DNA of 64,000 bases from Peptococcaceae bacterium BICA1-7 (GTDB taxonomy: Bacteria; Bacillota; Desulfotomaculia; Desulfotomaculales; Desulfocucumaceae): contig JUEB01000033.1 in NCBI GenBank assembly GCA_000802095.1, positions 372,001-436,000 on the forward strand, in the 5' to 3' direction. The notes beneath the pieces were generated by a model that worked only from the letters and a program-made list of their open reading frames with translations, was not told the DNA's origin and did no database searches. A program made the position numbers and the translations under genes. Of the stretch, positions 1 to 64,000 are shown one piece after another (position 1 is the first letter of the stretch; the number at the start of each line of letters is the position of its first letter).

Positions 1-414
1 CATTTTCCGACTATTGAGGCTATGTCTAGCCTTCAGAAAACAGTTATACCCGAGCTTTGTTTCGCGGCGGGCCGATATGGAATTTTGGAATCAGGCCAAC
101 GGTTTGTAGAATTAAACGGTGCCTTGTTATTCTCTGTATTACGGTACGCGCCATTTTACGGTTTTATTCAAGGAGTTGCACTTCAAGTTTTAGCAGAAAC
201 CTATGGGGGGTCTTTCGAAGTCTTATTTAAATCTATCATTAATGTAATGCGCACCATGATATCAACAGGCATTTCTGCAGAAATAAGAGAAAACATGGGT
301 TGGGTACGTCCTGAGGTGGCGACCCAAAAGGATATCATGGGGATGGTGGCAGAAATTGTCATAGATGGAGATCCAAATGAGATGCCGTGGCCACTCTGCG
401 CATGGTATGAATAA
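1..414 (+). CDS. unrecognised protein, 5' end beyond window edge
   Basis: The frame is open from base 1 to the TAA at 412-414 and has no upstream stop, so the gene may begin outside the window. The first internal ATG is at 22 and no good ribosome binding site precedes it. From that ATG the product is 130 residues with a hydrophobic middle (FYGFIQGVALQVL) and an acidic end. It resembles an alpha-helical ligand-binding domain, but I cannot place it in a family. The next gene on either strand lies across a 360-bp gap. Confidence 0.45.
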   Translation, partial: HFPTIEAMSSLQKTVIPELCFAAGRYGILESGQRFVELNGALLFSVLRYAPFYGFIQGVALQVLAETYGGSFEVLFKSIINVMRTMISTGISAEIRENMGWVRPEVATQKDIMGMVAEIVIDGDPNEMPWPLCAWYE

Positions 415-737
415 GTCTTTAAGCTGTGGTACACGTGATGAATTGATAAATTAACTTTTTAGGCATAACCGATGCATAGTTTGATTTGCAAGTCATTTTC
501 TAAAATTAAAGGAGTTAAATTCACTTTAATAAATGATTACCCGGATTAACGCTTCAGTTATCTGATATGGTAAACCGCAAGGCAGCTTTGTGCATCGTCA
601 AGTTGCCAATAAGTTTAAATAATTTCGGTTCCAATTATCCATATACCAATTAGGCTAATAATGGGAAACTCAACTTCCTGTGAAACACTTCTACCTATCA
701 CTGTCTCTATTTATTTTTAGTTTTAAATTTAATCAAC
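415..737. other. AT-rich stretch without a recognisable gene
   Basis: I see no ORF with a ribosome binding site, no strong hairpin and no promoter pair that I would defend. The stretch ends at the first copy of the 37-bp direct repeat that flanks the hydrolase gene. Confidence 0.5.
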
Positions 738-774
738 GGGGGTATGCACTTGACTCAAGTACCTACTATATAGG
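738..774 (+). repeat. direct repeat, left copy, flanking the hydrolase-like gene
   Basis: The core GGGGTATGCACTTGACTCA followed by TATATAGG matches 1963-1998 (GGGGTATACCACTTGACTCA, then TATATAGC) in the same orientation. A shorter relative (GGGTATACC..CTTG) occurs at 10201-10216. The copy ends only four bases from the hydrolase stop codon. Confidence 0.6.
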
Positions 775-777
775 TTA

Positions 778-1935
778 TTACCGTCCGCCAATCAGATTGC
801 GGAGTGCGAGCGGGTCCGCGTCGGCGAGGCATGCAGGATCCCCGGCAATCAGCCCCGCCTTCTCATGCCAGAACTCGCTAAACAGGATGTAGAGCGGCTT
901 GAGCCGATCAGTATCGCCGCCATCCGCTAATGTTTTTGCAAGGAAATCGATGGCGAAATACATGGTCTTGCTTTCAAAGCATATGTGAGGGTGCGGGCCA
1001 GGGGCATCGATTATCCAGATAATTAAGTTCCCCACCCGTTGCAGACCATAATGAGGGGATATGCCGAGTGCTTGACAGAAAGGGATAAGTTGATCATTGA
1101 AATCCATCTTCGAACGGCAATTTACAATGACCAGGTACTTGGAAAGGCTATCCGTGGAGAAAACATGCGCGAAATCGACACGCCCTACATCTCCATGTTG
1201 CTTTTCATAGGCAAGATCAATTCCAGTACACTCTTTGAATCTGGCGAGTGCGCTGGGGAGAAAACGCGTGAGGTCAAGTTGGGGATTCGATGCTATTGCA
1301 ACGCTGCCGGGGATTTTCGCAGCGGTGAACAAGCCCGATGTGCCTCCTGATGAGATTGAATAGAAGATAATTCGCTCGTTAGGGATGCCGAGGCATCGCG
1401 CCACGCTCATGACGAGCTTCGCTGTTGCGTAGCGGTAGTCTCGTTCATGCGTGCCGTAGAACCAGCCGACAGGAATGTCCGATTCAAAGTACATCGGGTC
1501 TTCGATGCTTAGCAGATGTCCTCTCAGAAACGTATTCCATGACCACTTATGAAAGCGGGGGAGTGGCCCGTGCGTAATTGTCTCGTCATCGCGCATGGTA
1601 TCCAGCACAACGTAGAGGTAATCGTGTTCGCTTGCATGGAAAAAGCACTCGAAGCGAGCGCCATCAACCTCCGTATGGAACCTGCCGTCCGGCACGCTGC
1701 TGATGCGCGTGTAATCGATACGTACACTTTCAGTTGTGAGGGCCGATGCATCGGCTGATCGGTATCGTTCACACCGGCGTACTTCGAGCGTTTCGGCAAG
1801 GTTGGCCGGGGTGCTTTCGCTATCGAACTCGCAGGCTATATTTTCAAGAAATCTGACTGCTGGGAGGCCGTCATTGTTATCCTCTCTCTTTTGATGCTGA
1901 ACAAGGTATGCTTGATTTTCCTGTCCTTTTTTCAT
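778..1935 (-). CDS. alpha/beta-hydrolase-like protein
   Basis: This is a 385-residue soluble protein. The ATG at 1935 is chosen because GGAAGGA sits nine bases upstream; the GTG 18 bases further out has no such site. The segment FYSISSGGTSG near residue 190 looks like a nucleophile elbow (Ser-x-Ser-x-Gly) after a beta strand, and it is followed by a helix and a strand (VAIASNPQ), as in alpha/beta hydrolases. A late Asp (IIDAPGPHPH) and the His next to it could complete a triad. No signal peptide is visible. Its family and substrate are not recognised; similar folds act in surface-glycan loci. The gene sits exactly between two direct repeats, which suggests it moved as a cassette. Confidence 0.55.
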   Translation of the reverse strand: MKKGQENQAYLVQHQKREDNNDGLPAVRFLENIACEFDSESTPANLAETLEVRRCERYRSADASALTTESVRIDYTRISSVPDGRFHTEVDGARFECFFHASEHDYLYVVLDTMRDDETITHGPLPRFHKWSWNTFLRGHLLSIEDPMYFESDIPVGWFYGTHERDYRYATAKLVMSVARCLGIPNERIIFYSISSGGTSGLFTAAKIPGSVAIASNPQLDLTRFLPSALARFKECTGIDLAYEKQHGDVGRVDFAHVFSTDSLSKYLVIVNCRSKMDFNDQLIPFCQALGISPHYGLQRVGNLIIWIIDAPGPHPHICFESKTMYFAIDFLAKTLADGGDTDRLKPLYILFSEFWHEKAGLIAGDPACLADADPLALRNLIGGR

Positions 1936-1962
1936 AACAGCTAATCCTTCCACTTTTTAATT

Positions 1963-1998
1963 CGGGGTATACCACTTGACTCACTACAACTATATAGC
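1963..1998 (+). repeat. direct repeat, right copy, flanking the hydrolase-like gene
   Basis: It is the partner of 738-774. Read on the minus strand it lies directly upstream of the hydrolase ribosome binding site, so it probably also carries that gene's promoter. Confidence 0.6.
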
Positions 1999-2024
1999 AT
2001 TTAGTATTTTCTGCCAATTGACAA

Positions 2025-2704
2025 ATGGTGCCAGGCCTTAACTTATTGACATTTGTGCCTTTTGCTGTACGATATACAGCAGGGTACAGCGAAAGGAAGG
2101 GTATAGGAGCCGCTCCCCAGGAGCAGCCTTTCGTTCCTGCAAGCGTTAAGGTATTTATAAACGACGAACAAATACTTTTTGAGCAAGAGCCGGTAATTTA
2201 TAATGGTGCAATGCTGTTGCCGCTACGAAAAATAGCCGAGTCTCTTGGTGCAACCGTGAAATGGGAGCCATTACTAAACCAGACGGTGCATATAGAGAAA
2301 GACAAAAAGAAGTTGATCCTGTCACTGAAATCTAACCGGGTATTATACCAGAGGAAACTCTTTGTAATGGAGCAGGCTCAATAGTTTTAAACGGTCATAC
2401 CATGGTATCTCTACGCTTTATAGCAGCAGCACTGGGGGCTAATCTTACCTGGGATGAAAAACTGGGAACAGTTCACATAGCAGATAACGGGCATTTTGCG
2501 GAACTCCGGCCAGCCAGCGGTGATAGCAACGCCAGTGCTGATAAATATTATAAATGGCAGGATATTTTAGTTGGCCCTGACTCTGACCCTCAAAGAACAG
2601 AGGAAGCCAGAGAATTTGTTTTAAATCATGGAATTATAAAAGAAGTAAAGGATATTCAATATACATATACCCGCTTTAGTGAATTAGATGGTGCCGGTTG
2701 TTGA
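2025..2704 (+). pseudogene. copper-amine-oxidase N-terminal-domain protein, frameshifted
   Basis: Two frames together encode one domain. Frame one (2025-2384) gives VKVFINDEQILFE and LLPLRKIAESLGATVKWE, then stops at TAG 2382-2384. The other frame, readable from about 2366, gives GSIVLNGHTMVSLRFIAAAL and NLTWDEKLGTVHIAD up to 2704. The NG-TMV-LRFIAEALGA signature of this stalk domain is therefore split by a one-base shift near 2370-2382. Such domains usually sit on secreted cell-wall proteins. The N-terminus is unclear: the ATG at 2025 lies inside a repeated ATGGTGCCAGGC word and no signal peptide is convincing. It is either a decayed gene or an assembly error; an intact relative lies at 18406-19764. 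Confidence 0.7.
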
Positions 2705-3120
2705 ATTGTTGAATTAAGAAATTGGGAGTGATCAACAGCCTAGATTAAGTTTTAAAGCGGGAAGCACCCGTAGCGCGGCTTGAGTGACAAGGGAAGGGGT
2801 TGTTGACGACCATGTCGAATGACAGTAACCCCGTTCCCCTGAAATCTGTAATAGGAACTAGTACGGCATCCCGGATGTTTCTAATGAATGTGTCAGCGAA
2901 CCGTCCCCTGACACGATGTACCTGGAGCCACCTAATTTACCTTCCATGTATTTTTAAAAAATTTAAAAAAATGTGTAATGAAATCCAAGCTAGAACGTAT
3001 TTATTTACGTAATCCAAAACATAAGGGGGCGAGCACAATATTAAGCTTTAGACATAGTCGCGGAGCCCGATAAATATTTCTGCAAGCCGCGCAATATTTT
3101 AGGGAAGAAGAGCCAATTCT
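2705..3120. other. intergenic stretch with a REP-like hairpin
   Basis: No gene is evident. At 2891-2913 TGTCAG and CTGACA enclose CGAACCGTCCC, a word related to the GGGGAC/GTCCCC repeats seen elsewhere in the window. The right half is AT-rich and leads into the promoter of the Nif11-type gene. Confidence 0.45.
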
Positions 3121-3125
3121 TATGG

Positions 3126-3160
3126 TATAATATTCATAATAACACGCTAATGTAAAGGAG
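3126..3160 (+). promoter_or_regulatory. -10 box and ribosome binding site of the Nif11-type peptide gene
   Basis: TATAAT lies at 3126-3131, about 42 bases before the start codon, and AAAGGAGG at 3154-3161 gives strong translation initiation. No good -35 hexamer is present at 17 bases, so an activator or an extended -10 (TATGGTATAAT) may be used. Confidence 0.5.
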
Positions 3161-3172
3161 GAGAAAAGAGAA

Positions 3173-3412
3173 ATGAGCATTGAATCAGCAAAAGCTTTTC
3201 TTGACAGAATGAAAACCGACGAGGAATTTGCTAAAAAAGTCACCGCGTGCAAAAATGCAGATACGAGAATGGCCTATATTAAAAATGAAGGATTTAATTT
3301 TACTGTTGCAGAAATTAATACTGTAAAAGATGAACTAAGCGACGAAGAATTAGATCTTGTAGCGGGGGGCGGTAGTTCGTGGCTGGGCTGTGACTCGCAG
3401 CAGGAACAGTAA
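3173..3412 (+). CDS. Nif11-type leader RiPP precursor peptide
   Basis: The product has 79 residues. Residues 1-64 (MSIESAKAFLDRMKTDEEFA, later GFNFTVAEI and LSDEELDLVAGG) match the Nif11-like leader family of peptide natural-product precursors. The leader ends in a double-glycine site at 65-66, leaving a short core, GSSWLGCDSQQEQ, with one Cys, one Trp and a Gln-rich tail. Cleavage would normally be done by a C39-peptidase exporter, but none is encoded nearby. The SPASM radical SAM protein at 4836-6230 and the protein at 3636-4703, both on the opposite strand and converging on this gene, are the obvious candidates for modifying the core. The family call is strong; the modification is inferred. 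Confidence 0.8.
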   Translation: MSIESAKAFLDRMKTDEEFAKKVTACKNADTRMAYIKNEGFNFTVAEINTVKDELSDEELDLVAGGGSSWLGCDSQQEQ

Positions 3413-3468
3413 GTAAGTTAACACATCGTGACAGTTTTAACTAAATCATATTCACCAATAAAATAATA

Positions 3469-3510
3469 AAATCCGGCTGATCATAGAACGGTCGGATTTA
3501 ATCTTTTTTA
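3469..3510 (+). terminator. intrinsic terminator after the precursor gene
   Basis: AAATCCG at 3469-3475 pairs with CGGATTT at 3493-3499, followed by AATCTTTTTT. It ends the 3173-3412 transcript. Confidence 0.75.
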
Positions 3511-3635
3511 TTACTCTTTAATCCAGCGATACTGCAAAAAATGGAAAGAAACTGTTTAATTGCACTAACATAAGCCCAAAAGCCTCTAAATACCAAAGAG
3601 GGCAATGCTAAGTGGCATTTACCGTGTGTAAAAAA

Positions 3636-4703
3636 TCATTTAACATTATATTCCAAATACGCTTTGGCACGGGGTGGTCTCCCGGGCTGAAAATCCAGTT
3701 TAATATGACTAATCGTGCGAAAAATTGTTTTTCGCGGACTCCAGAAATCCTCCGGGTTTGGATGGTATTTATAGCCACCGATCCAATTTCGTACCGCCTG
3801 GCTCTTCTCTGGCAAACACCAGCCTTTATTCACCAGCCATTGGAGGAATGCCTGTCCATGTTGATTTTCCCGTTGTTCGCGAATCGCAGCAACAGAGGTA
3901 TACTTGAATTCAAGCCCTACTTTAGCGCCGAATACGTCTCCGATATCAAGATCTACCCCCACAAAACGGGGCGCCAAGTGGAGAAATTCCCGCCGGAAAT
4001 CAGGGTAATCTTCTAATGTAGTAATTCCCAAATCTTTTAAACCAGTTAATACATCCGGCAACTTGGCGTAAAATGCGCATAATCGTAAGGGAGCTGCCGG
4101 ACGGGCAAGCATCAGCCCCACCTGAAACGATGAACTCAAAGGACAAAACCTTCGTAAATATCTGACCAACAAGTCTCTTTGTATGGATGATAAGTCAAGG
4201 TTTAAAACAGCAATTCCGTTCATGATTGCCGTAATAGACTGGTCAACGGTATTGTTCTTAACACCGAAAAAAATACTGGGAATAGGCAAAACTGGCGGCG
4301 GACCGGACACATCCACTTCAAGCCAAAGCCCTTCACTTAGGCTGTTACATAGAGAAGCGCCCGTATACCATTGATCGGCGAAAGCCATGATGCGCTGCCA
4401 AACGGGGTTGACGGCGAAATTTTCCGGCAAAACATACCGGGATTGCTGTGATTGTTTCAGTAGTTCAGCCCACTGCTGACGTTTTATATACACGGAATAA
4501 CCGCCCTCATTGACGCTTTCACTAATCGGACTTTCTAAACCGAAGGTTCGCGCCGTGGCAAGAAAGTTGAGTGTAGCGGCGACGGTTTCATAGTGAAGAC
4601 AATTTTGCCGGTCATACAAGTTATGCAAGGTTGCGTCAGCGTGCAGCCCGCGAAAAAAGTCTCCTGTCATGCAGGTTATGGAATCATTATCAACAGTCGG
4701 CAC
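3636..4703 (-). CDS. unrecognised protein of the RiPP locus
   Basis: The product has 355 residues and starts at GTG 4703 with GGAGA eight bases upstream. I do not recognise the family. It has no membrane segment and no P-loop. The second half is rich in alternating beta-type stretches ending in short charged strands (LRLCAFYAKL, AKVGLEFKYTS, RPPRAKAYLEYNVK), a pattern that recalls ABBA-barrel peptide prenyltransferases but is not proof. The precursor core contains a single Trp, a possible target for such an enzyme. The gene lies downstream of the radical SAM maturase on the same strand, 132 bp away, and converges with the precursor gene, so a role in peptide tailoring or recognition is likely. 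Confidence 0.55.
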   Translation of the reverse strand: MPTVDNDSITCMTGDFFRGLHADATLHNLYDRQNCLHYETVAATLNFLATARTFGLESPISESVNEGGYSVYIKRQQWAELLKQSQQSRYVLPENFAVNPVWQRIMAFADQWYTGASLCNSLSEGLWLEVDVSGPPPVLPIPSIFFGVKNNTVDQSITAIMNGIAVLNLDLSSIQRDLLVRYLRRFCPLSSSFQVGLMLARPAAPLRLCAFYAKLPDVLTGLKDLGITTLEDYPDFRREFLHLAPRFVGVDLDIGDVFGAKVGLEFKYTSVAAIREQRENQHGQAFLQWLVNKGWCLPEKSQAVRNWIGGYKYHPNPEDFWSPRKTIFRTISHIKLDFQPGRPPRAKAYLEYNVK

Positions 4704-4705
4704 AA

Positions 4706-4822
4706 CTATTCTCCTTTTATGACCTGTGCATAGGTGCTGTCAAAGCCAGCGCAGCCCAAGCGGCGGAAATTTTGCCCCTTGTCGGCGCAGTGATAGTCCC
4801 GCTGGATTTGATGATTAATCAC
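4706..4822 (-). CDS. possible 38-residue small ORF between maturase and partner
   Basis: GTG at 4822 directly follows an in-frame TAA, and the frame stays open to TAG at 4706-4708, three bases before the GTG of the downstream gene. The product begins VINHQIQRDYHC and contains two Cys and several aromatic residues. No Shine-Dalgarno sequence is visible, so it may be chance or a degraded gene. Its close spacing to the downstream start would allow translational coupling. Confidence 0.25.
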   Translation of the reverse strand: MINHQIQRDYHCADKGQNFRRLGCAGFDSTYAQVIKGE

Positions 4823-4835
4823 TTAAAGAACGTTT

Positions 4836-6230
4836 CTAAAAATCAAGCGGACATGGTTTAGGGGTAAAGATTTCACGTTCAATAAGGAACTTCTTATCCT
4901 CAGTATCAAGCCTGCAAGCAATGACCGCGGCCAGTTCAAGTTCACGGCATCTCAAGCGGCACATGTCCTCAGACGGTATTGCCACCGAGCCGCTGGAACC
5001 CACGTTATCATGCTTGCAGCCACCAGCGCAGTAATACTTGGCAAAGCACGCGACGCATACTCCACTGCCGGTTACCGGGCTTTTTTGATATTCTTCCCGG
5101 TTTAGGTCTCTTTCGAAGACATTCCCCAATTTATACTCGTCCCGGCCCACGAAACGGTGACACAGATAGATATCCCCTGCACAAGAAACAGCTGCCGAAC
5201 TCAGACCGGCTCCACAAGCATAGCGTTTTTTGGTATTATGTAGCAAAGCCATTAATCCTTGATATAGTCCATTTCTTGCTTTAAGTATTTTTAAGGCTTC
5301 ACTGTTTCTGCTTTTGGTAAGACTTATCCAATTTTCCGCCTCTTTTTCCAGCGCCTGCAGGATGCGCTGGGTTCTTGCCTTTTTGGTTCGATCTGATTCT
5401 CCTGCAAACAGCGATTGGGAGGCCGGCACTATGGATACCTCGGAAAAACCGATTTCCTGCAGGGCTTCTTTTACCAGCTCGGGCTCGGTATTGCCGACGA
5501 TTACGGCATGGCCGGGGGTTTCGGGCACTGCTGCCAGCAGTTTTTTAATTTTAGGCACAGTGGTATCATAGGACCCTTCGCCGTTAGCGTAAGGTCGCTG
5601 TGCGTCCTGTATCTCTTTAGGGCCGTCAAAACTAATCACGGTGGCTATCTGGTGTTCTTTGATAAAGGCTATTCTTTCATCATTTAAGAGAGTGGCATTG
5701 GTGGTAGTGTGGAAATCAATCTTCTTTCCCATCTCCAGAACTTTTTTTTCGGCGTGTTCTACAACAGCTTTCATCAGGGGAAAGTTTATAAAAGGTTCTC
5801 CACCGAAAAAACCGATATGTAGTTTTTTGATTTTTCCCGCTTGCTCCAGCAGCCAATTTACAGCCTGTAAGGCGGTCTTTTCTTCCATGCTGCCTCCGGT
5901 GCCATATCCGCCCCCGTCGCCATAGCAGTAAACGCATTTGAGATTGCAGGACTGGGTCAGGAAAAGACACATGCTTATAACGGGAAAGGGTTCTTTTTTT
6001 AATCCTTTTTTGTCCGTTTGGATTTGTCCCCTGCCTTCCGCCAGCAATCCTAGTTTTCTGAGCTCTTCCCGGAGGGGTTCAGGCTGTGTGACCGGTTCAG
6101 CATTAATTACTTCAAGCATCCTGGCGGCTGCTTCATTTATGGTATTGGCAAACATTCCTTCAACATTGATGACATACCAACTGCTTTGATGCTGAAACAG
6201 ATGGTACGGCTTTATGGCTTTCCATTCCAT
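4836..6230 (-). CDS. radical SAM/SPASM peptide maturase
   Basis: The product has 464 residues. Residues 1-70 look like a small PqqD-like peptide-recognition region (WYVINVEGMFANTINEAAAR). The radical SAM motif CNLKCVYC lies at 95-102 with Cys95, Cys99 and Cys102 binding the catalytic 4Fe-4S cluster; GGEP follows at 143-146. The C-terminal 120 residues carry a SPASM set of cysteines (CGAGLSSAAVSCAGDIYLC, then VCVACFAKYYCAGGC) for two auxiliary clusters. Such enzymes install thioether, C-C or epimer modifications on ribosomal peptides. The Nif11-type precursor at 3173 is the likely substrate. The ATG at 6230 fits the family start, although its GGAG is rather distant. Confidence 0.85.
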   Translation of the reverse strand: MEWKAIKPYHLFQHQSSWYVINVEGMFANTINEAAARMLEVINAEPVTQPEPLREELRKLGLLAEGRGQIQTDKKGLKKEPFPVISMCLFLTQSCNLKCVYCYGDGGGYGTGGSMEEKTALQAVNWLLEQAGKIKKLHIGFFGGEPFINFPLMKAVVEHAEKKVLEMGKKIDFHTTTNATLLNDERIAFIKEHQIATVISFDGPKEIQDAQRPYANGEGSYDTTVPKIKKLLAAVPETPGHAVIVGNTEPELVKEALQEIGFSEVSIVPASQSLFAGESDRTKKARTQRILQALEKEAENWISLTKSRNSEALKILKARNGLYQGLMALLHNTKKRYACGAGLSSAAVSCAGDIYLCHRFVGRDEYKLGNVFERDLNREEYQKSPVTGSGVCVACFAKYYCAGGCKHDNVGSSGSVAIPSEDMCRLRCRELELAAVIACRLDTEDKKFLIEREIFTPKPCPLDF

Positions 6231-6674
6231 AATACTATGTCATGCTCCAATAATTTTAGTAGTTTTCATAAAAACTTTTCATGTACTATTCTACATTTAC
6301 GCGCTAAGTCGAAATGAAAAGTTTATTTTAATTAGATTAATAGGTTAATATGTGAGATTAAATTTAATAATCAACTAATTATAACTCAATCATCAGAAAT
6401 TTTCTACTTTAAATAGAAAAACAATAAAAAATTCCTATTTTGAAAAGCTGATGCTGTTTTTGACGCTGGACAATTCTACTACTAAAATTAGTATAATTGA
6501 ATGCAGACTGCACAAAAAAGGGAAGGTGAGATTATTTACAATTTTGACGAGATTATTGACAGAAGAAACACAAATGCAATGAATACAGAGGGAAAAATGG
6601 TGCCAGGCACTTAACTTACAAGGTAGAAATGGGGATGGTTCGGATAGGGGGCAATCGGAAGTTTTGCGCGTCAA
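6231..6674. other. AT-rich upstream region of the maturase gene
   Basis: There is no convincing gene. The promoter of the maturase should lie near 6240-6310 on the minus strand. At 6596-6617 the word ATGGTGCCAGGCACTTAACT repeats the one at 2024-2043, where it overlaps the start of the broken copper-oxidase-domain gene, so it is an interspersed repeat. Confidence 0.4.
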
Positions 6675-6717
6675 AAGGGCTCAAACACTGCATTTTTACT
6701 GCATGTTTGAGCCCTTA
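6675..6717. repeat. inverted repeat hairpin
   Basis: AAGGGCTCAAACA at 6675-6687 and TGTTTGAGCCCTT at 6705-6717 form a perfect 13-bp stem, with an inner GCA/TGC pair. A short T-run follows only on the minus strand, so it may be a weak leftward terminator. Confidence 0.6.
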
Positions 6718-6727
6718 ATAACAACTA

Positions 6728-7164
6728 GGGCAAGTCGGGACGGTTCTTGCTTGCCCCTCCAAATTTTGTACATAATTATTAATATGGTTTGTAAGTATTA
6801 ATCGAGTCCATTATAAACTTTCTAGGGCCATAACTTTTCTGATAAAACCTCCCATTATTCATATTACTATAAATATATAAAGGAGGGGCTATAATATCAA
6901 AGCAGGAACGCACTTCTTTTAGACATTATGGCTGGGGCCACTGAAGCAGTGAGATTCGGTGAAGCAGCAGTATTGTGACGAAGGAATACTTTTCGCCGAG
7001 AATTACTGCGGGCGCTTGATTTGAACCCACTTCCCGGAATTGGTATGATAAAAAATAAATCTGTATGACTCAGGAGGAGGCGTGAGGAGGCATGGAAAGA
7101 AAGCGGACCATCGTCTGGGACGATCCTCAAATAAACAAAAGGGATGCGGTGTCATCCCTTTCTG
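6728..7164 (+). repeat. 440-bp direct duplication, left copy (degenerate)
   Basis: It is nearly identical to 7760-8202. It contains the GGCAAG..CTTGCC hairpin word at its start, a TATAAT at 6890-6895, the leader segment and the first 24 codons of the PaaI-type gene. Substitutions here break a leader stem that is perfect in the right copy, so this copy appears to be decaying. Confidence 0.85.
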
Positions 7165-7220
7165 AGGCAAGTCGGGACGGTTTCTTGCTTGCCCTTCCGA
7201 ATTTTGTACAGGAAGATTAA
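7092..7220 (+). pseudogene. 5' fragment of the PaaI-type thioesterase gene
   Basis: Codons 1-24 duplicate the start of the gene at 8130 (MERKRTIVWDDPQINKRDAV). The frame then runs into the GGCAAG hairpin repeat and ends at TAA 7218-7220, for 42 residues in all. AGGAGG precedes the ATG, so it could be translated, but it lacks the whole hotdog domain. Confidence 0.75.
7166..7210 (+). repeat. 45-bp hairpin element, middle of three copies
   Basis: The sequence GGCAAGTCGGGACGGTTTCT, then TGCTTGCCCTTCCGAATTTT, recurs at 6728-6772 and 7760-7804 with few changes. GGCAAG and CTTGCC form the stem. The middle and right copies bracket the acetyltransferase gene at 7295-7729. Confidence 0.75.
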
Positions 7221-7294
7221 ATCAATATTAACTTATTTGATAGTCTGGTATATTCAATGTTATAGCCTGGACTTTGTATTATGGAGGTAAAAAC

Positions 7295-7729
7295 TTGATA
7301 ATTCGCGAAATGGTTGCGGATGATATCCCTGAATTAGCATTGTTATATAAGCAATTTTGGAATGAAGATTCTTATGTTGAGAAAATGTATATTAAGTTTA
7401 ATAAGTTTTGTAAAACAGGCACACATGTAATGATGAGTGCTATAGAAAAAGATCGGTTAATTGGTTCCGTAATGGGGGTTATCTGTAGTGACCTTTATGG
7501 CAGCTGCGAGCCATTTATGGTTCTGGAAAATATGATAATTGATAAAAATTACAGGAACAAAGGGGTTGGCAAAGCATTAATTTTTGAGTTGGAAAAAATT
7601 GCTGCTCAAAAAAAATGTACACAAATAATTCTTGTAACAGAAAACAATAGGATTGATGCCTGTAAATTTTATGAATCTGCAGGATATAACCCTGACACGC
7701 ATAAGGGATTCAAAAAGAAACTGAAATAG
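7295..7729 (+). CDS. GNAT-family N-acetyltransferase
   Basis: The product has 144 residues from TTG 7295, chosen because GGAGG at 7283-7287 is ideally spaced; a TTG at 7274 lies before that site. The acetyl-CoA-binding motif A is clear (NYRNKGVGKAL, about residues 90-100), preceded by the beta-4 strand MVLENMIIDK and followed by the FYESAGY motif of GNATs. The substrate is unknown. The gene is more AT-rich than the thioesterase gene next door and lies between two copies of the 45-bp hairpin element inside a split duplication, suggesting it was inserted there. Confidence 0.85.
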   Translation: MIIREMVADDIPELALLYKQFWNEDSYVEKMYIKFNKFCKTGTHVMMSAIEKDRLIGSVMGVICSDLYGSCEPFMVLENMIIDKNYRNKGVGKALIFELEKIAAQKKCTQIILVTENNRIDACKFYESAGYNPDTHKGFKKKLK

Positions 7730-7759
7730 ATTAACAGGTAATTGTAAAAGGTCTATAAT

Positions 7760-8202
7760 GGGCAAGTCGGGACGGTTCTTGCTTGCCCCTCCAAATTTTG
7801 TACATAATTAATTGATATGGTCTGTAAGTATTAATAGAGTACATTATAAACTTTCTAGGGCCATAACTTTTCTGATAAAACCTCCCATTATTCATATTAC
7901 TATCAATATATAAAGGAGGGGCTATAATATCAAAGCAGGAACGCACTTCTTTTTAGACATTATGGCTGGGGCCACTGAAGCGGTGGGATTCGGTGAAGCA
8001 GCAGTATTGTGACGAATGAATGCTTTTCACCGAGAATTACTGCGGGCGCTTATTGGGATTTGATCCCACTTCCCGGAATTGGTATGATAAAAAATAAATC
8101 TGTATGACTCAGGAGGAGGCATAGGAGGCATGGAAAGAAAGCGGACCATCGTCTGGGACGATCCTCAAATAAACAAAAGGGATGCGGTGTCATCCATTTC
8201 TG
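7760..8202 (+). repeat. 440-bp direct duplication, right copy (intact)
   Basis: It is the partner of 6728-7164. It contains a hairpin word, TATAAT at 7923-7928, the structured leader and the intact start of the thioesterase gene. Confidence 0.85.
7978..8069 (+). ncRNA. candidate pseudoknotted leader RNA upstream of the thioesterase gene
   Basis: Three helices can be drawn by eye. GTGGGAT 7983-7989 pairs with ATCCCAC 8063-8069. CGGTGAA 7991-7997 pairs with TTCACCG 8026-8032. GCAGTA 8001-8006, inside the loop of the second helix, pairs with TACTGC 8038-8043 outside it, giving a pseudoknot. A competing fold exists: AAGCG 7978-7982 with CGCTT 8047-8051, plus a local GGGAT/ATCCC hairpin at 8054-8067. 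Such alternatives are typical of riboswitches. The element lies between a TATAAT (7923) and the AGGAGG/ATG of the gene at 8130. I cannot match it to a named family. Confidence 0.45.
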
Positions 8203-8621
8203 GACTGGATTATCTGAGGGCCATAAGGGACGGTAAAATCAGCCCGCCGCCGGTTGCAAAACTGATCGGGTACCAGATCAAGGAAGTCGACCATGGCTTT
8301 GCGGCATTTGAACTTTATCCTGGAGAGCACCACTATAATCCTTTTGCCACCGTTCATGGGGGAATTCTTACCACGCTGCTGGATACCACCATGACCGCCG
8401 CGGTGCTTACAACGCTCCCACAGAACATAACCTGTTCGACGGTTGAGGTTAAAGTGAATTTTATCAAGCCGGTAAGTGCTGAAAGCAAACTGGTGCGCTG
8501 TGAGGCCAGGCCCATCCATATCGGAAGAAAACTAGCCACTGTTGAAGGTCGTATAAAGGGCGAAAATGATGAATTATATGCTCACGGGGTGAGCACCTGC
8601 ATGATTTTTAAAGTGGGGTAA
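8130..8621 (+). CDS. PaaI-family hotdog thioesterase
   Basis: The product has 163 residues and starts at ATG 8130 after GGAGGAGGCATAGGAGG. The hotdog-fold signature HYNPFATVHGGILTTLLDT lies at about 71-89, with the HGG turn at the start of the long helix, followed by beta strands STVEVKVNFIKPV and KLATVEGRIKG. PaaI-type enzymes hydrolyse acyl-CoA thioesters, often aromatic ones. The 30-residue N-terminal extension before the fold is common in the uncharacterised branch of the family. The gene is preceded by a structured leader and by a truncated duplicate of its own start 1 kb upstream. Confidence 0.88.
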   Translation: MERKRTIVWDDPQINKRDAVSSISGLDYLRAIRDGKISPPPVAKLIGYQIKEVDHGFAAFELYPGEHHYNPFATVHGGILTTLLDTTMTAAVLTTLPQNITCSTVEVKVNFIKPVSAESKLVRCEARPIHIGRKLATVEGRIKGENDELYAHGVSTCMIFKVG

Positions 8622-8708
8622 CCCACAACGTTGTATAAAAAAGATGACGAAGGGAAACTTGCTCGAAGCAATGTATTTGGCTGTGTGGCCTGTTTTTAGG
8701 AGAAAAGA

Positions 8709-9566
8709 ATGGTCTATTTAAATTTTTTTACATTTCCCACTGGGGATATGGAATTTGACTTTTTTATGGAAAAGGTAAAAAGAACGTGCTATGACTCGTT
8801 TTATCCATTTAAGATATTATCAGAACGTGGTCTTGAAAGAATTGATTTTGAACTGGTAACCATTTTATATGGTGGAAATGGTTCGGGAAAATCCACCGCA
8901 TTAAATGTTATAGCAGAAAAAACAGAAATCAATCGTGACTCTATCTATAATAAATCTAATTTTTTTCCTGACTATGTCAATATGTGCAAGATGCACCTTA
9001 AGGCCAACATCCCTGAAAACAGCAAAATTATTACCAGTGATGATGTATTTGACTATATGTTGAATATCCGTAATTTCAATGAAGGAATTGATCAAAAAAG
9101 GGAAAAGCTTTTTGAAGAATATTTGGATGCAAAATATTCTCATTTTCAGATGAAATCTATGGCAGACTACGAGCAGCTTAAAAAAGTAAATAATGCCCGA
9201 TTAAAAACGCAGTCTCGTTTTGTAAGAAATCAATTGATTAATAATGTGCGGGAATATTCCAATGGGGAAAGCGCATTTCTGTATTTCACTGAAAAAATAG
9301 GTGAAAATGGACTTTATATATTGGATGAGCCTGAGAACAGTCTTTCTCCAATGCGTCAGATGGAATTAATGAAGTTTATTGAGGACTCTGCGCGGTTTTT
9401 TGGTTGTCAGTTTATTATATCCACGCATTCTCCGTTTCTGCTTGCCATGCGTGGAGCAAAAATATATGATCTTGATGAAAATCCCGTTGATGTGAAACAG
9501 TGGACAGAATTGAAAAATGTACGCATATATTATGACTTTTTTAAAAGTCATCAAAACGAGTTTTAA
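8709..9566 (+). CDS. AAA-family ATPase (ABC-like, AAA_21 type)
   Basis: The product has 285 residues, with AGGAG eight bases before the ATG. The Walker A motif GGNGSGKST lies near residues 56-64. The ABC-like signature region is NGESAFLYF. Walker B is LYILDEPENSLSP, with the DEPE catalytic acid, followed by the H-loop FIISTHSPFLL. The spacing between Walker A and B is about 150 residues, as in stand-alone SMC/RecF-like ATPases such as AAA_21/AAA_15. No partner nuclease or toxin is adjacent, so the role (defence, transport regulation or peptide handling) is open. Confidence 0.8.
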   Translation: MVYLNFFTFPTGDMEFDFFMEKVKRTCYDSFYPFKILSERGLERIDFELVTILYGGNGSGKSTALNVIAEKTEINRDSIYNKSNFFPDYVNMCKMHLKANIPENSKIITSDDVFDYMLNIRNFNEGIDQKREKLFEEYLDAKYSHFQMKSMADYEQLKKVNNARLKTQSRFVRNQLINNVREYSNGESAFLYFTEKIGENGLYILDEPENSLSPMRQMELMKFIEDSARFFGCQFIISTHSPFLLAMRGAKIYDLDENPVDVKQWTELKNVRIYYDFFKSHQNEF

Positions 9567-9674
9567 TTTGTAGTTTTATCAAATAGTTACGGGAGGATGA
9601 AACCACTTTCATCAATTTTTGTGCTTTGAGCGGTGGGCCGCTTGCGGCACACTGAGAAAGGAATGGGACTTTAA

Positions 9675-10181
9675 ATGCAAAAAGAGCGTCTTGACGGAAC
9701 CTTGAGCAACACTGAATCCGTTTCCAAAATCAGCCACGTCAGGTGCCGCGAGATTCAGGCCCCCCTCATGGTAACGCTGATAAAAGGCTTCGGCCAAGAA
9801 ATGGGACATCAGCGTGCGCTTGAAACAGCAACACGTACTCTTGAAGAAGACGCCGCCAACGCCGCCCGTAAATTGGCGTCCCGGTATGGTGGTAACAGCA
9901 TGAGCCATCTTGCCAGCATCATAAGGGAAGTCTGGGCTGAGGATGGCGCGCTGGTCATGAATGTGTTGCAGGAAACAGACCGCAATTTCGACTTTGATGT
10001 GACTTGGTGCGGATATGCGGATTGCTACCGGCGATTGGGCTTAATCGAATTCGGAGTATGTTTGTCCTGCTGCCGTGATAAACCCTGGACCGTTGCCTTT
10101 AATCCGAAGATAGTTCTGACCCGGTCCCAGACCATTATGGAGGGGGCTCCCTATTGTGATTTTAGGTTTTCGTATAAATGA
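9675..10181 (+). CDS. L-2-amino-thiazoline-4-carboxylic acid hydrolase-like protein
   Basis: The product has 168 residues. The tail LTRSQTIMEGAPYCDFRFSY is the hallmark of the ATC-hydrolase-like family (PF14196), as is the Cys-containing segment GLIEFGVCLSCCRD. True ATC hydrolases open the thiazoline ring during L-cysteine formation, but many family members are small redox or metal-associated proteins of anaerobes with unproven function. It is followed at 160 bp by a radical SAM gene on the same strand. The ATG at 9675 has only a distant AAAGGA. Confidence 0.75.
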   Translation: MQKERLDGTLSNTESVSKISHVRCREIQAPLMVTLIKGFGQEMGHQRALETATRTLEEDAANAARKLASRYGGNSMSHLASIIREVWAEDGALVMNVLQETDRNFDFDVTWCGYADCYRRLGLIEFGVCLSCCRDKPWTVAFNPKIVLTRSQTIMEGAPYCDFRFSYK

Positions 10182-10341
10182 AGAATTTCCTCTGAAGGAT
10201 AGGGTATACCCCTTGCACATAAGTTGTAAATCGGAAAAGCCAATTGATACCATAGAAAATACCGTGAGATTTATTTTACTCTACATGATATTTTATAGAT
10301 AATACCCTATTTATAAAATAAAAAAATAGAAGAGGGAAAAC

Positions 10342-11619
10342 ATGAATACTCCCTATCTCAACAATCTTGCAATCAGTGTTGAAAGGCAAGGCCCCACCCG
10401 TATTGCAAAGGCAAGTTTTCCGCTTCGATACGGAAGGTACTCGGAGATTATTACATCGGAATATGAATTTGTGTTCAATCTGAATGGGGAAATTAAGTTT
10501 ATCAGAGGCCTGAATACAAGCTGGCCTCATCCGGCAGAGCAGTTAAAGCGAACGGTCGGCAATGATTGGGTGTATTATACCGTTGGTGATAGTGGCGGTA
10601 AAAGTGGCATCATTTCTTGGTTGGGAGAGTACTATTTGCCTTGCCTGCCATATCCAAGCAACTCAATCTGGGAGATCAACTATTCTTCTGATCCCAGGAT
10701 AATGAACGCGTTTGGCGCATGGGGTCAATTGTATGCCAACCTGTGTGTATCAACAAGAGATGGTTTATATACAAAAGATAAGGAGCTGATAGACCGCATC
10801 ACAGAAAATCATGAAGGCGTGCTCCACGAACGATCACGGATGCTGAATCAGATCATTGGTGGAGACGTGTCGGTTTTGCCTCCGGACACACGTCATGTGG
10901 ACTATGAGATTATCCCGCTTATTATTGCGGACGGATGCCTTTATCACTGCAATTTCTGTTGTGTTAAATCGGCAAACAAATTTCAGCCGCGCTCCAGATC
11001 AAATATCTTGGAGCAAATTGGAAGATTAAAGGATTTTTATGGCCGAAACATTGAGAACTATAGCGGACTCTTCTTAGGCAATCATGATGCCCTTGCGGCC
11101 GGGGAAGATCTGATTTCCGATTCCGCCTCTGAGGCCTTCAGCTCTTTCGGGCTTGAGAGGCCTGGGGGAATAACGCCTTTTCTTTATTTGTTCGGGAGCG
11201 TGCATTCGCTCCTTGAGTCCGGAAATGGATTGTTTGAGAGACTGAATCAGCTCCCTTTTTATACCTACATAAACATAGGGATGGAATCCACTGATCAGCC
11301 CACTCTGGTACGCATTGGGAAACCACTGGATAAATCGCATGTTTGCGAAGCCTTCAAGAAGATGCTTGATATTAACGCCACTTATAAAAATATTGAAGTT
11401 ACGGCCAATTTTCTTATCGGAGAAGGATTGTCTAATGAACATTATCAATCCCTAAAAAATTTACTTCGCGATGCACCTGTTGCCTCCCATGGCAAAGGGA
11501 CGATATACCTTTCACCCTTAAAAGACAGCCCCAAAAAACGCGAATTGCTGCCCTTGTTCAATAAAATACAGGAACAAAGTAAAATGCCTGTTTACATTTA
11601 TTTAATCCAACGGCTTTAG
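10342..11619 (+). CDS. radical SAM protein, Elp3/MiaB-like fold
   Basis: The product has 425 residues, and AGAGGG precedes the ATG. The motif CLYHCNFCCVK near residues 199-209 supplies the Cys-x3-Cys-x2-Cys cluster ligands. NIGMESTDQPTLVRIGKP near 310 is like the Elp3/HemN-type substrate segment. The first 190 residues have no motif I know and may bind the substrate. There is no SPASM domain. The function is not identifiable; it may pair with the ATC-hydrolase-like gene upstream. Confidence 0.75.
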   Translation: MNTPYLNNLAISVERQGPTRIAKASFPLRYGRYSEIITSEYEFVFNLNGEIKFIRGLNTSWPHPAEQLKRTVGNDWVYYTVGDSGGKSGIISWLGEYYLPCLPYPSNSIWEINYSSDPRIMNAFGAWGQLYANLCVSTRDGLYTKDKELIDRITENHEGVLHERSRMLNQIIGGDVSVLPPDTRHVDYEIIPLIIADGCLYHCNFCCVKSANKFQPRSRSNILEQIGRLKDFYGRNIENYSGLFLGNHDALAAGEDLISDSASEAFSSFGLERPGGITPFLYLFGSVHSLLESGNGLFERLNQLPFYTYINIGMESTDQPTLVRIGKPLDKSHVCEAFKKMLDINATYKNIEVTANFLIGEGLSNEHYQSLKNLLRDAPVASHGKGTIYLSPLKDSPKKRELLPLFNKIQEQSKMPVYIYLIQRL

Positions 11620-11765
11620 CGTACCGGGCACCTAACATATTGAAAATACATCCCCAGTTTAATTTTAGCAGCGTTTAGTCTTGTTCTTTTCCAATTCATT
11701 TTTGTTGTCAAAGAGTTAAATATTGTATATACTAAATAAAATATATGTATATACAGGGTGATGAA

Positions 11766-12041
11766 ATGGAAAAAACAAAATTAACACCTATTAGGTTCCC
11801 CGCCGACCTTTTAAATGACTTAGATAAATATGTAAATGATGGCAGTCGAAGTAAATTTATTATTGAAGCCACACGCAAAGAATTACAGCGGGTAAAACAA
11901 AGAAAAGCTATTCAAAAAGCCGCTGGCATTTTGGGCCAAAACAATTATCCCCAATTTAAGACAGCGGAAGATATTTCCGATTGGGTAAGAAAATTAAGAG
12001 ATGAATCTGAAGCCAGGAGGAAAGAGCTTTTTGAACAATGA
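11766..12041 (+). CDS. vapB: ribbon-helix-helix antitoxin (VapB-like)
   Basis: The product has 91 residues. ATG 11766 is preferred over 11745 because it opens the conserved beta strand of the RHH fold (KLTPIRFPADLLNDLDKYV), followed by the two helices with SRSKFIIEATRKEL. The C-terminal half is charged and would wrap the toxin. The gene ends inside the start region of the PIN toxin. RHH antitoxins repress their own operon; the AT-rich stretch at 11715-11760 is where an operator would be expected. Confidence 0.8.
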   Translation: MEKTKLTPIRFPADLLNDLDKYVNDGSRSKFIIEATRKELQRVKQRKAIQKAAGILGQNNYPQFKTAEDISDWVRKLRDESEARRKELFEQ

Positions 12042-12420
12042 TTTTCTATTGGATACCACCATTCTTATAGACTTGTTCCGAGGCGGCAAAGAAGCAAACT
12101 CTTTTCTCGATAAATTATCTCAAGAAGGCTCTCTTTATATTTGCCCAATAGTAGGTGCAGAAATCTTTTCAGGTATTCGCCCCGAAGAACTCCCTAAAGT
12201 CGAAGAGTTTTTTGAAGCAATGAACTGGTGTTCGATCAATTATAAAACAGCAAGAAGAGCAGGCTTATATAGACGCGATTATCAGAAAAAGGGGGTCACC
12301 CTTAGTATTTCTGACACCCTTATGGCAGCAGTCGCCGTCGATCACTCCCTTACTCTAGTTACCAATAATGTGCGTCACTTCCCCATGGAAGAATTGCAAT
12401 TAATTGAACATCCATCATGA
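12031..12420 (+). CDS. vapC: PIN-domain toxin (VapC-like ribonuclease)
   Basis: The product has 129 residues from TTG 12031, overlapping the antitoxin gene by 11 bases, with GGAGG at 12016-12020 inside the antitoxin. Acidic PIN residues are visible: the first Asp in LLDTTILIDLF, the Glu in VGAEIFSGI and the Asp in SISDTLMAA; TNNVRHFP follows. PIN toxins cut tRNA or rRNA and are neutralised by the cognate antitoxin. The overlap indicates coupled translation of a type II toxin-antitoxin module. Confidence 0.85.
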   Translation: MNNDFLLDTTILIDLFRGGKEANSFLDKLSQEGSLYICPIVGAEIFSGIRPEELPKVEEFFEAMNWCSINYKTARRAGLYRRDYQKKGVTLSISDTLMAAVAVDHSLTLVTNNVRHFPMEELQLIEHPS

Positions 12421-12460
12421 CATAATATACCATTAAACAGTTTCGCTTGTGCCGTGTGAG

Positions 12461-12480
12461 GACAAATGGCGCCATTTGTC
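12461..12480. repeat. perfect 20-bp palindrome
   Basis: GACAAATGGCGCCATTTGTC is fully self-complementary. The half-site ACAAATGG.GCCA also appears at 2020-2034, so this belongs to an interspersed repeat family. Confidence 0.7.
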
Positions 12481-12598
12481 CATAAATGAGTCAGTCAGGT
12501 GGCAATAAAGATTAGATTTATATACATCTATGATTATAGAGGTAATAAAGCATAGGTCAATCGGTACCGGTTATATTAGGAAAACTATTGCCAGGGCA

Positions 12599-12647
12599 AA
12601 AAAGGGGACAGGCTACTTTTGAAAAAGTAGCCTGTCCCCTTTTTTGT
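12599..12647. terminator. long perfect hairpin, probable bidirectional terminator / REP element
   Basis: AAAAGGGGACAGGCTACTTT and its exact complement are separated by only a few bases and flanked by A- and T-runs on both sides. It lies between the converging vapC and glycerate kinase genes. The GGGGACAG end word links it to the GGGGACA repeats near acsB. Confidence 0.75.
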
Positions 12648-12667
12648 CTTTTGGGCATACAGGAGTT

Positions 12668-12725
12668 TTTTTGCTGCCTGCTGACCGCTGACTGCTGATG
12701 GCTGACCGCCCGCAGGGCGGTTCTT
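12668..12725. repeat. GCTGACNG heptad repeats and CCGCCC hairpin
   Basis: Degenerate GCTGACC/GCTGACT/GCTGATG words run into ACCGCCCGCAGGGCGGT. The same combination occurs at 25541-25610, and heptads alone at 14558-14580, 14668-14690 and 22748-22790. They are short interspersed repeats common in intergenic DNA. Confidence 0.55.
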
Positions 12726-13872
12726 AAAAAAGCCGGGGCAGCTTTTGGCCGGCCATTAAGAGCCTCATGGTGCGTGCGGCGGCGTCGGAGGTCAGCTCAA
12801 AGGCCCGGTCCAGGGCCTCATTCAGTCCCATGGGCCCGCTTACTATGGTTACCACCGCGCTTATGCCCAGGCGGTATAAACTGTCCGCTCCCGGGCCGAT
12901 ATTGCCCGCCAGGGCTATTACCGGCAGGCCGTACCTGGCCGCTCTGACCGCCACCCCCGCAGGCACCTTTCCGCAGGCCGACTGGCCGTCTAGCTGCCCT
13001 TCACCGGTGATGACCAGATCGGTCTGCTGCAGATAGCTGTCAATATTGACGGCGTCCAGCACCAGGTTGACACCGGACTTCAATTCCGCGCCGGCAAAGG
13101 CCAGCAGCCCCGCTCCCAGACCTCCCGCCGCCCCGCTGCCCGGTATGCCGGCCACCTCCAGGCCCAGTTGCTCCTCTATGCAGCCGGCAAAGAAGCGCAG
13201 CCCGGCGTCCAGGGTCTCTACCATCTCAGGGGTGGCTCCCTTTTGCGGACCATATACCGCAGAGGCGCCGCAAGAGCCGCACAGGGGGTTTTGCACATCG
13301 CAGGCCACCTCTATTTTTACCTCTCTTAGACGGTGGTCCAGCCCGGACATGTCTATTCTGCACAGCCTGCCCAGGAGGCCGCCGCCATAGCCCAGATCCT
13401 TTCCACCGGCATCCAGCAGGCGGACTCCCAGGGCCTGGGCCATTCCCGCCCCGCCGTCATTGGTGGCGCTGCCGCCTATGCCCATGATTATTCTTTTGGC
13501 CCCGTGGTCCAGGGCCGCCCTGATCAGCTCACCGGTGCCGAAGGTGGTGGTTATACAGGGGTTGCGCTTTTCTTCCGGCACCAGGGTCAGCCCGGAGGCC
13601 GCAGCCATTTCCAGCGCCGCAGTGCCGTCCGGCAGCAGTCCGAACCAGGCCTCCACCGGGTAGCCCAGCGGCCCGGTTACAGATACCGGCACAGTTCTTC
13701 CGCCGGTGGCCGTGATCAGGGCCTCCACCGTTCCCTCACCGCCATCGGCCATAGGCACTGCAGTTACCGCCGCATCCGGGAGGACCCGGTGAATGCCGGC
13801 GGTAATGGCCCTTCCCGCCTCGGAGCTGGAAAGGCTGCCCTTGAAGGAATCCACCGCAACCAGTACTCTCAT
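12724..13872 (-). CDS. glxK: glycerate 2-kinase
   Basis: The product has 382 residues, full length for the GlxK/GarK family. The N-terminus MRVLVAVDSFKGSLSSSEAG is the family signature, GIGGSATNDGGAGMAQALG at about 131-149 is the nucleotide/substrate loop, and VITGEGQLDGQ near 289 is the second conserved block. The enzyme phosphorylates D-glycerate to 2-phosphoglycerate (or 3-phosphoglycerate), feeding lower glycolysis. It is transcribed alone, leftward. High GC and codon use fit the core genome rather than the AT-rich neighbours to its left. Confidence 0.93.
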   Translation of the reverse strand: MRVLVAVDSFKGSLSSSEAGRAITAGIHRVLPDAAVTAVPMADGGEGTVEALITATGGRTVPVSVTGPLGYPVEAWFGLLPDGTAALEMAAASGLTLVPEEKRNPCITTTFGTGELIRAALDHGAKRIIMGIGGSATNDGGAGMAQALGVRLLDAGGKDLGYGGGLLGRLCRIDMSGLDHRLREVKIEVACDVQNPLCGSCGASAVYGPQKGATPEMVETLDAGLRFFAGCIEEQLGLEVAGIPGSGAAGGLGAGLLAFAGAELKSGVNLVLDAVNIDSYLQQTDLVITGEGQLDGQSACGKVPAGVAVRAARYGLPVIALAGNIGPGADSLYRLGISAVVTIVSGPMGLNEALDRAFELTSDAAARTMRLLMAGQKLPRLF

Positions 13873-14040
13873 GTTTTCACCGCCAAAATCACTAGTAAAT
13901 CTTATATTATTTTATTACAATAAACAGTAGTCAAACAGCCTTTTAAGCATATTCCGTAAAGAACTCCACTCCTAAAAAAATATAGTTAAATATACGCTGC
14001 TAAATTTTACAAAAAATACTATAAATTTTTAAAATTTTTT

Positions 14041-14070
14041 TTGACTTATTAGGTATCTTCGTGTTATTAT
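14041..14070 (+). promoter_or_regulatory. sigma-70-type promoter of the zinc-ribbon gene
   Basis: TTGACT at 14041-14046 and TATTAT at 14065-14070 are separated by 18 bases. The start codon is 115 bases further on, so the mRNA has a long leader, which contains CCAATGGACAATTGAGG-like complementary words that could fold. Confidence 0.6.
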
Positions 14071-14184
14071 TACAAGTGTCCACCGAATTAGGTTTTGAAT
14101 AATCCCTTCCTCAATTGTCCATTGGTTAGGGTTACAACATCAAATCCTAATGCCTATGGATAACAAATTTGAGGAGGTTTTTTA

Positions 14185-14484
14185 ATGTATCAAGATCGTA
14201 CCCTGACTTGCCGTGACTGTGGAGTGGAATTTGTTTTCTCAGCATCAGAACAGGAATTTTTTGCTGAAAAGGGATTTACCAATGACCCCGGTCGTTGCCC
14301 CGAGTGCCGTGCAGCACGTAAGGCCCAGAACAGAAGGGGTGGCGGAAACTTTGGCTACCGCCAGGAGCGTCAGATGTATCCTGCAGTGTGCGCATCCTGC
14401 GGCAAAGACACCGAAGTTCCCTTCCAGCCCAGTGGCGAAAAGCCGGTATATTGCAGAGACTGCTACCGTCCTTCCCGCTACTAA
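14185..14484 (+). CDS. double zinc-ribbon protein (zf-trcl / CxxC-x17-CxxC type)
   Basis: The product has 99 residues with GAGGAGG before the ATG. Two treble-clef-like zinc sites are visible: CRDCGVEFVFSASEQEFF...CPECR at residues 10-45, and CASCGKDTEVPFQPSGEKPV then YCRDCY at 72-96. Proteins of this layout are small, abundant and of unknown function, possibly RNA-binding given the RKAQNRRGGGNFGYRQER linker. The gene is monocistronic, with its own promoter and terminator. Confidence 0.82.
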   Translation: MYQDRTLTCRDCGVEFVFSASEQEFFAEKGFTNDPGRCPECRAARKAQNRRGGGNFGYRQERQMYPAVCASCGKDTEVPFQPSGEKPVYCRDCYRPSRY

Positions 14485-14507
14485 GAACTGAATAACGGTA
14501 AAAACAA

Positions 14508-14540
14508 AAGCCTGCTGTACTTGTACAGCAGGCTTTTTTA
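14508..14540 (+). terminator. intrinsic terminator of the zinc-ribbon gene
   Basis: AAGCCTGCTGTAC and GTACAGCAGGCTT form a perfect 13-bp stem with a TT loop, followed by TTTTT. Confidence 0.92.
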
Positions 14541-14775
14541 ATGAATAGCTTTCAGCCATCAGCCGTCAGTTATCAGCCGTACAGAAAAACATGTCAGTAT
14601 GAAGATATTATCCGGTAATTTCATTCTCCATAGCCGCTTATCTGCGACCAGATAGTCTGATTCCGGACTGCTGATAGCTGATGGCTAGTCGACCGTAGGA
14701 CTTTATTCCAATCTTATGCCGGAATAGCAATGTTCCGTTCAAAAGTAGCCGGACATATCGATAACAGGCATTTTT
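14541..14775. other. intergenic repeats without a gene
   Basis: Heptad words (CAGCCATCAGCCGTCAG, CTGATAGCTGATGGC) occur at both ends. No ORF with a start signal is seen. Confidence 0.45.
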
Positions 14776-14850
14776 GAAGCCCCTCACCCGAAAGGGTGAG
14801 GGGCTTCTTTTAGTAAATCACCCGCTCCGGGTGACGACTTTTAGAAAGAA
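14776..14850 (+). repeat. 75-bp direct repeat with terminator hairpin, left copy
   Basis: CCCCTCACCC/GGGTGAGGGG followed by CTTCTTTT forms a terminator-like hairpin, then a second small hairpin TCACCCGCTCCGGGTGA, then CGACTTTTAGAAAGAA. The same 72-75 bases recur at 18283-18354. Together they bound the block of damaged genes. Confidence 0.85.
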
Positions 14851-14903
14851 GTCCACTACCATAATAGCATCGGAGGCTTACCAAAAGAGAGGAGGGATGG
14901 TGG

Positions 14904-15440
14904 TTGAAAGAGATCAGTCAAAGGCTATGCCTCCTGGTGGCGGCAACCGGCCTGGTTGCAATGGCGGCTATTTGTATTTTCATTCAGGATACCGTTGCCC
15001 CTGGGTCTCATACAAAACTGTTTTTGGCAGTTGCTATACTGGCGGCTATGTTTTTGTCAGGCTTTTCAATGCGGGAATATAAAAAGCTCAAGACGGCAGA
15101 ATTGATTATGGAAAATAAAATATTGCATATTCAGCCTGCCACAATTGACGCCGGGACCTGCGGCAAAACAGGCAAGGCTTTGCCGGTTGAAGGAATAGAG
15201 GTTTTTATCTCCTGTTTCGGCATCCTTTTGGATTCCAGAATCATCAAGTTTAATCTGGACGGCGTTTGTCTGAAAACAGTGGAAGTGGGGCGGGAATTCA
15301 TTTGCCTGACCTATGGGACAGAGGGGCGGACGCAAAAGATCCGAATTCTTCATGCAGCCATGGATAGCCCGGAGCTGCAGAGAATAGTGGAAAGATTCCG
15401 ATATGAAACTGGTGTTGTTCCCGTAATAACAGGTTTATAA
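14904..15440 (+). CDS. two-helix membrane protein of unknown function
   Basis: The product has 178 residues from TTG 14904, with GGAGGG eleven bases upstream. Two transmembrane helices are evident at about 8-28 (LCLLVAATGLVAMAAICIFI) and 38-54, followed by a 120-residue soluble domain with beta-rich segments (ELIMENKILHIQP, GVCLKTVEVGREFICLTYG). It looks like a small PH-like membrane-anchored domain, but I do not recognise the family. It is followed after 14 bases by a zinc-ribbon membrane protein gene. Confidence 0.6.
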   Translation: MKEISQRLCLLVAATGLVAMAAICIFIQDTVAPGSHTKLFLAVAILAAMFLSGFSMREYKKLKTAELIMENKILHIQPATIDAGTCGKTGKALPVEGIEVFISCFGILLDSRIIKFNLDGVCLKTVEVGREFICLTYGTEGRTQKIRILHAAMDSPELQRIVERFRYETGVVPVITGL

Positions 15441-15454
15441 AGAGGTGGATTTTT

Positions 15455-16138
15455 ATGTACTGTCAGCATTGTGGAGCAGTAATATCGGAAAATGTCAAAT
15501 TCTGCACGCTCTGTGGAGGAACACAAAATAAACCGTCCAAAACCGTGCCGCCGGATACAAATTCTCCCGTCAGCTTTTCATTAAAAATCAATGATCCGGC
15601 CTTTGCAAAATACGTCAAAAATACCAACCGGTGGTCTGCCATTTTTGCCGTTATTCTGGCTGTCGTCTCCGTAACAGGCTTTTTCATATACGGCGAAACC
15701 GGCTCCGAAATGGAAAATCCTTAGGCGCTGCTTATCGGAATTGGCATCGGCGGAATGTTCATGGTCATTGCGCTGTTTCAGATCATCGCCAGAAAAAGGA
15801 GTAAAACCTGGGATGGGACGGTCACGGATAAGAAAATCAAAAACAAGCGCCGCAGACAAAACACCGGCAATAACGATTACTACTGGGTTGACTATATCGA
15901 GTATGCTGTAGTGGTCAAAGAAGATAACGGAAAGAAGCATCAAATCACAGCAGAGGATGATGACACAGTATACAGCTATTATCAAATAGGCGACAGGGTG
16001 CGGCATCATGCGGGCCTTAATTCCTATGAAAAATACGATAAGTCAAAGGACAGCATCATTTTTTGCGCAGCCTGCGCCAGCTTAAACAACATATGCGACG
16101 ATGCTTGCTTTCGTTGCGGGTGCCCGTTACTAAAATAG
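15455..16138 (+). pseudogene. zinc-ribbon membrane protein interrupted by an in-frame TAG
   Basis: The reading frame from ATG 15455 is continuous to TAA 16138 apart from TAG at 15722-15724. Upstream is an N-terminal zinc ribbon (CQHCGAVISENVKFCTLCGG) and one membrane helix (WSAIFAVILAVVSVTGFFIY). Downstream, without a frame change, come a second helix (ALLIGIGIGGMFMVIALFQI), a soluble domain (WVDYIEYAVVVKED) and a C-terminal ribbon FCAACASLNN..CFRCGCP. It is most simply a nonsense mutation (one base from CAG or TGG), or read-through. The intact product would be about 227 residues with a zinc ribbon at each end. Confidence 0.75.
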
Positions 16139-16171
16139 GCCAGATTAATAAACAAAAAGGAGTGTGTTACC

Positions 16172-16320
16172 ATGAGAAAATAATCAGTATGTTTTTTGGA
16201 TCTTTACTATGCTTACTGGTTGGGGCTGGACAACTTGGTCTAGCTATGCAGTTTTATGAAGGGTATTTTAGATGGGAGAGAGCTCAGAAGATGAGCCATG
16301 GGATGTATAATTTAATTTAA
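16172..16320 (+). pseudogene. small membrane protein, frameshifted in an A-run
   Basis: AAAAGGAG precedes ATG 16172, but that frame ends at once (ATG AGA AAA TAA). With one more A it would read MRKIISMFFGSLLCLLVGAG and continue to 16320 as a short membrane protein. A lost base in the AAAA run explains this. It could be a degraded gene or a homopolymer sequencing error. Confidence 0.55.
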
Positions 16321-16322
16321 CC

Positions 16323-16496
16323 ATGGAAAACTCTAAAATAGTTTCTGCAGTCTCACCACAAGAAGCGGAAATGGTAAATATATCATCAGAATTAGAGAAT
16401 GGTAAAATTCAAATACAGGGAGTGATGAAGTTATATTTGAGTGAGCAGAAAGAAAATGGGCCGTTTATGGTTTATAGTTACAGGGTTTATAAATAA
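16323..16496 (+). CDS. 57-residue fragment, possibly the tail of the preceding broken gene
   Basis: ATG 16323 to TAA 16496 encodes 57 residues ending in KLYLSEQKENGPFMVYSYRV. No ribosome binding site is visible. The content looks like the C-terminus of an extracytoplasmic protein, so it is probably a remnant joined to 16172-16320 by another lesion. Confidence 0.35.
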   Translation: MENSKIVSAVSPQEAEMVNISSELENGKIQIQGVMKLYLSEQKENGPFMVYSYRVYK

Positions 16497-16550
16497 GGAC
16501 TAAAACGGCAAAGAAAAATCAGGTATTATAGATTAACGCAATAATAAAAT

Positions 16551-16600
16551 AGCAGATAGTCTTTAAACTACAAGAAATAAAATAAGGCTATCTGCTTTTC
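16551..16600 (+). terminator. intrinsic terminator
   Basis: AGCAGATAG at 16551-16559 pairs with CTATCTGCT at 16588-16596, followed by TTTC. The rest of 16497-16802 shows no gene. Confidence 0.6.
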
Positions 16601-16802
16601 TATGATTGCCAACATATGGTAAATGATCAGTATGCTCTAAAATCATTTAAGAAAACATGAATTGCAATTGAAACATGCAAAAATTTGTAGTATTGTGGTA
16701 TAGCATGAAAAGTTTAAACGGGTGGCACTGATGGACTACTTTACAGTCAAAGAAGCCTAAAACTAACATAGATAGCGGCATTACTGATAATAAACCGGGG
16801 AA

Positions 16803-18264
16803 GTGGTATGGTTGGCGGGCGGTGAAGGCGGCAAGTTTTTTTTGAATATAAATATGGATGAACGCAGATTGTCCATTGTTGTGTTTTCCTTGTTTTTTTC
16901 CTGGTTGCTGGCCTTCCCTTTTGAGGGACAGGTTTTGTATGCTCTGGCCGACAGCTTCCGTATCGACCCGCACTCTATGATTTTCGGGTCTATTGCCGTC
17001 CATGTTGCGGGGTTGTTTTTCTGCGGTTTTTTGATTAAGACAATGAAAGCGGCCAGGCGGCTGATGCTGTTTTCCATTGTCTTTTGTATATTGGGAACCG
17101 GTGTATTTTTCTTTAACCCGTCCGTCCTCTGGAACATTGCTTTGATTTCAGGCTCCTTTCTGGCGGGAGGCTGTGTGGCGGCATGGGGTTTTTATTTTAA
17201 AAGCGGCACCCCATCCAACGAGCGCATTAAAACCGCCGCCGACGTGCTGATTTATTCCAATATCCTCATGATCATGATGAATATGGCGGCCATCCATCTG
17301 TCGCCTTATGCCGGGCTGGGCCTTTCCATGCTTATGCTGGGAGGCGCGTTCCTGTTTGCGGCTAGATTGCCCTGTGGATGTGCAGGCAGCGTCCCCGTCC
17401 GATAAAACAGAAAAGCAGGCCAGTGTCGTGAAGCCCCTGGCCTTTTTGTGTTTGTTCATTGTGGTTATTACCTTCAACTCGGGGCTGATGTACCAGGTGC
17501 TGAACCCCGCCTATGCGCATCATCAGTGGCTGGTAAGCTGGTATTGGGCAGTTCCCTATATTATTGCCCTCTATATTATGAAAAACCTGCCGGAGAAAAC
17601 AAATCGAACCTACATACTCTATGTCGCCATCGCCATGATAGGGTTTGCGTTCCTTGGCTTTATGACTCTTGACCGCTCGGCGGCCAGCTACCTGCTGGTC
17701 AACACCCTGATGCTGGGCGCCTGCGGTGTGTATGACCTGTTTTGGTGGAGCATCCTCGGTGAAATGCTGGGCCTGGGCAAGAATCCGGCAAGAATTCTCG
17801 GTGCGGGACTTTCCGCCAATGTGTTGGGGGTGCTGCTGGGTGGACTGATTGGGAATGCTATCACCGCTTCCGGGGCTTCCAGTTACAATCCTTCTGTGCT
17901 GGCGCTGGCAGTGGTTTGTTTTACCCTCATCCTTCTCCCTCCGCTCCATAAATATCTTTCCGCATTGCTGAAAAACCATGCTTATTTGACGGTATTGTCA
18001 GAAATGTCACCGGCTGAACAAAGCAGGATGGCTGACAGCTTTGCGCTGGTTGGCCGGCTCACCGAGCGCGAAAGCCAAATTGCAGCTTTGCTCCTGAAGG
18101 GCAAAACCTACCGAATGATTGCCGGCGAGCTGTTTTTAAGCGAAAATACTGTGAAAACGCATATTAAAAACATTTACTCCAAATTAAACATACAAAACAG
18201 GACAGAACTCATCAATCTCATGATGGAACATCAATATTCGGTGCAAAGCAGCCGGAGCCATTGA
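16803..18264 (+). pseudogene. LuxR-type regulator with MFS-like membrane domain, frameshifted
   Basis: The first frame (to 17405) encodes about six membrane helices; the second frame (open from 17308) encodes about six more and a C-terminal LuxR helix-turn-helix (LTERESQIAALLLKGKTYRM, then LSENTVKTHIKNIYSKLN). The shift lies near 17365-17385. The whole product (about 480 residues) is a known Firmicutes architecture in which an MFS-like sensor is fused to LuxR DNA binding. As read, the sensor and the DNA-binding domain are separated, so the gene is inactive unless the shift is an assembly error or is bypassed. Confidence 0.75.
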
Positions 18265-18282
18265 TAACAGAGCATTTCAGAG

Positions 18283-18354
18283 GTCCCTCACCCAAATGGG
18301 TGAGGGGCTTTTTTTGGTAAATCACCCGTTTCGGGTGACGACTTTTAGAAAGAA
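18283..18354 (+). repeat. 75-bp direct repeat with terminator hairpin, right copy
   Basis: CCCTCACCC AAAT GGGTGAGGG then CTTTTTTT acts as terminator for the LuxR remnant, followed by TCACCCGTTTCGGGTGA and CGACTTTTAGAAAGAA, matching 14776-14850. Confidence 0.85.
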
Positions 18355-18405
18355 TGCTTTTATGATAACGGTAAAAGATTGCCAAAAAGAAAGGGGAGTT
18401 CCAAT

Positions 18406-19764
18406 ATGAAAAAAATGGGGTTAATACTGGTAATTATAGCTATAGTAGGTTTAATCAGTATTCCTGTTTATGGCGCAAGTGCAACAAAGGTGAATGTCAA
18501 CGGTGTTGACCTGGAGATGAAAGAAACCCCTGTAGTAATTAACGGCAGAACACTGGTTCCACTCAGGGAAATATTTGAAGCCCTCAATGTTACTCCACAA
18601 TGGGATAACAACACAAATTCGGTTACTGCAAAGTCAGACACCGTTAATATGAGACTGACAATTGACAGCAACACAGCTCTGGTCAACAATAAGCCCGTTC
18701 AGCTGGAAGTGCCCGGAACATTGGTAAACGGCAGGACCATGGTGCCCGCCCGATTTATAGCAGAAACCTTTGGCGGCAAGGTGGAATGGGATGATGCCAC
18801 AAAAACTGTACTGATTAATACACCCAGTCAGACAGGAGGCAGTAAAAGCTCACAGGAAAGCGGCACAACTGCTGCTGCCCAGCAAACAAATAACGCCAAT
18901 GCCTACAAGCATCTACTAAAATATATGAAACAGTTTGAAGGTTCTCAGTTTAATAATGTTATCAGGGTTGGCAACCTGCCAACCTATCGCTCAGAGCTTT
19001 CAGAAGTTAAAATAGTCATTAAGGAGGAAACAAATTCTTCGGCGAAGTATGATCCGGTAAGCGATACAATTACTTTATCCGAAGATCCGGCCAGGGTGCT
19101 CGATGAGGACTCTCTTGATATGGGAATGCTTGTCTGGCATGAACTGACGCATAAGATAGAAAATACCCATGGCGATATGGGCGTGTTGGACAACAAATTA
19201 TATGCTGAACGTAATATTGAATATATGAAACATATTATTGGGGTAGCACTGCCATGGCTTGAAAAAATGGAAAGAGATACCAATGCCGATGACGCAAAAA
19301 TACGGGAGTATTGGTCGAAGTTCGTGGCTGCATTTGATTCTGTTAACAGTCTGCCGGAGGTTCAGGAGTATCCCCCGAATTTTAAACTGATGAAAGAGTG
19401 GTTCGATTTCAGTGTAGATAAAGATGCGATCCTTGAGTTCTATCAGTCCGGCAAGGCAGGGGAACGGTTTAAAAAAGCATTGGCGGATAAGCCTGCAGCG
19501 GATTGGGCAGGAAACTGGGAAACCAATTTCGGCACCATGAGCCTGACTCAGAGCGGTACCGGCGTTAATGGCTCCTATGCTTATCAAAGTGGTTCCATCA
19601 ATGGCACCGTTACCGGAAATATGCTTACCGGCACATGGGCTGAAACAGATGACCGCGGCACCTTTACCTTTACTCTTTCAGCCGATGGCAAGTCCTTTAG
19701 CGGCTCCTGGAAGGAAACCAGCCCTGATCCCAACCAGGGCGGCGGCTGGGACGGCAGCCGCTAG
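18406..19764 (+). CDS. secreted stalk-domain protein with HExxH metallopeptidase-like motif
   Basis: The product has 452 residues from ATG 18406 (AAAGGGGAG upstream), with a signal peptide at 1-24 (LILVIIAIVGLISIPVYGAS). Residues 27-140 are a copper-amine-oxidase N-terminal (stalk) domain with NGRTLVPLREIFEAL and NGRTMVPARFIAETFG. After a Gln/Ser linker, residues 165-365 contain MLVWHELTHKIENTH, a zinc-metallopeptidase-type HExxH with a possible distal ligand. The last 90 residues are a Gly/Thr-rich beta sheet (GSYAYQSGSINGTVTGN, GTFTFTLSADGKSFSGSW). It is probably a cell-surface protease or a degenerate peptidase. Catalysis is inferred from the motif alone. Confidence 0.7.
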   Translation: MKKMGLILVIIAIVGLISIPVYGASATKVNVNGVDLEMKETPVVINGRTLVPLREIFEALNVTPQWDNNTNSVTAKSDTVNMRLTIDSNTALVNNKPVQLEVPGTLVNGRTMVPARFIAETFGGKVEWDDATKTVLINTPSQTGGSKSSQESGTTAAAQQTNNANAYKHLLKYMKQFEGSQFNNVIRVGNLPTYRSELSEVKIVIKEETNSSAKYDPVSDTITLSEDPARVLDEDSLDMGMLVWHELTHKIENTHGDMGVLDNKLYAERNIEYMKHIIGVALPWLEKMERDTNADDAKIREYWSKFVAAFDSVNSLPEVQEYPPNFKLMKEWFDFSVDKDAILEFYQSGKAGERFKKALADKPAADWAGNWETNFGTMSLTQSGTGVNGSYAYQSGSINGTVTGNMLTGTWAETDDRGTFTFTLSADGKSFSGSWKETSPDPNQGGGWDGSR

Positions 19765-19796
19765 CTCTTGCATGGGGGCTTTTAGCAGTTTTTACT

Positions 19797-19834
19797 AACC
19801 CCTGTTCGTTGCCTATAGGCAACGAACAGGGGTT
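19797..19834. repeat. perfect inverted repeat after the HELTH protein gene
   Basis: AACCCCTGTTCGTTGCC TATA GGCAACGAACAGGGGTT has a 17-bp stem. There is no T-run, so it is either a factor-assisted terminator or a repeat element. Confidence 0.65.
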
Positions 19835-19987
19835 ATGCTGTATGGAGAAAAATGTGGCACCGGGATGCACAGAAGAAGGTTTTTACTATTTTTTATTGTT
19901 TTTTGAAGGCTGCTGTAGTAAAATATTCTGAAATATCACACTGGTCCAGCCACTGGACAACTATACAGACACAGCAGGAGGTCCTGA

Positions 19988-20704
19988 TTGAATACATACT
20001 TTAAGCAGCTAAAGAAGCGCTCTCTTTATGAAGATATAGCCAGCCAGATGCTTGGGCTCATTTCCGAGGGGAAGTACGCCCGGGGGGACAGGCTGCCCGG
20101 GGAGAGGGAAATGGCCGATCTTTTGGGGGTAAACCGCAGCACCCTGCGGGAGGCCTTGCGGGTGCTGGAGTTTATGCGTGTTATTGAAAAGAGGGTGGGA
20201 GAGGGCATATTTGTTATTGCGGATGATACCAGCTTTGGTCTGGAAACCGTTATATTCAGGTTCATGTCCGAGGACGGGCTTGATGTGGACTCGCTTACCG
20301 ATGCCTATAACGCCATCACCGTTATCGAGGGGGTAATGGCCGAGCTGGCGGTCAGACGGATGAGCCCGGATGAGCAGGGGCAGCTTAAAGATTTGCTTGT
20401 CCGCATGGAGCAGGCCGTGGAGACCGGTGAAAGTTTCACCGCCCTGGACAGGGAATTCCACCTGGCTCTTAACAGGGCCAGTAAAAGCCCGGTGCTCATG
20501 GGCATAGCCTCTACAATATGGGTTATGCTGGAGCGCTATGCGGTAGTTCTTTTTGGCTCCAGAGAAATAAGAGAAAAGTGCGGGCGTGACCACCAAAGGA
20601 TAGTAAGCGCCCTGGAGGCAGGTAAAGACAAGGAGTGCCGCCGCCTGGTGGAGGACCATTTCCGGTGGGCCCGCCAGGCCCTTTTTGAGTGTGAGGGCAT
20701 TTAG
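19988..20704 (+). CDS. FadR-type GntR transcriptional regulator
   Basis: The product has 238 residues from TTG 19988, with GGAGG seven bases upstream. The N-terminal winged helix spans about 8-75 (RLPGEREMADLLGVNRSTLR), and the C-terminal FCD ligand domain carries the metal-binding pattern DREFHLALNRAS and the late DHQRIVSALEAG and DHFRWARQ. It lies just upstream, on the same strand, of the SCP2-like, alcohol dehydrogenase and AOR genes and is the likely local regulator, probably sensing a small organic acid. Confidence 0.9.
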   Translation: MNTYFKQLKKRSLYEDIASQMLGLISEGKYARGDRLPGEREMADLLGVNRSTLREALRVLEFMRVIEKRVGEGIFVIADDTSFGLETVIFRFMSEDGLDVDSLTDAYNAITVIEGVMAELAVRRMSPDEQGQLKDLLVRMEQAVETGESFTALDREFHLALNRASKSPVLMGIASTIWVMLERYAVVLFGSREIREKCGRDHQRIVSALEAGKDKECRRLVEDHFRWARQALFECEGI

Positions 20705-20768
20705 TCATTAATAAAGCGCCAGGTTATATAGTTGATTAAGTAATAAAAGCAGGGGGTGACAGTGGTAT

Positions 20769-21284
20769 ATGGCTGAAAAAAGATATGAGGACATAGTGCC
20801 CGGCCAAAAGCCTTTGAAAACAATGCTGGCCCGGGCGGTGTTCTGGTTTCTGGGCAGGGGCTTTCAGGCTGCCGCCGCCCTGGACAGTAAAGTCCGGGAA
20901 GAGACCGCCGGGTGGCCGGAACAATTTACTATGGTAATGAAAATTGAGCCCCGGGGCCCGGTCATGGTGATGGGGAAGAGAAAGGGAGAGTTTGTCTACC
21001 TGGGCTCAAAAGAGGTGGAGGCCCACCTGGCTGTGAGCTTCAAAAGCATTGACGCCGCCCTGAAAGTGCTTCTGGGTCTCTCGGGGATCGACCAGTCCTT
21101 TGCGGAGCACCGCTTTTCCATGAAAGGGGACATTATTGCCTATGGGATGCCTTTGACTCGCTGCCTGTACCGGGTGGAGGCCTATCTTTTTCCTCCTTTT
21201 ATCGCCCGGAGGATACTTAAAAAAATGCCGGAAAAAGAAAGAGGCATGCTGCGCATTTATTTAAAAACACTGTTTAATCTATAG
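20769..21284 (+). CDS. SCP2 sterol-carrier-like domain protein
   Basis: The product has 171 residues. The central part (VMVMGKRKGEFVYLGSKEVE, LAVSFKSIDAALKVLLGLSG, MKGDIIAYGMPLTRCLYRVE) follows the SCP2-like lipid-carrier pattern. The C-terminus is basic and amphipathic (PFIARRILKKMPEKERGML), suggesting membrane association. It is placed between the GntR regulator and iron alcohol dehydrogenase with short gaps, so it may bind or present a hydrophobic aldehyde, alcohol or acid. That function is inferred from context. Confidence 0.6.
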   Translation: MAEKRYEDIVPGQKPLKTMLARAVFWFLGRGFQAAAALDSKVREETAGWPEQFTMVMKIEPRGPVMVMGKRKGEFVYLGSKEVEAHLAVSFKSIDAALKVLLGLSGIDQSFAEHRFSMKGDIIAYGMPLTRCLYRVEAYLFPPFIARRILKKMPEKERGMLRIYLKTLFNL

Positions 21285-21312
21285 CCTTTTTTATTAGAAA
21301 GGAAGTGGGTCC

Positions 21313-22497
21313 GTGATTCCCAGTTACTATGAATTCCTCAATTCAGTAAAGATACTGTCAGGAAAGCTTGCCCTGGACAACATTCCCCACGAATTGAGCA
21401 GCCTCGGGGCAAAGAGGCCTATTATTCTGACCAATGACATTCTGGTGGAGATAGGCCTGGTGAAAACAGCCGTGGATGCCCTTAAGGGGTCTGATATAGT
21501 GATAGGGGCGGTGTATGGCAGCATCCCTATCGACTCCTCGGTAAAAGTTGTCAACGAGGCCGCCGGGGTGTACCGGGATAAAAATTGTGACTCCATCATT
21601 GCCATAGGGGGCGGGTCGGTGATAGACACGGCCAAGGGAGTCAGTGTGGTGATAACCGAAAATGATGATAACTTAATGAAATATGCCGGGGCTGAAATAC
21701 TCAAAAAGAGAAGGGCCATGCCCTTTATTGTGATCCCCACCACGGCCGGCACCGGGTCCGAGGTTACCATGGTGGCAGTAATAGCCGACCCGGACCGCAA
21801 TGTTAAAATGGAATTTTTGTCCTATAACCTACTGCCGGATGTGGCCGTGCTGGACCCCCGCATGACCAGGTCGTTGCCGGCCAGGGCCTCGGCCTCCACC
21901 GGAATGGACGCTCTTTCCCACGCGGTGGAAGCCTATACCGGCATCCAGAAAAACCCCCTGAGCGACGCCTATGCCTTTGCCGCTATCAAGCTGACCCGGG
22001 AGTACCTTCTCCGGGTGGTGGAGAACGGTAATGATGAGGAGGCCCGCCTGGCCATGGCCAATGCCTCCCTTATGGCCGGGGCGGCCTTCTCCAACTCCAT
22101 GGTGGGCATTGTTCACGCCATCGGCCATGCCTGCGGGGGTGTGGCCCATGTGGCTCACGGTGACGCTATGACCATACTGCTGCCCCATGGCATGGAGTAT
22201 AACCTTGATGCTGTGCCCGGCTACTACTCTGATTTGCTGCTGCCCCTGGCCGGGCCGGAGGTGTACGCGGCCACCCCCAGTGGAGAAAGGGCGGCCAGGT
22301 CGGTGTCTGCCGTGCGGGAGCTTATTACACTGCTTAACTCCAGGTGCGGGCTGCCCACCCGGCTTCGGGACGTGGGGGTACAGGAGAAGGACTTTGAAAG
22401 AATCGCCAAAACCGCCATTAACGACGGGGCTGTGGTTATGAACCCCAGGGCTATAGCTCTGGAAGATGTGCTTACTGTCCTACGGAAAGCATACTAA
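21313..22497 (+). CDS. iron-containing alcohol dehydrogenase
   Basis: The product has 394 residues from GTG 21313 with GAAAGGAAG upstream. The nucleotide motif IAIGGGSVIDTAKG lies at about 97-110, TTAGTGSEVT at about 140-149, and the metal-site blocks are GMDALSHAVEAYTG and GIVHAIGHACGG..HGDAMTILLPHGMEYN. It interconverts an alcohol and an aldehyde with NAD(P)H. With the AOR encoded next it would join acids, aldehydes and alcohols, as in solventogenic and syntrophic anaerobes. Confidence 0.93.
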   Translation: MIPSYYEFLNSVKILSGKLALDNIPHELSSLGAKRPIILTNDILVEIGLVKTAVDALKGSDIVIGAVYGSIPIDSSVKVVNEAAGVYRDKNCDSIIAIGGGSVIDTAKGVSVVITENDDNLMKYAGAEILKKRRAMPFIVIPTTAGTGSEVTMVAVIADPDRNVKMEFLSYNLLPDVAVLDPRMTRSLPARASASTGMDALSHAVEAYTGIQKNPLSDAYAFAAIKLTREYLLRVVENGNDEEARLAMANASLMAGAAFSNSMVGIVHAIGHACGGVAHVAHGDAMTILLPHGMEYNLDAVPGYYSDLLLPLAGPEVYAATPSGERAARSVSAVRELITLLNSRCGLPTRLRDVGVQEKDFERIAKTAINDGAVVMNPRAIALEDVLTVLRKAY

Positions 22498-22540
22498 CCC
22501 CCGGCTGCTATAAGAGGCTACAAAAGGAGAATGGAAATGC

Positions 22541-22730
22541 GGTCCTTTTTAACGCCACAGAGCACACAGAGGGCACAGAGTTGCCTGCTTGAATTGCTAT
22601 ATGAGATTTTTATTAAATAGATTTAAAATGGCTAAATTCACTAATTATCTACTCTGCTTCAGACCTGAGAGTAATTCTTAGGAGTAAATTCTCTGTGATC
22701 TCTGTGCCCTCTGTGGCTAATAAAGACCCG
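22541..22730. repeat. CACAGAG terminal-inverted-repeat element 1
   Basis: The left end GTCCTTTTTAACGCCACAGA (with further CACAGAGGGCACAGAG) mirrors the right end CTCTGTGATCTCTGTGCCCT..CTGTGGC. The internal 110 bases are AT-rich and non-coding. Related elements lie at 29921-30190, 31598-31785, 43524-43667 (half) and 60452-60491 (end only), making a MITE-like family. Confidence 0.75.
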
Positions 22731-22815
22731 GGTGATTATCAGGATAGTGGCTGAGGGCTGACGGCTGACGGCTGATTGCTGACAGCTATCTTCAGGATAG
22801 AAGGAGTGAATTTCT

Positions 22816-24720
22816 TTGGCTACAGAATTCGGCGGCTACATGGGAAAAGTTCTGAAAATAAACCTGTCTGACAGGAGCGTCAGTGAATATCCCTGGACTG
22901 ACCGGGACCGGGAAATGTATCTGGGCGGGAAGATAATGGCCGCCAAGATACTTTTTGACAGCCTTGCTTCCGGGGTAAGGCCTTTTGCGCCGGAAAACCT
23001 GCTGGTGGTTACCACCGGCCCCCTCACAGGCACCGGGGCCCCGATGTCCAGCCGCTTTAATATCTCCACCCTGTCCCCTCAGACCGGGCTCATTGCTTCC
23101 TCCAACTGTGGAGGTGATTTCGGGCTGCATCTAAAAAGGGCCGGGTACGACGGCCTGGTGATCACCGGAAAATCTCCGGGGCCGGTCTGGATCGAAATAT
23201 GGGAGGATGAAATAAAGTTTAATGATGCCGGAGATTTATGGGGGAAGACCACCCAGGCGGCCCAGGCTATGCTGGGAGGGAAAAATGGAAAGATTGTCAT
23301 CGGACCCGCCGGAGAGAACCTGGTGAAGTATGCCGGTGTGTTCAGCAATGAGCGCACTGCCGGTCGTGCCGGTGCGGGGGCGGTAATGGGCTCTAAAAAC
23401 CTGAAGGCAGTGGTGGCCGGTGGCTCCAGGAGGCCGCTGCTGGCAGATGAGAGCGCCGCCAGGAAATTATTTAAGGAATGGTCAGCCATGCTGAGGGCCC
23501 ACCCCATCACCGGGGAGCAGTTGCCCAGGCTGGGCACCGCAGGCCTGGTGAGCATAATGAACGTCAGGAAAATACTGGCCACCCGCAATTTCAGGCACGG
23601 GCAGTTCAATGACTTTGAAATGGTGTCCGGAGAAATGCTGGCGGAAAAGCATCTGATAAAAAACCGGGGCTGCACCACCTGCCCGGTGCAGTGCGGCAGA
23701 CGGGTGGAGGTGCGGGGTAAAAATGTCAAGGGTCCGGAGCTTGAGACACTGGTGCTGCTGGGATCCAATATTGAAAACAACAGCCTGGAGAGGATTCTTG
23801 AGTGGAACTGGCTGCTGGATGAACTGGGTATGGACACTATCAGCGCCGGGGGCACCATTGCCTTTGCCATGGAGCTTAATGAAAAGGGGCTTTGGAAAAA
23901 CGGACTTGAATTCGGCCGGACCGATAACCTGGCCGGTATTTTTGAAGACATTGCCTACCGCCGGGGGATAGGGGCCGATCTGGCCGAGGGTTCCAGGTAC
24001 CTGTCGGAAAAATACGGGGGCAAAGATTTTGCCATACACTCCAAGGGGCTGGAGCTTTCTGCCTACGAGCCCCGCAGGGCTGTGGGGCAGGGGCTGGGCT
24101 ATGCGGTTTCCAACCGCGGCGGCTGCCACCTAAACGCTGGATATGTGGTCCTTCTGGAGGGTTTAAGCATGTCTATAAACCCGCAGACCACCAGGGCCAA
24201 GGCTGAAATGAATATACTGTTCCAGAATCTCATGGAGGCGGCCTCGGCTGCCGGAATATGCCTGTTTTCCCTCTATGACTTTATTTTTCCATTTCTTCTC
24301 AGGCGGCCCAACAGCCTCCTGTCCAGGCTGGTAAACAAGTCAATGACCTATCTGGGGCCATCCCTGCATGTTATCAACAGGCTTAAACGGAGCCCCCTGC
24401 CGGTGAATCTGCCGCAGCTGCCTCACCCTGAGGCGGTAAGGCATGTGACCGGAATGAAAGTGGACCTTCTTGCCTTAAAGACCATAGGTGAGCGGGGCTT
24501 CAACCTGGAGAGGCTTATAAATATACAGAGGGGACTTACCGCCGATCAGGACAGCCTGCCCAAAAGACTTACCGAAGAGCCCCAGGACCCCAACGATCCG
24601 GGAACCGTGGTGCCCCTTGGCAAGCTCAAAAAAGACTACTACCAGGCCCGGGGCTGGGACAGCGGAGGCAGGCCCACTGAAAAAACACTGCGGGGGCTGG
24701 GGCTCACCGGGGGGAAGTAA
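22816..24720 (+). CDS. tungsten-type aldehyde:ferredoxin oxidoreductase (AOR)
   Basis: The product has 634 residues from TTG 22816 with AAGGAG upstream. The N-terminal pterin-binding domain starts GGYMGKVLKINLSD, and TTGPLTGTGAPMSSRFNIST plus SSNCGGDFG are family blocks. CTTCPVQC near residue 290 gives three 4Fe-4S ligands, with the fourth in GICLFSLYD near 489. AOR reduces carboxylic acids to aldehydes (or the reverse) with ferredoxin in the cytoplasm. Upstream are iron alcohol dehydrogenase and SCP2-like genes; a MoaD-like gene follows immediately, as for many AORs that need a dedicated pterin sulfur carrier. Confidence 0.93.
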   Translation: MATEFGGYMGKVLKINLSDRSVSEYPWTDRDREMYLGGKIMAAKILFDSLASGVRPFAPENLLVVTTGPLTGTGAPMSSRFNISTLSPQTGLIASSNCGGDFGLHLKRAGYDGLVITGKSPGPVWIEIWEDEIKFNDAGDLWGKTTQAAQAMLGGKNGKIVIGPAGENLVKYAGVFSNERTAGRAGAGAVMGSKNLKAVVAGGSRRPLLADESAARKLFKEWSAMLRAHPITGEQLPRLGTAGLVSIMNVRKILATRNFRHGQFNDFEMVSGEMLAEKHLIKNRGCTTCPVQCGRRVEVRGKNVKGPELETLVLLGSNIENNSLERILEWNWLLDELGMDTISAGGTIAFAMELNEKGLWKNGLEFGRTDNLAGIFEDIAYRRGIGADLAEGSRYLSEKYGGKDFAIHSKGLELSAYEPRRAVGQGLGYAVSNRGGCHLNAGYVVLLEGLSMSINPQTTRAKAEMNILFQNLMEAASAAGICLFSLYDFIFPFLLRRPNSLLSRLVNKSMTYLGPSLHVINRLKRSPLPVNLPQLPHPEAVRHVTGMKVDLLALKTIGERGFNLERLINIQRGLTADQDSLPKRLTEEPQDPNDPGTVVPLGKLKKDYYQARGWDSGGRPTEKTLRGLGLTGGK

Positions 24721-24721
24721 A

Positions 24722-24970
24722 ATGGTCACAGTCAGGTATTTCGGCCCTACCCGCCTGCTGTCCAAAAGAAGCGGGGTAAGGGTGGAGGCCGGAAGTATTG
24801 TTGAATTACTGGAGATACTGGCGGCGCTGGACCAGGGGGTCACCCTGGCGGCGCTGCGCAACTCTCTTATTTTTGTAAACGGTGACAGTATACATAATCT
24901 GAAGGGCTTTCGCACAAAACTGGCTGATGGTGACGAGGTTCAGATATTCTCACCCATGGGCGGGGGATGA
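24722..24970 (+). CDS. MoaD/ThiS-family sulfur carrier
   Basis: The product has 82 residues from ATG 24722, one base after the AOR stop, so translation is coupled. The beta-grasp start MVTVRYFGPTRLLSKRSGV, the middle NSLIFVNGDSI and the end DGDEVQIFSPMGGG with C-terminal Gly-Gly fit MoaD-like carriers that deliver sulfur to molybdopterin. Linkage to AOR points to tungstopterin synthesis for this enzyme. Confidence 0.85.
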   Translation: MVTVRYFGPTRLLSKRSGVRVEAGSIVELLEILAALDQGVTLAALRNSLIFVNGDSIHNLKGFRTKLADGDEVQIFSPMGGG

Positions 24971-25013
24971 TTGTGTTGAAAAATGCCGAGTAATATATTT
25001 ATATGTGCAATAA

Positions 25014-25054
25014 GGTACATTACTGAAAAATATGATTGTGAAAGTAGGTACATT
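25014..25054 (+). promoter_or_regulatory. paired GGTACATT boxes upstream of the UspA gene
   Basis: GGTACATT occurs at 25014-25021 and 25047-25054, exactly 33 bases apart (about three helical turns), in a 130-bp AT-rich promoter region. This spacing fits cooperative binding of a regulator on one DNA face. The regulator is unknown. Confidence 0.35.
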
Positions 25055-25104
25055 GTGATAGCATATATTTATTAAATTTTTTGATAGAAGGGAGCTGAAA
25101 TACT

Positions 25105-25533
25105 ATGTCAAAAGTACTGGTAGCCTTTGACGGTTCCGAGTCAGCGGTAAAAGCGGCGAACTATGCCGCAGAAATGTTCCTGAAAGACCCTGCCATCGAA
25201 GTCACCGTCCTTACTGTGGTGAATATTCCAAACCTTAATATTTTTGGCGCCTCTTTGGATATGAAGGAAAAGTTTATGGAAGCTCTGAATGAAACAGGCA
25301 ATTCCACCCTGGATAAGGCAAAGAAAATTTTTGACGAAAAAAATATTCCCGTTAAGGCGATAATTGAACAAGGGGACCCTTCTACAATAATCAACATTTA
25401 TGCGCATAATAACGCCATTGACATTATAATTATGGGCACAAGGGGGCTCACCAGACTTAAGGGTATGGTGCTGGGAAGTGTAAGCCAGAAGCTTATTCAT
25501 ATAACTGATCGGCCGGTAATGCTGATCAAGTAG
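25105..25533 (+). CDS. universal stress protein UspA-type, ATP-binding
   Basis: The product has 142 residues, one Usp domain. VLVAFDGSESAVKAANYAAE is the N-terminal strand-loop-helix, and GTRGLTRLKGMVLGSVSQKL is the ATP-binding G-x2-G-x9-G-S/T motif, followed by RPVMLIK. AAGGGAGCTG precedes the ATG. It is monocistronic with its own terminator, as expected for a stress-induced cytoplasmic protein. Confidence 0.92.
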   Translation: MSKVLVAFDGSESAVKAANYAAEMFLKDPAIEVTVLTVVNIPNLNIFGASLDMKEKFMEALNETGNSTLDKAKKIFDEKNIPVKAIIEQGDPSTIINIYAHNNAIDIIIMGTRGLTRLKGMVLGSVSQKLIHITDRPVMLIK

Positions 25534-25540
25534 GCACTAA

Positions 25541-25610
25541 ACCGCCCTGCGGGCGGTCAGCCGTCAGCAAAAAGACTCCTGTTTGTCAGAAAGCGGCTGA
25601 CTGCTCTTTA
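25541..25610. repeat. CCGCCC hairpin and heptad repeats
   Basis: ACCGCCCTGCGGGCGGT followed by CAGCCGTCAGC and later GCGGCTGACTGC repeats the arrangement seen at 12668-12725 in inverted orientation. Confidence 0.5.
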
Positions 25611-25640
25611 AAGCAGCATATACTTTTCTGGTGCAGCATA

Positions 25641-25687
25641 AAAAACCACCTGTTGGGAAACACAACCTCCCACGGGTGGTTTTTTAC
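25641..25687 (+). terminator. intrinsic terminator downstream of the UspA gene
   Basis: AAAAACCACC pairs with GGTGGTTTTTT; the inner GTTGGG/CCTCCCAC part lengthens the stem. The following 300 bases up to the chemoreceptor gene are AT-rich promoter DNA without a gene. Confidence 0.8.
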
Positions 25688-25988
25688 TTTCAGTAAACTT
25701 AAGAGACCTTTTAGAGGTCCACTATGACGGTGTTTTTTAATAATGATAATCCACCCCTCAATCCCATTGATAAAGCAATATATTGTTTTAGAAGCGGTAT
25801 ATTATTTTATTTGCATATAATTAAAAATGTAACATAAGTGTCAAAATAAGCACATGGGTACTATTTCTAAAATAAAAGCTTATATACTGTAAAATTTACT
25901 GAAAATTGATAAAATTAGAGGAATTTCCATTCTTTTATGGAATGTTTATTGTATACCCAATAGATAAAAATGGGAATGGAGAGATAAT

Positions 25989-27575
25989 ATGGCCGGTAAG
26001 AGAATAAGTCTCATGACAAAATTACTGTCCGGGTTCATAGTTATAGTGGTCTTTTTTTCATTTGCGGCGGTATATAACAATAGTATGCTGAAATCAATCA
26101 ATGAACTTTATGAGGACCAGCAAAAGAGGGCGGCGGACGTCAGAAGGGCCATGGAGCTGAAAAGATACCTGGAGACACTGTACGGCATTCAGGCCGAGCT
26201 TATTATCAACAATAATGCCATGTCCATAGACAGATATGAAACCGCCCGGAAGGACTTTCAGGAGTTGCTGGCCCAGGTGGCCGCCCAGGCGGACACCGAG
26301 GAGGAGAAGCGCCTGTCCGGGGACCTGACTGTTTTATGCGACAGCTATATAAAAAAATTTGATGAGGTAAAAGATGTTTTCAACAACAGGAGCACTTATT
26401 CCCCGGACAGGTTAAGCCGGGAATATTCCCGGCTGGGAGCTGAGTCGGACCAGATAAGAACCCGGGCCATAACCTTTGCCAATGAGATTATAGATCTAAA
26501 CGATAAAGAGGCCCTGGCCGCGCAGGAAAAATTTGCTGCCGGAATAAGCAAAACCGTGTTAGTATCGTATACTTCTTTAATAATAACAGCCATTATAGGA
26601 ATTATTCTGGCGCTGCTGCTCTCAAGAATGGTGACCCGTCCGGTGAAATATATGCTGGAAAGGGCCAACGCCATAGCCGGGGGTGACCTTACCAGGAGGC
26701 TGAATGTGCGGACAGGCGATGAAATAGGTGAACTGGCCGAGGCATTCAACAATATGACCGGGCAGATGCGCGAACTGGTCAAAAGGATAGCGGAGAAGGC
26801 CAACATTGTGGCAGAGTCAGCCGGGCAGCTTAATATAAACTCCCGGCAAACCTCGGCCAATGCCACCGAAACTGCTGCCACCATGGGGCAGATATCGGTG
26901 ACGGTGGAAAACGCCTCCAACAGCGCCCAGACAGCGGCCAGTGCCGCCCTGCACGCCAGCGGCACCGCCGATGAGGGCCTGACAGCCATGCAGAAGGTAA
27001 AAAGCCAGGTGCTGGCGGTAAGCAGTGAATCCTCCAGGGTGGCCGGGATTATTGATGAGCTGAGCGGAAGCTCCACAGAAATAGGAAGTATTGTTGATGT
27101 TATCAAAAGCATAGCTGACCAGACCAATCTCCTGGCGCTGAATGCCGCCATCGAGGCAGCCCGGGCCGGCGACCAGGGCAGGGGCTTTGCAGTGGTGGCC
27201 GAAGAGGTTCGCAAGCTGGCCGAGCAGTCTGCGCAGGCAACGGGGGAGATTTATAATCTTATCAATAGAATACAGGTCAAGACCAGGGAAGTTTCAGGGG
27301 CCATGGAAGCAGGGAAAAATGAGGTGGAGAAGAGTATAGAAGTGGTTAATGAGACCGGAGAGGTCTTCGGCGAGATAATTACCGACATAAAGGATGTCAC
27401 AGCAAAAATACAGGATATAGCGTCAGCGGCCCGGGAGGTTGCCTCAGGTGTGCAGAATGTGGCGGCCTCAACCCAGGAGCAGACTGCGGCGGTAGAAGAG
27501 GTTTCCGCTTCCTCTGAAATACTGTCCGGCCTTTCAGGAGAGCTTAAGGAACTGGTAGGAAGATTTAAGGTATAG
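25989..27575 (+). CDS. methyl-accepting chemotaxis protein
   Basis: The product has 528 residues. Transmembrane helix 1 lies at about 11-30, a four-helix-bundle sensor at 31-185, transmembrane helix 2 at about 190-215 ([20 protein letters not shown]), then HAMP ([20 protein letters not shown]) and a long cytoplasmic signalling coiled coil with the tip [20 protein letters not shown]. The hairpin tip is the CheA/CheW contact. The sensor domain is small (about 150 residues), 4HB_MCP-like. No che genes are nearby, so it feeds a system encoded elsewhere. Confidence 0.93.
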
Positions 27576-27599
27576 ATTAAGCCGGTAGACTATAGAATA

Positions 27600-27637
27600 G
27601 CCACCCACCCGGATGTTGGCCGGAGGGTGGCTTTTTT
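27600..27637 (+). terminator. intrinsic terminator of the chemoreceptor gene
   Basis: GCCACCC and GGGTGGC enclose ACCCGGATGTTGGCCGGA, followed by TTTTTT. Confidence 0.8.
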
Positions 27638-27642
27638 CTGGT

Positions 27643-28608
27643 TCAGTTCTGCCGGGGCGGCACGGTCAGTGGGTCGGCATCAATAACCAGGGGGGAGCCG
27701 TCCCGGATGACAAAGTATATTTTCTGAGAGGCCACCGGGATTAGGTCTTCGGGGGTAAAGCCTGACTCATACCGGCCAAAGGTTATGTTTGACGAGTATA
27801 CCCTCTCAAAGCTATCCTTCTTACCCTCGTAAACTACATAATCATTCCCGCCCATTTCCCAGTAGCCATGGTCCAAAACAGCCCATAAAGCATTTTTTTC
27901 TCCAGGGTGGAGGTATTTTAGGGCCACTTCCTTTTTGCCCTGCCGCATGGGGGATAAGAAACTGTGTATTATGTAAAGTGGATCAAATGGGTAGTTCTCA
28001 GTTCTTTTGTTAAAATAAGTATATGTTTTAAGTGTCCATTCCGGCCTGACTGCATATGTCCTTACTTGTTTGCCGCTCTTGTCTCTTATTAAGAGATTAA
28101 AGGAATTGCTTTTAAGGGAAGCGTTTTCTCCTTTTACCCCGAAGAGATAATAATTAGATTGGTCATGGTGCCTTAAATGCCTGCCTCTGCCGTAATATCT
28201 TTCATTCTCATCATATATATCAATGTCAACAGCATCCCATATATTACTTAAATCATTTCCTAAAAATATGGTTTTGTCCAGTATTAGTCCTTCTGCCCGT
28301 ATATTTCCGAATTGATTATTAAATTCATAGGGACGGCTGTAAAAATAGCAGATATTTACAAAAGGTATTTGAAAACTGCTGGGCAGTTTTCTGGCAAATT
28401 TTAAATACCACCGCCGCTCACTATACTCAGTAACTCTTTCTTTAATTGGCATATAGTTCACTATGGTCAAATCTTTGATCTGGACAATGAAATTATCAAA
28501 GACAACTTCCTCATTAACGCTATAAACCTTCTCCACCCTGTAGTGCTGGCAGTAAAAAAACACTGTCACTATAAACCAGACGATAAATATTACAGGCAGG
28601 GCTATCAT
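27643..28608 (-). CDS. membrane-anchored protein of unknown function
   Basis: The product has 321 residues from ATG 28608. The strong AAAGGAGG lies further upstream, and an ATT at 28626 is better spaced from it, so a rare ATT start adding six residues is possible. One N-terminal membrane helix (IALPVIFIVWFIVTVFFYC) precedes an extracytoplasmic domain rich in aromatic residues, with no motif I know. The C-terminal third (PLYIIHSFLSPMRQGKKEVA) resembles a DUF4829-like or NTF2-like helical region only loosely. It lies directly after the LysR gene on the same strand with a 31-bp gap, so it may be co-transcribed. Confidence 0.6.
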   Translation of the reverse strand: MIALPVIFIVWFIVTVFFYCQHYRVEKVYSVNEEVVFDNFIVQIKDLTIVNYMPIKERVTEYSERRWYLKFARKLPSSFQIPFVNICYFYSRPYEFNNQFGNIRAEGLILDKTIFLGNDLSNIWDAVDIDIYDENERYYGRGRHLRHHDQSNYYLFGVKGENASLKSNSFNLLIRDKSGKQVRTYAVRPEWTLKTYTYFNKRTENYPFDPLYIIHSFLSPMRQGKKEVALKYLHPGEKNALWAVLDHGYWEMGGNDYVVYEGKKDSFERVYSSNITFGRYESGFTPEDLIPVASQKIYFVIRDGSPLVIDADPLTVPPRQN

Positions 28609-28639
28609 AATCTTCTTTCGGATAATAACCCCCTCCTTT

Positions 28640-29524
28640 TTAGTTATTCCCCATCTCATCAGCCATCTGGATAAAGGCCTCCAGTGCCGGGGAGATCCAT
28701 TTATCCTTGTGATAGGATATCTGGGTGACCATGTTGAATTCCGGCCCATCCCACCGCAGCTCGGCCAGAAGGCCGTCAGCCACCTCTCTCTCCACTGTCA
28801 GCCTGGGTAGCAGAGTGATGCCCAGGCCGCTGATAACTGTTTTTTTAATGGCCTCCACACTGCCAAACTCTGTTACTGAGGCGGGCTGCGCCCTATCAGC
28901 CGCCAGCATGGCCTCGATAGCCAAACGATAGCTGCAGCCCGCCTCGCAGAGGATAAGGTTCTCCCCGTCCAGGTCACCTGTGGAAATGCCGGCTTTCCCG
29001 GTGAGGGGGTGGCCGGCTCCCACCAATATTGCCATGGGCTCAGCAACCAGTGTTTTCATGATCAGATCAGGAATCTTTATTTCACGATGAATGAAGAGGG
29101 CCACATCAATAGTGCCCTCCCTGAGCCAGCCTGTCATCTCCGGACAGCCCCCGCTCTTTATAACTATGCTCACTTCAGGGTACAGCCTGCGGTATTTTTG
29201 CAGCAGATCCGGCAGCCGGTAAACACATAGGGACTCGGGAGCTCCAATGGAAAGAGTTCCACTCACCCTTGACCCGCCAATGACCTCTCTGGCCTCCGAG
29301 AACAGCTTAATTATCTGGTCTGCGTATTTGATCAGCTTTTCACCGTCGCCGGTGAGCATCACCCTGCGCCCCAGTCTCTCGAACAGCCGGGTGCCCAGCT
29401 CTGCCTCCAGGGACTGCACCTGGGCGGTGACGCTGGACTGGGCGTAGTCCAAAAGCTCGGCCGCCCGGGTAAAGCTGCCGCACCTGGCTACTGTAACAAA
29501 GGATTTGAGCTGCCTGTGCTCCAT
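28640..29524 (-). CDS. LysR-family transcriptional regulator
   Basis: The product has 294 residues. The N-terminal winged HTH is MEHRQLKSFVTVARCGSFTR and AAELLDYAQSSVTAQVQSLE, followed by the linker helix and the periplasmic-binding-like effector domain (GTLSIGAPESLCVYRLPDLL). Family members often regulate a divergent gene; here the divergent neighbour is the small ORF at 29651 with a 126-bp shared promoter region. The effector is not predictable. Confidence 0.92.
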   Translation of the reverse strand: MEHRQLKSFVTVARCGSFTRAAELLDYAQSSVTAQVQSLEAELGTRLFERLGRRVMLTGDGEKLIKYADQIIKLFSEAREVIGGSRVSGTLSIGAPESLCVYRLPDLLQKYRRLYPEVSIVIKSGGCPEMTGWLREGTIDVALFIHREIKIPDLIMKTLVAEPMAILVGAGHPLTGKAGISTGDLDGENLILCEAGCSYRLAIEAMLAADRAQPASVTEFGSVEAIKKTVISGLGITLLPRLTVEREVADGLLAELRWDGPEFNMVTQISYHKDKWISPALEAFIQMADEMGNN

Positions 29525-29650
29525 AACACATCACCCTAACTATCGAAATAACTGATTAAAGCCATCTAAACTATAGTATGTATTAATTACAAGATAATGT
29601 TAATATAATTTCAATCAGGTGTCCAGAAAAAATATGAGGAGCTGGTCCGG

Positions 29651-29863
29651 ATGAGGGATGATGAGAGAATTCAGGCCTATTATAATTTCGGAACAATTGA
29701 TTATCACAGCGAGCTGGCCAAAAATAAAAAAAACGGCAAGGGTGTTTTCCCCTTCAGTGTGCTAAGAGCTCTTAAGTTTGCTGTAATAATCTGGGTGGAA
29801 GCTATAAAAAACCTTTCCTCCCAGAGTAGGATAACTAGTAAACGGCGCAATAAGAGAATGTAA
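29651..29863 (+). CDS. small basic protein, unknown function
   Basis: The product has 70 residues with GAGGAG upstream of ATG. The N-terminus is acidic and aromatic (MRDDERIQAYYNFGTIDYHS); the C-terminal half has a short hydrophobic helix (VLRALKFAVIIWVEAIKNL) and ends in KRRNKRM. It is divergent from the LysR gene and may be its target. No family is recognised. Confidence 0.5.
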   Translation: MRDDERIQAYYNFGTIDYHSELAKNKKNGKGVFPFSVLRALKFAVIIWVEAIKNLSSQSRITSKRRNKRM

Positions 29864-29920
29864 ATATAAGGAATGCCCAAATCATTCTGAATCCTGAATT
29901 ATACCCTAAAAGTGATGAAT

Positions 29921-30190
29921 GTCCTTTTTATAAACCACAGAGGACACAGAGATCACAGAGAATTTGCTCTCAGGCATTACTCTCCGGTCTAAAACCTATG
30001 TATAAAAGAGAAGTTTTTTTGCCCAACCCATTTTTAATAAAAACCTATTCAAGCAGGGCATAAAAAACTCTGTGTCCTCTGTGTGCTCTGTGGTTTAAAA
30101 AGAACCCCAATTTCATCTTCCTGGTAGCCGTTTTAGGCGGCCCGGGGGTCTGGTTCTGGATTCCGACCGCACAGGAATTTTAGTATAAGT
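29921..30190. repeat. CACAGAG element 2 with conserved right flank
   Basis: The terminal inverted repeats (TGTCCTTTTTATAAACCACA at the left, CTCTGTGGTTTAAAAAGAAC at the right) enclose about 100 AT-rich bases. The next 90 bases (TTTCATCTTCCTGGTAGCCG through AGGAATTTTAGTATAAG) are also found at 43580-43667 before the NifX-like gene. In both places the repeat ends 30-55 bases before a start codon. Confidence 0.75.
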
Positions 30191-30243
30191 ATTTGAAGTT
30201 AGTATATCTTTCGGGGACAGTTCGTCAAGTCAGGGGGATAAAG

Positions 30244-31542
30244 ATGGAAAAAGATTCAGTGGCCTTGAAAAAGAGCATCAGCTGGGTGCAGGGAACGGCT
30301 TTAACGGTAGGGGCGGTACTGGGGTCCGGGGTGCTGGTGCTGCCCGTGCTGGCTGCCGAGCTGGCCGGGCCGGCCTCCATGGTCAGCTGGATACTGATGG
30401 GGCTTCTGACAGTGCCTCTGGTGACAGTTATGGGCAATCTGGCCGGCCGGTGGCCGGAGGCCGGGGGTATAGCGGCATACGCCCAGAGAGCTTTTGGCCG
30501 CAGGGCCGGAACTGTTACCGGGTGGCTTTTTTTGGGGACTGTGCCTATTGGCGCGCCGGTGGCTGCACTTATAGGGGCAGGCTATATTGGCGCCTATTTT
30601 TCACTGACCAGGGGCGGGGTTATTCTTATAGCAGCCCTGATGCTGGCCCTGGCGGTGTTCTTCAACTACCGGGGGATTACCCTGTCGGGCCGGGTTCAGC
30701 TGCTGGTGGTCAGTGTTATTGCCATAATACTTCTGTTTATCATAGCATCGGCGCTGCCCGGGGTGGAAAAGAAGGCCTTTATCCCTTTTGCGCCCAGGGG
30801 GTGGGCCCCCGTGGGGGTGGCCATGACTGTTTTATTCTGGGCCTTTGTGGGCTGGGAGATGATTGGACACCTGTCCGAGGAGTTTAAGAATCCAGGGAGA
30901 GATATACAGCTGAGCCTTGGCATATCTCTTATTGTAATCAACCTTCTGTACATACTGCTGGCCCTGGTTATTGTGGGCACCGGAGCTTATCTGGGAGAGG
31001 ACAGGATTGCCGCTCTGGCGCACATGGTCTACAGCACCTGGGGCAAGGGGGCCGGGGCGGTGGTGTCGGCCCTTGGCTTTATAGTGTGCTATGGAACCAT
31101 TCACACGTATGTGGCCGGTTTTTCCCGCCTGGTATACGCCCAGGCCCGGCAGGGAGATTTCCCCTCTTTCTTTTCAGGGCTGCACCCTGTTTACAGGACT
31201 CCCCACCGGGTCCTTATAGCCCTGGGGCTGGTATTTTCCGTGGTGCTGCTGGTGGGATATTATCACGGACTAAATCTAACGATGCTTATTCAGCTTACCA
31301 GCGCTGTTTTTATAGTGCTGTATATCATCGGGATGGCCTCGGCGGTAAAACTGCTCAAAGGGGCCGGGTTCAGCCGTGTCTGCGCTGCAGTTTCGCTGGC
31401 TGTCTGCCTTATTATATTCGGCTTTACCGGCTGGCTGGGATTTTACCCTGTTTTGCTGGGGGCGGCGGGCTGGTATGCGGGTCACAGGCGCCAGGCGTCC
31501 TTTAAGGGGAATCTGCCGGAAAGTGTCCCCGGAAGGCGCTGA
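30244..31542 (+). CDS. APC-superfamily amino acid permease
   Basis: The product has 432 residues from ATG 30244, chosen over an upstream ATG because AGGGGGAT is adjacent and the family motif follows. About 12 membrane helices are visible. TALTVGAVLGSGVLVLPVLA in helix 1 carries the unwound GSG substrate-binding motif of APC carriers, and helix 6 contains VLFWAFVGWEMIGHLSEEFK. It imports or exchanges an amino acid or amine. The promoter region is the flank of a CACAGAG element. Confidence 0.88.
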   Translation: MEKDSVALKKSISWVQGTALTVGAVLGSGVLVLPVLAAELAGPASMVSWILMGLLTVPLVTVMGNLAGRWPEAGGIAAYAQRAFGRRAGTVTGWLFLGTVPIGAPVAALIGAGYIGAYFSLTRGGVILIAALMLALAVFFNYRGITLSGRVQLLVVSVIAIILLFIIASALPGVEKKAFIPFAPRGWAPVGVAMTVLFWAFVGWEMIGHLSEEFKNPGRDIQLSLGISLIVINLLYILLALVIVGTGAYLGEDRIAALAHMVYSTWGKGAGAVVSALGFIVCYGTIHTYVAGFSRLVYAQARQGDFPSFFSGLHPVYRTPHRVLIALGLVFSVVLLVGYYHGLNLTMLIQLTSAVFIVLYIIGMASAVKLLKGAGFSRVCAAVSLAVCLIIFGFTGWLGFYPVLLGAAGWYAGHRRQASFKGNLPESVPGRR

Positions 31543-31597
31543 GCGGAGCTGATTTCTCTCCGGCAGGAGCCCCATTATATCCTGAAAATACTGATTG

Positions 31598-31785
31598 TCT
31601 TTTTTTAAAAACCACAGAGGACATAGAAATCACAGAGAAAAAAACTAACAGGCACTACTATCCGGAATTCTACAATTCGAGATTATGCCAGTCGTCTCCA
31701 GATCATTTAGTAAAAAAATTATTAAACATTCAGGAGGGGCTAAATATCTCTGTGTCCTCTGTGTGCTCTGTGGTTTATTAGGACG
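31598..31785. repeat. CACAGAG element 3
   Basis: ACCACAGAGGACATAGAAAT and CTCTGTGTCCTCTGTGTGCT..GTGGTTTA form imperfect terminal inverted repeats around an AT-rich centre. It sits between the converging permease and sigma-54-activator genes. Confidence 0.75.
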
Positions 31786-31857
31786 TGCATTAACAAGTAT
31801 GCAAAAATATTTTCATTACTCTGTGGTACCGTAGTTATTAACTGCGTGGGTTTTCTG

Positions 31858-33216
31858 CTAGTCCTGAATGATTGCGGGGGGCAGCAGCCCGGCCTCTTTA
31901 AACTTTTTAAGCTTACGCCACAGTGTGGTTTTATCTATGCCCAGATCCCTGGCAGCGGACGCTTTATTCCAGTTGTTGCGCTCCAGGGCGTCATAAATCA
32001 TCCTTGTTTCCATTTCCACCAGTGTGCAGCTGTTTACTAATAAATGACCGGTTTTTTTGTTGTCCTGCAGGTAGGCAGGCAGGTGCCGGGTCATTATGGG
32101 ACCTTTTTTGCAGAGCACAAAGGCGTGCTCAATAATGTTTTCCAACTCCCTCACATTTCCTGGAAAATGATGCCTCATCAGTGTTTCCAGGGCTTCCTCC
32201 GAAACACCCTCAACCTCTCTCTCCCTCAGTGTATTAAACCTTTCTATAAAGCTGTCCACCAGGAGAGGAATATCCTCCTTGCGGCTGTTCAGGGGGGGAA
32301 GGGAGAGCTTGACTACATTTACACGGTAGTACAGGTCATTTCTGAAAAGACCCTCCCCTACAAGCTGGGTCAGGTTCTTGTTGGTGGCCGCCAGCACTCT
32401 CACATTACACCTGACCGGAGATGTGGCTCCCAGGGGCTCGTACTCCTTCTCCTGCAGCACCCGCAGCAGCTTGACCTGCAGCGCCGGGGAAATGTCTCCT
32501 ATTTCGTCAAGCAGTATGGTGCCTCCCTCAGCCCGGGCAAAGCGTCCCTGCTTGCTCCTGCGGGCATCGGTGAAAGCCCCTGCCTCATAGCCGAAAAGCT
32601 CTGATTCCAGGAGTGTATCCGGAAGGGCCGCGCAGTTTATGGCCACCAGGGCGTTGTTCCGCCGTCTGCTCAGGTTGTGAATGGCCCTGGCCAGGAGCTC
32701 CTTGCCTGATCCGGTGGGGCCTTCAATAAGCACGGTGCTGTCACTTTCAGCAACATCCGGGAGTATTTGGAATATATTCTGCATTTGATGGTTTTTACTT
32801 ATTATATCGGAAAAGGTGTACCGGCCCTTCAGCTCTCTCTTTAGCTCCTCCACCAGGCTCAGGTCGCGGAAGGTTTCCACTCCTCCGATTACCTGCCGGC
32901 TGCTGTTTTTTAAGATACCGGTGCATATACTTATGGGCACCTTTTTCCCGGAGGAGTTTATTACTGTGACAGCCTTATTAATCACCGGGGTTCCCGATTC
33001 CATGGTCTGCCGCAGCGCGCAGTTGCTCTCACAGATATTGGCCCGGAAGACCTCCCAGCAGTAACGGCCCACAGCTCTGGACCGGGGAATGCCGATAACC
33101 TGCTCCGCTGCATTGTTGAAGGAAGTGATGCGCCACTCCCGGTCCACTGTGAAGACACCCTCGGTTATGCTGTTGAGAATAATTTCATTCATCTCTGACA
33201 GCTCACTCTTGCTCAT
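31858..33216 (-). CDS. PAS-AAA+-Fis sigma-54-dependent activator
   Basis: The product has 452 residues from ATG 33216 with GGAGGGG upstream. A PAS domain (about 10-120, ITEGVFTVDREWRITSFNNA) contains Cys residues in FRANICESNCALRQ that could bind a metal or redox cofactor. The AAA+ domain has Walker A GPTGSGKE, a sigma-54 contact loop reading GAFTDA instead of the common GAFTGA, and Walker B GGTILLDEIGD. The C-terminal Fis HTH is NKASAARDLGIDKTTLWRKL. It lies 340 bp beyond the end of acsB, whose operon has a sigma-54 promoter, so it is the prime candidate activator of cooS-acsB. Confidence 0.93.
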   Translation of the reverse strand: MSKSELSEMNEIILNSITEGVFTVDREWRITSFNNAAEQVIGIPRSRAVGRYCWEVFRANICESNCALRQTMESGTPVINKAVTVINSSGKKVPISICTGILKNSSRQVIGGVETFRDLSLVEELKRELKGRYTFSDIISKNHQMQNIFQILPDVAESDSTVLIEGPTGSGKELLARAIHNLSRRRNNALVAINCAALPDTLLESELFGYEAGAFTDARRSKQGRFARAEGGTILLDEIGDISPALQVKLLRVLQEKEYEPLGATSPVRCNVRVLAATNKNLTQLVGEGLFRNDLYYRVNVVKLSLPPLNSRKEDIPLLVDSFIERFNTLREREVEGVSEEALETLMRHHFPGNVRELENIIEHAFVLCKKGPIMTRHLPAYLQDNKKTGHLLVNSCTLVEMETRMIYDALERNNWNKASAARDLGIDKTTLWRKLKKFKEAGLLPPAIIQD

Positions 33217-33344
33217 TGCCCCTCCATTATTGAAAAATGAATATAACAAATATATTTTAACACATTATAGCCCCTATAATTGTAATTTGGGGCATCCATC
33301 CAGCTGACAGATGCCCCAAAATACCAGATAATCTTTGATTACAC

Positions 33345-33553
33345 CAATAGGGGACATTCCTCCGATCCTCGGAGCCATTACACATCGCTCATATCCAAAA
33401 CAGGATCATTCCCGGTAAACCCACCCCGATCGGGGACATTCCTGTCCCCAAAGGAATACCTCATCTTCAGCAGGTGAGTCCCCATTCTCCCAATCGGGGA
33501 CATTCCTGTCCTCAAAGGAATACTTAATCTTCAGCAGGCGTGTCCCCATTCCA
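33345..33553. repeat. GGGGACA/TGTCCCC repeat cluster downstream of acsB
   Basis: Two tandem units of about 63 bases lie at 33428-33490 and 33491-33553. Each begins near ATCGGGGACATTCCTGTCC and contains AAAGGAATAC and ATCTTCAGCAGG before GTCCCCATTC. A partial unit begins at 33347. Each unit has GGGGAC at one end and GTCCCC at the other, so each can fold into a hairpin. Related units lie at 35768-35915. Confidence 0.75.
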
Positions 33554-35752
33554 CTAAAGCAGCGGGTCCATGGTCAGCGCCGGGTGCCCCTTCTCTTCCA
33601 GGAAGCTCATAATCTCATCCCCGGAGGTGCCGATGGACTCATCGGCAATCTTATCCACGAAGTCCCTGCCAAGGCCTGCATTTTCGGCAGCCTCTTCCAG
33701 CAGGGAGCGAAGCTCGTCTTTAAGTGCCCTGGGAAGCCATACCAGGCGGCCCAGCCCTCCGTCGGCAGGCACGAATTTGCGGGAGCCCAGGTAGGACTTG
33801 CCGCAGCCCATGAATCCGGGCATCTGCGCGCCGGCGCCAATGGTTCCGGCCAGGGTGGAGAAGGTCATGCCGGACGGGGTCATGCCCCCGTGCTCACGGT
33901 TGACCACCATAAAGCCGTTGCACTCGGGCACCATGGCCAGTATGCACTCAAAGCAGCCGCAGGAGGTCATGGGGTACTCCATAATGGTGTAGAAGTTGAC
34001 GTTGGTAATGTTCCTCTGGGAGTTATTGAAGCAGAACTGGTTAAAGGACTCCCACTGGCCCTTGAAATCATCCAGAACACCCTCCTTGGGTATGGGCTGG
34101 TTAGCCCCATGGGGATTGATCTCATAGGCCGCCTTGGCATCCAGCCAGCTTACCGCTCCGCAAAGGCCCACCCTCTCGGGGGCAACCACGCAGACATGGG
34201 TGGGGGCGAAGGACTGGCACAGGGTGCAGGAGTAGAAGGTGTCCACTTTCTCGTCCTGCAGCTCCTTTAAGCGGTCGTCTCTCTTATGGTAGTAGCTGCG
34301 GGCTACATCCCTCATTTCCAGAACCTTTTGCTCGTCGGTGTACAATGTGATCTGAACCCGGTCCACAATGGCCGAGAACTCAGTCTTGAACTTGGCATAA
34401 AGAATCTTGCCTATATCCTTCATGCGGAAGCCCTTGCCGTAGGCATCCTTGGAGATACGGACCCAGTTGATGTCCCTTTGGGCCACGTGCCACAAACCCT
34501 CGCCGTAGTTGGTGAAGTAGTGAATGCGGCGCTCCAGCACAGGCTCAAAGTCTTCCTGCATTTTACGGCCGTAAACATCCACCACTATGCCAATGGGCAG
34601 CCTGCTGCCTGGCTCCAGGCCATCGATGTCAGGCCCCACCAGCTCAACCCGGCCGTCTTCGATCTCATCCTCTCCCACCATACGCACCAGCTCAAAGCCG
34701 GGGGTCTTTTGGCCGCCGAATTCTACGAACATGTCCTTCTTGCGGATGGACTCACCCTCGAAGGCCGGGCCCACGGTGATGGGCACATCGATGTCAATGG
34801 CGGTGATCTTGATGCCCCGGACCTCTAAGCAGGTCTGCACCAGCTTGTCGTAGTCGGGCTGGGATACATACCAGTCCTTTATTTGCTGGTCTTCGGGAAC
34901 CTCCTGATCGGTAATTACCGGGAAGCCAACATTAATGGCTCCCATGCAGGCCGCTGTTTTAACCATGTCATGCTCGCCCAGGTATAGTATGAAGGCCAGC
35001 ACCCGGCGCTGCTGGTAGTCCCGCTGGGCGTCGTAGTCGCCGGGCTTGATGCCTCCGAACATCATGCCGGCCCGCAGGGCGAAGTTGGCCGCGTGCACCA
35101 CCTGGGTGAAATTGCCCAGGGGGAAGGCTATGTAGTCAACTCCAAGCTTTACGTTCTCTTCCAGCAGCTGCTCGATGATCTCATCGCACAAAAAGAGCAT
35201 CAGGCCCTTGGCCATGAAGCTGTCCACCAGCTTCTTGGCGGCCTTGCCGTCTTTGGCCCGGCCCACTATAACGGCCTCGCCGGGAATGGTCCAGTCCACC
35301 AGCTTGGTGCCGTACATACGGACTACGGGGTCTCCCAGGAATCCGGTCCAGGGAGGTGTGTGCAGCGGTTTTTCAGGGGTATTTCTTATATAGCGCACCG
35401 CCTCAATGATGTCTGCGGCGTACCAGGTGGCCTCGCCCCACTTTCTGGCGTTGGCAAAGGTCCTTTGTTCTTTGACCTGGGCGCGTAATTTATTCAGCAC
35501 CGGGACGCAGTCTCCCAGGGTCCTTATTTCCTCTCCACTTAGACAGCGAATTACCGGTAAAAAATAGGCAGTGTCCGGATAGCCCACCGGGTGATCGCTG
35601 CCGTACCGGCGAATGGCCATGTTTAGCAGTATCTCAGCATAGCTCAAGGCGGTAATAGCGCCCTCATAGGCTTCTTTAAACAGTTTTTTTGGTTCCTTGC
35701 CGGGCTCTACTGTTCCTTCAAATATTTGATCAAAATTAACGGCTTCGGCCAT
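33554..35752 (-). CDS. acsB: acetyl-CoA synthase, CODH/ACS alpha subunit
   Basis: The product has 732 residues from ATG 35752, with AAAGGAGG seven bases upstream. The A-cluster ligands are Cys509, Cys512, Cys521 and Cys531 (CTLCQSFAPTHVC...GLC) plus Cys598 and Cys600 in SCGCFEC, the same spacing as the Moorella enzyme shifted by three. AcsB joins a methyl group from the corrinoid protein, CO from CO dehydrogenase and CoA to make acetyl-CoA in the Wood-Ljungdahl pathway, or runs in reverse. It follows cooS with a 165-bp gap holding a repeat. The corrinoid protein and methyltransferase genes (acsC, acsD, acsE) are not in the window. Confidence 0.97.
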   Translation of the reverse strand: MAEAVNFDQIFEGTVEPGKEPKKLFKEAYEGAITALSYAEILLNMAIRRYGSDHPVGYPDTAYFLPVIRCLSGEEIRTLGDCVPVLNKLRAQVKEQRTFANARKWGEATWYAADIIEAVRYIRNTPEKPLHTPPWTGFLGDPVVRMYGTKLVDWTIPGEAVIVGRAKDGKAAKKLVDSFMAKGLMLFLCDEIIEQLLEENVKLGVDYIAFPLGNFTQVVHAANFALRAGMMFGGIKPGDYDAQRDYQQRRVLAFILYLGEHDMVKTAACMGAINVGFPVITDQEVPEDQQIKDWYVSQPDYDKLVQTCLEVRGIKITAIDIDVPITVGPAFEGESIRKKDMFVEFGGQKTPGFELVRMVGEDEIEDGRVELVGPDIDGLEPGSRLPIGIVVDVYGRKMQEDFEPVLERRIHYFTNYGEGLWHVAQRDINWVRISKDAYGKGFRMKDIGKILYAKFKTEFSAIVDRVQITLYTDEQKVLEMRDVARSYYHKRDDRLKELQDEKVDTFYSCTLCQSFAPTHVCVVAPERVGLCGAVSWLDAKAAYEINPHGANQPIPKEGVLDDFKGQWESFNQFCFNNSQRNITNVNFYTIMEYPMTSCGCFECILAMVPECNGFMVVNREHGGMTPSGMTFSTLAGTIGAGAQMPGFMGCGKSYLGSRKFVPADGGLGRLVWLPRALKDELRSLLEEAAENAGLGRDFVDKIADESIGTSGDEIMSFLEEKGHPALTMDPLL

Positions 35753-35767
35753 TTTTGCATCCTCCTT

Positions 35768-35917
35768 TGTTAATTGGGGACATACTTCCAACCCCAAAAC
35801 ATAGGAATTGGAAATTGGGAATTAGGAATTGGGGGGAGGACAAAAGCCATCCCGATCGGGGACATTCCTCCGGCCCCCAAAGCGATTCATATCAGGGAGG
35901 TGTGTCCCCATTCCTTA
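35768..35917. repeat. GGGGACA repeats between cooS and acsB
   Basis: AATTGGGGACATACTTCC at 35773 and ATCGGGGACATTCCTCCG at 35851, with GTGTCCCCATTCC at 35901-35913, belong to the family after acsB. The direct word ATTGGAAATTGG / ATTAGGAATTGG lies between them. The intervening DNA separates two co-oriented genes that must work together, so the hairpins may tune relative expression. Confidence 0.6.
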
Positions 35918-37939
35918 TTACCAGTTACGGCACAGCGCGGTTTCCAGGTCATCGGCCACCTGTCTGTGCACTTTCAGCTTCCAGGTGCGGTATTCCAGGG
36001 CACTTATTAATTTTTCAATGGATACCTGGATATCCGGCTCGAGGATGAAGTATCCGCCGAAAACATCACCGGCTATCTGGGTGAGTATGCTGTAGATAAG
36101 ATCCGAGCCTTCCACAGGCGGCATTGTGCCCACCTGGGTAGGCATGCCTATGGTGAGAGCCCAGGTGCCGATGCTGGTGGCCTTGCCGCTCATTGCCTCT
36201 GGGGCTGACGCCACGAAGGGCACCTTGGGGGTGTCCACGCCGAGGTCTTCGGCCATGGCCATCAAAAGCTCGGCCGCCCTGGAGTTGTCTACACAGGAGC
36301 CCACGTGCAGCACCGGGGGAAGGCCGTATTTAAGGTTGGCATTTTTGGATATGCGGCTGTAAAAGCTCTTCAGCCCGGGGCCGCAGTACTGATCCACCGT
36401 GTCCGGGTCCATCAGCCCTGCCTTGGCGCAGGCCTGGGCATGGCAGCCGGTGGAGATCATAAATACATCGTTTTTCAAAAGTGCCTTGGCAATCTCAAGG
36501 TGGGCCTGATCCTGGAAGGTTTTCAGGTTGTTGCACCCGGCCATCAGGACCACACCCTTTATTTCACCGGACAGTATGGCGTCGTTCAGCACTCTTACCG
36601 GGTTGTCCGGGTTCACGGACTTAAATAGATCAAAAATTGCCTCCAGGCTCCAGCCGGCAACCACCTTGTTTTTAACATTTGGTATATGGACGGGCCTGGT
36701 TCCCCTTTCCCTGAAGGCATCTATAGCCTGGCGGATTACATCTTTGGCGCACTCCATGGCCTTGCCCTCCTGGTAGTCCATGTGGGCGGCGCCGGGTTGC
36801 TTTACTATGTCCGAGGTGGTGATAAGCCTGGTGCCGTAGCACTGGGCAATGGTGTTGAGGCTGGGCATTATGCACTGCACGTCCACCACCATGGCATCAA
36901 CCGACCCGGTGCAGATGGCCAGTTCCTGGGAGGCGAAGGAGGTCACAATAGGAACTCCCTGGCGCATCAGCACCTCGTTCCCGGTACAGCATATCCCTGA
37001 GAGCTGAATGCCCTCTGCTCCGGCCGCCCTGGCCTCTCCCTCAAGGTCACGGGCCGCTGCCACAATCATTTCACTGAGTAAGGGGTTGTGGCCGTGCACT
37101 ATTATATTAACTTTTTTAGGCTGGAGCACTCCCATGTTGGCCTCGCTCAGAACAGGCTGCGGGGTGCCGAAAATAATGTCGGACAGGTCGGTGGCTATCC
37201 ACTTCCCGGCCAGGTCGGCCAGACCTACCCGGACAGCGCTGAATACCAGGTTCACGGGGTCATTGTCCATGCCCACATGGGCCTGGGTGACCAGATCGGA
37301 AATGGTGGCGTGGATGCCGTGGGGCATGACCATGTGGCTGCGGTATACCTCATTGCGGTCTGCGGTAACCATTTTGGAAATCCAGGTGGCCTCTCCCTCG
37401 CCCTTAAGCCTCTTAAAGTCCTCAATGGCAAGTTCCGCAAGCTCCCTGGCCAGGGTAAGTGTTTCTTTTCCCTCGGTTGTGATGCCTACCTTTTTACATA
37501 TGCGCGCCAGCTTCTCAGGGTCCTTTATGGAGTAGTCCGGCGCATGCCCATCGGCAATCATGTGCAGCACGTGGGCTATGTGGTTTCCGTGCTGGGCGTG
37601 GGAGGCGCAGCCGGTAAGTATCATCAGGCCCACGCTCCTGGCCACAATGGTCCACTCATTGGCGCCGCAGATTCCACGGCTGGCAGGGCCTTCGTCGGAC
37701 TTAATCCTGCAGGGGCCCATCATGCAGAAGCGGCAGCAGATTCCCTTATAGCCGAACTGACACTGGGGCTGCTGGGCCAGCACACGGTCAAAGGCAGTAA
37801 TAATGTTGTTTTCCCTTGCATTTTCAATCATTTCCAGTACGGCCGGGTCAACAGACCTATTTATGCTTTTGGGGTCAATTACCCGTGGCGTCTTATTGCT
37901 TGGCCGGTGGGTAAGGCTTGTGTCCCTGAATCTTGGCAT
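35918..37939 (-). CDS. cooS: nickel carbon monoxide dehydrogenase catalytic subunit
   Basis: The product has 673 residues from ATG 37939 with AAGGAGG nine bases upstream. N-terminal cysteines in CQFGYKGICCRFCMMGPCRI bind the D and B clusters; later Cys residues in GICCTGNE, MAGCNNLK, STGCHAQACAKAG and HVGSCVDNSR supply the C-cluster (Ni-4Fe-5S) region, together with the expected His residues in ASHAQHGNHIAH. It reduces CO2 to CO for acetyl-CoA synthase or oxidises CO, with electrons to ferredoxin. It is the first gene of the leftward operon with acsB and has a long regulated leader. Confidence 0.97.
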   Translation of the reverse strand: MPRFRDTSLTHRPSNKTPRVIDPKSINRSVDPAVLEMIENARENNIITAFDRVLAQQPQCQFGYKGICCRFCMMGPCRIKSDEGPASRGICGANEWTIVARSVGLMILTGCASHAQHGNHIAHVLHMIADGHAPDYSIKDPEKLARICKKVGITTEGKETLTLARELAELAIEDFKRLKGEGEATWISKMVTADRNEVYRSHMVMPHGIHATISDLVTQAHVGMDNDPVNLVFSAVRVGLADLAGKWIATDLSDIIFGTPQPVLSEANMGVLQPKKVNIIVHGHNPLLSEMIVAAARDLEGEARAAGAEGIQLSGICCTGNEVLMRQGVPIVTSFASQELAICTGSVDAMVVDVQCIMPSLNTIAQCYGTRLITTSDIVKQPGAAHMDYQEGKAMECAKDVIRQAIDAFRERGTRPVHIPNVKNKVVAGWSLEAIFDLFKSVNPDNPVRVLNDAILSGEIKGVVLMAGCNNLKTFQDQAHLEIAKALLKNDVFMISTGCHAQACAKAGLMDPDTVDQYCGPGLKSFYSRISKNANLKYGLPPVLHVGSCVDNSRAAELLMAMAEDLGVDTPKVPFVASAPEAMSGKATSIGTWALTIGMPTQVGTMPPVEGSDLIYSILTQIAGDVFGGYFILEPDIQVSIEKLISALEYRTWKLKVHRQVADDLETALCRNW

Positions 37940-38087
37940 TGCATTTTCCTCCTTCATGAAATGACAATTACGATACCGGGCAGAGTTTTTGCATTGATCT
38001 TTTGGTGACGGCTATAATTTTTTAGTTGTAGAAAGAAAAATAAAGTTTGACCACCTCCCCCCGGTAGCATCTTATTAGAGTACTTCG

Positions 38088-38120
38088 CAAAAAAGATGCG
38101 CCGGAATGGACATCCGGCGC
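38088..38120 (-). terminator. terminator-like hairpin in the cooS leader
   Basis: Read leftward, GCGCCGGA TGTCCAT TCCGGCGC is followed by ATCTTTTTTGCG. It is a GC-rich 8-bp stem with a U-run, about 40 bases after the predicted sigma-54 start and 150 bases before cooS. It should stop some transcripts unless prevented, i.e. act as an attenuator; the alternative is that it ends an unseen short transcript. Confidence 0.65.
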
Positions 38121-38169
38121 TAAAAATAAGGAGTAACAACAAGGTCTAGCCATCCCACCGGCTAAAGAC

Positions 38170-38184
38170 GCAAATGTGGTGCCA
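38170..38184 (-). promoter_or_regulatory. sigma-54 (-24/-12) promoter of cooS-acsB
   Basis: On the minus strand TGGCACCACATTTGC matches the sigma-54 consensus TGGCAC-N5-TTGC, with GG and GC ten bases apart. It points toward cooS, 230 bases before its ATG. A sigma-54 activator gene lies at the far end of the operon. Confidence 0.8.
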
Positions 38185-38238
38185 GTACACTTTTCACCGC
38201 CATATAAGCTTTTTGAATAATTGGGTGAGTGCGAAAGA

Positions 38239-38338
38239 TTGCGTTATGCAATGGCTATGTTTTCAAAAAGATATTGCTTTTTGCATATAAACCCCTGTAT
38301 TTGCTGGTGAAACAGAAGATTAATTGCATAATGCAATT
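38239..38338. promoter_or_regulatory. three TTGCATAATGCAA-like dyads, candidate activator sites
   Basis: AATTGCATAATGCAATT (38322-38338) is a perfect 8+1+8 dyad. TTGCGTTATGCAA (38239-38251) is the same site with one mismatch. ATATTGCTTTTTGCATAT (38271-38288) is a looser third copy. Relative to the predicted sigma-54 start they lie about 85, 120 and 170 bases upstream, the usual place for enhancer sites. They also lie upstream of the divergent promoter at 38470. Confidence 0.65.
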
Positions 38339-38469
38339 TAATAATAAAATGATTTCAAGCTGCAATTCCCAGTTAAGCAGCTGGCGGGCATATATTTAAA
38401 AATTTATCAGTCAATTTTTTTTATAAGTTAAGAATAAGTAAGTTTAATGGATAATAACACCTCTTATTA

Positions 38470-38498
38470 TTGACATATGACCATTATAAAAATATAAT
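38470..38498 (+). promoter_or_regulatory. consensus sigma-70 promoter of the NifX/MinD/Mrp/Hdr cluster
   Basis: TTGACA at 38470-38475 and TATAAT at 38493-38498 are separated by exactly 17 bases. The first start codon is 40 bases downstream. A perfect promoter suggests high or constitutive expression. Confidence 0.88.
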
Positions 38499-38537
38499 TA
38501 TTATGAAATTATGTCCATAAGTTCGGGGGGTTGCTTT

Positions 38538-38900
38538 ATGAAAACGGTGGTCACCGCACAGGGGCAGTACCTTGACAGCCTGGTGGATCTCCGGTTTGGA
38601 AGGTGCAGCTGGTTTATTGTGGCCGATACAAAAACCGGCCGGTTTAAGGCGGTAAGCAATGAAAAAAATTATGAGTCCTCCCAGGGAGCGGGTATACAGG
38701 CTGCCAATAATGTTACCCGCCTGGGGGCTCAGTCTGTTATCACCGGGCACTGCGGGCCCAAGGCCTTTCGGGTGCTGCAGGCCGCAGGCATAAAGGTGTA
38801 TTCCGGCGGCGGGGGAACAGTGGCGGAAATGCTGGACAGGTTTAAAAAGGGAGATCTGAAAGAGACGGAGACTGCTGATGTGGAAGGCCATTGGGCATAG
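38538..38900 (+). CDS. NifX/NifB-type dinitrogenase cofactor-domain protein
   Basis: The product has 120 residues from ATG 38538. Residues 1-100 follow the NifX/NafY-like fold (VDLRFGRCSWFIVADTKTG, SSQGAGIQAANNV, AQSVITGHCGPKAFRVLQAA, YSGGGGTVAEML). Such proteins carry iron-sulfur or iron-molybdenum precursors; outside nitrogen fixation they occur with MinD-type ATPases in anaerobes. It is the first gene of a rightward cluster divergent from cooS, consistent with metallocluster handling for CODH/ACS or Hdr proteins. That link is inferred. Confidence 0.85.
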   Translation: MKTVVTAQGQYLDSLVDLRFGRCSWFIVADTKTGRFKAVSNEKNYESSQGAGIQAANNVTRLGAQSVITGHCGPKAFRVLQAAGIKVYSGGGGTVAEMLDRFKKGDLKETETADVEGHWA

Positions 38901-38928
38901 TTACCCATGGCTGTGAGGGGGTGCTTAT

Positions 38929-39120
38929 ATGCCTGGAAGGGATGGAACAGGTAATTCCGGCAAGGGTCAGGGAGGGTGCGGCAATAGTAATAACACTAAA
39001 GGCGCCGGTCAGAAGAAGGTATCAGGTTGTGGAGGAAAAGGTAAAGGCTCTGCCCCCGGAGGAGGAGGCCAGGGCCGGGGATGCGGACAGGGAAAGGCTG
39101 ATGGAGGCTGCAGGCAATAA
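38929..39120 (+). CDS. short Gly/Cys-rich MPG protein (DUF5320-like)
   Basis: The product has 63 residues beginning MPGRDGTGNSGKGQGGCGNS, with GAGGGGG before the ATG. More than a third of the residues are Gly and there are five Cys. The start resembles the MPGxDGTGPxG family found beside NifX- and MinD-like genes. The competing frame 38891-39127 gives an ordinary-looking peptide but lacks the family start. It may be a small metal or cluster carrier. Confidence 0.65.
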   Translation: MPGRDGTGNSGKGQGGCGNSNNTKGAGQKKVSGCGGKGKGSAPGGGGQGRGCGQGKADGGCRQ

Positions 39121-39140
39121 GTCTTAAGGGGGTATTTTAA

Positions 39141-39461
39141 ATGCCGGGTTTTAACGGAAATGGCCCGCTAAGCAGGGGTCCATTTACAGGAAAAGGGCAG
39201 GGTTATTGTATTGCTGAGGTAGGAAAGGGTACTTCCCGGGGATTTGGCTGTGGACGGGGGGCCGGCCGTGGCCGGAAAAACTGCCGTAATACAGCAGAAA
39301 AGCCATTTCGTGGCGGTTCAGCCCAGGCCTTCACACCGGGAGCTAAAACCACCGGGGGCGGCAGGCAGGAGCTAGATTTGCTCAGAGAGCGGGTTAAGTG
39401 CCTTGAGGCAGCTCTGGAGCTGGTCACAAAAGAAAGAGACCAGGGCCAGGTAAAAGATTAA
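39141..39461 (+). CDS. DUF5320-type MPG protein with coiled-coil tail
   Basis: The product has 106 residues. It begins MPGFNGNGPLSRGPFTGKGQ, the typical DUF5320 signature (MPGxxGxGPxxxGPxTGxGxG), includes Cys-containing GYCIAEV and GFGCGRGAGRGRKNC, and ends in a predicted coiled coil (LDLLRERVKCLEAALELVTK). Its function is unknown; the family is consistently linked with NifX and P-loop ATPase genes in anaerobes, as here. Confidence 0.8.
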   Translation: MPGFNGNGPLSRGPFTGKGQGYCIAEVGKGTSRGFGCGRGAGRGRKNCRNTAEKPFRGGSAQAFTPGAKTTGGGRQELDLLRERVKCLEAALELVTKERDQGQVKD

Positions 39462-39484
39462 GTGCCCTTGCAGGGGGAGTATAA

Positions 39485-40342
39485 ATGTTGGACATTACTG
39501 TGGCTATTGCCAGCGGCAAGGGGGGAACGGGAAAAACCACCGTTTCCTCCAATCTTGCCCTGGCGGCCTCCCGGGCCGGCTGTGAGGTCTATTATGTTGA
39601 CTGTGATGTGGAAGAGCCCAACGGGCACCTTTTTTTAAAGCCCCGTATCACCGGCGCCCGGCATATTCATGTGCCGGTGCCGGCTGTTGATGAGGAAAAG
39701 TGCACCCACTGCGGCCTGTGCTCGGAAATATGCCAGTACAGTGCAATTGTCTGCCTTGAAAAAACCATTTTAACCTTTGATAAGATGTGCCACGGGTGCG
39801 GCGGGTGCGCTTATGTGTGTCCCGCGGGGGCCATCAGTGAACGGGGCAGAGACATAGGAGTCCTGGAGGAGGGACACTCCGGCCCTATTGGCTTTGTTCA
39901 CGGGAGGCTGACCATCGGTGAGGCCATGAGCCCTCCGCTGATAAAGGCGGTGCTGGCGGCAGGGAAAAAGGATGTATTGAGAATAATTGACTCCCCGCCG
40001 GGCACCTCCTGCCCGGTGATTACTTCTATTAAAAGCGCCGATTACGTCATTCTGGTTACCGAGCCAACCCCCTTTGGGATTAATGACCTGGGGCTGGCCA
40101 TAGATATGGTCAGGGAGCTGGGTATTCCCTTCTCTGTAGTGGTAAACCGGTCGGAAGCCGGTAATCATCTGGCCGGCGACTACTGCAGGGAAAGGGGAGT
40201 GGGAATACTGGCGGAGATTCCGGATGATCGAAGGGTTGCCGAGGCCTACTCAGTAGGTGAACTGGTATTTGATACCCTGCCGGATTTTCGGGGCTATTTT
40301 ACCGATTTATTAATTTCCCTCGGGAAAGAGGCTAAAAGATGA
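39485..40342 (+). CDS. MinD/ParA-type ATPase with inserted 2[4Fe-4S] ferredoxin domain
   Basis: The product has 285 residues. A deviant Walker A, SGKGGTGKTT, lies at about 10-19. A ferredoxin insert at 63-115 carries CTHCGLCSEICQ and CHGCGGCAYVCP. A switch II/Walker B region IIDSPPGTSCPV follows. The enzyme is cytoplasmic. Such ferredoxin-MinD proteins occur in pairs and are thought to act in cluster assembly or redox-linked metal insertion. It overlaps the next paralogue by four bases (ATGA), so the pair is made together. Confidence 0.9.
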   Translation: MLDITVAIASGKGGTGKTTVSSNLALAASRAGCEVYYVDCDVEEPNGHLFLKPRITGARHIHVPVPAVDEEKCTHCGLCSEICQYSAIVCLEKTILTFDKMCHGCGGCAYVCPAGAISERGRDIGVLEEGHSGPIGFVHGRLTIGEAMSPPLIKAVLAAGKKDVLRIIDSPPGTSCPVITSIKSADYVILVTEPTPFGINDLGLAIDMVRELGIPFSVVVNRSEAGNHLAGDYCRERGVGILAEIPDDRRVAEAYSVGELVFDTLPDFRGYFTDLLISLGKEAKR

Positions 40343-41241
40343 AGGAAATAGTTGTTATCAGTGGTAAGGGGGGGGCCGGAAAGACAAGCCTGGCGGCCTC
40401 ACTGGCCGCCCTGGCCGGCAGGGCGGTGGCGGCGGACTGTGATGTGGACGCAGCCGATCTGCATCTGGTGATGAGCCCCCGTACAATAAGGGCAGAAAAC
40501 TTTTTCGGGGGTAAGAAAGCCTCGGTCAATCCGGCCAGGTGCAGCGGCTGCGGCAGGTGTAAGGATCTCTGCCGGTTTGAGGCTATTACCAGGGATGAGG
40601 AAGGCTCTGTCTATGAGGTTGATGCCCTTAGCTGTGAGGGGTGCGGGGTTTGCAGCTATTTTTGTCCGGAAAAAGCAATTGACTTTAAGCTGGTGGTGAA
40701 CGGCCAGTGGTTTGTTTCCGATACTCCCTACGGGCCTATGGTACATGCCAGGCTGGGCGTGGCGGAAGAGAACTCGGGCAAGCTGGTGGCCCTGGTGAGA
40801 AAGCAGGCCAGGATAATTGCCGAAAGGGAGGGGATTCCCTTTATAATTGTGGATGGCCCTCCCGGCCTCGGGTGTCCTGTGATAGCCTCAATAACAGGAG
40901 CTGACGCGGTATTGATTGTTACCGAGCCCACTGTTTCAGGAGAGCACGACATGGAGAGGGTGTCCCGGCTGGCCGCTTACTTCAATATACCTGCATACCT
41001 TTGTGTCAATAAGTATGACATTAATCCCGGGCTGAGCAAAAAGATATCTGACAGGGCCAGGGCTGACGGCCTTAAGGTGCTGGGAGGGATTCATTACGAC
41101 AGGTCTGTTACCGAAGCCCAGATAAAAAAGCAGCCGGTGGCGGCCTTAAATGGCTCTACTGCTTCGGAAGATATGCGGAAGATCTGGATTAATCTGGTGG
41201 ACCAAATAAAGAAGGAAAAAAGAGAGGAGGGAAGAGTGTAG
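40339..41241 (+). CDS. second MinD/ParA-type ATPase with ferredoxin domain
   Basis: The product has 300 residues, a paralogue of the upstream gene. Walker A is SGKGGAGKTS; the ferredoxin insert has CSGCGRCKDLCR and CEGCGVCSYFCP; the later motif is IVDGPPGLGCPVI. The ATGA overlap with the upstream gene indicates a heterodimer or strict co-expression. It probably works with the NifX-like and Mrp proteins in delivering iron-sulfur or nickel clusters. It could be mistaken for CooC, but CooC lacks the ferredoxin insert. Confidence 0.9.
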   Translation: MKEIVVISGKGGAGKTSLAASLAALAGRAVAADCDVDAADLHLVMSPRTIRAENFFGGKKASVNPARCSGCGRCKDLCRFEAITRDEEGSVYEVDALSCEGCGVCSYFCPEKAIDFKLVVNGQWFVSDTPYGPMVHARLGVAEENSGKLVALVRKQARIIAEREGIPFIIVDGPPGLGCPVIASITGADAVLIVTEPTVSGEHDMERVSRLAAYFNIPAYLCVNKYDINPGLSKKISDRARADGLKVLGGIHYDRSVTEAQIKKQPVAALNGSTASEDMRKIWINLVDQIKKEKREEGRV

Positions 41242-41272
41242 CCATAATATAAGGACGGGGGAGGAAAGGTTT

Positions 41273-42106
41273 ATGAATCATGGCTCAGGGGGGTCTTCCT
41301 GTGAGGATAAAAAAAGCGGGGGAGGCTGTGACAGCTCCCAGTGCGGCATAGAGAGGCTGAAGGAGAATGACAACAGCCGCATAAGGAATGTAATTGCGGT
41401 GATGAGCGGCAAGGGAGGTGTGGGCAAGTCGTCAGTGACCTCGCTTTTGGCCTGTGAGCTGAGTAAAAAAGGGTACAGGGTGGGGGTGCTGGATGCCGAT
41501 ATAACAGGACCCAGCGTGCCCAAGATGTTTGGTGTCAGAGGTATGGCCGACAGTAACGGACTGGCCATATTTCCGCATGTTTCCGCCATCGGTATAAAAA
41601 TAATGTCACTAAATCTTTTGATGCCCAATGAAGATGACCCGGTTATATGGCGTGGGCCTATAATAGCCGGTGCGGTTAAACAATTCTGGACCGATGTGGC
41701 CTGGGGGGATCTAGACTATCTTGTGGTGGACCTGCCGCCGGGCACCGGGGATGTTCCCCTGACGGTGATGCAGTCCCTGCCTCTCAATGGGGTTATAGTG
41801 GTGACATCTCCCCAGGACCTGGCCAGTCTTATAGTGACAAAAGCAATTAAAATGACCGTGCAGATGAGCGTTCCCATAATAGGCCTGGTTGAAAACATGA
41901 GCGGTGCTGTCTGCCCGCACTGCGGAAAAGAGATAGAGCTGTTCGGGCCGGGCAGGGGCAGGGAGATGGCTAAAGCCTTTGATATTCCTTTTATCGGCAG
42001 TATACCTTTAGATCCTGTATTATCGAGACTTTGTGATGAGGGAGACATCGAAAAATATCAGAGCAGCCTTTTTATGAACATAGACCCCATGGCGCTGCCC
42101 CAGTAG
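41273..42106 (+). CDS. Mrp/NBP35-type iron-sulfur carrier ATPase
   Basis: The product has 277 residues. An N-terminal Gly/Ser/Cys stretch (GGSSCEDKKSGGGCDSSQCG) precedes Walker A SGKGGVGKSS. The central LNLLMPNEDDPVIWRGPII and DLPPGTGDVPLTVMQSLP are Mrp signatures, and CPHCGKEIELFG supplies the CxxC that binds a transferable 4Fe-4S cluster at the dimer interface. It is likely the terminal carrier in this maturation cluster. ATG 41273 has GGAGG upstream. Confidence 0.92.
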   Translation: MNHGSGGSSCEDKKSGGGCDSSQCGIERLKENDNSRIRNVIAVMSGKGGVGKSSVTSLLACELSKKGYRVGVLDADITGPSVPKMFGVRGMADSNGLAIFPHVSAIGIKIMSLNLLMPNEDDPVIWRGPIIAGAVKQFWTDVAWGDLDYLVVDLPPGTGDVPLTVMQSLPLNGVIVVTSPQDLASLIVTKAIKMTVQMSVPIIGLVENMSGAVCPHCGKEIELFGPGRGREMAKAFDIPFIGSIPLDPVLSRLCDEGDIEKYQSSLFMNIDPMALPQ

Positions 42107-42174
42107 CGAATAACATAGATATAAATATATAGAAGGAGTTCAACAGACCATCCCACATAAGGGAGGTATGTGAA

Positions 42175-43410
42175 ATGAGCGTAATAGACGCCAATAAACT
42201 TGACTCCAATTTTTTTAACGAGGTTGTAGCAAAGGCCTGTACTCTCAGTGACCGCAACAACTTTTATAACTGCCTGGCCTGCGGCATGTGCAGCGCAGGG
42301 TGCCCGTACAACGGGGTGCACGACCACGCGGACCCCAGAAAGTTTATACGTATGCTTACCCTGGGCATGAAAGAGGAGGTTCTCAATTCACCTTTTATAT
42401 GGGCCTGCACCCAGTGCGGCAGGTGTACCAACGACTGCCCCATGGGTGTGGAGGTGCTGACTCTGGTACGTACTGTAAGGGGCAATTTCGGGCTCAGATC
42501 CCCGGGCTTCCTCCAGGAGGTAGTGGACAACCAGATAAAAACAGGCAACCAGATGGAGGTAACCAACCAGGAATACCTGGAAACACTGGAGTGGATGGAG
42601 GAAGAGCTGCAGGCCGAGGTGGGCGACCCCAACGCCAAAATTCCGGTGGACAAGGAGGGGGCCGATTTTCTATTTCTTTGGGACCCCAGGGAAATAAAGT
42701 ACTACCCCCAGGATGTTCAGAGCATAGCCAAAATAATGTGGTATGTGGGCGCCAACTGGACATGCAGCAGCAGGTGGTGGGACGCCACCCACTATGCCCT
42801 GTTTAGCGGTAATGACGAGGAGTCCAGGATTATTACCCAGCGCTATGCCGACGAGGTCAAAAGGCTCAAGGTAAAAGAGCTGGTTATTACCGAGTGCGGC
42901 CACGCCACCCACGCCAATAAATGGGGGCCCAAGGTATGGCTCTCCCCGGAGGATGCCGATTACCCGGTAAAAAGCATTATAGAAAAATACGTGGAGTGGT
43001 TTGAGGCGGGTCTGTTAAAGGTGGACAAGACCAAAAACACTGAGCCCATAACCTTCCATGACCCCTGCAATACTGTGCGCAAGCAGGGATTGGTGAACGA
43101 GCCCCGCTACGTGCTGAACAAGACTGTAATGGAATTTAAGGAAATGGTGCCCAACGGCAAGCAGAACTATTGCTGTGGTGGCGGCGGCGGCCTTCTTGCC
43201 ATGGGCAAGGATATTTACCCATACCGGATGGCCAAGGGCAAGCTGAAGGCCGACCAGATCAAGGCCACCGGCTGCAACCTGGTAGCCTGTCCCTGCCACA
43301 ACTGCTTTGACCAACTGACCGATATAATAAAGTATTACCAGTTGGACTGCAGGGTTATACACCTGCATCATCTCATCAGTCATGCCCTTATACTGGAGGA
43401 AAAGCCTTAG
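42175..43410 (+). CDS. HdrD/DsrK-like iron-sulfur oxidoreductase with CCG domain
   Basis: The product has 411 residues. The N-terminal ferredoxin pair is CLACGMCSAGCP and CTQCGRCTNDCP (about 34-96). The C-terminal CCG domains carry CGHATHANKW, HDPCNT, CCGGGGG and CPCHNC, which build the non-cubane cluster in HdrB/HdrD proteins. It reduces or oxidises a disulfide or passes electrons to a partner. It is the last gene before the terminator at 43422, and lies near HdrC and HdrA-MvhD genes on the other strand, with which it could form a complete heterodisulfide-reductase-like complex. Confidence 0.88.
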   Translation: MSVIDANKLDSNFFNEVVAKACTLSDRNNFYNCLACGMCSAGCPYNGVHDHADPRKFIRMLTLGMKEEVLNSPFIWACTQCGRCTNDCPMGVEVLTLVRTVRGNFGLRSPGFLQEVVDNQIKTGNQMEVTNQEYLETLEWMEEELQAEVGDPNAKIPVDKEGADFLFLWDPREIKYYPQDVQSIAKIMWYVGANWTCSSRWWDATHYALFSGNDEESRIITQRYADEVKRLKVKELVITECGHATHANKWGPKVWLSPEDADYPVKSIIEKYVEWFEAGLLKVDKTKNTEPITFHDPCNTVRKQGLVNEPRYVLNKTVMEFKEMVPNGKQNYCCGGGGGLLAMGKDIYPYRMAKGKLKADQIKATGCNLVACPCHNCFDQLTDIIKYYQLDCRVIHLHHLISHALILEEKP

Positions 43411-43421
43411 ATTGCGGGAAT

Positions 43422-43450
43422 GCGCCGGTCATCGTGCCGGCCGCTTTTTT
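43422..43450 (+). terminator. intrinsic terminator after the HdrD-like gene
   Basis: GCGCCGG and CCGGCCGC form a stem with one bulge, followed by TTTTTTT. Confidence 0.7.
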
Positions 43451-43523
43451 TAAGCTTTTTAGTAAAATATTGCTTTGTTTAAAAAAGGTAATTATGAACT
43501 TATGTTGAATAATACATCTTAAA

Positions 43524-43667
43524 ACATTCAAGCAGGGCTTAAAAACCTCTGTGTCCTCTGTGTTCTCTGTGGTTTAAAAAGGACCCAATTTTCATCTTTC
43601 TTGGTGGCTGTAATAGGCAGCCCGGTTGTCTTAATTCTGAACGCATAGGAATTTCAGTATAAGCTAT
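43524..43667. repeat. half CACAGAG element with conserved right flank
   Basis: Only the right end is present (CATTCAAGCAGGGCTTAAAA, CTCTGTGTCCTCTGTGTTCT, GTGGTTTAAAAAGGACCC). The following 80 bases match 30100-30190 upstream of the permease. The element probably donates the promoter of 43699. Confidence 0.7.
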
Positions 43668-43698
43668 TATTAGTTTATTCCGGCAGGGGGGAATTAGT

Positions 43699-44022
43699 AT
43701 GAAGATAGCGCTGCCTGTTTCCGGAGGACGGCTTTGCCCTGATATTACGCGCTGTGAGAGGTTATATATATATGACGTGAGCCAGGGCTCCCTTGAGGTA
43801 TTAAGGGTGTCGGCATATAATCATCTGTCTGCCGATCCCGGCCTGCTACCGGAACTGCTCAGCCAAAATGGGGTTGGAGTTGTTATAGCCGGGGAAATGG
43901 ACCTGACCGCCCGGGAGCTGTTCAGCCAAAATGGCATAAAGGTTGAGGTGGGAGTGACCCCCTCTGACGGCCGCCCGGAAGATATTGTACGGGATTACCT
44001 GTCCTATTATTTAAAGGCTTAG
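43699..44022 (+). CDS. NifX-like cofactor-domain protein
   Basis: The product has 107 residues with GGCAGGGGGG upstream of ATG. It keeps the NifX-like pattern (MKIALPVSGGRLCPDITRCE, NGVGVVIAGEMDLTARELFS, GIKVEVGV) but lacks the Cys/Gly-rich end of the paralogue at 38538. It is transcribed alone from a repeat-derived promoter and ended by a terminator. It probably binds a metal-sulfur precursor; its client is unknown. Confidence 0.75.
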   Translation: MKIALPVSGGRLCPDITRCERLYIYDVSQGSLEVLRVSAYNHLSADPGLLPELLSQNGVGVVIAGEMDLTARELFSQNGIKVEVGVTPSDGRPEDIVRDYLSYYLKA

Positions 44023-44049
44023 AAATATAATAGTATTTATTTTTATAGG

Positions 44050-44089
44050 AAACACCTTTTGTGAGGATAAACAGGAGGTGTTTTATTTG
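44050..44089 (+). terminator. intrinsic terminator
   Basis: AAACACCT and AGGTGTTT flank TTTGTGAGGATAAACAGG, followed by TATTTG. Confidence 0.7.
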
Positions 44090-44186
44090 TGGAGAGAGTA
44101 ATAGACAGGGGAAGAGTGCCCGTAGAAGAGCAAGATGAATAAAAGCCGGCAGTAACTTAATAAAAAGGGATTGCCGGTTTTAGCTG

Positions 44187-44534
44187 TCATTCCACAAACA
44201 GATCGAAAATGTATTTGGGAAAACACACATCCCTCTCCCTTGCCGAAAGGCGGCGTAAGCTGCGCACCAGGTGTGCCACGTTCAGCCTGTTGGGACAAGC
44301 CATATTGCACTGCTCACATCCTATGCAGCTCCACAAAAGGGGAGATTGCAGCGCCTCGGCCACCTGGCCCAGCTGGACCAGCCGGATGAGAGAAGTTGGG
44401 TTGGGCTTTTTAAAGGGAGCTATGCACACTGACCCACACTTGCCGCACTGCTCACAGGAAACAGCTGTTTTGGCGGCAGCTGTATCCAGAAAAAACATTT
44501 CCTTTAAATCGGTTATGTCTATATACCGGCTCAT
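44187..44534 (-). CDS. HdrC-like ferredoxin subunit
   Basis: The product has 115 residues. It carries two 4Fe-4S motifs, CEQCGKCGSVC with a late Cys-Pro replaced by IAPF, and CIGCEQCNMACP, plus the intervening helix NPTSLIRLVQLGQ typical of HdrC. It links an HdrA flavin module to a disulfide-reducing HdrB or HdrD. No HdrB follows; the HdrD-like protein at 42175 may fill that role. It is the last gene of the leftward operon, 19 bases after the HdrA-MvhD stop. Confidence 0.88.
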   Translation of the reverse strand: MSRYIDITDLKEMFFLDTAAAKTAVSCEQCGKCGSVCIAPFKKPNPTSLIRLVQLGQVAEALQSPLLWSCIGCEQCNMACPNRLNVAHLVRSLRRLSARERDVCFPKYIFDLFVE

Positions 44535-44553
44535 TACACATCACCGCTTCACT

Positions 44554-46236
44554 TTATTTGAACGGGCTGGGGCCCAGTTTTGCAAGCACGTCACTAAATC
44601 TCTTTATTTCACTAAAAAGCCTGTCGGAATCGTCAATGGTTATTCCGGTGAGGCAAAGCCTTTCCGGCTCAATCATCATCCGGCCCAAGGTCTCCTTGAG
44701 GTTTTGCAGGCGCGTGTCAGCATGATTGGCGCCACCCCCGTGATGGCACTGGCCGGGATGGCAGCCGGCCAGCATCACACCGTCAAGCCCACCTATCAAA
44801 GCTTCATTTATCCAGGCCATATTAACCGAACCTATACAGGGCACCGAAATTGGCATAACTCCTTTTAAAACTTCTTTTGCTTCATCCTTACGCACCAGCC
44901 TGTTCCAGGCAGGATAAGCGTCGTTGCTGCAAAGGAAAAGGAGTACCGCGGGCCCGGGAACGTCACCGGACAAAACTTTGTCCACCACATCCTCTATCTT
45001 TTTCATACCCTGCCCCGGAAGGTTTAAGCAACTAAGCGGGCAGCCTCCCTGACAGACACCGCAGCCCCTGCAGTCACCGGGATAAATCTCAGGGTATCCG
45101 TCCGGCCCCAAAACACATGCCCCGTAGGGACATTCCTTAACACACCGGCCGCAGTGGTCACACTTCTTCTTATTCACCTCAGGATATACAGTATTCTCCT
45201 GCTGCAGTCTGACCAGGCACTGGGCCACAGCCGAAAGAGCGCTCCTGACACTGTCTTCCACGTCCATGGGCTGCTGGGCACAGCCGGCGGCCCAAATTCC
45301 CGACCTCCTCAGCTCAGTTGGGGCGCAGGGGATATGTCCGGGGAAAAAGCCGTGGCCGTCCTTTTCCAAGCCTTCTATGTCAGGCAGTTCAGACGGGACC
45401 ATGCCGGTGGCCAAAACCACCAGGTCAAAATTTCCCTCTACTTTTTTACCGCTCAGGGTATCATCCGCCCTGACAGTCAAACCTTCGCCGGCACCATCTA
45501 TAGATGAAGGCATTCCCCGCACAAACACGGGGCTGTACTCTTCGCGCACATGCCTGTAATATTCCTCTTTGCTTCCGGGTGTTCTGATATCCCTGTAGAA
45601 AATCCATGTACTTACATCCTTACACTCCCTGTGAAGGTACTCGATCTGTTTTAAGGTAACGGTGCAGCAGTATCCCGAGCAGTACGAAAGGTGGTTTTTA
45701 TCTCTGCTGCCTGCACACTGTATAAAGGCCACACGCCTAACAGGCTTTCCTGTTACCGGGTGAACAAGCCTGCCCCCTGTGGGGCCCTCAGGCCTGAGCA
45801 GGGACTCCAGCTCCATTGATGTTATTACCCCCGGCAAATTACCATAGCCGTATTCACTAATCTTTGCTGCGTTGTAAAGCTCCGCCCCGGTGGCCAGAAT
45901 TAAACCGCCGGCCTCAATCTCATATGGATCAGCTTCCCGCTTTAAATCCCGCAAAAAAACTGTGTAAATGCCGGGAGACTTTTTTTGCACTCCCGCAATT
46001 TCTGTTGACAGCAGCACCTCTACGTTGGAAAGATTATCAATGCTGTTTAGTAAGACCTCAAGCCCGCACCGGGGAGGACAAAGCCTGGGATAATACCGGT
46101 GCAGATTCGCTACCCTTCCCCCCAGCCGATCAGCCTTTTCCAATAAAACGACTTCCACACCCGCCTGGCCAAGCCTTTCAGCTGCGGTGAGGCCGGCGAT
46201 GCCGCCTCCAACTACAATAGTTTTTCCTTTTGCCAT
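44554..46236 (-). CDS. HdrA-MvhD fusion (QmoB-like flavin/iron-sulfur subunit)
   Basis: The product has 560 residues from ATG 46236, with GGAGGAGGG upstream. The FAD motif VVGGGIAGLTAAERLGQAG begins at about residue 7. The HdrA segment AFIQCAGSRDKNHLSYCSGY follows. Two ferredoxin motifs (CDHCGRCVKECPYG and CRGCGVCQGGCP) lie near 365-415. A C-terminal MvhD-like 2Fe-2S domain (LFLCSNDAYPAWNRL, CIGSVNM, AGCHPGQCHHGGG) completes it. Such fusions receive electrons from a flavin and pass them to HdrC/B or to APS reductase. Its operon mates AprBA-like and HdrC suggest electron flow between them, possibly by bifurcation. Confidence 0.92.
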   Translation of the reverse strand: MAKGKTIVVGGGIAGLTAAERLGQAGVEVVLLEKADRLGGRVANLHRYYPRLCPPRCGLEVLLNSIDNLSNVEVLLSTEIAGVQKKSPGIYTVFLRDLKREADPYEIEAGGLILATGAELYNAAKISEYGYGNLPGVITSMELESLLRPEGPTGGRLVHPVTGKPVRRVAFIQCAGSRDKNHLSYCSGYCCTVTLKQIEYLHRECKDVSTWIFYRDIRTPGSKEEYYRHVREEYSPVFVRGMPSSIDGAGEGLTVRADDTLSGKKVEGNFDLVVLATGMVPSELPDIEGLEKDGHGFFPGHIPCAPTELRRSGIWAAGCAQQPMDVEDSVRSALSAVAQCLVRLQQENTVYPEVNKKKCDHCGRCVKECPYGACVLGPDGYPEIYPGDCRGCGVCQGGCPLSCLNLPGQGMKKIEDVVDKVLSGDVPGPAVLLFLCSNDAYPAWNRLVRKDEAKEVLKGVMPISVPCIGSVNMAWINEALIGGLDGVMLAGCHPGQCHHGGGANHADTRLQNLKETLGRMMIEPERLCLTGITIDDSDRLFSEIKRFSDVLAKLGPSPFK

Positions 46237-46322
46237 TTTCCTGCACCCTCCTCCGATAGGCATCACAGTGGTGGGGGGCCGAAATTTATTCCGGCCCCCG
46301 GTCTGAGCTTTTCAAATTTAAA

Positions 46323-46643
46323 CTAGTTCCTGTTCTTGTAATTGAATCTTTCCACCTTGCCGTCCTGGCTGACACAGGTCCAGCTTACTCTTTTACCTCC
46401 CATTAAAGGTATCAGCCTGGCCGGGTGATAGCCCAGCTGGTAGGGCAGCTTTGTTTCAAGTGCTCCCTGGGGGCAAACCTTTATGCAGGACATGCAGTCC
46501 CAGCAGTCACGGGTAGACCTGCAGGCGGCCTTTACAGTTTCCTCGTTAAGCATCAAAAGGTCACCGGGACATATTGCTACACACAGGGGCTCTTTTTCCC
46601 CCTTGCACCCGTCACATTTCTGTAAATCAACTTTTGGCGGCAT
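46323..46643 (-). CDS. AprB-like ferredoxin subunit
   Basis: The product has 106 residues from ATG 46643 with GAGGAGG upstream. Its sequence follows the APS reductase beta subunit: MPPKVDLQKCDGCKGEKEPL, CVAICPGDLL, CWDCMSCIKVCPQGALE and LPYQLGYHPARLIPLMG, with eight Cys for two 4Fe-4S clusters. It is shorter than usual AprB (about 140-165 residues) and lacks most of the C-terminal tail that wraps AprA. It lies between the AprA-like and HdrA-MvhD genes. It may be a true APS reductase subunit or serve a related oxidoreductase. Confidence 0.82.
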   Translation of the reverse strand: MPPKVDLQKCDGCKGEKEPLCVAICPGDLLMLNEETVKAACRSTRDCWDCMSCIKVCPQGALETKLPYQLGYHPARLIPLMGGKRVSWTCVSQDGKVERFNYKNRN

Positions 46644-46686
46644 ATCGCTAACCTCCTCATAAATAATCAACATTTTTCCTTATTTT

Positions 46687-48429
46687 TCAGTCAACCAGTT
46701 TTTCCATGGGCCTTGTAAACATTTCAATATTACCTGTTTCAAGATTCTTCCGTGAGTTTACAAAACAGTTAAACTTATCGTCATTCTTCTCCGGGAAGTC
46801 CATCCTGGTCTGCCAGCCCGGCCAGCGGGTTTCTTCCCTGTACAGGAGGTGGTGGCACAATACCTCTGCCACATCAATCATGTCGATAACCTCATTACAC
46901 CTCATAAGCTCATGCAGGTCAGTGGCCACAAGGAATTTTGCCTGCTCTTTCAGAATGGCAATATTCTTAAGGGCGTATTCCAGGCGCTCCCTGTTCATGC
47001 GGTAGAACTGATGAACTCCTCCGGCGTATTCATCCATAAGCCTCTGGAGCCTTTCCTCCATTTCCAGCGGGGTAATGCCATCCCCGACATTAAGCTGCCG
47101 GACAAAGGGCTGGAACACCCTGTTCTTCTCTTTTTCAACAAGAGATTCGTCAACATTGATCCGGCTAACCATACCTGATTTTATATAGTCAATGGCGCCG
47201 CGGGCAGACAGCATGCCCTCAGCAGCGCAGCCTCCGACAAATTTATTGGGAGTTCCGCCTGCAACGTCACCGCATGCAAACAGCCCCGGAACTGTTGTCC
47301 CCCTCTTCACGTCAATCCAGTACCCGCTGGCTGTGTGACCGCCCACAATATAGGGGTCGCTGCCGTATATTTCAATGGGGTCCCTGGAAATATCCTGGTT
47401 CCGTGAGGCCAGGAACAGCACAAAGCTTGGGCGCTCGTTAAGATAGTCAGTTTTAAGGTCCTTAATCTGATCCGGGGTCATGTGAGTGGTATCCACATAA
47501 CAGGGGCCGCGGCCGGCCAACCACTCCTCCATGGGGGCATTGGCCCTGATATACCGGGGGGCCTTGTCACCACCCAGGTGGGCGTAGCGCTCAGCCAGAA
47601 TCTTTTCTCCCCTGGCATTAATCATGGCAGCATTGTAGCCCACCGAGATAGTGTCAATGGGGCCGTTAAAGTCTTTAGTCCTGACGGCGCACCAGCGCAT
47701 TTCGAAGGTGGTCATCTCAGCGCCGGCCCTGATACCCATGGCGTAGCCTGTTCCCACATTGAAAGGAGAATACCAGATCTGGTGGTGGGAGTCGGTTCCG
47801 TCGTTGGTGTAAGGCTTATAAATCCCCCCGGCGCCGCCTGTGGCCACAATGGTAGCCTTGGCCTTGATTACATAAAACTTGCCCTCTCTGATGTTGAAGC
47901 CCATGGCTCCAACTACACGGTCCCCATCCATAATAAAGTTGGTGGCCACTACCCGGTTGAGAATCTCACAGCCATACTCCCTGACCTTTTCGGCCAGGAT
48001 TACCTTCATCTCGGAGCCGTGAATAGCTATATCCCAGCGGCCCCGGGCAAGGTACTCACCGTTTTCGCCCTTTTTAACGGGCAGGCCCCACTCTTCCCAC
48101 TCCTCAATTGACTGGTTGAGCAGTTCCGCCATAGTCTTATAAAGGTCGTCACGCTGCAGGCCGCCTGCCTGCTCCCTGCTCCACTTGACAAGGCTGTCTA
48201 CTGTTTCACCCTTTTTGATGTAGGTATTTATGGCATCCATGCCGCCCGCAAGGCAGCCGCTCCGGTCTATGTGGGCCTTTTCCATCAGGGTGACCCTGAG
48301 TGAGGGGTCCTGCCTTTTGGCCTCTATAGCTGCGTAACACCCTGCGTTACCCGCTCCTATAATCAAAATGTCTGTCTCAATCTGCATTTCCTGGACCTCC
48401 TGGGGAGTAGTCGGATAATTTTTACCCAT
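46687..48429 (-). CDS. AprA-like flavoprotein (APS reductase / fumarate reductase superfamily)
   Basis: The product has 580 residues from ATG 48429 (AGGAGG eight bases upstream); ATG 48387 also has its own AGGAGG. The FAD motif is TDILIIGAGNAGCYAAIEAK. The segments GCLAGGMDAINTYIKKGE, QREDL-like QRDDLYKTMAELLNQ, EEWGLPVKKG and GRWDIAIHGSEMKVILAE are AprA-like, and GLFACGDVAGG, FVGGCAAEGM are the C-terminal FAD blocks. AprA reduces APS to AMP and sulfite. No ATP sulfurylase or sulfite reductase is in the window, and a DASS transporter is adjacent, so another oxyanion or dicarboxylate substrate is possible. The family is certain, the substrate is not. Confidence 0.82.
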   Translation of the reverse strand: MGKNYPTTPQEVQEMQIETDILIIGAGNAGCYAAIEAKRQDPSLRVTLMEKAHIDRSGCLAGGMDAINTYIKKGETVDSLVKWSREQAGGLQRDDLYKTMAELLNQSIEEWEEWGLPVKKGENGEYLARGRWDIAIHGSEMKVILAEKVREYGCEILNRVVATNFIMDGDRVVGAMGFNIREGKFYVIKAKATIVATGGAGGIYKPYTNDGTDSHHQIWYSPFNVGTGYAMGIRAGAEMTTFEMRWCAVRTKDFNGPIDTISVGYNAAMINARGEKILAERYAHLGGDKAPRYIRANAPMEEWLAGRGPCYVDTTHMTPDQIKDLKTDYLNERPSFVLFLASRNQDISRDPIEIYGSDPYIVGGHTASGYWIDVKRGTTVPGLFACGDVAGGTPNKFVGGCAAEGMLSARGAIDYIKSGMVSRINVDESLVEKEKNRVFQPFVRQLNVGDGITPLEMEERLQRLMDEYAGGVHQFYRMNRERLEYALKNIAILKEQAKFLVATDLHELMRCNEVIDMIDVAEVLCHHLLYREETRWPGWQTRMDFPEKNDDKFNCFVNSRKNLETGNIEMFTRPMEKLVD

Positions 48430-48454
48430 TCTGAAAAACCTCCTATTGAATATT

Positions 48455-49963
48455 TTATTTCCAGGTCATGTATCCGCCCCATAATGGCAGCCCGTTAAAG
48501 GCGTACCAGGGCATCATAACCGCCATAAAATAGATCAGTGTTACCACCATTATGGGAATTCCAACCCGTGCATAGGTACTTGTATTGAATGTACCGGTGC
48601 CATAGGCTATTACGCAGGCAGTAACCTGGGTGGGAATGATGAAGGAAAATGTGTCAAAGTTACATACCAGGAGCGTAAAGGCTACAGGGTTCATATTAAG
48701 CACCTGGGCAAGGGACAGCATAATGGGGGCCAGCATGGACACCGCCGCTACATTGCTTAGCATGAATATGCGGATAACTGCCGTGACCGCTATCAGTCCC
48801 ACTATAATCACCAGGAAGGGCTGCCCCTCAAAAATAGGGTGGGAGCTTTCTGCCAGCCACTTGGCCAGACCGGTGCTGCTTATGGCATTGGCCATTGACA
48901 TCGCTCCACCCAGAAGGAGAAAGGTACCCCAGATGGTCTTGCCCTGCACAGCCTGCCACGTCACCGGAAGAAGTCCGGGGATAAAGAATACTCCAAGGGC
49001 TATTATTGTTGCCATGCCTGTTTTTATACCGTGATAAGGCTCAGTAATCCACAAAATGACGGCCAGCATGAAAATCCCTATAATGAACCATTCCACCGCA
49101 CTCATTTTACCGATTTTTTCCTGCTCTTCCTTTATAAAATTAATACCCCCGGGCACTTCAACACCCTTAATATCAAACAGCTTTCTGATCATTATAAACA
49201 TGATTGGGTACAGTCCCACGATGGGTAAGTGCAGCCAAAACCACTTGGCATAGCTCATCTGGTAACCGAGCTGTTTCTCAAAAAGTCCCGCCATGATAAC
49301 GTTCGGCAAGTGCGCCGTGAGCAGCAGAATGCCTGCTACCATTGGGAAATAGCATATCCCTGTTATGGCAAGGGCAGCTACCGCCTTCTTGCTTTTCTCA
49401 TCTTTGCCAAACAGGTCATATATACCACGCACCACGGGCAAGAGAACTGCCGCCCTGGAAACCGCCGCGGGTATAAACAGACCCAGCACCGTATTTACCA
49501 GCATAAAGCCCTTTACTACCTGATCAACCTGGGGCTTTACTCTTGAAAGAATGGTCATGGCTATCCTTCTGTCGAGCCCGATGCACTGCATAATTGCTGC
49601 AAAAATGAAAGACCCCAATACTAAAAAGGTTGCATCCTGAGTAAAGCCGCCGTAGGCCTTTCCTATTTCCGGCACTGACTTGGTGAGAACCAGCAGCAAA
49701 GGAATTACAAGACCTGTTATCCCCACCGGGATAGCCTCGGTAATCCAGATGATCACCGCCCATATGGCCACCGCCGCTGCAGACATTGCTTCCGGTTTTA
49801 ATCCCGCAGGAGGTTGTAAATTAAGAATAATGAAAAAGGCTGCCCATGCCAATAAAAAGCCGATAAAAGCGGAATTAGGGTTCAATCCTGCCTTTCGGGC
49901 ATTATTTACCATGCCTTCCGGGACCCAGCCGGCGTACCATTTCAAATCCCCTGTATCTCTCAC
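48455..49963 (-). CDS. DASS/SLC13-type anion transporter
   Basis: The product has 502 residues from GTG 49963, with GGGAGGG seven bases upstream; an upstream open frame to 50026 lacks such a site. About 12 membrane helices are visible. AIWAVIIWITEAIPVGITGL is the first family block, and SRAAVLLPVV and the C-terminal NVAAVSMLAPIMLS and IIPTQVTACVIAYGTG are in the two half-repeats. Members move dicarboxylates, citrate, sulfate or related oxyanions with Na+. It is the first gene of the operon with AprA-, AprB-, HdrA- and HdrC-like genes, so it probably imports their substrate. Confidence 0.88.
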   Translation of the reverse strand: MRDTGDLKWYAGWVPEGMVNNARKAGLNPNSAFIGFLLAWAAFFIILNLQPPAGLKPEAMSAAAVAIWAVIIWITEAIPVGITGLVIPLLLVLTKSVPEIGKAYGGFTQDATFLVLGSFIFAAIMQCIGLDRRIAMTILSRVKPQVDQVVKGFMLVNTVLGLFIPAAVSRAAVLLPVVRGIYDLFGKDEKSKKAVAALAITGICYFPMVAGILLLTAHLPNVIMAGLFEKQLGYQMSYAKWFWLHLPIVGLYPIMFIMIRKLFDIKGVEVPGGINFIKEEQEKIGKMSAVEWFIIGIFMLAVILWITEPYHGIKTGMATIIALGVFFIPGLLPVTWQAVQGKTIWGTFLLLGGAMSMANAISSTGLAKWLAESSHPIFEGQPFLVIIVGLIAVTAVIRIFMLSNVAAVSMLAPIMLSLAQVLNMNPVAFTLLVCNFDTFSFIIPTQVTACVIAYGTGTFNTSTYARVGIPIMVVTLIYFMAVMMPWYAFNGLPLWGGYMTWK

Positions 49964-50101
49964 ATTTTTCCCTCCCTTACGATATGAATAACCCGGTGGC
50001 AATTTCACGGTCCCCCTTTCAATCAACAGCTGACAACAAGCTGCCGTCCACCTGATAACAAAATATCAAAAAGAAGCAAATCTGTATGTTCTCACTAAAA
50101 C

Positions 50102-50133
50102 AAAGGAATTGTAATGTTTATTACAATTCCTTT
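50102..50133. promoter_or_regulatory. perfect 32-bp palindrome upstream of the DASS-AprBA operon
   Basis: AAAGGAATTGTAAT GTTT ATTACAATTCCTTT has 14-bp arms. Its core TTGTAAT-N4-ATTACAA has the layout of a Crp/Fnr-family operator. It lies 139 bases before the transporter start and near the Crp/Fnr gene. It could also act as a terminator stem, but T-runs are short. Confidence 0.55.
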
Positions 50134-50307
50134 AAAATAAAATGCAGGCTAATTGTAAAAAGACTGAAAAGCCCCTAAAATTCAGGGGTCTTATCTGAAA
50201 GTTTGACTTATTTATAAAATAATTTTTTTTTATCTTTGAGAATGAGAAAATCCATAATATCTCTCTTTTTCCTGTTTCCGGCTCGCTATATACACATAAG
50301 CGGATAA

Positions 50308-50343
50308 ATAAAAAGGTTGTTGACATATCACTGTCAACAACCT
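50308..50343 (-). terminator. intrinsic terminator of the Crp/Fnr gene
   Basis: Leftward, AAGGTTGTTGACA GTGATA TGTCAACAACCTT is followed by TTTATTT. The perfect 13-bp stem lies 23 bases after the stop codon. Confidence 0.85.
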
Positions 50344-50365
50344 TATACGCTCCGCCAAAAGCATT

Positions 50366-51031
50366 TTATTGCTGCAACCACTTCTTCAGTTTCTTGGGGA
50401 AAATTATTTTTATATCCCGGCCTTCCATCACAATTGCCTTTTCACTTTTCATGGCGTTAAAGGCTGAGGTTACGGTAGGCCTTGAAGTCCCAATCATACT
50501 GGCTATTTCCTCATGGGTTAGCCTTAAGTTCAGCTCAACGCCTTCCCCGATATCAACACCGGCTCTCTCGGCCAGCTTAAGCAATAATTGAGCAAGCCGC
50601 CCCTGGACCGGCCAGTAAACCATTTCGTGAATTATGGCCTGGGCCTCCCTAAGCCTGCCACCCAGCGCCTCAGCAACCCTGAAAGACAGTTGCGAGTTAG
50701 CCATTAAAAGGTCAATGAAAGAATCCCTTTTTAAAACCACCAGCCCGACCTCATCCATAGCCTCACCGTAGCAGGTACGGACTGAATTGCACAGCGTTTC
50801 GGCAATGCCCACAAGTTCCCCGGGATGCCTGATGGCTACAGTTAACTTGCGACCGTCGCTGGCAAGCCTGAATATCTTCACCCAGCCGCTTTCTACAAGA
50901 TAAACATGACTGGAATATTCCCTGGCAGAGAAAATTAATTGCCCCTTAGGATACCTGATAGTCTGCCCGGATTGTCTTACTAACGCCTTTTCATTGTCAT
51001 CCAGAACAAATATTTTCCGCTCAATATCCAT
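50366..51031 (-). CDS. Crp/Fnr-family transcriptional regulator
   Basis: The product has 221 residues from ATG 51031 (a GTG at 51046 is an alternative; both have a weak AGGA). The cyclic-nucleotide-binding fold spans about 10-120 (GQLIFSAREYSSHVYLVESG, RHPGELVGIAE), and the winged helix contains LTHEEIASMIGTSRPTVTSA. No N-terminal Cys cluster like that of Fnr is present; the Cys residues in ETLCNSVRTCYGE might be redox-active. It lies upstream of the DASS-AprBA-Hdr operon on the same strand and is its likely regulator. Confidence 0.92.
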   Translation of the reverse strand: MDIERKIFVLDDNEKALVRQSGQTIRYPKGQLIFSAREYSSHVYLVESGWVKIFRLASDGRKLTVAIRHPGELVGIAETLCNSVRTCYGEAMDEVGLVVLKRDSFIDLLMANSQLSFRVAEALGGRLREAQAIIHEMVYWPVQGRLAQLLLKLAERAGVDIGEGVELNLRLTHEEIASMIGTSRPTVTSAFNAMKSEKAIVMEGRDIKIIFPKKLKKWLQQ

Positions 51032-51269
51032 AATTGTCCTAATCACACCTTATCCTGCCAGTATAGAATTCGGAGCTTTTATAGCAGACTTCCTCATCCT
51101 GACTTCCCCGGCTCAATAATTACCTAACGTGAACAATTAAAGAGTATCACGGATTTTATCATGCAAGCAATAATTAGTCAACAGGTGATTCCTTCCGTCC
51201 AGCCCTGGAGGATAGGGCAATACTGAGGAGTATACCTAGCGCCAGACACTGCCTGTAAGACGGCACCCC

Positions 51270-52142
51270 TCACAGAACGGGTTTTTTTCTTGTAAAGAAA
51301 ACTATATCCCCCAGTTTGGAGCCGGCCACCGTGCCAACGCTGTCGCACTTTATTTTTAGAAGGAAGAATATCCTTCCCCGGGCTATTTCCTGATGCTCCA
51401 GTGTTTCAAAATTGGCCTGGCCCTTTGATATGACCAGGGCCGAGTTCTCCAAAAGGCCCCTGGCCTCGGCTGATACCCTGTGCAGCAGCGCCCCCAGGTA
51501 ATTGGAGCCGGTGGTTTTGATTTGAGCCACCCTGTCCATGCCTGTCAGGACGGCGTCTTCCAGGGTGGCGTCATTTAATATATTTCCGCCCTTGACCATG
51601 TAGATTACCTTTTTCCCCATGGCGGACAGCTCTTCGGCCAAAATCCTGTCAAAGACTATTTCTCCGGCGTTGTCCCCTACTATGAGCACCTCATTTACAT
51701 GATTCAGCTTTTCTCTGAAACTGGTGTAGTGGTCTCTGGAAAAGCCGGTATCCAGGCATTGTTTAAGGCTGGCGTCAATATCAAAGCTTTTGTTGATGCC
51801 CAGATCTATTACATTGCCGGCCACAGATATTTTCAGCGCCTCATGAAGCTTGTCCCCGGAACCGGCCAGGTATTTTTTCAGGCCCGGGTAGAGCTTAAGT
51901 GCCTGGTGGTTCGAGCTGGCCTTGGCCTCCCGGTAGGGGTCGTCGCTGCCGATCAGCTTGTACAGCTTTACCAGCATCTCAGTAGAGTTTTCCGCCGGGG
52001 TTTTTTTTCTGTCCATGGCTTTTATGTCGTCCATTAGTTCAAACAGAATTTGATGCTGCCTGTCCGTATCCACGCCGGCTATGCTCATGCAGGTGGCAGC
52101 CTGCTTCAGATAGCAGTAAACACAGTCCACAAAGGTTTGCAT
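51270..52142 (-). CDS. DUF89/ARMT1-like phosphatase family protein
   Basis: The product has 290 residues. The metal-site motif VGDNAGEIVFDRILAEEL lies near 155-172, with the N-terminal MQTFVDCVYCYLKQA containing CxxC and the late block ALVISKGQANFETL (metal and phosphate ligands). DUF89 proteins hydrolyse damaged phosphometabolites such as fructose-1-phosphate or phosphopantetheine derivatives. The Cys-containing bacterial/archaeal branch is less studied. It is monocistronic; the 220 bp upstream to the Crp/Fnr gene shows nothing notable. Confidence 0.85.
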   Translation of the reverse strand: MQTFVDCVYCYLKQAATCMSIAGVDTDRQHQILFELMDDIKAMDRKKTPAENSTEMLVKLYKLIGSDDPYREAKASSNHQALKLYPGLKKYLAGSGDKLHEALKISVAGNVIDLGINKSFDIDASLKQCLDTGFSRDHYTSFREKLNHVNEVLIVGDNAGEIVFDRILAEELSAMGKKVIYMVKGGNILNDATLEDAVLTGMDRVAQIKTTGSNYLGALLHRVSAEARGLLENSALVISKGQANFETLEHQEIARGRIFFLLKIKCDSVGTVAGSKLGDIVFFTRKKPVL

Positions 52143-52189
52143 ATTTTTCCTCCGCCTAAAATGTCAATAGCTATAGTTTAACACAATTC

Positions 52190-52969
52190 TTATGTCAGCA
52201 CCCGGGAGCAGATTTCAACGATCCTTGTATTCCTAACCAGATCCTGGTGGGTGCAGCCGGGCAGGTCGGCCAGGTGCACCGCCCCCTCGATCAGCGAGGA
52301 GCTGTCGGGGACCATCCCGTCACTGGAGGTGCCGTATATCCACCTCAGGTGGTGCCAGCCGATAAAAAGCTCCCCGAAGCTGCCCAGCTCCCACAGTCGG
52401 CCTCTGGAAAGCCCGCGAATGGTGTATATATTCCCGCCGGCGTAGAGGCGGCAGCCTTTCACCGGGCACTGCCGGTTAAACCAGGCCGTCCACCGGGGTG
52501 TCAGGTTGTCCAGGGCCTTCCGGGAACCGGCCAGCCGGCCCAGCCAGTTATAGGAATCGGCCAGTGGGCTGCCGTGGTGGGGGGTGCCCAGGGTGACCAG
52601 CCCGGCAGCCCGGCTGTGGTGATGATAAATGTAATGGCGGGAGACCAGGCCCCCCATGCTGTGGGCTATTATATAAAAATGCCGGCCGAGTCCGTATTCC
52701 TGGAGCAGGTCTGCTTTCTCAGCAATGTAACCGGCCTGTTCCGCCACCGATCCGCTGCCGGCCCGGTGATCATTTTGGCCTATACAGGTTATTATTCTGC
52801 CGTCTATGTTGCGGGTGAACACCTGGTTTGATTTGTTAAGATACATAACGAATACCTGTCCGGACCCCCAGTGGTCCAGGCAGGACTTCAAAAAACCGCT
52901 GCTCCAGCGGTGCCTGTTGGTCAGTCCGTGGATCAGAACAAGTCCGTGCCTTTTATAGATTCCCTGCAT
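52190..52969 (-). CDS. lipase/esterase-like alpha/beta hydrolase
   Basis: The product has 259 residues. HGLVLIHGLTNRH provides the oxyanion loop HG, AHSMGGLVSRHYIY the nucleophile elbow (Ser about 117), TLGTPHHGSPLADSY the lipase-type segment, and SSDGMVPDSSS plus the late His in GCTHQDLV the Asp and His of a triad. No signal peptide is seen, so it is cytoplasmic. Its architecture is like PGAP1/triacylglycerol-lipase-type hydrolases. The substrate is unknown. It follows the start region of the DUF89 gene by 47 bases, same strand. Confidence 0.82.
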   Translation of the reverse strand: MQGIYKRHGLVLIHGLTNRHRWSSGFLKSCLDHWGSGQVFVMYLNKSNQVFTRNIDGRIITCIGQNDHRAGSGSVAEQAGYIAEKADLLQEYGLGRHFYIIAHSMGGLVSRHYIYHHHSRAAGLVTLGTPHHGSPLADSYNWLGRLAGSRKALDNLTPRWTAWFNRQCPVKGCRLYAGGNIYTIRGLSRGRLWELGSFGELFIGWHHLRWIYGTSSDGMVPDSSSLIEGAVHLADLPGCTHQDLVRNTRIVEICSRVLT

Positions 52970-53061
52970 TTATAATCACAACTCCCTGGATATTTGGAAA
53001 ATAACATTATAACCAGTATATTACAGGGTAATCAAAAGATCTCATCTATTTCATATCTGGG

Positions 53062-53787
53062 CTAATCCACTTTTGCTCTAAATTTTTTAATGAAGTATTT
53101 TATTAACAACAGGTGTATAAGAAGTCCGGGGCCTATATAAAGCCAGTAGGTCAAACCTGGCTGTGAGCTTTCCAAAAAACCTTTGGTTACCCAGAATGTC
53201 GGGATAATAAAAGCCAGCAGCTGGAGCTTTGATTTTACCAGATATCCAATTACCGGAGCTATATACAGAATTCCCAGGCCCTTGGTATAGGCCAGTCCTT
53301 CCACCTTGTTGGCGGCAAAGGCCCCCAGGAATAATGCCACAACCGGAGCTTCCAGAGAGGCCATCAGAACCACCGGAATAAGGCCGGTATAATTCAGGCC
53401 GGCAAGATTTGCAAACCGCAGAGCCAAAAAAGTAAACAGGAAGCTGGCTGCGGTGGGAAGCGCTGTCCTGTAAAGCAGATAGCCGGCCTTTGACAGGGGG
53501 GTCACCGAAAAGTAGGACAGGAGGTTTTCATCTCTTTCGTCCAGCACTATAAATCCTGCCAGTGTGCCTAGCATTAAAGGGGTGAAAATAATAAGGTAGC
53601 TCATAATGAAGCTGTAGTGCGGGGTCAGGTCAAAGCCGGTCTTTTGCATAAGCAGTGAAGAAATCCGGGGGACTCCATATTTCATCAGCACTGCCAGTAT
53701 AAAAGGGGCCAATACTGTTACCAGAAGCAGGGTGTCCCGGTAGATGTTTTTTATATCTCCAAGAAGGAGGGTGTATATTTTTTTCAT
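53062..53787 (-). CDS. ABC-2-type transporter permease
   Basis: The product has 241 residues with six predicted membrane helices (DTLLLVTVLAPFILAVLM, SFIMSYLIIFTPLMLGTLAG and others). The DERDENLLSYFSVTPLSKAG segment between helices 2 and 3 is typical of ABC-2 permeases. Its start overlaps the stop of the upstream permease by four bases. It forms with it a heterodimeric channel served by the ATPase at 54485. The exported substrate (drug, peptide or lipid) is unknown. Confidence 0.88.
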   Translation of the reverse strand: MKKIYTLLLGDIKNIYRDTLLLVTVLAPFILAVLMKYGVPRISSLLMQKTGFDLTPHYSFIMSYLIIFTPLMLGTLAGFIVLDERDENLLSYFSVTPLSKAGYLLYRTALPTAASFLFTFLALRFANLAGLNYTGLIPVVLMASLEAPVVALFLGAFAANKVEGLAYTKGLGILYIAPVIGYLVKSKLQLLAFIIPTFWVTKGFLESSQPGLTYWLYIGPGLLIHLLLIKYFIKKFRAKVD

Positions 53788-54488
53788 TTGCCGCCTCCGG
53801 TTTTCAAAACTATATAATTATAGAAGGATTTGTGGGCCCAGAGGTAGGCGGGCAGTATCCAAAAGGCCATCTGGGCAGCCTGTGAGACCGTCCCGAGGGC
53901 ATCAATTTCTGTAAAGGAAGCCCTGATAAGCATCAGGGAGGCATTGCCCGGAATGAATATAAAAAGAGAGGTTTTAAATATATTAAAGTAATCAAGAAAG
54001 GGGAGAAAAAAGGCTATAGTGTAGAGTGGTGATATTAGCAGAAAGCCGTTTATGGTTTTGGAGCGCACCGCCACCCCCAGGCCCAGTAATGTGAAAAATA
54101 ATGAGCCGGTAACGATGCCCAGCAAAAGAGGAAGAGGGTTAAAAGCAGCACCGAAGCTGAAAATAATTATAGCAAAGCTTGAAACAACAGATATGATGGT
54201 AAGAGAGGCGGCTTTGGACAGTATATACTCGTGTACTCTGAAGGGGGTGACAAAGAGACTCTCCAGTATGTTCTGGCCCTTTTCCAGCAACACTATTCCA
54301 CCGATGAAGAAAAAGCCCAATACCGCAGGGTCGGAGTACAGCACAGGCGCTGAAAGGTACTCTCCTGTACCGGCGGGAAGGCTCCTCAGGCCTGCTATAT
54401 AAATAAGGCTAACTATTATATAGGCATAATAGAACCCGTGTCTGAACTGAAAGCTGATATCGAATCTGAGGGCTGACAGTATTCTCAT
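53784..54488 (-). CDS. ABC-2-type transporter permease, second subunit
   Basis: The product has 234 residues with six membrane helices. LEKGQNILESLFVTPFRVHE is the ABC-2 coupling region, and FILSPLYTIAFFLPFLDYF-like helices follow. It overlaps its neighbours by four bases on both sides, so ATPase and permeases are one translational unit. Confidence 0.88.
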   Translation of the reverse strand: MRILSALRFDISFQFRHGFYYAYIIVSLIYIAGLRSLPAGTGEYLSAPVLYSDPAVLGFFFIGGIVLLEKGQNILESLFVTPFRVHEYILSKAASLTIISVVSSFAIIIFSFGAAFNPLPLLLGIVTGSLFFTLLGLGVAVRSKTINGFLLISPLYTIAFFLPFLDYFNIFKTSLFIFIPGNASLMLIRASFTEIDALGTVSQAAQMAFWILPAYLWAHKSFYNYIVLKTGGGK

Positions 54489-55339
54489 GTCAGACTCCTT
54501 CCCGTTACCTGTATAAAAATATCCTCAAGGCTGGCCTCCAGGGTGTGCATGGTCTGAATATCTTGTTCAGCAATCAGCTTTATAAAATTACTATTGCCTC
54601 CCAGGCCGGCCAGTTCGAAATCTGAGCTCTGCACCGGGCCGCTGCTCCTGTACTCCACCCGGACCACCTTTTTACCCCTGGCAACCTTTAACGACCCGGG
54701 TGAATCTATAAGCTTTATCCGGCCATCCACAATAAAGGCCACCCGGTCGCAGATTTCTTCCGCCAGGTTCATGTTGTGAGTGGTCAGAAAGATGGTTTTT
54801 CCAGCGGTCTTGCTGTCCAGTATTATTCTTTTAATCCTCTTGGCATTTGCCGGGTCGAGGCCCGAGGTGGGCTCATCAAGAAAAAGAAGCTCTGGTTTGT
54901 TTAGAAAGGCCCGGCAGAATACCAATCTCATTTTCATACCCTTTGAAAATTCCGATACCCTTGTTCCGGCGTCCTTTTCCAGGCCTACCATGGCTAGGAG
55001 GAGCCCGGGGTCCTCAGTTTCCCCTGCATACAGGGACCTGAAAAAGTCAAGGTTCTCCAGGGCGGTAAATTTGCTGTAAAGGTTGGGCAGCTCAAAGCCT
55101 ACTCCTATTTCTTCATAATAGTCGGACTTAACCTGGCGCAGCTCCCGGCCCATCACCTTTACTGAGCCCCTATACCCCTTAAGGATGCCTGTAATAATTT
55201 TCTGAATGGTGCTCTTGCCTGCTCCGGAAGGACCCAGAAGGCCGAATATTTCACCCTTTTGTATGGAGAAGCTGACATCTTCGATGGTATTCTCTCTTTT
55301 TTTGGGGTAGGCATAGGTTAAACTGCTGACGTCTATCAA
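54485..55339 (-). CDS. ABC transporter ATP-binding protein
   Basis: The product has 284 residues. Walker A GPSGAGKST lies at about 37-45, the signature VSEFSKGMKMRL near 137 (in place of LSGGQ, common in ABC-2 exporters), Walker B LLFLDEPTSGLDP, and the H-loop TIFLTTHNM. A C-terminal extension of about 70 residues follows. It powers the two permeases downstream. It starts three bases after the TetR remnant. Confidence 0.93.
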   Translation of the reverse strand: MIDVSSLTYAYPKKRENTIEDVSFSIQKGEIFGLLGPSGAGKSTIQKIITGILKGYRGSVKVMGRELRQVKSDYYEEIGVGFELPNLYSKFTALENLDFFRSLYAGETEDPGLLLAMVGLEKDAGTRVSEFSKGMKMRLVFCRAFLNKPELLFLDEPTSGLDPANAKRIKRIILDSKTAGKTIFLTTHNMNLAEEICDRVAFIVDGRIKLIDSPGSLKVARGKKVVRVEYRSSGPVQSSDFELAGLGGNSNFIKLIAEQDIQTMHTLEASLEDIFIQVTGRSLT

Positions 55340-55342
55340 CTT

Positions 55343-55660
55343 TTAAGCCTCCTTGGCGGAAATCCCTCCGGATATATGGTCGATAAGCAGCTTTGCGGTA
55401 TTATTGTATTCTTCTTCACCAATTTCCCTTTTATGAAGAGATATAAGAAAAAGTGAGCGAATCACACCAACAATGGCTTTGGGGTTTTCCTGTTTAAGCA
55501 CTCCCTTTGCCTGCCATTGGCGGATCAGGGGCAGCAAAGAGACCGAGTCTCTGTTTATATGGTCTTCAATTTTCTCCCGGGGTAGTTTCCTTACCAGCAA
55601 CTCATACTCCTCTTCAAGATAAAGCCGCCTTATTAAGGGGTTTTTTTCAAACAGCCTCAA
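55343..55660 (-). pseudogene. TetR-family regulator remnant lacking the DNA-binding domain
   Basis: The 105 residues (RLFEKNPLIRRLYLEEEYEL, LLPLIRQWQAKGVLKQENPK, IGVIRSLFL-like) match the ligand-binding half of TetR regulators that precede ABC-2 export operons. The N-terminal helix-turn-helix (about 70-80 residues) is missing: upstream of TTG 55660 an in-frame stop appears after five codons and no HTH is readable in any frame. No ribosome binding site is seen. It is either a truncated gene, or a dimerising fragment kept as a ligand sensor without DNA binding. Confidence 0.65.
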
Positions 55661-55812
55661 ATGAGCGGGTAAGCTTTACAGTGCCAGAGACTTTTTAATT
55701 TTTTTTGCCGGATATGCTATCAGGTGTGGCTGGAGAATAGATATTATCAGGGGCTTTATAGATTATTTTAATCTGGAAAGACAGCCCGTTAATCAAGTAC
55801 AGGGGTGATATA

Positions 55813-56994
55813 GTGCTTAAAAACATATATCATTCATTTTTCAGCGGACTTGAGGGGGCAGATTTTGAGGTTACCTACTGGGATGGTGAAACAGTAGCAT
55901 ACGGCAGTGGCGACCCCAGGGTGAAGGTTGTTTTTAAAAAGCCTCTTCCCTTTAACTTCAATTCGGAAAACGCTGTTTTGACCTTAGGGGAGGCATATAT
56001 GGACGGGCTGGTGGATTTTGAAGGAAGCCTGGAGGAAATTATCCGGATTGCCCAAAGAAATGGGGAAGGCAAAGTCTCCAGGGGGTTAACCGGCAGAATT
56101 GCCTCGGCCATCAGCGGCATAGGAAACTCAAAGGCCAGGCAGAAGAAGAACATACAGCACCACTACGATCTGGGGAACGACTTTTTTTCTCTGTGGCTGG
56201 ATGAGACCATGAGTTATTCCTGCGCCTATTTTAAAAGTCCCGGTGACACTCTTTACCAGGCCCAGCAGCAAAAAATTGACTACATCCTGAAAAAACTGCA
56301 GCTTAAGCCCGGGGAAAGGCTTCTGGATATAGGCTGCGGCTGGGGCTGGCTGGTCATCAGGGCGGCCAGGCAGTATGGGGTAAAGGCCCTGGGAATTACC
56401 CTCAGCCAGGAGCAGTACCGGGCCGCCCGGGAAAAGGTGAAGAGTGAGGGTCTTTCCGGGGCGGTGGATATACAGCTGAAGAATTACCTTGACCTTGCCG
56501 GTGAGGAACACAGCTTTGACAGAGTAGTAAGCGTGGGCATGTTTGAGCATGTGGGCCGGGAAAATATTGCTCAATATATGGAGGTAGTATCCAAACTGCT
56601 CCGCCCCGGGGGGCTGTCTCTCTTGCACTCCATTATGGGCGCCGATGAGCACCCGGTGAACCCCTGGATAGAAAAGTACATTTTCCCCGGAGGCTATATA
56701 CCCTCCCTGAGGGAGACCATCTGGCTCATGACGGAGCACAACTTTCACCTTCTGCATGCGGAAAGCCTTCGGCTGCACTATGCCCTTACACTGGACCGGT
56801 GGTACACCAATTTTAGAAATAACATAGCAGCTGTCAGGGAAAAATTCGGAGACAGGTTTGTACGCATGTGGAGCCTATATTTATGCGGCTGCGCGGCCTC
56901 CTTCAGGGCCTCCGGGCTTAATGTCTACCAGCTTCTTTTTTCCAGGGGGCTAAACAATGGCCTGCCCATGACCATGGACTATCTATATAAGTAA
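55813..56994 (+). CDS. cfa: cyclopropane-fatty-acyl-phospholipid synthase
   Basis: The product has 393 residues from GTG 55813. The N-terminal lipid-binding part (about 1-100) precedes NIQHHYDLGNDFFSLWLDET MSYSCAYF, the Cfa family block. The SAM site is LLDIGCGWGWLVIRAARQYG; MFEHVGREN follows, and the C-terminal LTLDRWYTNF and FRASGLNVYQLLF carry late conserved residues. It transfers a methylene from SAM to unsaturated acyl chains of membrane lipids, usually in stationary phase or stress. It is divergent from the TetR/ABC operon. Confidence 0.95.
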   Translation: MLKNIYHSFFSGLEGADFEVTYWDGETVAYGSGDPRVKVVFKKPLPFNFNSENAVLTLGEAYMDGLVDFEGSLEEIIRIAQRNGEGKVSRGLTGRIASAISGIGNSKARQKKNIQHHYDLGNDFFSLWLDETMSYSCAYFKSPGDTLYQAQQQKIDYILKKLQLKPGERLLDIGCGWGWLVIRAARQYGVKALGITLSQEQYRAAREKVKSEGLSGAVDIQLKNYLDLAGEEHSFDRVVSVGMFEHVGRENIAQYMEVVSKLLRPGGLSLLHSIMGADEHPVNPWIEKYIFPGGYIPSLRETIWLMTEHNFHLLHAESLRLHYALTLDRWYTNFRNNIAAVREKFGDRFVRMWSLYLCGCAASFRASGLNVYQLLFSRGLNNGLPMTMDYLYK

Positions 56995-57229
56995 AAAACA
57001 CCTTCCGGCGATGCTGTTTTGCACACTGGACAAAGAGATTTATGATCCCCCTTTTTCCCTGCCCGCCAGGGCGGTGGACAGCCTGTTGACTGCACCTTCG
57101 TTATGCCAGCTACTCCCTTTTAGAGATTCATTTAGTTGTTGTGAGTAAATTGTATTTTATAATTTACAGTCGGCAGGAATATCAGCCCGGCCAAAGAAGT
57201 GATACTAAAAAAATGGGGGGGGTAGAATA

Positions 57230-57418
57230 ATGGATAAACCGGTAATGAAAATAACCATAAACAGCAACGACAGTTTTATTGATATTTATGAGATTGAGCC
57301 GGGCAGGCTGGTGTTTGAAACGGGATCCTCCAATCCCCTGAGCCCGGCGGGGTGCGGAAGGTTTGAAACAGATGCCCTGGGGTTTCTGGAATTGCTGCAA
57401 AAACTGGTGGGGAAATAA
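57230..57418 (+). CDS. small acidic protein, unknown function
   Basis: The product has 62 residues with a GGGGGGG tract eight bases upstream of ATG. It has a beta-strand-rich start (MKITINSNDSFIDIYEI) and a helical end (ETDALGFLELLQKLVGK). No family is recognised. The 235 bp before it contain a short CCCGCC/GGGCGG hairpin and no other gene. Confidence 0.5.
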   Translation: MDKPVMKITINSNDSFIDIYEIEPGRLVFETGSSNPLSPAGCGRFETDALGFLELLQKLVGK

Positions 57419-57547
57419 AAGCTATGTAAGCCATAGACCATACCGGCTGCCGACTTGCAAAAACAAAGCTGAGGGTCAATGCTGGTCAGGCGCCCTCAGC
57501 TTTTATGGATTTTTTACCGGCCCACAGGAGTGCCCTATTCCGGGCGT

Positions 57548-58048
57548 TTATTCCTTGGGAAGCACTACTATCTGGATCACGGAACCTTTAACTCCCTCGT
57601 TCTCCTCTGAAGAAACACTGACTGTAAAACTCCGGTCTCCTTTTATACCGGATATAAAATAGTCATTGTTGACCTCGGTTTTTTGGGTTTCCGTCGCGTC
57701 CTTCAGGGCCTCCTGGTAAAAGCCGTAGACTTCTTTGGGGTCTTTGGGGGAATTGACTGTTACCCAGTAGGAAATTCTTTTGTCGGGGTCCTCGTTTTTA
57801 CTGGCCAGTACAATTTTGCCGTCAGCAATTATGGGCACTATCTCCTTCGGATAATCTTCCGGCAGTGATATCCCCCCGGGTTCGTTTACCGAGATCTGAG
57901 ATTTTCCTCCGTCGTTGGTGGTTACCTCAACCTTATTATTATCGACCTTTACTGTGCCTTCATCAGTTTTTATAGTTTTTGTTCCCCCACAGCCTGCCCC
58001 CAGGGCCAGGACTACGCTAAGTGCCACCGCCAGTATAAACTTTTTCAC
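57548..58048 (-). CDS. secreted lipoprotein, unknown function
   Basis: The product has 166 residues. Signal peptide 1-19 ends in the lipobox LGAGC (Cys20), so it is lipid-anchored on the outer face of the membrane. The mature part has a beta-rich charged segment (GTVKVDNNKVEVTTNDGGKS) and a C-terminal domain (ISLPEDYPKEIVPI, VYGFYQEALKDA, VIQIVVLPKE) that recurs in Peptococcaceae lipoproteins without a known role. It is monocistronic. Confidence 0.8.
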   Translation of the reverse strand: MKKFILAVALSVVLALGAGCGGTKTIKTDEGTVKVDNNKVEVTTNDGGKSQISVNEPGGISLPEDYPKEIVPIIADGKIVLASKNEDPDKRISYWVTVNSPKDPKEVYGFYQEALKDATETQKTEVNNDYFISGIKGDRSFTVSVSSEENEGVKGSVIQIVVLPKE

Positions 58049-58151
58049 GCTTTACCCTCCTTAATGGAAAAATATAGTACATTAATAATTTATCACATTT
58101 TCCTTTCAGAAACTTTGTTAATAATGTTGTTTAATCTGTTTAAATGGTTGA

Positions 58152-58202
58152 TTTTGGCAACAAAAAAAGGGCCCCATAAAGGACCCCCAGACTGATGACA
58201 AA
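58152..58202. repeat. palindromic repeat with terminator, left copy
   Basis: GGGCCCCATAAAGGACCCCC with flanks TTTTGGCAACAA and TGATGACAAA is a degenerate copy of 58510-58559. Read leftward, GGGTCC TTTATG GGGCCC TTTTTTT is a plausible terminator. Confidence 0.6.
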
Positions 58203-58239
58203 CCCATTGATCATTATATATGCTTCAAAATGACGTTCA

Positions 58240-58462
58240 TAGAGGCAGGGAGTCAGCCACTTGCTAGCATTGCGGAGGCTGTTACCGGGTTTTGACGGAG
58301 AAGGCTTACGGAATGCCGATCCGTCTGCCGGATGCAGACGGAAACCCGAGAGCCGCATGGACGCGGTATTCGAGGGTGGTCGGCAGTCCGTTGCCTGCGA
58401 GTCTTAAAGCCGGTTCAGCCGGAGCACCAGCTTGCATGGGGTTGGTATTCCAAGCCGGCCCT
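58240..58462 (+). ncRNA. candidate structured RNA between the lipoprotein and DUF711 genes
   Basis: This 220-base GC-rich stretch has no ORF but many exact stems: CAGCC 58254-58258 / GGCTG 58277-58281; GGGTTT 58287-58292 / AAACCC 58342-58347; GACGGA 58294-58299 / TCCGTC 58320-58325; CCGTCTG 58321-58327 / CAGACGG 58335-58341 (alternative); CCGC 58353-58356 / GCGG 58363-58366; GGCA 58382-58385 / TGCC 58392-58395; GCCGG 58409-58413 / CCGGC 58455-58459. Two copies of a palindromic repeat flank it. General appearance (multi-stem, ORF-free, repeat-bounded) recalls mobile HEARO/omega-type RNAs, but I cannot confirm a family. The strand is a guess. Confidence 0.5.
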
Positions 58463-58509
58463 TAAGTTGCTTAATACTGTTCACTTTGGATGAAAATTAA
58501 AACTTCGAC

Positions 58510-58559
58510 TTTGTCAACAACCTGAGGGCCCCATAAAGGACCCCCAGATTGTTGACAAA
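58510..58559. repeat. palindromic repeat, right copy
   Basis: TTTGTCAACAA 58510-58520 and TTGTTGACAAA 58549-58559 are exact complements, enclosing CCTGAGGGCCCCATAAAGGA and CCCCCAGA. It lies 45 bases after the DUF711 stop codon. Confidence 0.75.
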
Positions 58560-58603
58560 TGTATATGCTTTTAATCGATCTTTGCTATTCTCATATTTAC
58601 TTT

Positions 58604-59962
58604 TTAATTGCTCAGGCTGTGTATGGGGGCCGGAATGCGCCCTCCCCTTTTAATAAACTCCCCGCTGCCATAGCGGCTAACCTTCATCACCGGGCCGGAC
58701 CCCAGAAGTCCGCCGAATTCCACAAGGTCTCCCACCTCTTTGCCTGGGGAGGGAATAATCCTTACCGCCGTGGTCTTGTTATTGATCACCCCGATGGCTA
58801 TCTCATCGGCAATAATGGCGGAAATGGTGTCTGAGCTTGTATCGCCGGGAACAGCAATCATGTCCAGCCCCACCGAGCACACGCAGGTCATGGCCTCCAG
58901 TTTTTCCAGGGAAAGGGCTCCGCACCTTACCGCATCTATCATGCCGGCGTCCTCGCTGACCGGGATAAAGGCCCCGCTCAGGCCTCCCACATAGGATGAG
59001 GCCATGGTTCCTCCTTTTTTTACAGCGTCATTTAGAAGGGCCAGGGCGGCTGTGGTTCCGTGGGCGCCGCACTTTTCCACGCCCATTTCCTCCAGTATAT
59101 GGGCCACGCTGTCTCCCACCGAGGGGGTGGGGGCCAGGGAGAGGTCCACTATGCCAAAGGACACCCCCAGCCTTCTGGAGGCCTCCTGGGCCACCAACTG
59201 GCCCATACGGGTAATTTTAAAGGCTTTCTTCTTGATGGTTTCGGCCACCACTCCAAAATCAGCACCCCTTACCTCCTCCAGGGCTGACTTTATTGCTCCG
59301 GGCCCGCTTACCCCCACGTTGATCACGCACTCAGGCTCTCCTATACCGTGAAAGGCCCCGGCCATAAAGGGGTTGTCCTCAGGAACATTGGCGAATACCA
59401 CCAGCTTGGCGCAGGCCAGCCCTCCCTGGTCGGCGGTAAGACTGGCGGCCTCCTTTATAATAAGACCCATTTCCCTTACAGCGTCCATATTGATTCCTGC
59501 TTTGGTGGTAGCCACATTTACCGAGGAGCAGACTTTCCTGGTAACGGACAGGGCCTCGGGAATGGAGTGTATCAGTCTGCGGTCACCGTTGGTATAGCCC
59601 TTGTGCACCAGGGCGGAAAAGCCTCCTATAAAATTGACTCCCACCTGGTCGGCAGCCCTTTCCATGGCCCTGGCGAACATAACATAGTCTTCCTCGCCGG
59701 AGCTTCCGGCCACCAGGGCTATAGGTGTCACCGATATCCTTTTGTTGATTATGGGGATGCCATACTCACGCTCTATATCCTCTCCAACCCTGACCAGGTC
59801 CGAGGCCAGCCCGGTTATTTTGTCATATATTTTCCGGCAGGCCTCCCCGGCATTCGGATCACAGCAGTCCAGCAGGGAAATTCCCATGGTAATGGTCCTT
59901 ATGTCAAGTTTTTCTTCCTGGATCATTTTTATTGTTTCTATTACCTCAAATGGGCTTATCAT
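58604..59962 (-). CDS. UPF0210/DUF711 family protein
   Basis: The product has 452 residues, full length for the family. It begins [20 protein letters not shown] and [16 protein letters not shown]. Gly-rich blocks include [15 protein letters not shown] and [23 protein letters not shown]711 proteins have a glycyl-radical-enzyme-like barrel fold but no known reaction. The gene follows an ACT-domain gene by 11 bases, a nearly universal pairing in Gram-positive bacteria, which suggests allosteric control by an amino acid-like ligand. Confidence 0.93.
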
Positions 59963-59973
59963 TTTTTATCCCC

Positions 59974-60243
59974 CTATATCCGGTGCATTGAGCTGAAAAT
60001 GTCTTCATGCTGTATCCTTATCGAAAGCCCCAGCTCCCGGCCCTTGGCGTCAAGACTTTCCGACAGGCCTGAGAAGGTGACTGTGGACCTGGATATGTCC
60101 ACCAGCATGATCATGGTGAATACATCCTGCATGATGGTCTGGGACAGGTCAAGTATGTTAACGTTGCAGTCGGCCAGGATGGTGCTGACCCCGGCAATTA
60201 TACCAACCCGGTCCTTGCCTATTACTGTAATGACCGCTCTCAT
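59974..60243 (-). CDS. ACT-domain protein (UPF0237)
   Basis: The product has 89 residues from ATG 60243, with AAGGAGG seven bases upstream; a longer frame to 60429 runs through tandem repeats and is not real. A single ACT domain begins MRAVITVIGKDRVGIIAGVS and continues TILADCNVNILDLSQTIMQD. It likely binds a small ligand as a dimer and partners the DUF711 protein encoded next. Confidence 0.92.
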   Translation of the reverse strand: MRAVITVIGKDRVGIIAGVSTILADCNVNILDLSQTIMQDVFTMIMLVDISRSTVTFSGLSESLDAKGRELGLSIRIQHEDIFSSMHRI

Positions 60244-60325
60244 CAAATACCTCCTTACGCATACTACAGGTATTATATAATCGGCGCAGGCTTGAGGCAA
60301 TAGAACAGGAGGGCCAGGGGTGCGT

Positions 60326-60390
60326 TTCCGATTGGCCGGAGGAGCCGAAGATGTATTTCCAATTGGCCGGAGGGGCCGAAGATGTATTCC
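60326..60390. repeat. 31-bp tandem repeat, two units
   Basis: TTCCGATTGGCCGGAGGAGC..GAAGATGTAT at 60326-60356 and TTCCAATTGGCCGGAGGGGC..GAAGATGTAT at 60357-60387 differ at two positions; a third, partial unit follows. Confidence 0.75.
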
Positions 60391-60451
60391 CGACGGTCGG
60401 AGACAGAATGTTTCAGGCATTACACACAAGTTATAAAAAGGCTGATATCCG

Positions 60452-60491
60452 GGTTAAAAATCTCTGTGTGCTCTGTGGTTTAAAGAGGACC
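60452..60491. repeat. end fragment of a CACAGAG element
   Basis: GGTTAAAAATCTCTGTGTGC and TCTGTGGTTTAAAGAGGACC match the right terminus of the elements at 29921 and 31598. Confidence 0.65.
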
Positions 60492-60541
60492 TTCAGGCCA
60501 GCCCCAGTAGTAGTGTGATTAACCTCACACCGGAACAATGG

Positions 60542-60587
60542 CCTCCGTCATACTGACGGAGGGGCCAGAAGTGATAATCTGTTATCA
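60542..60587 (+). promoter_or_regulatory. hairpin and Fnr-like dyad upstream of hcp
   Basis: CCTCCGTCA TAC TGACGGAGG (60542-60562) is a perfect 9-bp stem. TGATAA TCTG TTATCA (60572-60587) is a perfect dyad with Crp/Fnr-like 6-4-6 spacing. The hcp start lies 110 bases downstream. Hcp genes are commonly controlled by NO-responsive Crp/Fnr-family regulators, so the dyad is a reasonable operator candidate. Confidence 0.4.
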
Positions 60588-60697
60588 GAAACCAGGTGCG
60601 CGCAGGGAGGTACATAAATGACAGCCTCTTTGCCTTCCCTCACTAAGCTCCAGCAATCAAATAACAATTAATTAATAGATTAAAGGAGGATTCTAAA

Positions 60698-62323
60698 ATG
60701 TTTTGCAACCAGTGTGAACAAACAGCCAAGGGAACAGGGTGCACTGTATCGGGAGTGTGCGGTAAAAAGCCGGAGGTGGCCGCGCTGCAGGATTTGCTGC
60801 TGCATGCCGTTAAGGGGCTGTCTCTTTACGCCAGCGAGGGCCGCAGGGTGGGTGTGGTAGACCCTGAAGTCAACACCTTCACAGCGGAAGCGGTTTTTTC
60901 CACCCTTACCAACGTGAACTTCGACCAGGCCCGCTTCCAGATGCTTATTAACCGTTGCGTGGAACTGGCCTCCGGACTTAAGGAAAAAGTGGCCCGGGCA
61001 GGAGGAAATGTAAACTTCACCGACCCCTCAGCCAGTTTTAGTCCGGCGCCGGACCTGGCGGGCCTTGTCAGGCAGGGTGAGGAGAGAGGCCTGGCGGTGG
61101 ACCACGATGCCTTGCCTGACGTCCAGTCTCTGCAGCAGATACTGCTTTATGGAATCAAGGGGGTTAGCGCCTATGCCGACCACGCCCGCATACTGGGCCA
61201 GGAAGATGACAGCGTGTATGCCTTCATCCACGACGGGATGGCTGCGCTGGCCAACAAGGAGCTGGCCCTGAATGACTGGGTTGGCCTGGTGCTGAAGTGC
61301 GGGGAAATTAACCTGCGGGCTATGGAGCTGCTGGATGCCGGGAATACCGGCGCTTACGGCCACCCGGTGCCCACTCTGGTTCCCCTGGGACACAAAAAGG
61401 GTAAGTGCATATTGGTATCCGGCCATGACCTTAAGGACCTGGCCGAGCTGCTGAAGCAGACCGAGGGCAAGGGAATATATGTATACACCCATGGTGAGAT
61501 GCTGCCCACCCACGGCTACCCTGAGCTAAAGAAATACAAACACTTCTATGGTCACTACGGCACCGCCTGGCAGAACCAGAAGAAGGAATTTCCCCAGTTT
61601 CCCGGCGCCATACTGATGACCACCAACTGCATACAGGACCCCCAGGCCTATCTGGACAACATCTTCACCACCGGACTGGTGGGCTGGCCTGGAGTCAGGC
61701 ATGTCAAGAACGGTGATTTTGGCCCGGTTATTGAAAAAGCCCTGGCCATGCCCGGATTTGCCGGGGATGAGGAAGGGGACAGCGTGATGGTGGGATTTGC
61801 CCGGAATGCAGTGCTGGGCGTGGCCGACAAGGTCATTGCCGGAGTAAAGAGCGGGGCTATCAAACACTTCTTCCTGGTGGCCGGCTGCGACGGCGCCAAG
61901 CCAGGACGGAACTACTACACTGAATTTGTGGAAAAGACCCCCCAGGATACAGTGGTGCTGACCCTGGCCTGCGGCAAGTTCCGCTTCTTTGACAAGAAGC
62001 TTGGTGATATAGGGGGGATTCCCAGGCTGCTGGATATAGGACAGTGCAACGACGCCTACTCAGCGGTCCAGATAGCGGTGGCCCTGTCCAAAGCCTTTGG
62101 CTGCGGAGTCAACGACCTGCCCCTGTCCATGGTGCTGTCCTGGTACGAGCAGAAGGCCGTGGCCATACTGCTGACCCTGCTGCACCTGGGCATCAAGGGC
62201 ATCCGCCTGGGGCCCAGCCTGCCGGCCTTCATTACACCCAACGTGCTGGATGTGCTGGTGAAGAACTTTGACATCAAGCCCATCACCACAGTAGACCAGG
62301 ATCTGGCCGCCATACTGGGCTGA
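60698..62323 (+). CDS. hcp: hybrid cluster protein (hydroxylamine/NO reductase)
   Basis: The product has 541 residues with AAAGGAGG upstream of ATG. The N-terminal MFCNQCEQTAKGTGCTVSGV CGK gives the class I Cys spacing for the cubane cluster. Hybrid-cluster ligands lie in the later blocks GHDLKDLAEL, TNCIQDPQ, VAGCDGAKPG, LACGKFRF and IGQCNDAYSA. The protein detoxifies nitric oxide or hydroxylamine and is strictly anaerobic. It is monocistronic, with its own terminator. Confidence 0.96.
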   Translation: MFCNQCEQTAKGTGCTVSGVCGKKPEVAALQDLLLHAVKGLSLYASEGRRVGVVDPEVNTFTAEAVFSTLTNVNFDQARFQMLINRCVELASGLKEKVARAGGNVNFTDPSASFSPAPDLAGLVRQGEERGLAVDHDALPDVQSLQQILLYGIKGVSAYADHARILGQEDDSVYAFIHDGMAALANKELALNDWVGLVLKCGEINLRAMELLDAGNTGAYGHPVPTLVPLGHKKGKCILVSGHDLKDLAELLKQTEGKGIYVYTHGEMLPTHGYPELKKYKHFYGHYGTAWQNQKKEFPQFPGAILMTTNCIQDPQAYLDNIFTTGLVGWPGVRHVKNGDFGPVIEKALAMPGFAGDEEGDSVMVGFARNAVLGVADKVIAGVKSGAIKHFFLVAGCDGAKPGRNYYTEFVEKTPQDTVVLTLACGKFRFFDKKLGDIGGIPRLLDIGQCNDAYSAVQIAVALSKAFGCGVNDLPLSMVLSWYEQKAVAILLTLLHLGIKGIRLGPSLPAFITPNVLDVLVKNFDIKPITTVDQDLAAILG

Positions 62324-62341
62324 TACAGATATAAAGAGCAG

Positions 62342-62378
62342 AAAAGAGAGCCAAGCGCTCTCTTTTCTGTTTTTCTTT
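62342..62378 (+). terminator. intrinsic terminator of hcp
   Basis: AAAAGAGAG and CTCTCTTTT with loop CCAAGCG are followed by CTGTTTTTCTTT. Confidence 0.85.
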
Positions 62379-62517
62379 CCCTGCCAATAGCCTGTTCTGT
62401 TTGCTCTCTCTCCGCCTGTAAGGGGTTTTTTTGCCAGTTTTTTGTTTTGTGTGCTATAATTTTGATTTACCGGAGGTTTTTCCGGCAGGTTACGGTTTTT
62501 TATGCGGGGGGGTTCTT

Positions 62518-63174
62518 TTGTTAAGGATTGTCAGAGGCAAAAAGATAGAAGGCGGTGGGCTGGACCTGAGGGAAATGGCCTCAGGCTATAGCTCGGTTAT
62601 TGTTGACCTGGGCACCGGCGATGGAAGGTTTGTTTACAAGATGGCCCGGGAACAGCCCGGGAATCTCTTTATAGGTGTGGACTCCGCCGCCGAGAACATG
62701 ATGGAGTACTCTGCCAAAGCGATAAAAAAAGCTGCCCGGGGTGGGGCTGCCAACGCGGTATATGTGGTGGCCAGCGCAGAGGACCTGCCGGCCGAAATGA
62801 GCGGTATAGCTGATAAGATTTTTGTAATACTGCCCTGGGGAAGCCTTTTGGAGGGTATTATCAAGGGCAGCAAAGAGATACTGGGCGGTATTGCCAGGGC
62901 CGCCAGGCCCGGGGCAGACCTGGAGCTTTTCTTTACATATAGCCACCTGCACGAGGAGGGAGAAATAGGCAGGAGAGAGCTTCCCGGGCTTTCCCTGGAA
63001 TACATTGAAAGTACCATGACACCTCTGTACAGGGATTTGGGCATTGCACTGGGACAAAAAGAAATAATAACTAATGAAGAATTAAGGAAATATGAGACTC
63101 ACTGGGCCAGAAAGCTGGGCTTTGGGAAAAATCGCGATGTTTTTCACGTAAAGGGTATAATCGCCGGTCAATAG
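62518..63174 (+). CDS. KamB/NpmA-family 16S rRNA (adenine-1408-N1) methyltransferase homologue
   Basis: The product has 218 residues from TTG 62518, preceded by GGGGGGG. The sequence IVRGKK at 4-9, SAM motif VDLGTGDGRFVY at 29-40 (Asp30), GVDSAAENMMEYSAKAIKKA, LPWGSLL with Trp107, and THWARKLGFGKNRD with Trp196 match the NpmA/KamB family, in which two Trp residues near 107 and 197 hold A1408 for methylation. Family members in antibiotic producers and clinical plasmids confer kanamycin/apramycin-type resistance. Chromosomal homologues in soil and anaerobic bacteria may be housekeeping. It is monocistronic between hcp and a PfkB kinase. Confidence 0.82.
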   Translation: MLRIVRGKKIEGGGLDLREMASGYSSVIVDLGTGDGRFVYKMAREQPGNLFIGVDSAAENMMEYSAKAIKKAARGGAANAVYVVASAEDLPAEMSGIADKIFVILPWGSLLEGIIKGSKEILGGIARAARPGADLELFFTYSHLHEEGEIGRRELPGLSLEYIESTMTPLYRDLGIALGQKEIITNEELRKYETHWARKLGFGKNRDVFHVKGIIAGQ

Positions 63175-63232
63175 CCAAGTGTCGAGGGGATAATAGTCAA
63201 AATAAGACTAAGGTAAATGGTAAATTATGTGG

Positions 63233-63238
63233 TATAAT
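63233..63238 (+). promoter_or_regulatory. -10 box upstream of the PfkB-family gene
   Basis: TATAAT preceded by GTGG; no clear -35 hexamer is present. The start codon is 117 bases downstream. No other feature is seen in 63175-63354. Confidence 0.4.
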
Positions 63239-63354
63239 AGAAATGGTTGAAAAGAAGATAACCTCGGGCAAACCCTGTATGCATAAGGGGATTACTGATA
63301 GAATAATGTGGATTATTAAGAAAACAGTACATAATTGTGGAGGAATGAACTAAA

Positions 63355-64000
63355 GTGAAAGCGGCTGTTATAGGGACAACCTTTATTGACTGCAAGGGCT
63401 TTTCCAGGCAGGAGTACAGCCCCCTGGGGCGCAACCTCGGGAGTATACAGTTTGTGCATGGGGGAGTGGGCAGGAATGTGGCTGAAAACCTGGCACTGCT
63501 AAACGTTCCCACCTTTTTTGTCTCTTCGGTGGATAGATCGGCCCTGGGCGGGGAGGTGGCGGCCAGGCTGAAAAAGTCCGGTGTTGATCTTGAATTCCTT
63601 TCGCATTCGGACTCCCGGGGAATGGGTATGTGGCTGGCCATATTGGATCACTGCGGTGACCTGGCCGGGTCAATATCACAGATGCCCAACCTGGATCTGC
63701 TGGAGGAGTTAATAGAGGAAAAGGGACACGGCATAATGGAGGCCTCCTCCCACATTGTTCTGGAGATAGATTTGAACAGCCGAATCTCCGGAAGGGTGGC
63801 AGGGATGGCCCGGGAGTACGGTAAAAAGCTCTACGGAATTCCGGGCAACCTGGAGGTTATACTAAATAATCCTGAATTGCTTGCCTATACAGACTGCTTT
63901 ATCTGCAATGACATTGAGGCCGGAAAAATTTTTAAAACCAGCCTGGAGGGGCTGGAGGCCGGTGATCTGCTCAGGGAACTGGCCCGGTTTGCTTCCGGGT
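63355..64000 (+). CDS. PfkB-family sugar/nucleoside kinase, cut by window end
   Basis: The frame starts at GTG 63355 (GGAGG thirteen bases upstream) and remains open to the window edge, giving 215 residues. It begins VKAAVIGTTFIDCKGF, has the substrate motif HGGVGRNVAENLALL at about 35-49, and VDRSALGGEVAARLKKSGV and DCFICNDIEAGKI as later PfkB elements. The ATP-binding DTxGAGD motif would lie beyond the edge. The family phosphorylates sugars or nucleosides (for example ribose, adenosine or pseudouridine); the particular substrate cannot be told. Confidence 0.85.
   Translation, partial: MKAAVIGTTFIDCKGFSRQEYSPLGRNLGSIQFVHGGVGRNVAENLALLNVPTFFVSSVDRSALGGEVAARLKKSGVDLEFLSHSDSRGMGMWLAILDHCGDLAGSISQMPNLDLLEELIEEKGHGIMEASSHIVLEIDLNSRISGRVAGMAREYGKKLYGIPGNLEVILNNPELLAYTDCFICNDIEAGKIFKTSLEGLEAGDLLRELARFASG

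Follow-up and report, generated by a model that had tools for sequence, protein, structure and literature searches.

Genes at the cooS-acsB locus

The window, i.e., the whole 64-kb stretch of DNA that was analysed, carries on its minus strand the genes cooS (35918-37939) and acsB (33554-35797), encoding the CODH catalytic subunit and acetyl-CoA synthase. The start of cooS was set at 37939, behind an AAGGAGG, and that of acsB follows the ORF list, with an ATG at 35752 as a probable start. This CODH/ACS is a second, clade-II copy, and the main operon lies elsewhere. The other CooS of the genome, at G000:C26, is 64% identical to that of the window and groups with the main-operon type; the window's CooS falls in a clade apart from it.

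The plus-strand genes divergent from cooS form an ORP (Fe-S carrier) cluster. They encode a NifX/ORP-domain protein resembling Orp8 (38538-38900), a DUF5320 protein (39141-39461) of a family that recurs beside the regulator in relatives, two MinD-type ATPases resembling Orp3/Orp4 (39485-40342 and 40339-41241), each with two 4Fe-4S motifs, and an Mrp/NBP35 Fe-S carrier (41273-42106), for which the nearest curated family is MrpORP at 337 bits, below the cut-off of 450. NifX, two ferredoxin-MinD ATPases and Mrp, placed divergently from cooS, make up the ORP-complex neighbourhood that goes with OrpR, the name reportedly given later to the Desulfovibrio vulgaris activator DVU2106. The divergent operon is served by a perfect sigma-70 promoter, TTGACA-17-TATAAT (38470-38498, plus strand), which is identical in the sister species G002.

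Just past acsB, where an activator gene of PAS-AAA+-Fis type had been proposed, the minus strand indeed encodes a one-component protein with a PAS domain, a sigma-54 AAA+ domain and a Fis HTH (31858-33216), which is the OrpR architecture. Its AAA+ domain contains GAFTDA, a variant regarded as functional (PMC4641369). The PAS and AAA+ domains were modelled fairly confidently, and the top matches in a fold search were known EBPs. This activator class has 37 matches in the G000 genome. The PAS cysteines C53, C62 and C66 (452-aa numbering) occur in all 17 orthologues and in none of 20 paralogues, and the C-x8-C-x3-C pattern occurs in all 26 members of a wider set of homologues, which drew on genomes labelled Desulfobacterota and on further families of the phylum and formed one clade (support 0.998). 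The Desulfobacterota homologues, 52-59% identical, served as stand-ins for DVU2106 in this comparison. The activator is classed as an OrpR-type enhancer-binding protein on the strength of its ORP-type neighbours, its cysteines and its likeness to the described DVU2106 system.

Sigma-54 element and enhancer dyads

The sigma-54 promoter predicted to point toward cooS was borne out at 38184-38170 (minus strand; TGGCACCACATTTGC). The element is an exact TGGCAC-N5-TTGC with correctly spaced GG and GC doublets, and the 22 bp spanning it are unchanged in G002. Exact sites are rare, with nine in the whole genome (G000, 4,745,667 bases) versus four for the reversed pattern used as a control. The genome encodes rpoN (sigma-54), and several of the other exact sites lie 44-95 bp ahead of plausible EBP-regulated genes, a spacing that refers to sites outside long frames with an ORF downstream. 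Transcription from the element is predicted to start at about 38158 (minus strand), giving cooS a leader of about 220 nt.

Upstream of this element, two palindromes stand out as genuine candidate enhancer sites, to which no strand is assigned, namely, dyad 1 (GATTGCGTTATGCAATG, 38237-38253, with the core TTGCGTTATGCAA at 38239-38251) and dyad 2 (AATTGCATAATGCAATT, 38322-38338, with the core TTGCATAATGCAA at 38324-38336). A matrix trained on 25 sites, all from other genera, was used to score all 17-mers of the 64 kb, and dyads 2 and 1 were the best and second-best of the window, with scores of 19.9 and 14.8, respectively. The pattern used to search for training sites was inspired by the window's motif; the matrix ranking was free of the window's own sequence. 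Dyad 2 is identical in G002, and dyad 1 is kept there as GATTGCGTTTTGCAATA with its half-sites intact. When up to one mismatch is allowed, the genome has four occurrences of TTGCATWATGCAA, two of which are dyads 1 and 2, and dyad 2 is the sole place of TTGCATNNTGCAA in the 4.75 Mb. Across the genomes compared, TTGCATNNTGCAA is rare, with 0-3 copies per strand and genome (six in G029), and most of these genomes have one copy at the regulator. Measured from the -24 T, the dyad centres lie 61 and 146 bp upstream, which puts them some 87 and 172 bp from the predicted start, close to the 85-170 bases originally estimated.

The original prediction counted three dyads, of which these two remain. The middle one (TATTGCTTTTTGCATAT, 38272-38288, no strand; TTGCTTTTTGCAT at 38274) was rejected, as it scores 1.7, which is background, and is lost in G002. 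A separate weak third site, GATTTCAAGCTGCAATT (38351-38367, no strand), lies 29 bp from dyad 2 with a score of 8.5, and its counterpart in G002, GGTTACATATTGCAATC, scores higher (15.75).

Regulator loci in related genomes

The regulator was found in 15 of the 113 genomes of the order that were surveyed, the window's own included, with 17 genes in all, and 14 further stretches around regulator genes were read. The 16 other genes, from 14 other genomes, encode proteins 61-88% identical to that of the window, with 88% for G002. At most of these loci, a -24/-12 element is preceded, at a distance of 60-200 bp, by a palindrome TTGCA-N3-TGCAA or GTGCA-N3-TGCAC, which often forms a tandem pair with a spacing of 31-34 bp. 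Palindromic candidate sites upstream of a sigma-54 promoter are a further trait of OrpR systems. The second palindrome doubles as a terminator stem in some relatives, so that symmetry alone is no proof for that palindrome; the first does not.

In at least five loci (L160, L161, L162, L164, and L170), small genes that include ORP-like and DUF5320 ones stand between the sigma-54 element and cooS-acsB, toward which the element points, and in L158 acsB immediately precedes the regulator gene, as it does in the window. The promoter is present at every regulator-linked cooS-acsB locus that was read, and only L170 lacks clear dyads, those at L170 being degenerate. A loss of promoter and dyads next to a retained regulator and cooS-acsB, which would have told against the original prediction, was thus not observed. 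The proposed arrangement thus recurs in other genera, and the comparison of sequences strongly supports a promoter, enhancer dyads and a cognate linked activator for cooS-acsB. Dyads also lie directly upstream of the regulator gene itself in L158 and L198-L200. No dyad was seen in the window's gap between acsB and the regulator gene; this spacer holds near-duplicate segments (like CCTGCTGAAGATTAAGTATTCCTTTGAGGACAGGAATGTCCCCGAT) at 33390-33550 on the minus strand.

An exclusive pairing of the regulator with cooS was considered and rejected. Four genomes (G113, G114, G117, and G118) have clade-II cooS but no close homologue of the regulator, so the link is not universal, and the regulator occurs without cooS nearby in L165-L169 and L171. 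At L165, L167, L169, L171 and further loci, ORP/NifX, MinD-type, Mrp or Hdr-like genes are found, again without cooS. Most Desulfobacterota homologues that were read have NifX/MinD/Mrp genes as neighbours, the same types as in the window, and none of the Desulfobacterota loci examined showed TTGCA-N3-TGCAA at the regulator.

Several further arrangements were observed. Two Desulfoscipio geothermicus MAGs have sigma-54 elements upstream of clade-II cooS-acsB (TGGCACAAATATTGC and TGGCACGAGTATTGC, at L009:5913 and its L011 equivalent), and in L009 the element is immediately ahead of a cooC-like ATPase gene, followed by cooS and acsB; no close homologue of the window's regulator was found in these MAGs. 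In L169 (G071), a dyad and a sigma-54-like element separate two OrpR-type genes arranged in tandem. In L198 (G263; 7358-7557 as oriented), dyads are flanked by two oppositely directed sigma-54 elements, one of which leads to NifX and two MinD ATPase genes. In G002, cooS-acsB is split across contig ends, and positions 1-127 of G002:C153 (L189) fuse cooS codons ~480-521 to the promoter region, either through a deletion or an assembly break.

A putative OrpR-type circuit for a second CODH/ACS

From sequence and conservation, i.e., the promoter, the two dyads, the regulator family and its linkage, the cysteines and the terminator described below, we infer how binding, activation, the PAS cluster and its signal, and control of read-through may fit together. 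The region 37940-38540 would be a divergent control region of the ORP (orange-protein) type. The OrpR-like one-component activator would bind TTGCA-N3-TGCAA at dyads 1 and 2, and perhaps at 38351-38367, loop over 60-150 bp, and drive sigma-54 RNA polymerase at 38184-38170. Transcription would run leftward into the clade-II cooS-acsB, and the ORP/Fe-S-carrier operon would run rightward off its perfect sigma-70 promoter. Taken as a whole, an OrpR-type divergent control region that drives the second CODH/ACS is the account that we consider probable.

The leader complicates this picture. An intrinsic terminator (38120-38098, minus strand), consisting of an 8-bp stem followed by ATCTTTTTTG, lies between the sigma-54 promoter and cooS, about 40 nt after the predicted start; its hairpin and U-tract are conserved in G002. 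Read-through must therefore be conditional or partial, and in the proposed mechanism cooS expression would depend on it, whether regulated or by a fraction of transcripts that escape. The same terminator, together with a leader of ~220 nt versus 44-95 bp at the other exact sigma-54 sites preceding ORFs, gives some weight to a different explanation, namely that the promoter yields a short terminated RNA (~60 nt) or mainly serves ORP control, and that cooS-acsB is transcribed mostly otherwise. However, a promoter scan found no good sigma-70 promoter between the terminator and cooS, the ORP operon already owns its perfect sigma-70 promoter, and five relatives have the same dyads and sigma-54 element ahead of an operon that ends in cooS-acsB, where no comparable terminator was seen after the promoter, all of which makes this explanation rather unlikely. 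In a search for riboswitches or known RNAs in the cooS leader, no Rfam family reached its threshold, the best chance match being suhB at 19 of 41 bits. A leader segment, CCUUGUUGUUACUCCUUAUUUU (38123-38146, minus strand), is conserved in G002, and the ACUCCUU within it could pair with the cooS Shine-Dalgarno AAGGAG as a possible anti-SD or attenuation element.

The PAS cysteines had been thought able to sense redox state, metal or CO. They are present and invariant, and this C-x8-C-x3-C pattern favours an OrpR-type Fe-S redox sensor over CO sensing. The cysteines probably hold an Fe-S cluster, so that the activator would report the redox/Fe-S state rather than CO itself. The same circuit might instead respond to CO, nickel or another ligand, in keeping with a target that is a CO-handling nickel enzyme; PAS domains have many ligands, and cysteines can also bind metal or haem. 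Yet the cysteines are just as invariant in homologues that sit beside ORP genes without cooS, and the PAS domain of D. vulgaris OrpR reportedly carries a redox-sensitive 4Fe-4S cluster. A signal such as CO, nickel or another ligand is considered about as improbable as the short-RNA or ORP-control explanation above. Far less plausible still is that the promoter and dyads are functionless chance matches: loose sigma-54 and dyad patterns are no more frequent in the 64-kb window than in shuffles, so that the case depends on co-location and conservation, but the exact forms are rare genome-wide, co-located, retained in G002, and picked out again by the matrix from other genera.

One part of the original prediction, a self-contained sigma-54 circuit for the carbonyl branch of the Wood-Ljungdahl pathway, was not supported. 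The CODH/ACS here is the second copy, the promoter and cooS are set apart by a conserved terminator, and the regulator's relatives are mostly found beside ORP/NifX/MinD/Mrp Fe-S-carrier genes, in several cases with no cooS. The OrpR-type control region preferred here finds its closest parallel in D. vulgaris Hildenborough, where the orp operons are divergent, sigma-54-dependent and controlled by the EBP DVU2106 via palindromic sites at -131 and -88, and where the DVU2106 gene has its own, autorepressed sigma-70 promoter (PMC3897727). Shared traits are a sigma-54 activator, palindromes ~90-130 bp ahead of the start, divergent operons, and a neighbourhood of ORP-complex genes of the types Orp3/Orp4 (bearing ferredoxin motifs), Orp8 and MrpORP (PMC3897727, PMC6345978). 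The window differs from D. vulgaris in that a CODH/ACS copy forms one arm, a sigma-70 promoter heads the ORP arm, the palindrome reads TTGCA-N3-TGCAA, and a terminator lies in the cooS leader.

Dedicated regulation of a CO dehydrogenase is also known from cooS controlled by CooA, a haem protein of the CRP family, in the same bacterial group. The linked regulator here is a sigma-54 activator instead; neither a CRP-type (CooA) nor a haem-PAS/LytTR (RcoM) regulator was found linked to cooS, and the genes read next to the locus included no recognisable CooA. In Desulfofundulus salinus, a cooS accompanied by cooA exists separately, and acsAB is duplicated (PMC11206085). The 39 EBP regulons reconstructed in Clostridiales likewise rely mostly on one-component EBPs of PAS type whose sites lie ahead of sigma-54 promoters, whereas Table 1 of that study names CODH/ACS or ORP genes as target for none of the 39 groups (PMC6615313). 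A literature search covering titles, abstracts and targeted passages turned up no report of sigma-54 control of CODH/ACS.

CODH/ACS is a highly oxygen-sensitive enzyme of the Wood-Ljungdahl pathway, and, to our knowledge, little is understood about how it is switched in anaerobes outside CooA. Here, control of a central carbon enzyme seems to have passed to a probable redox switch of a known kind (OrpR/ORP), whose attachment to CODH/ACS is absent from the titles, abstracts and targeted passages searched. It is conceivable, if speculative, that one OrpR-type Fe-S redox activator coordinates the timing of the ORP genes with that of a dedicated second CODH/ACS, and that the leader terminator adds a further conditional gate for cooS. 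From this locus, a particular regulator, binding site and promoter can be predicted for CODH/ACS, and related sulfate reducers, some of them probably culturable Desulfofundulus species, share the arrangement, which makes the question directly testable. It would also connect CODH/ACS, with its large demand for Fe-S clusters and nickel, to the ORP Fe-S carriers, whose function is still unsettled.
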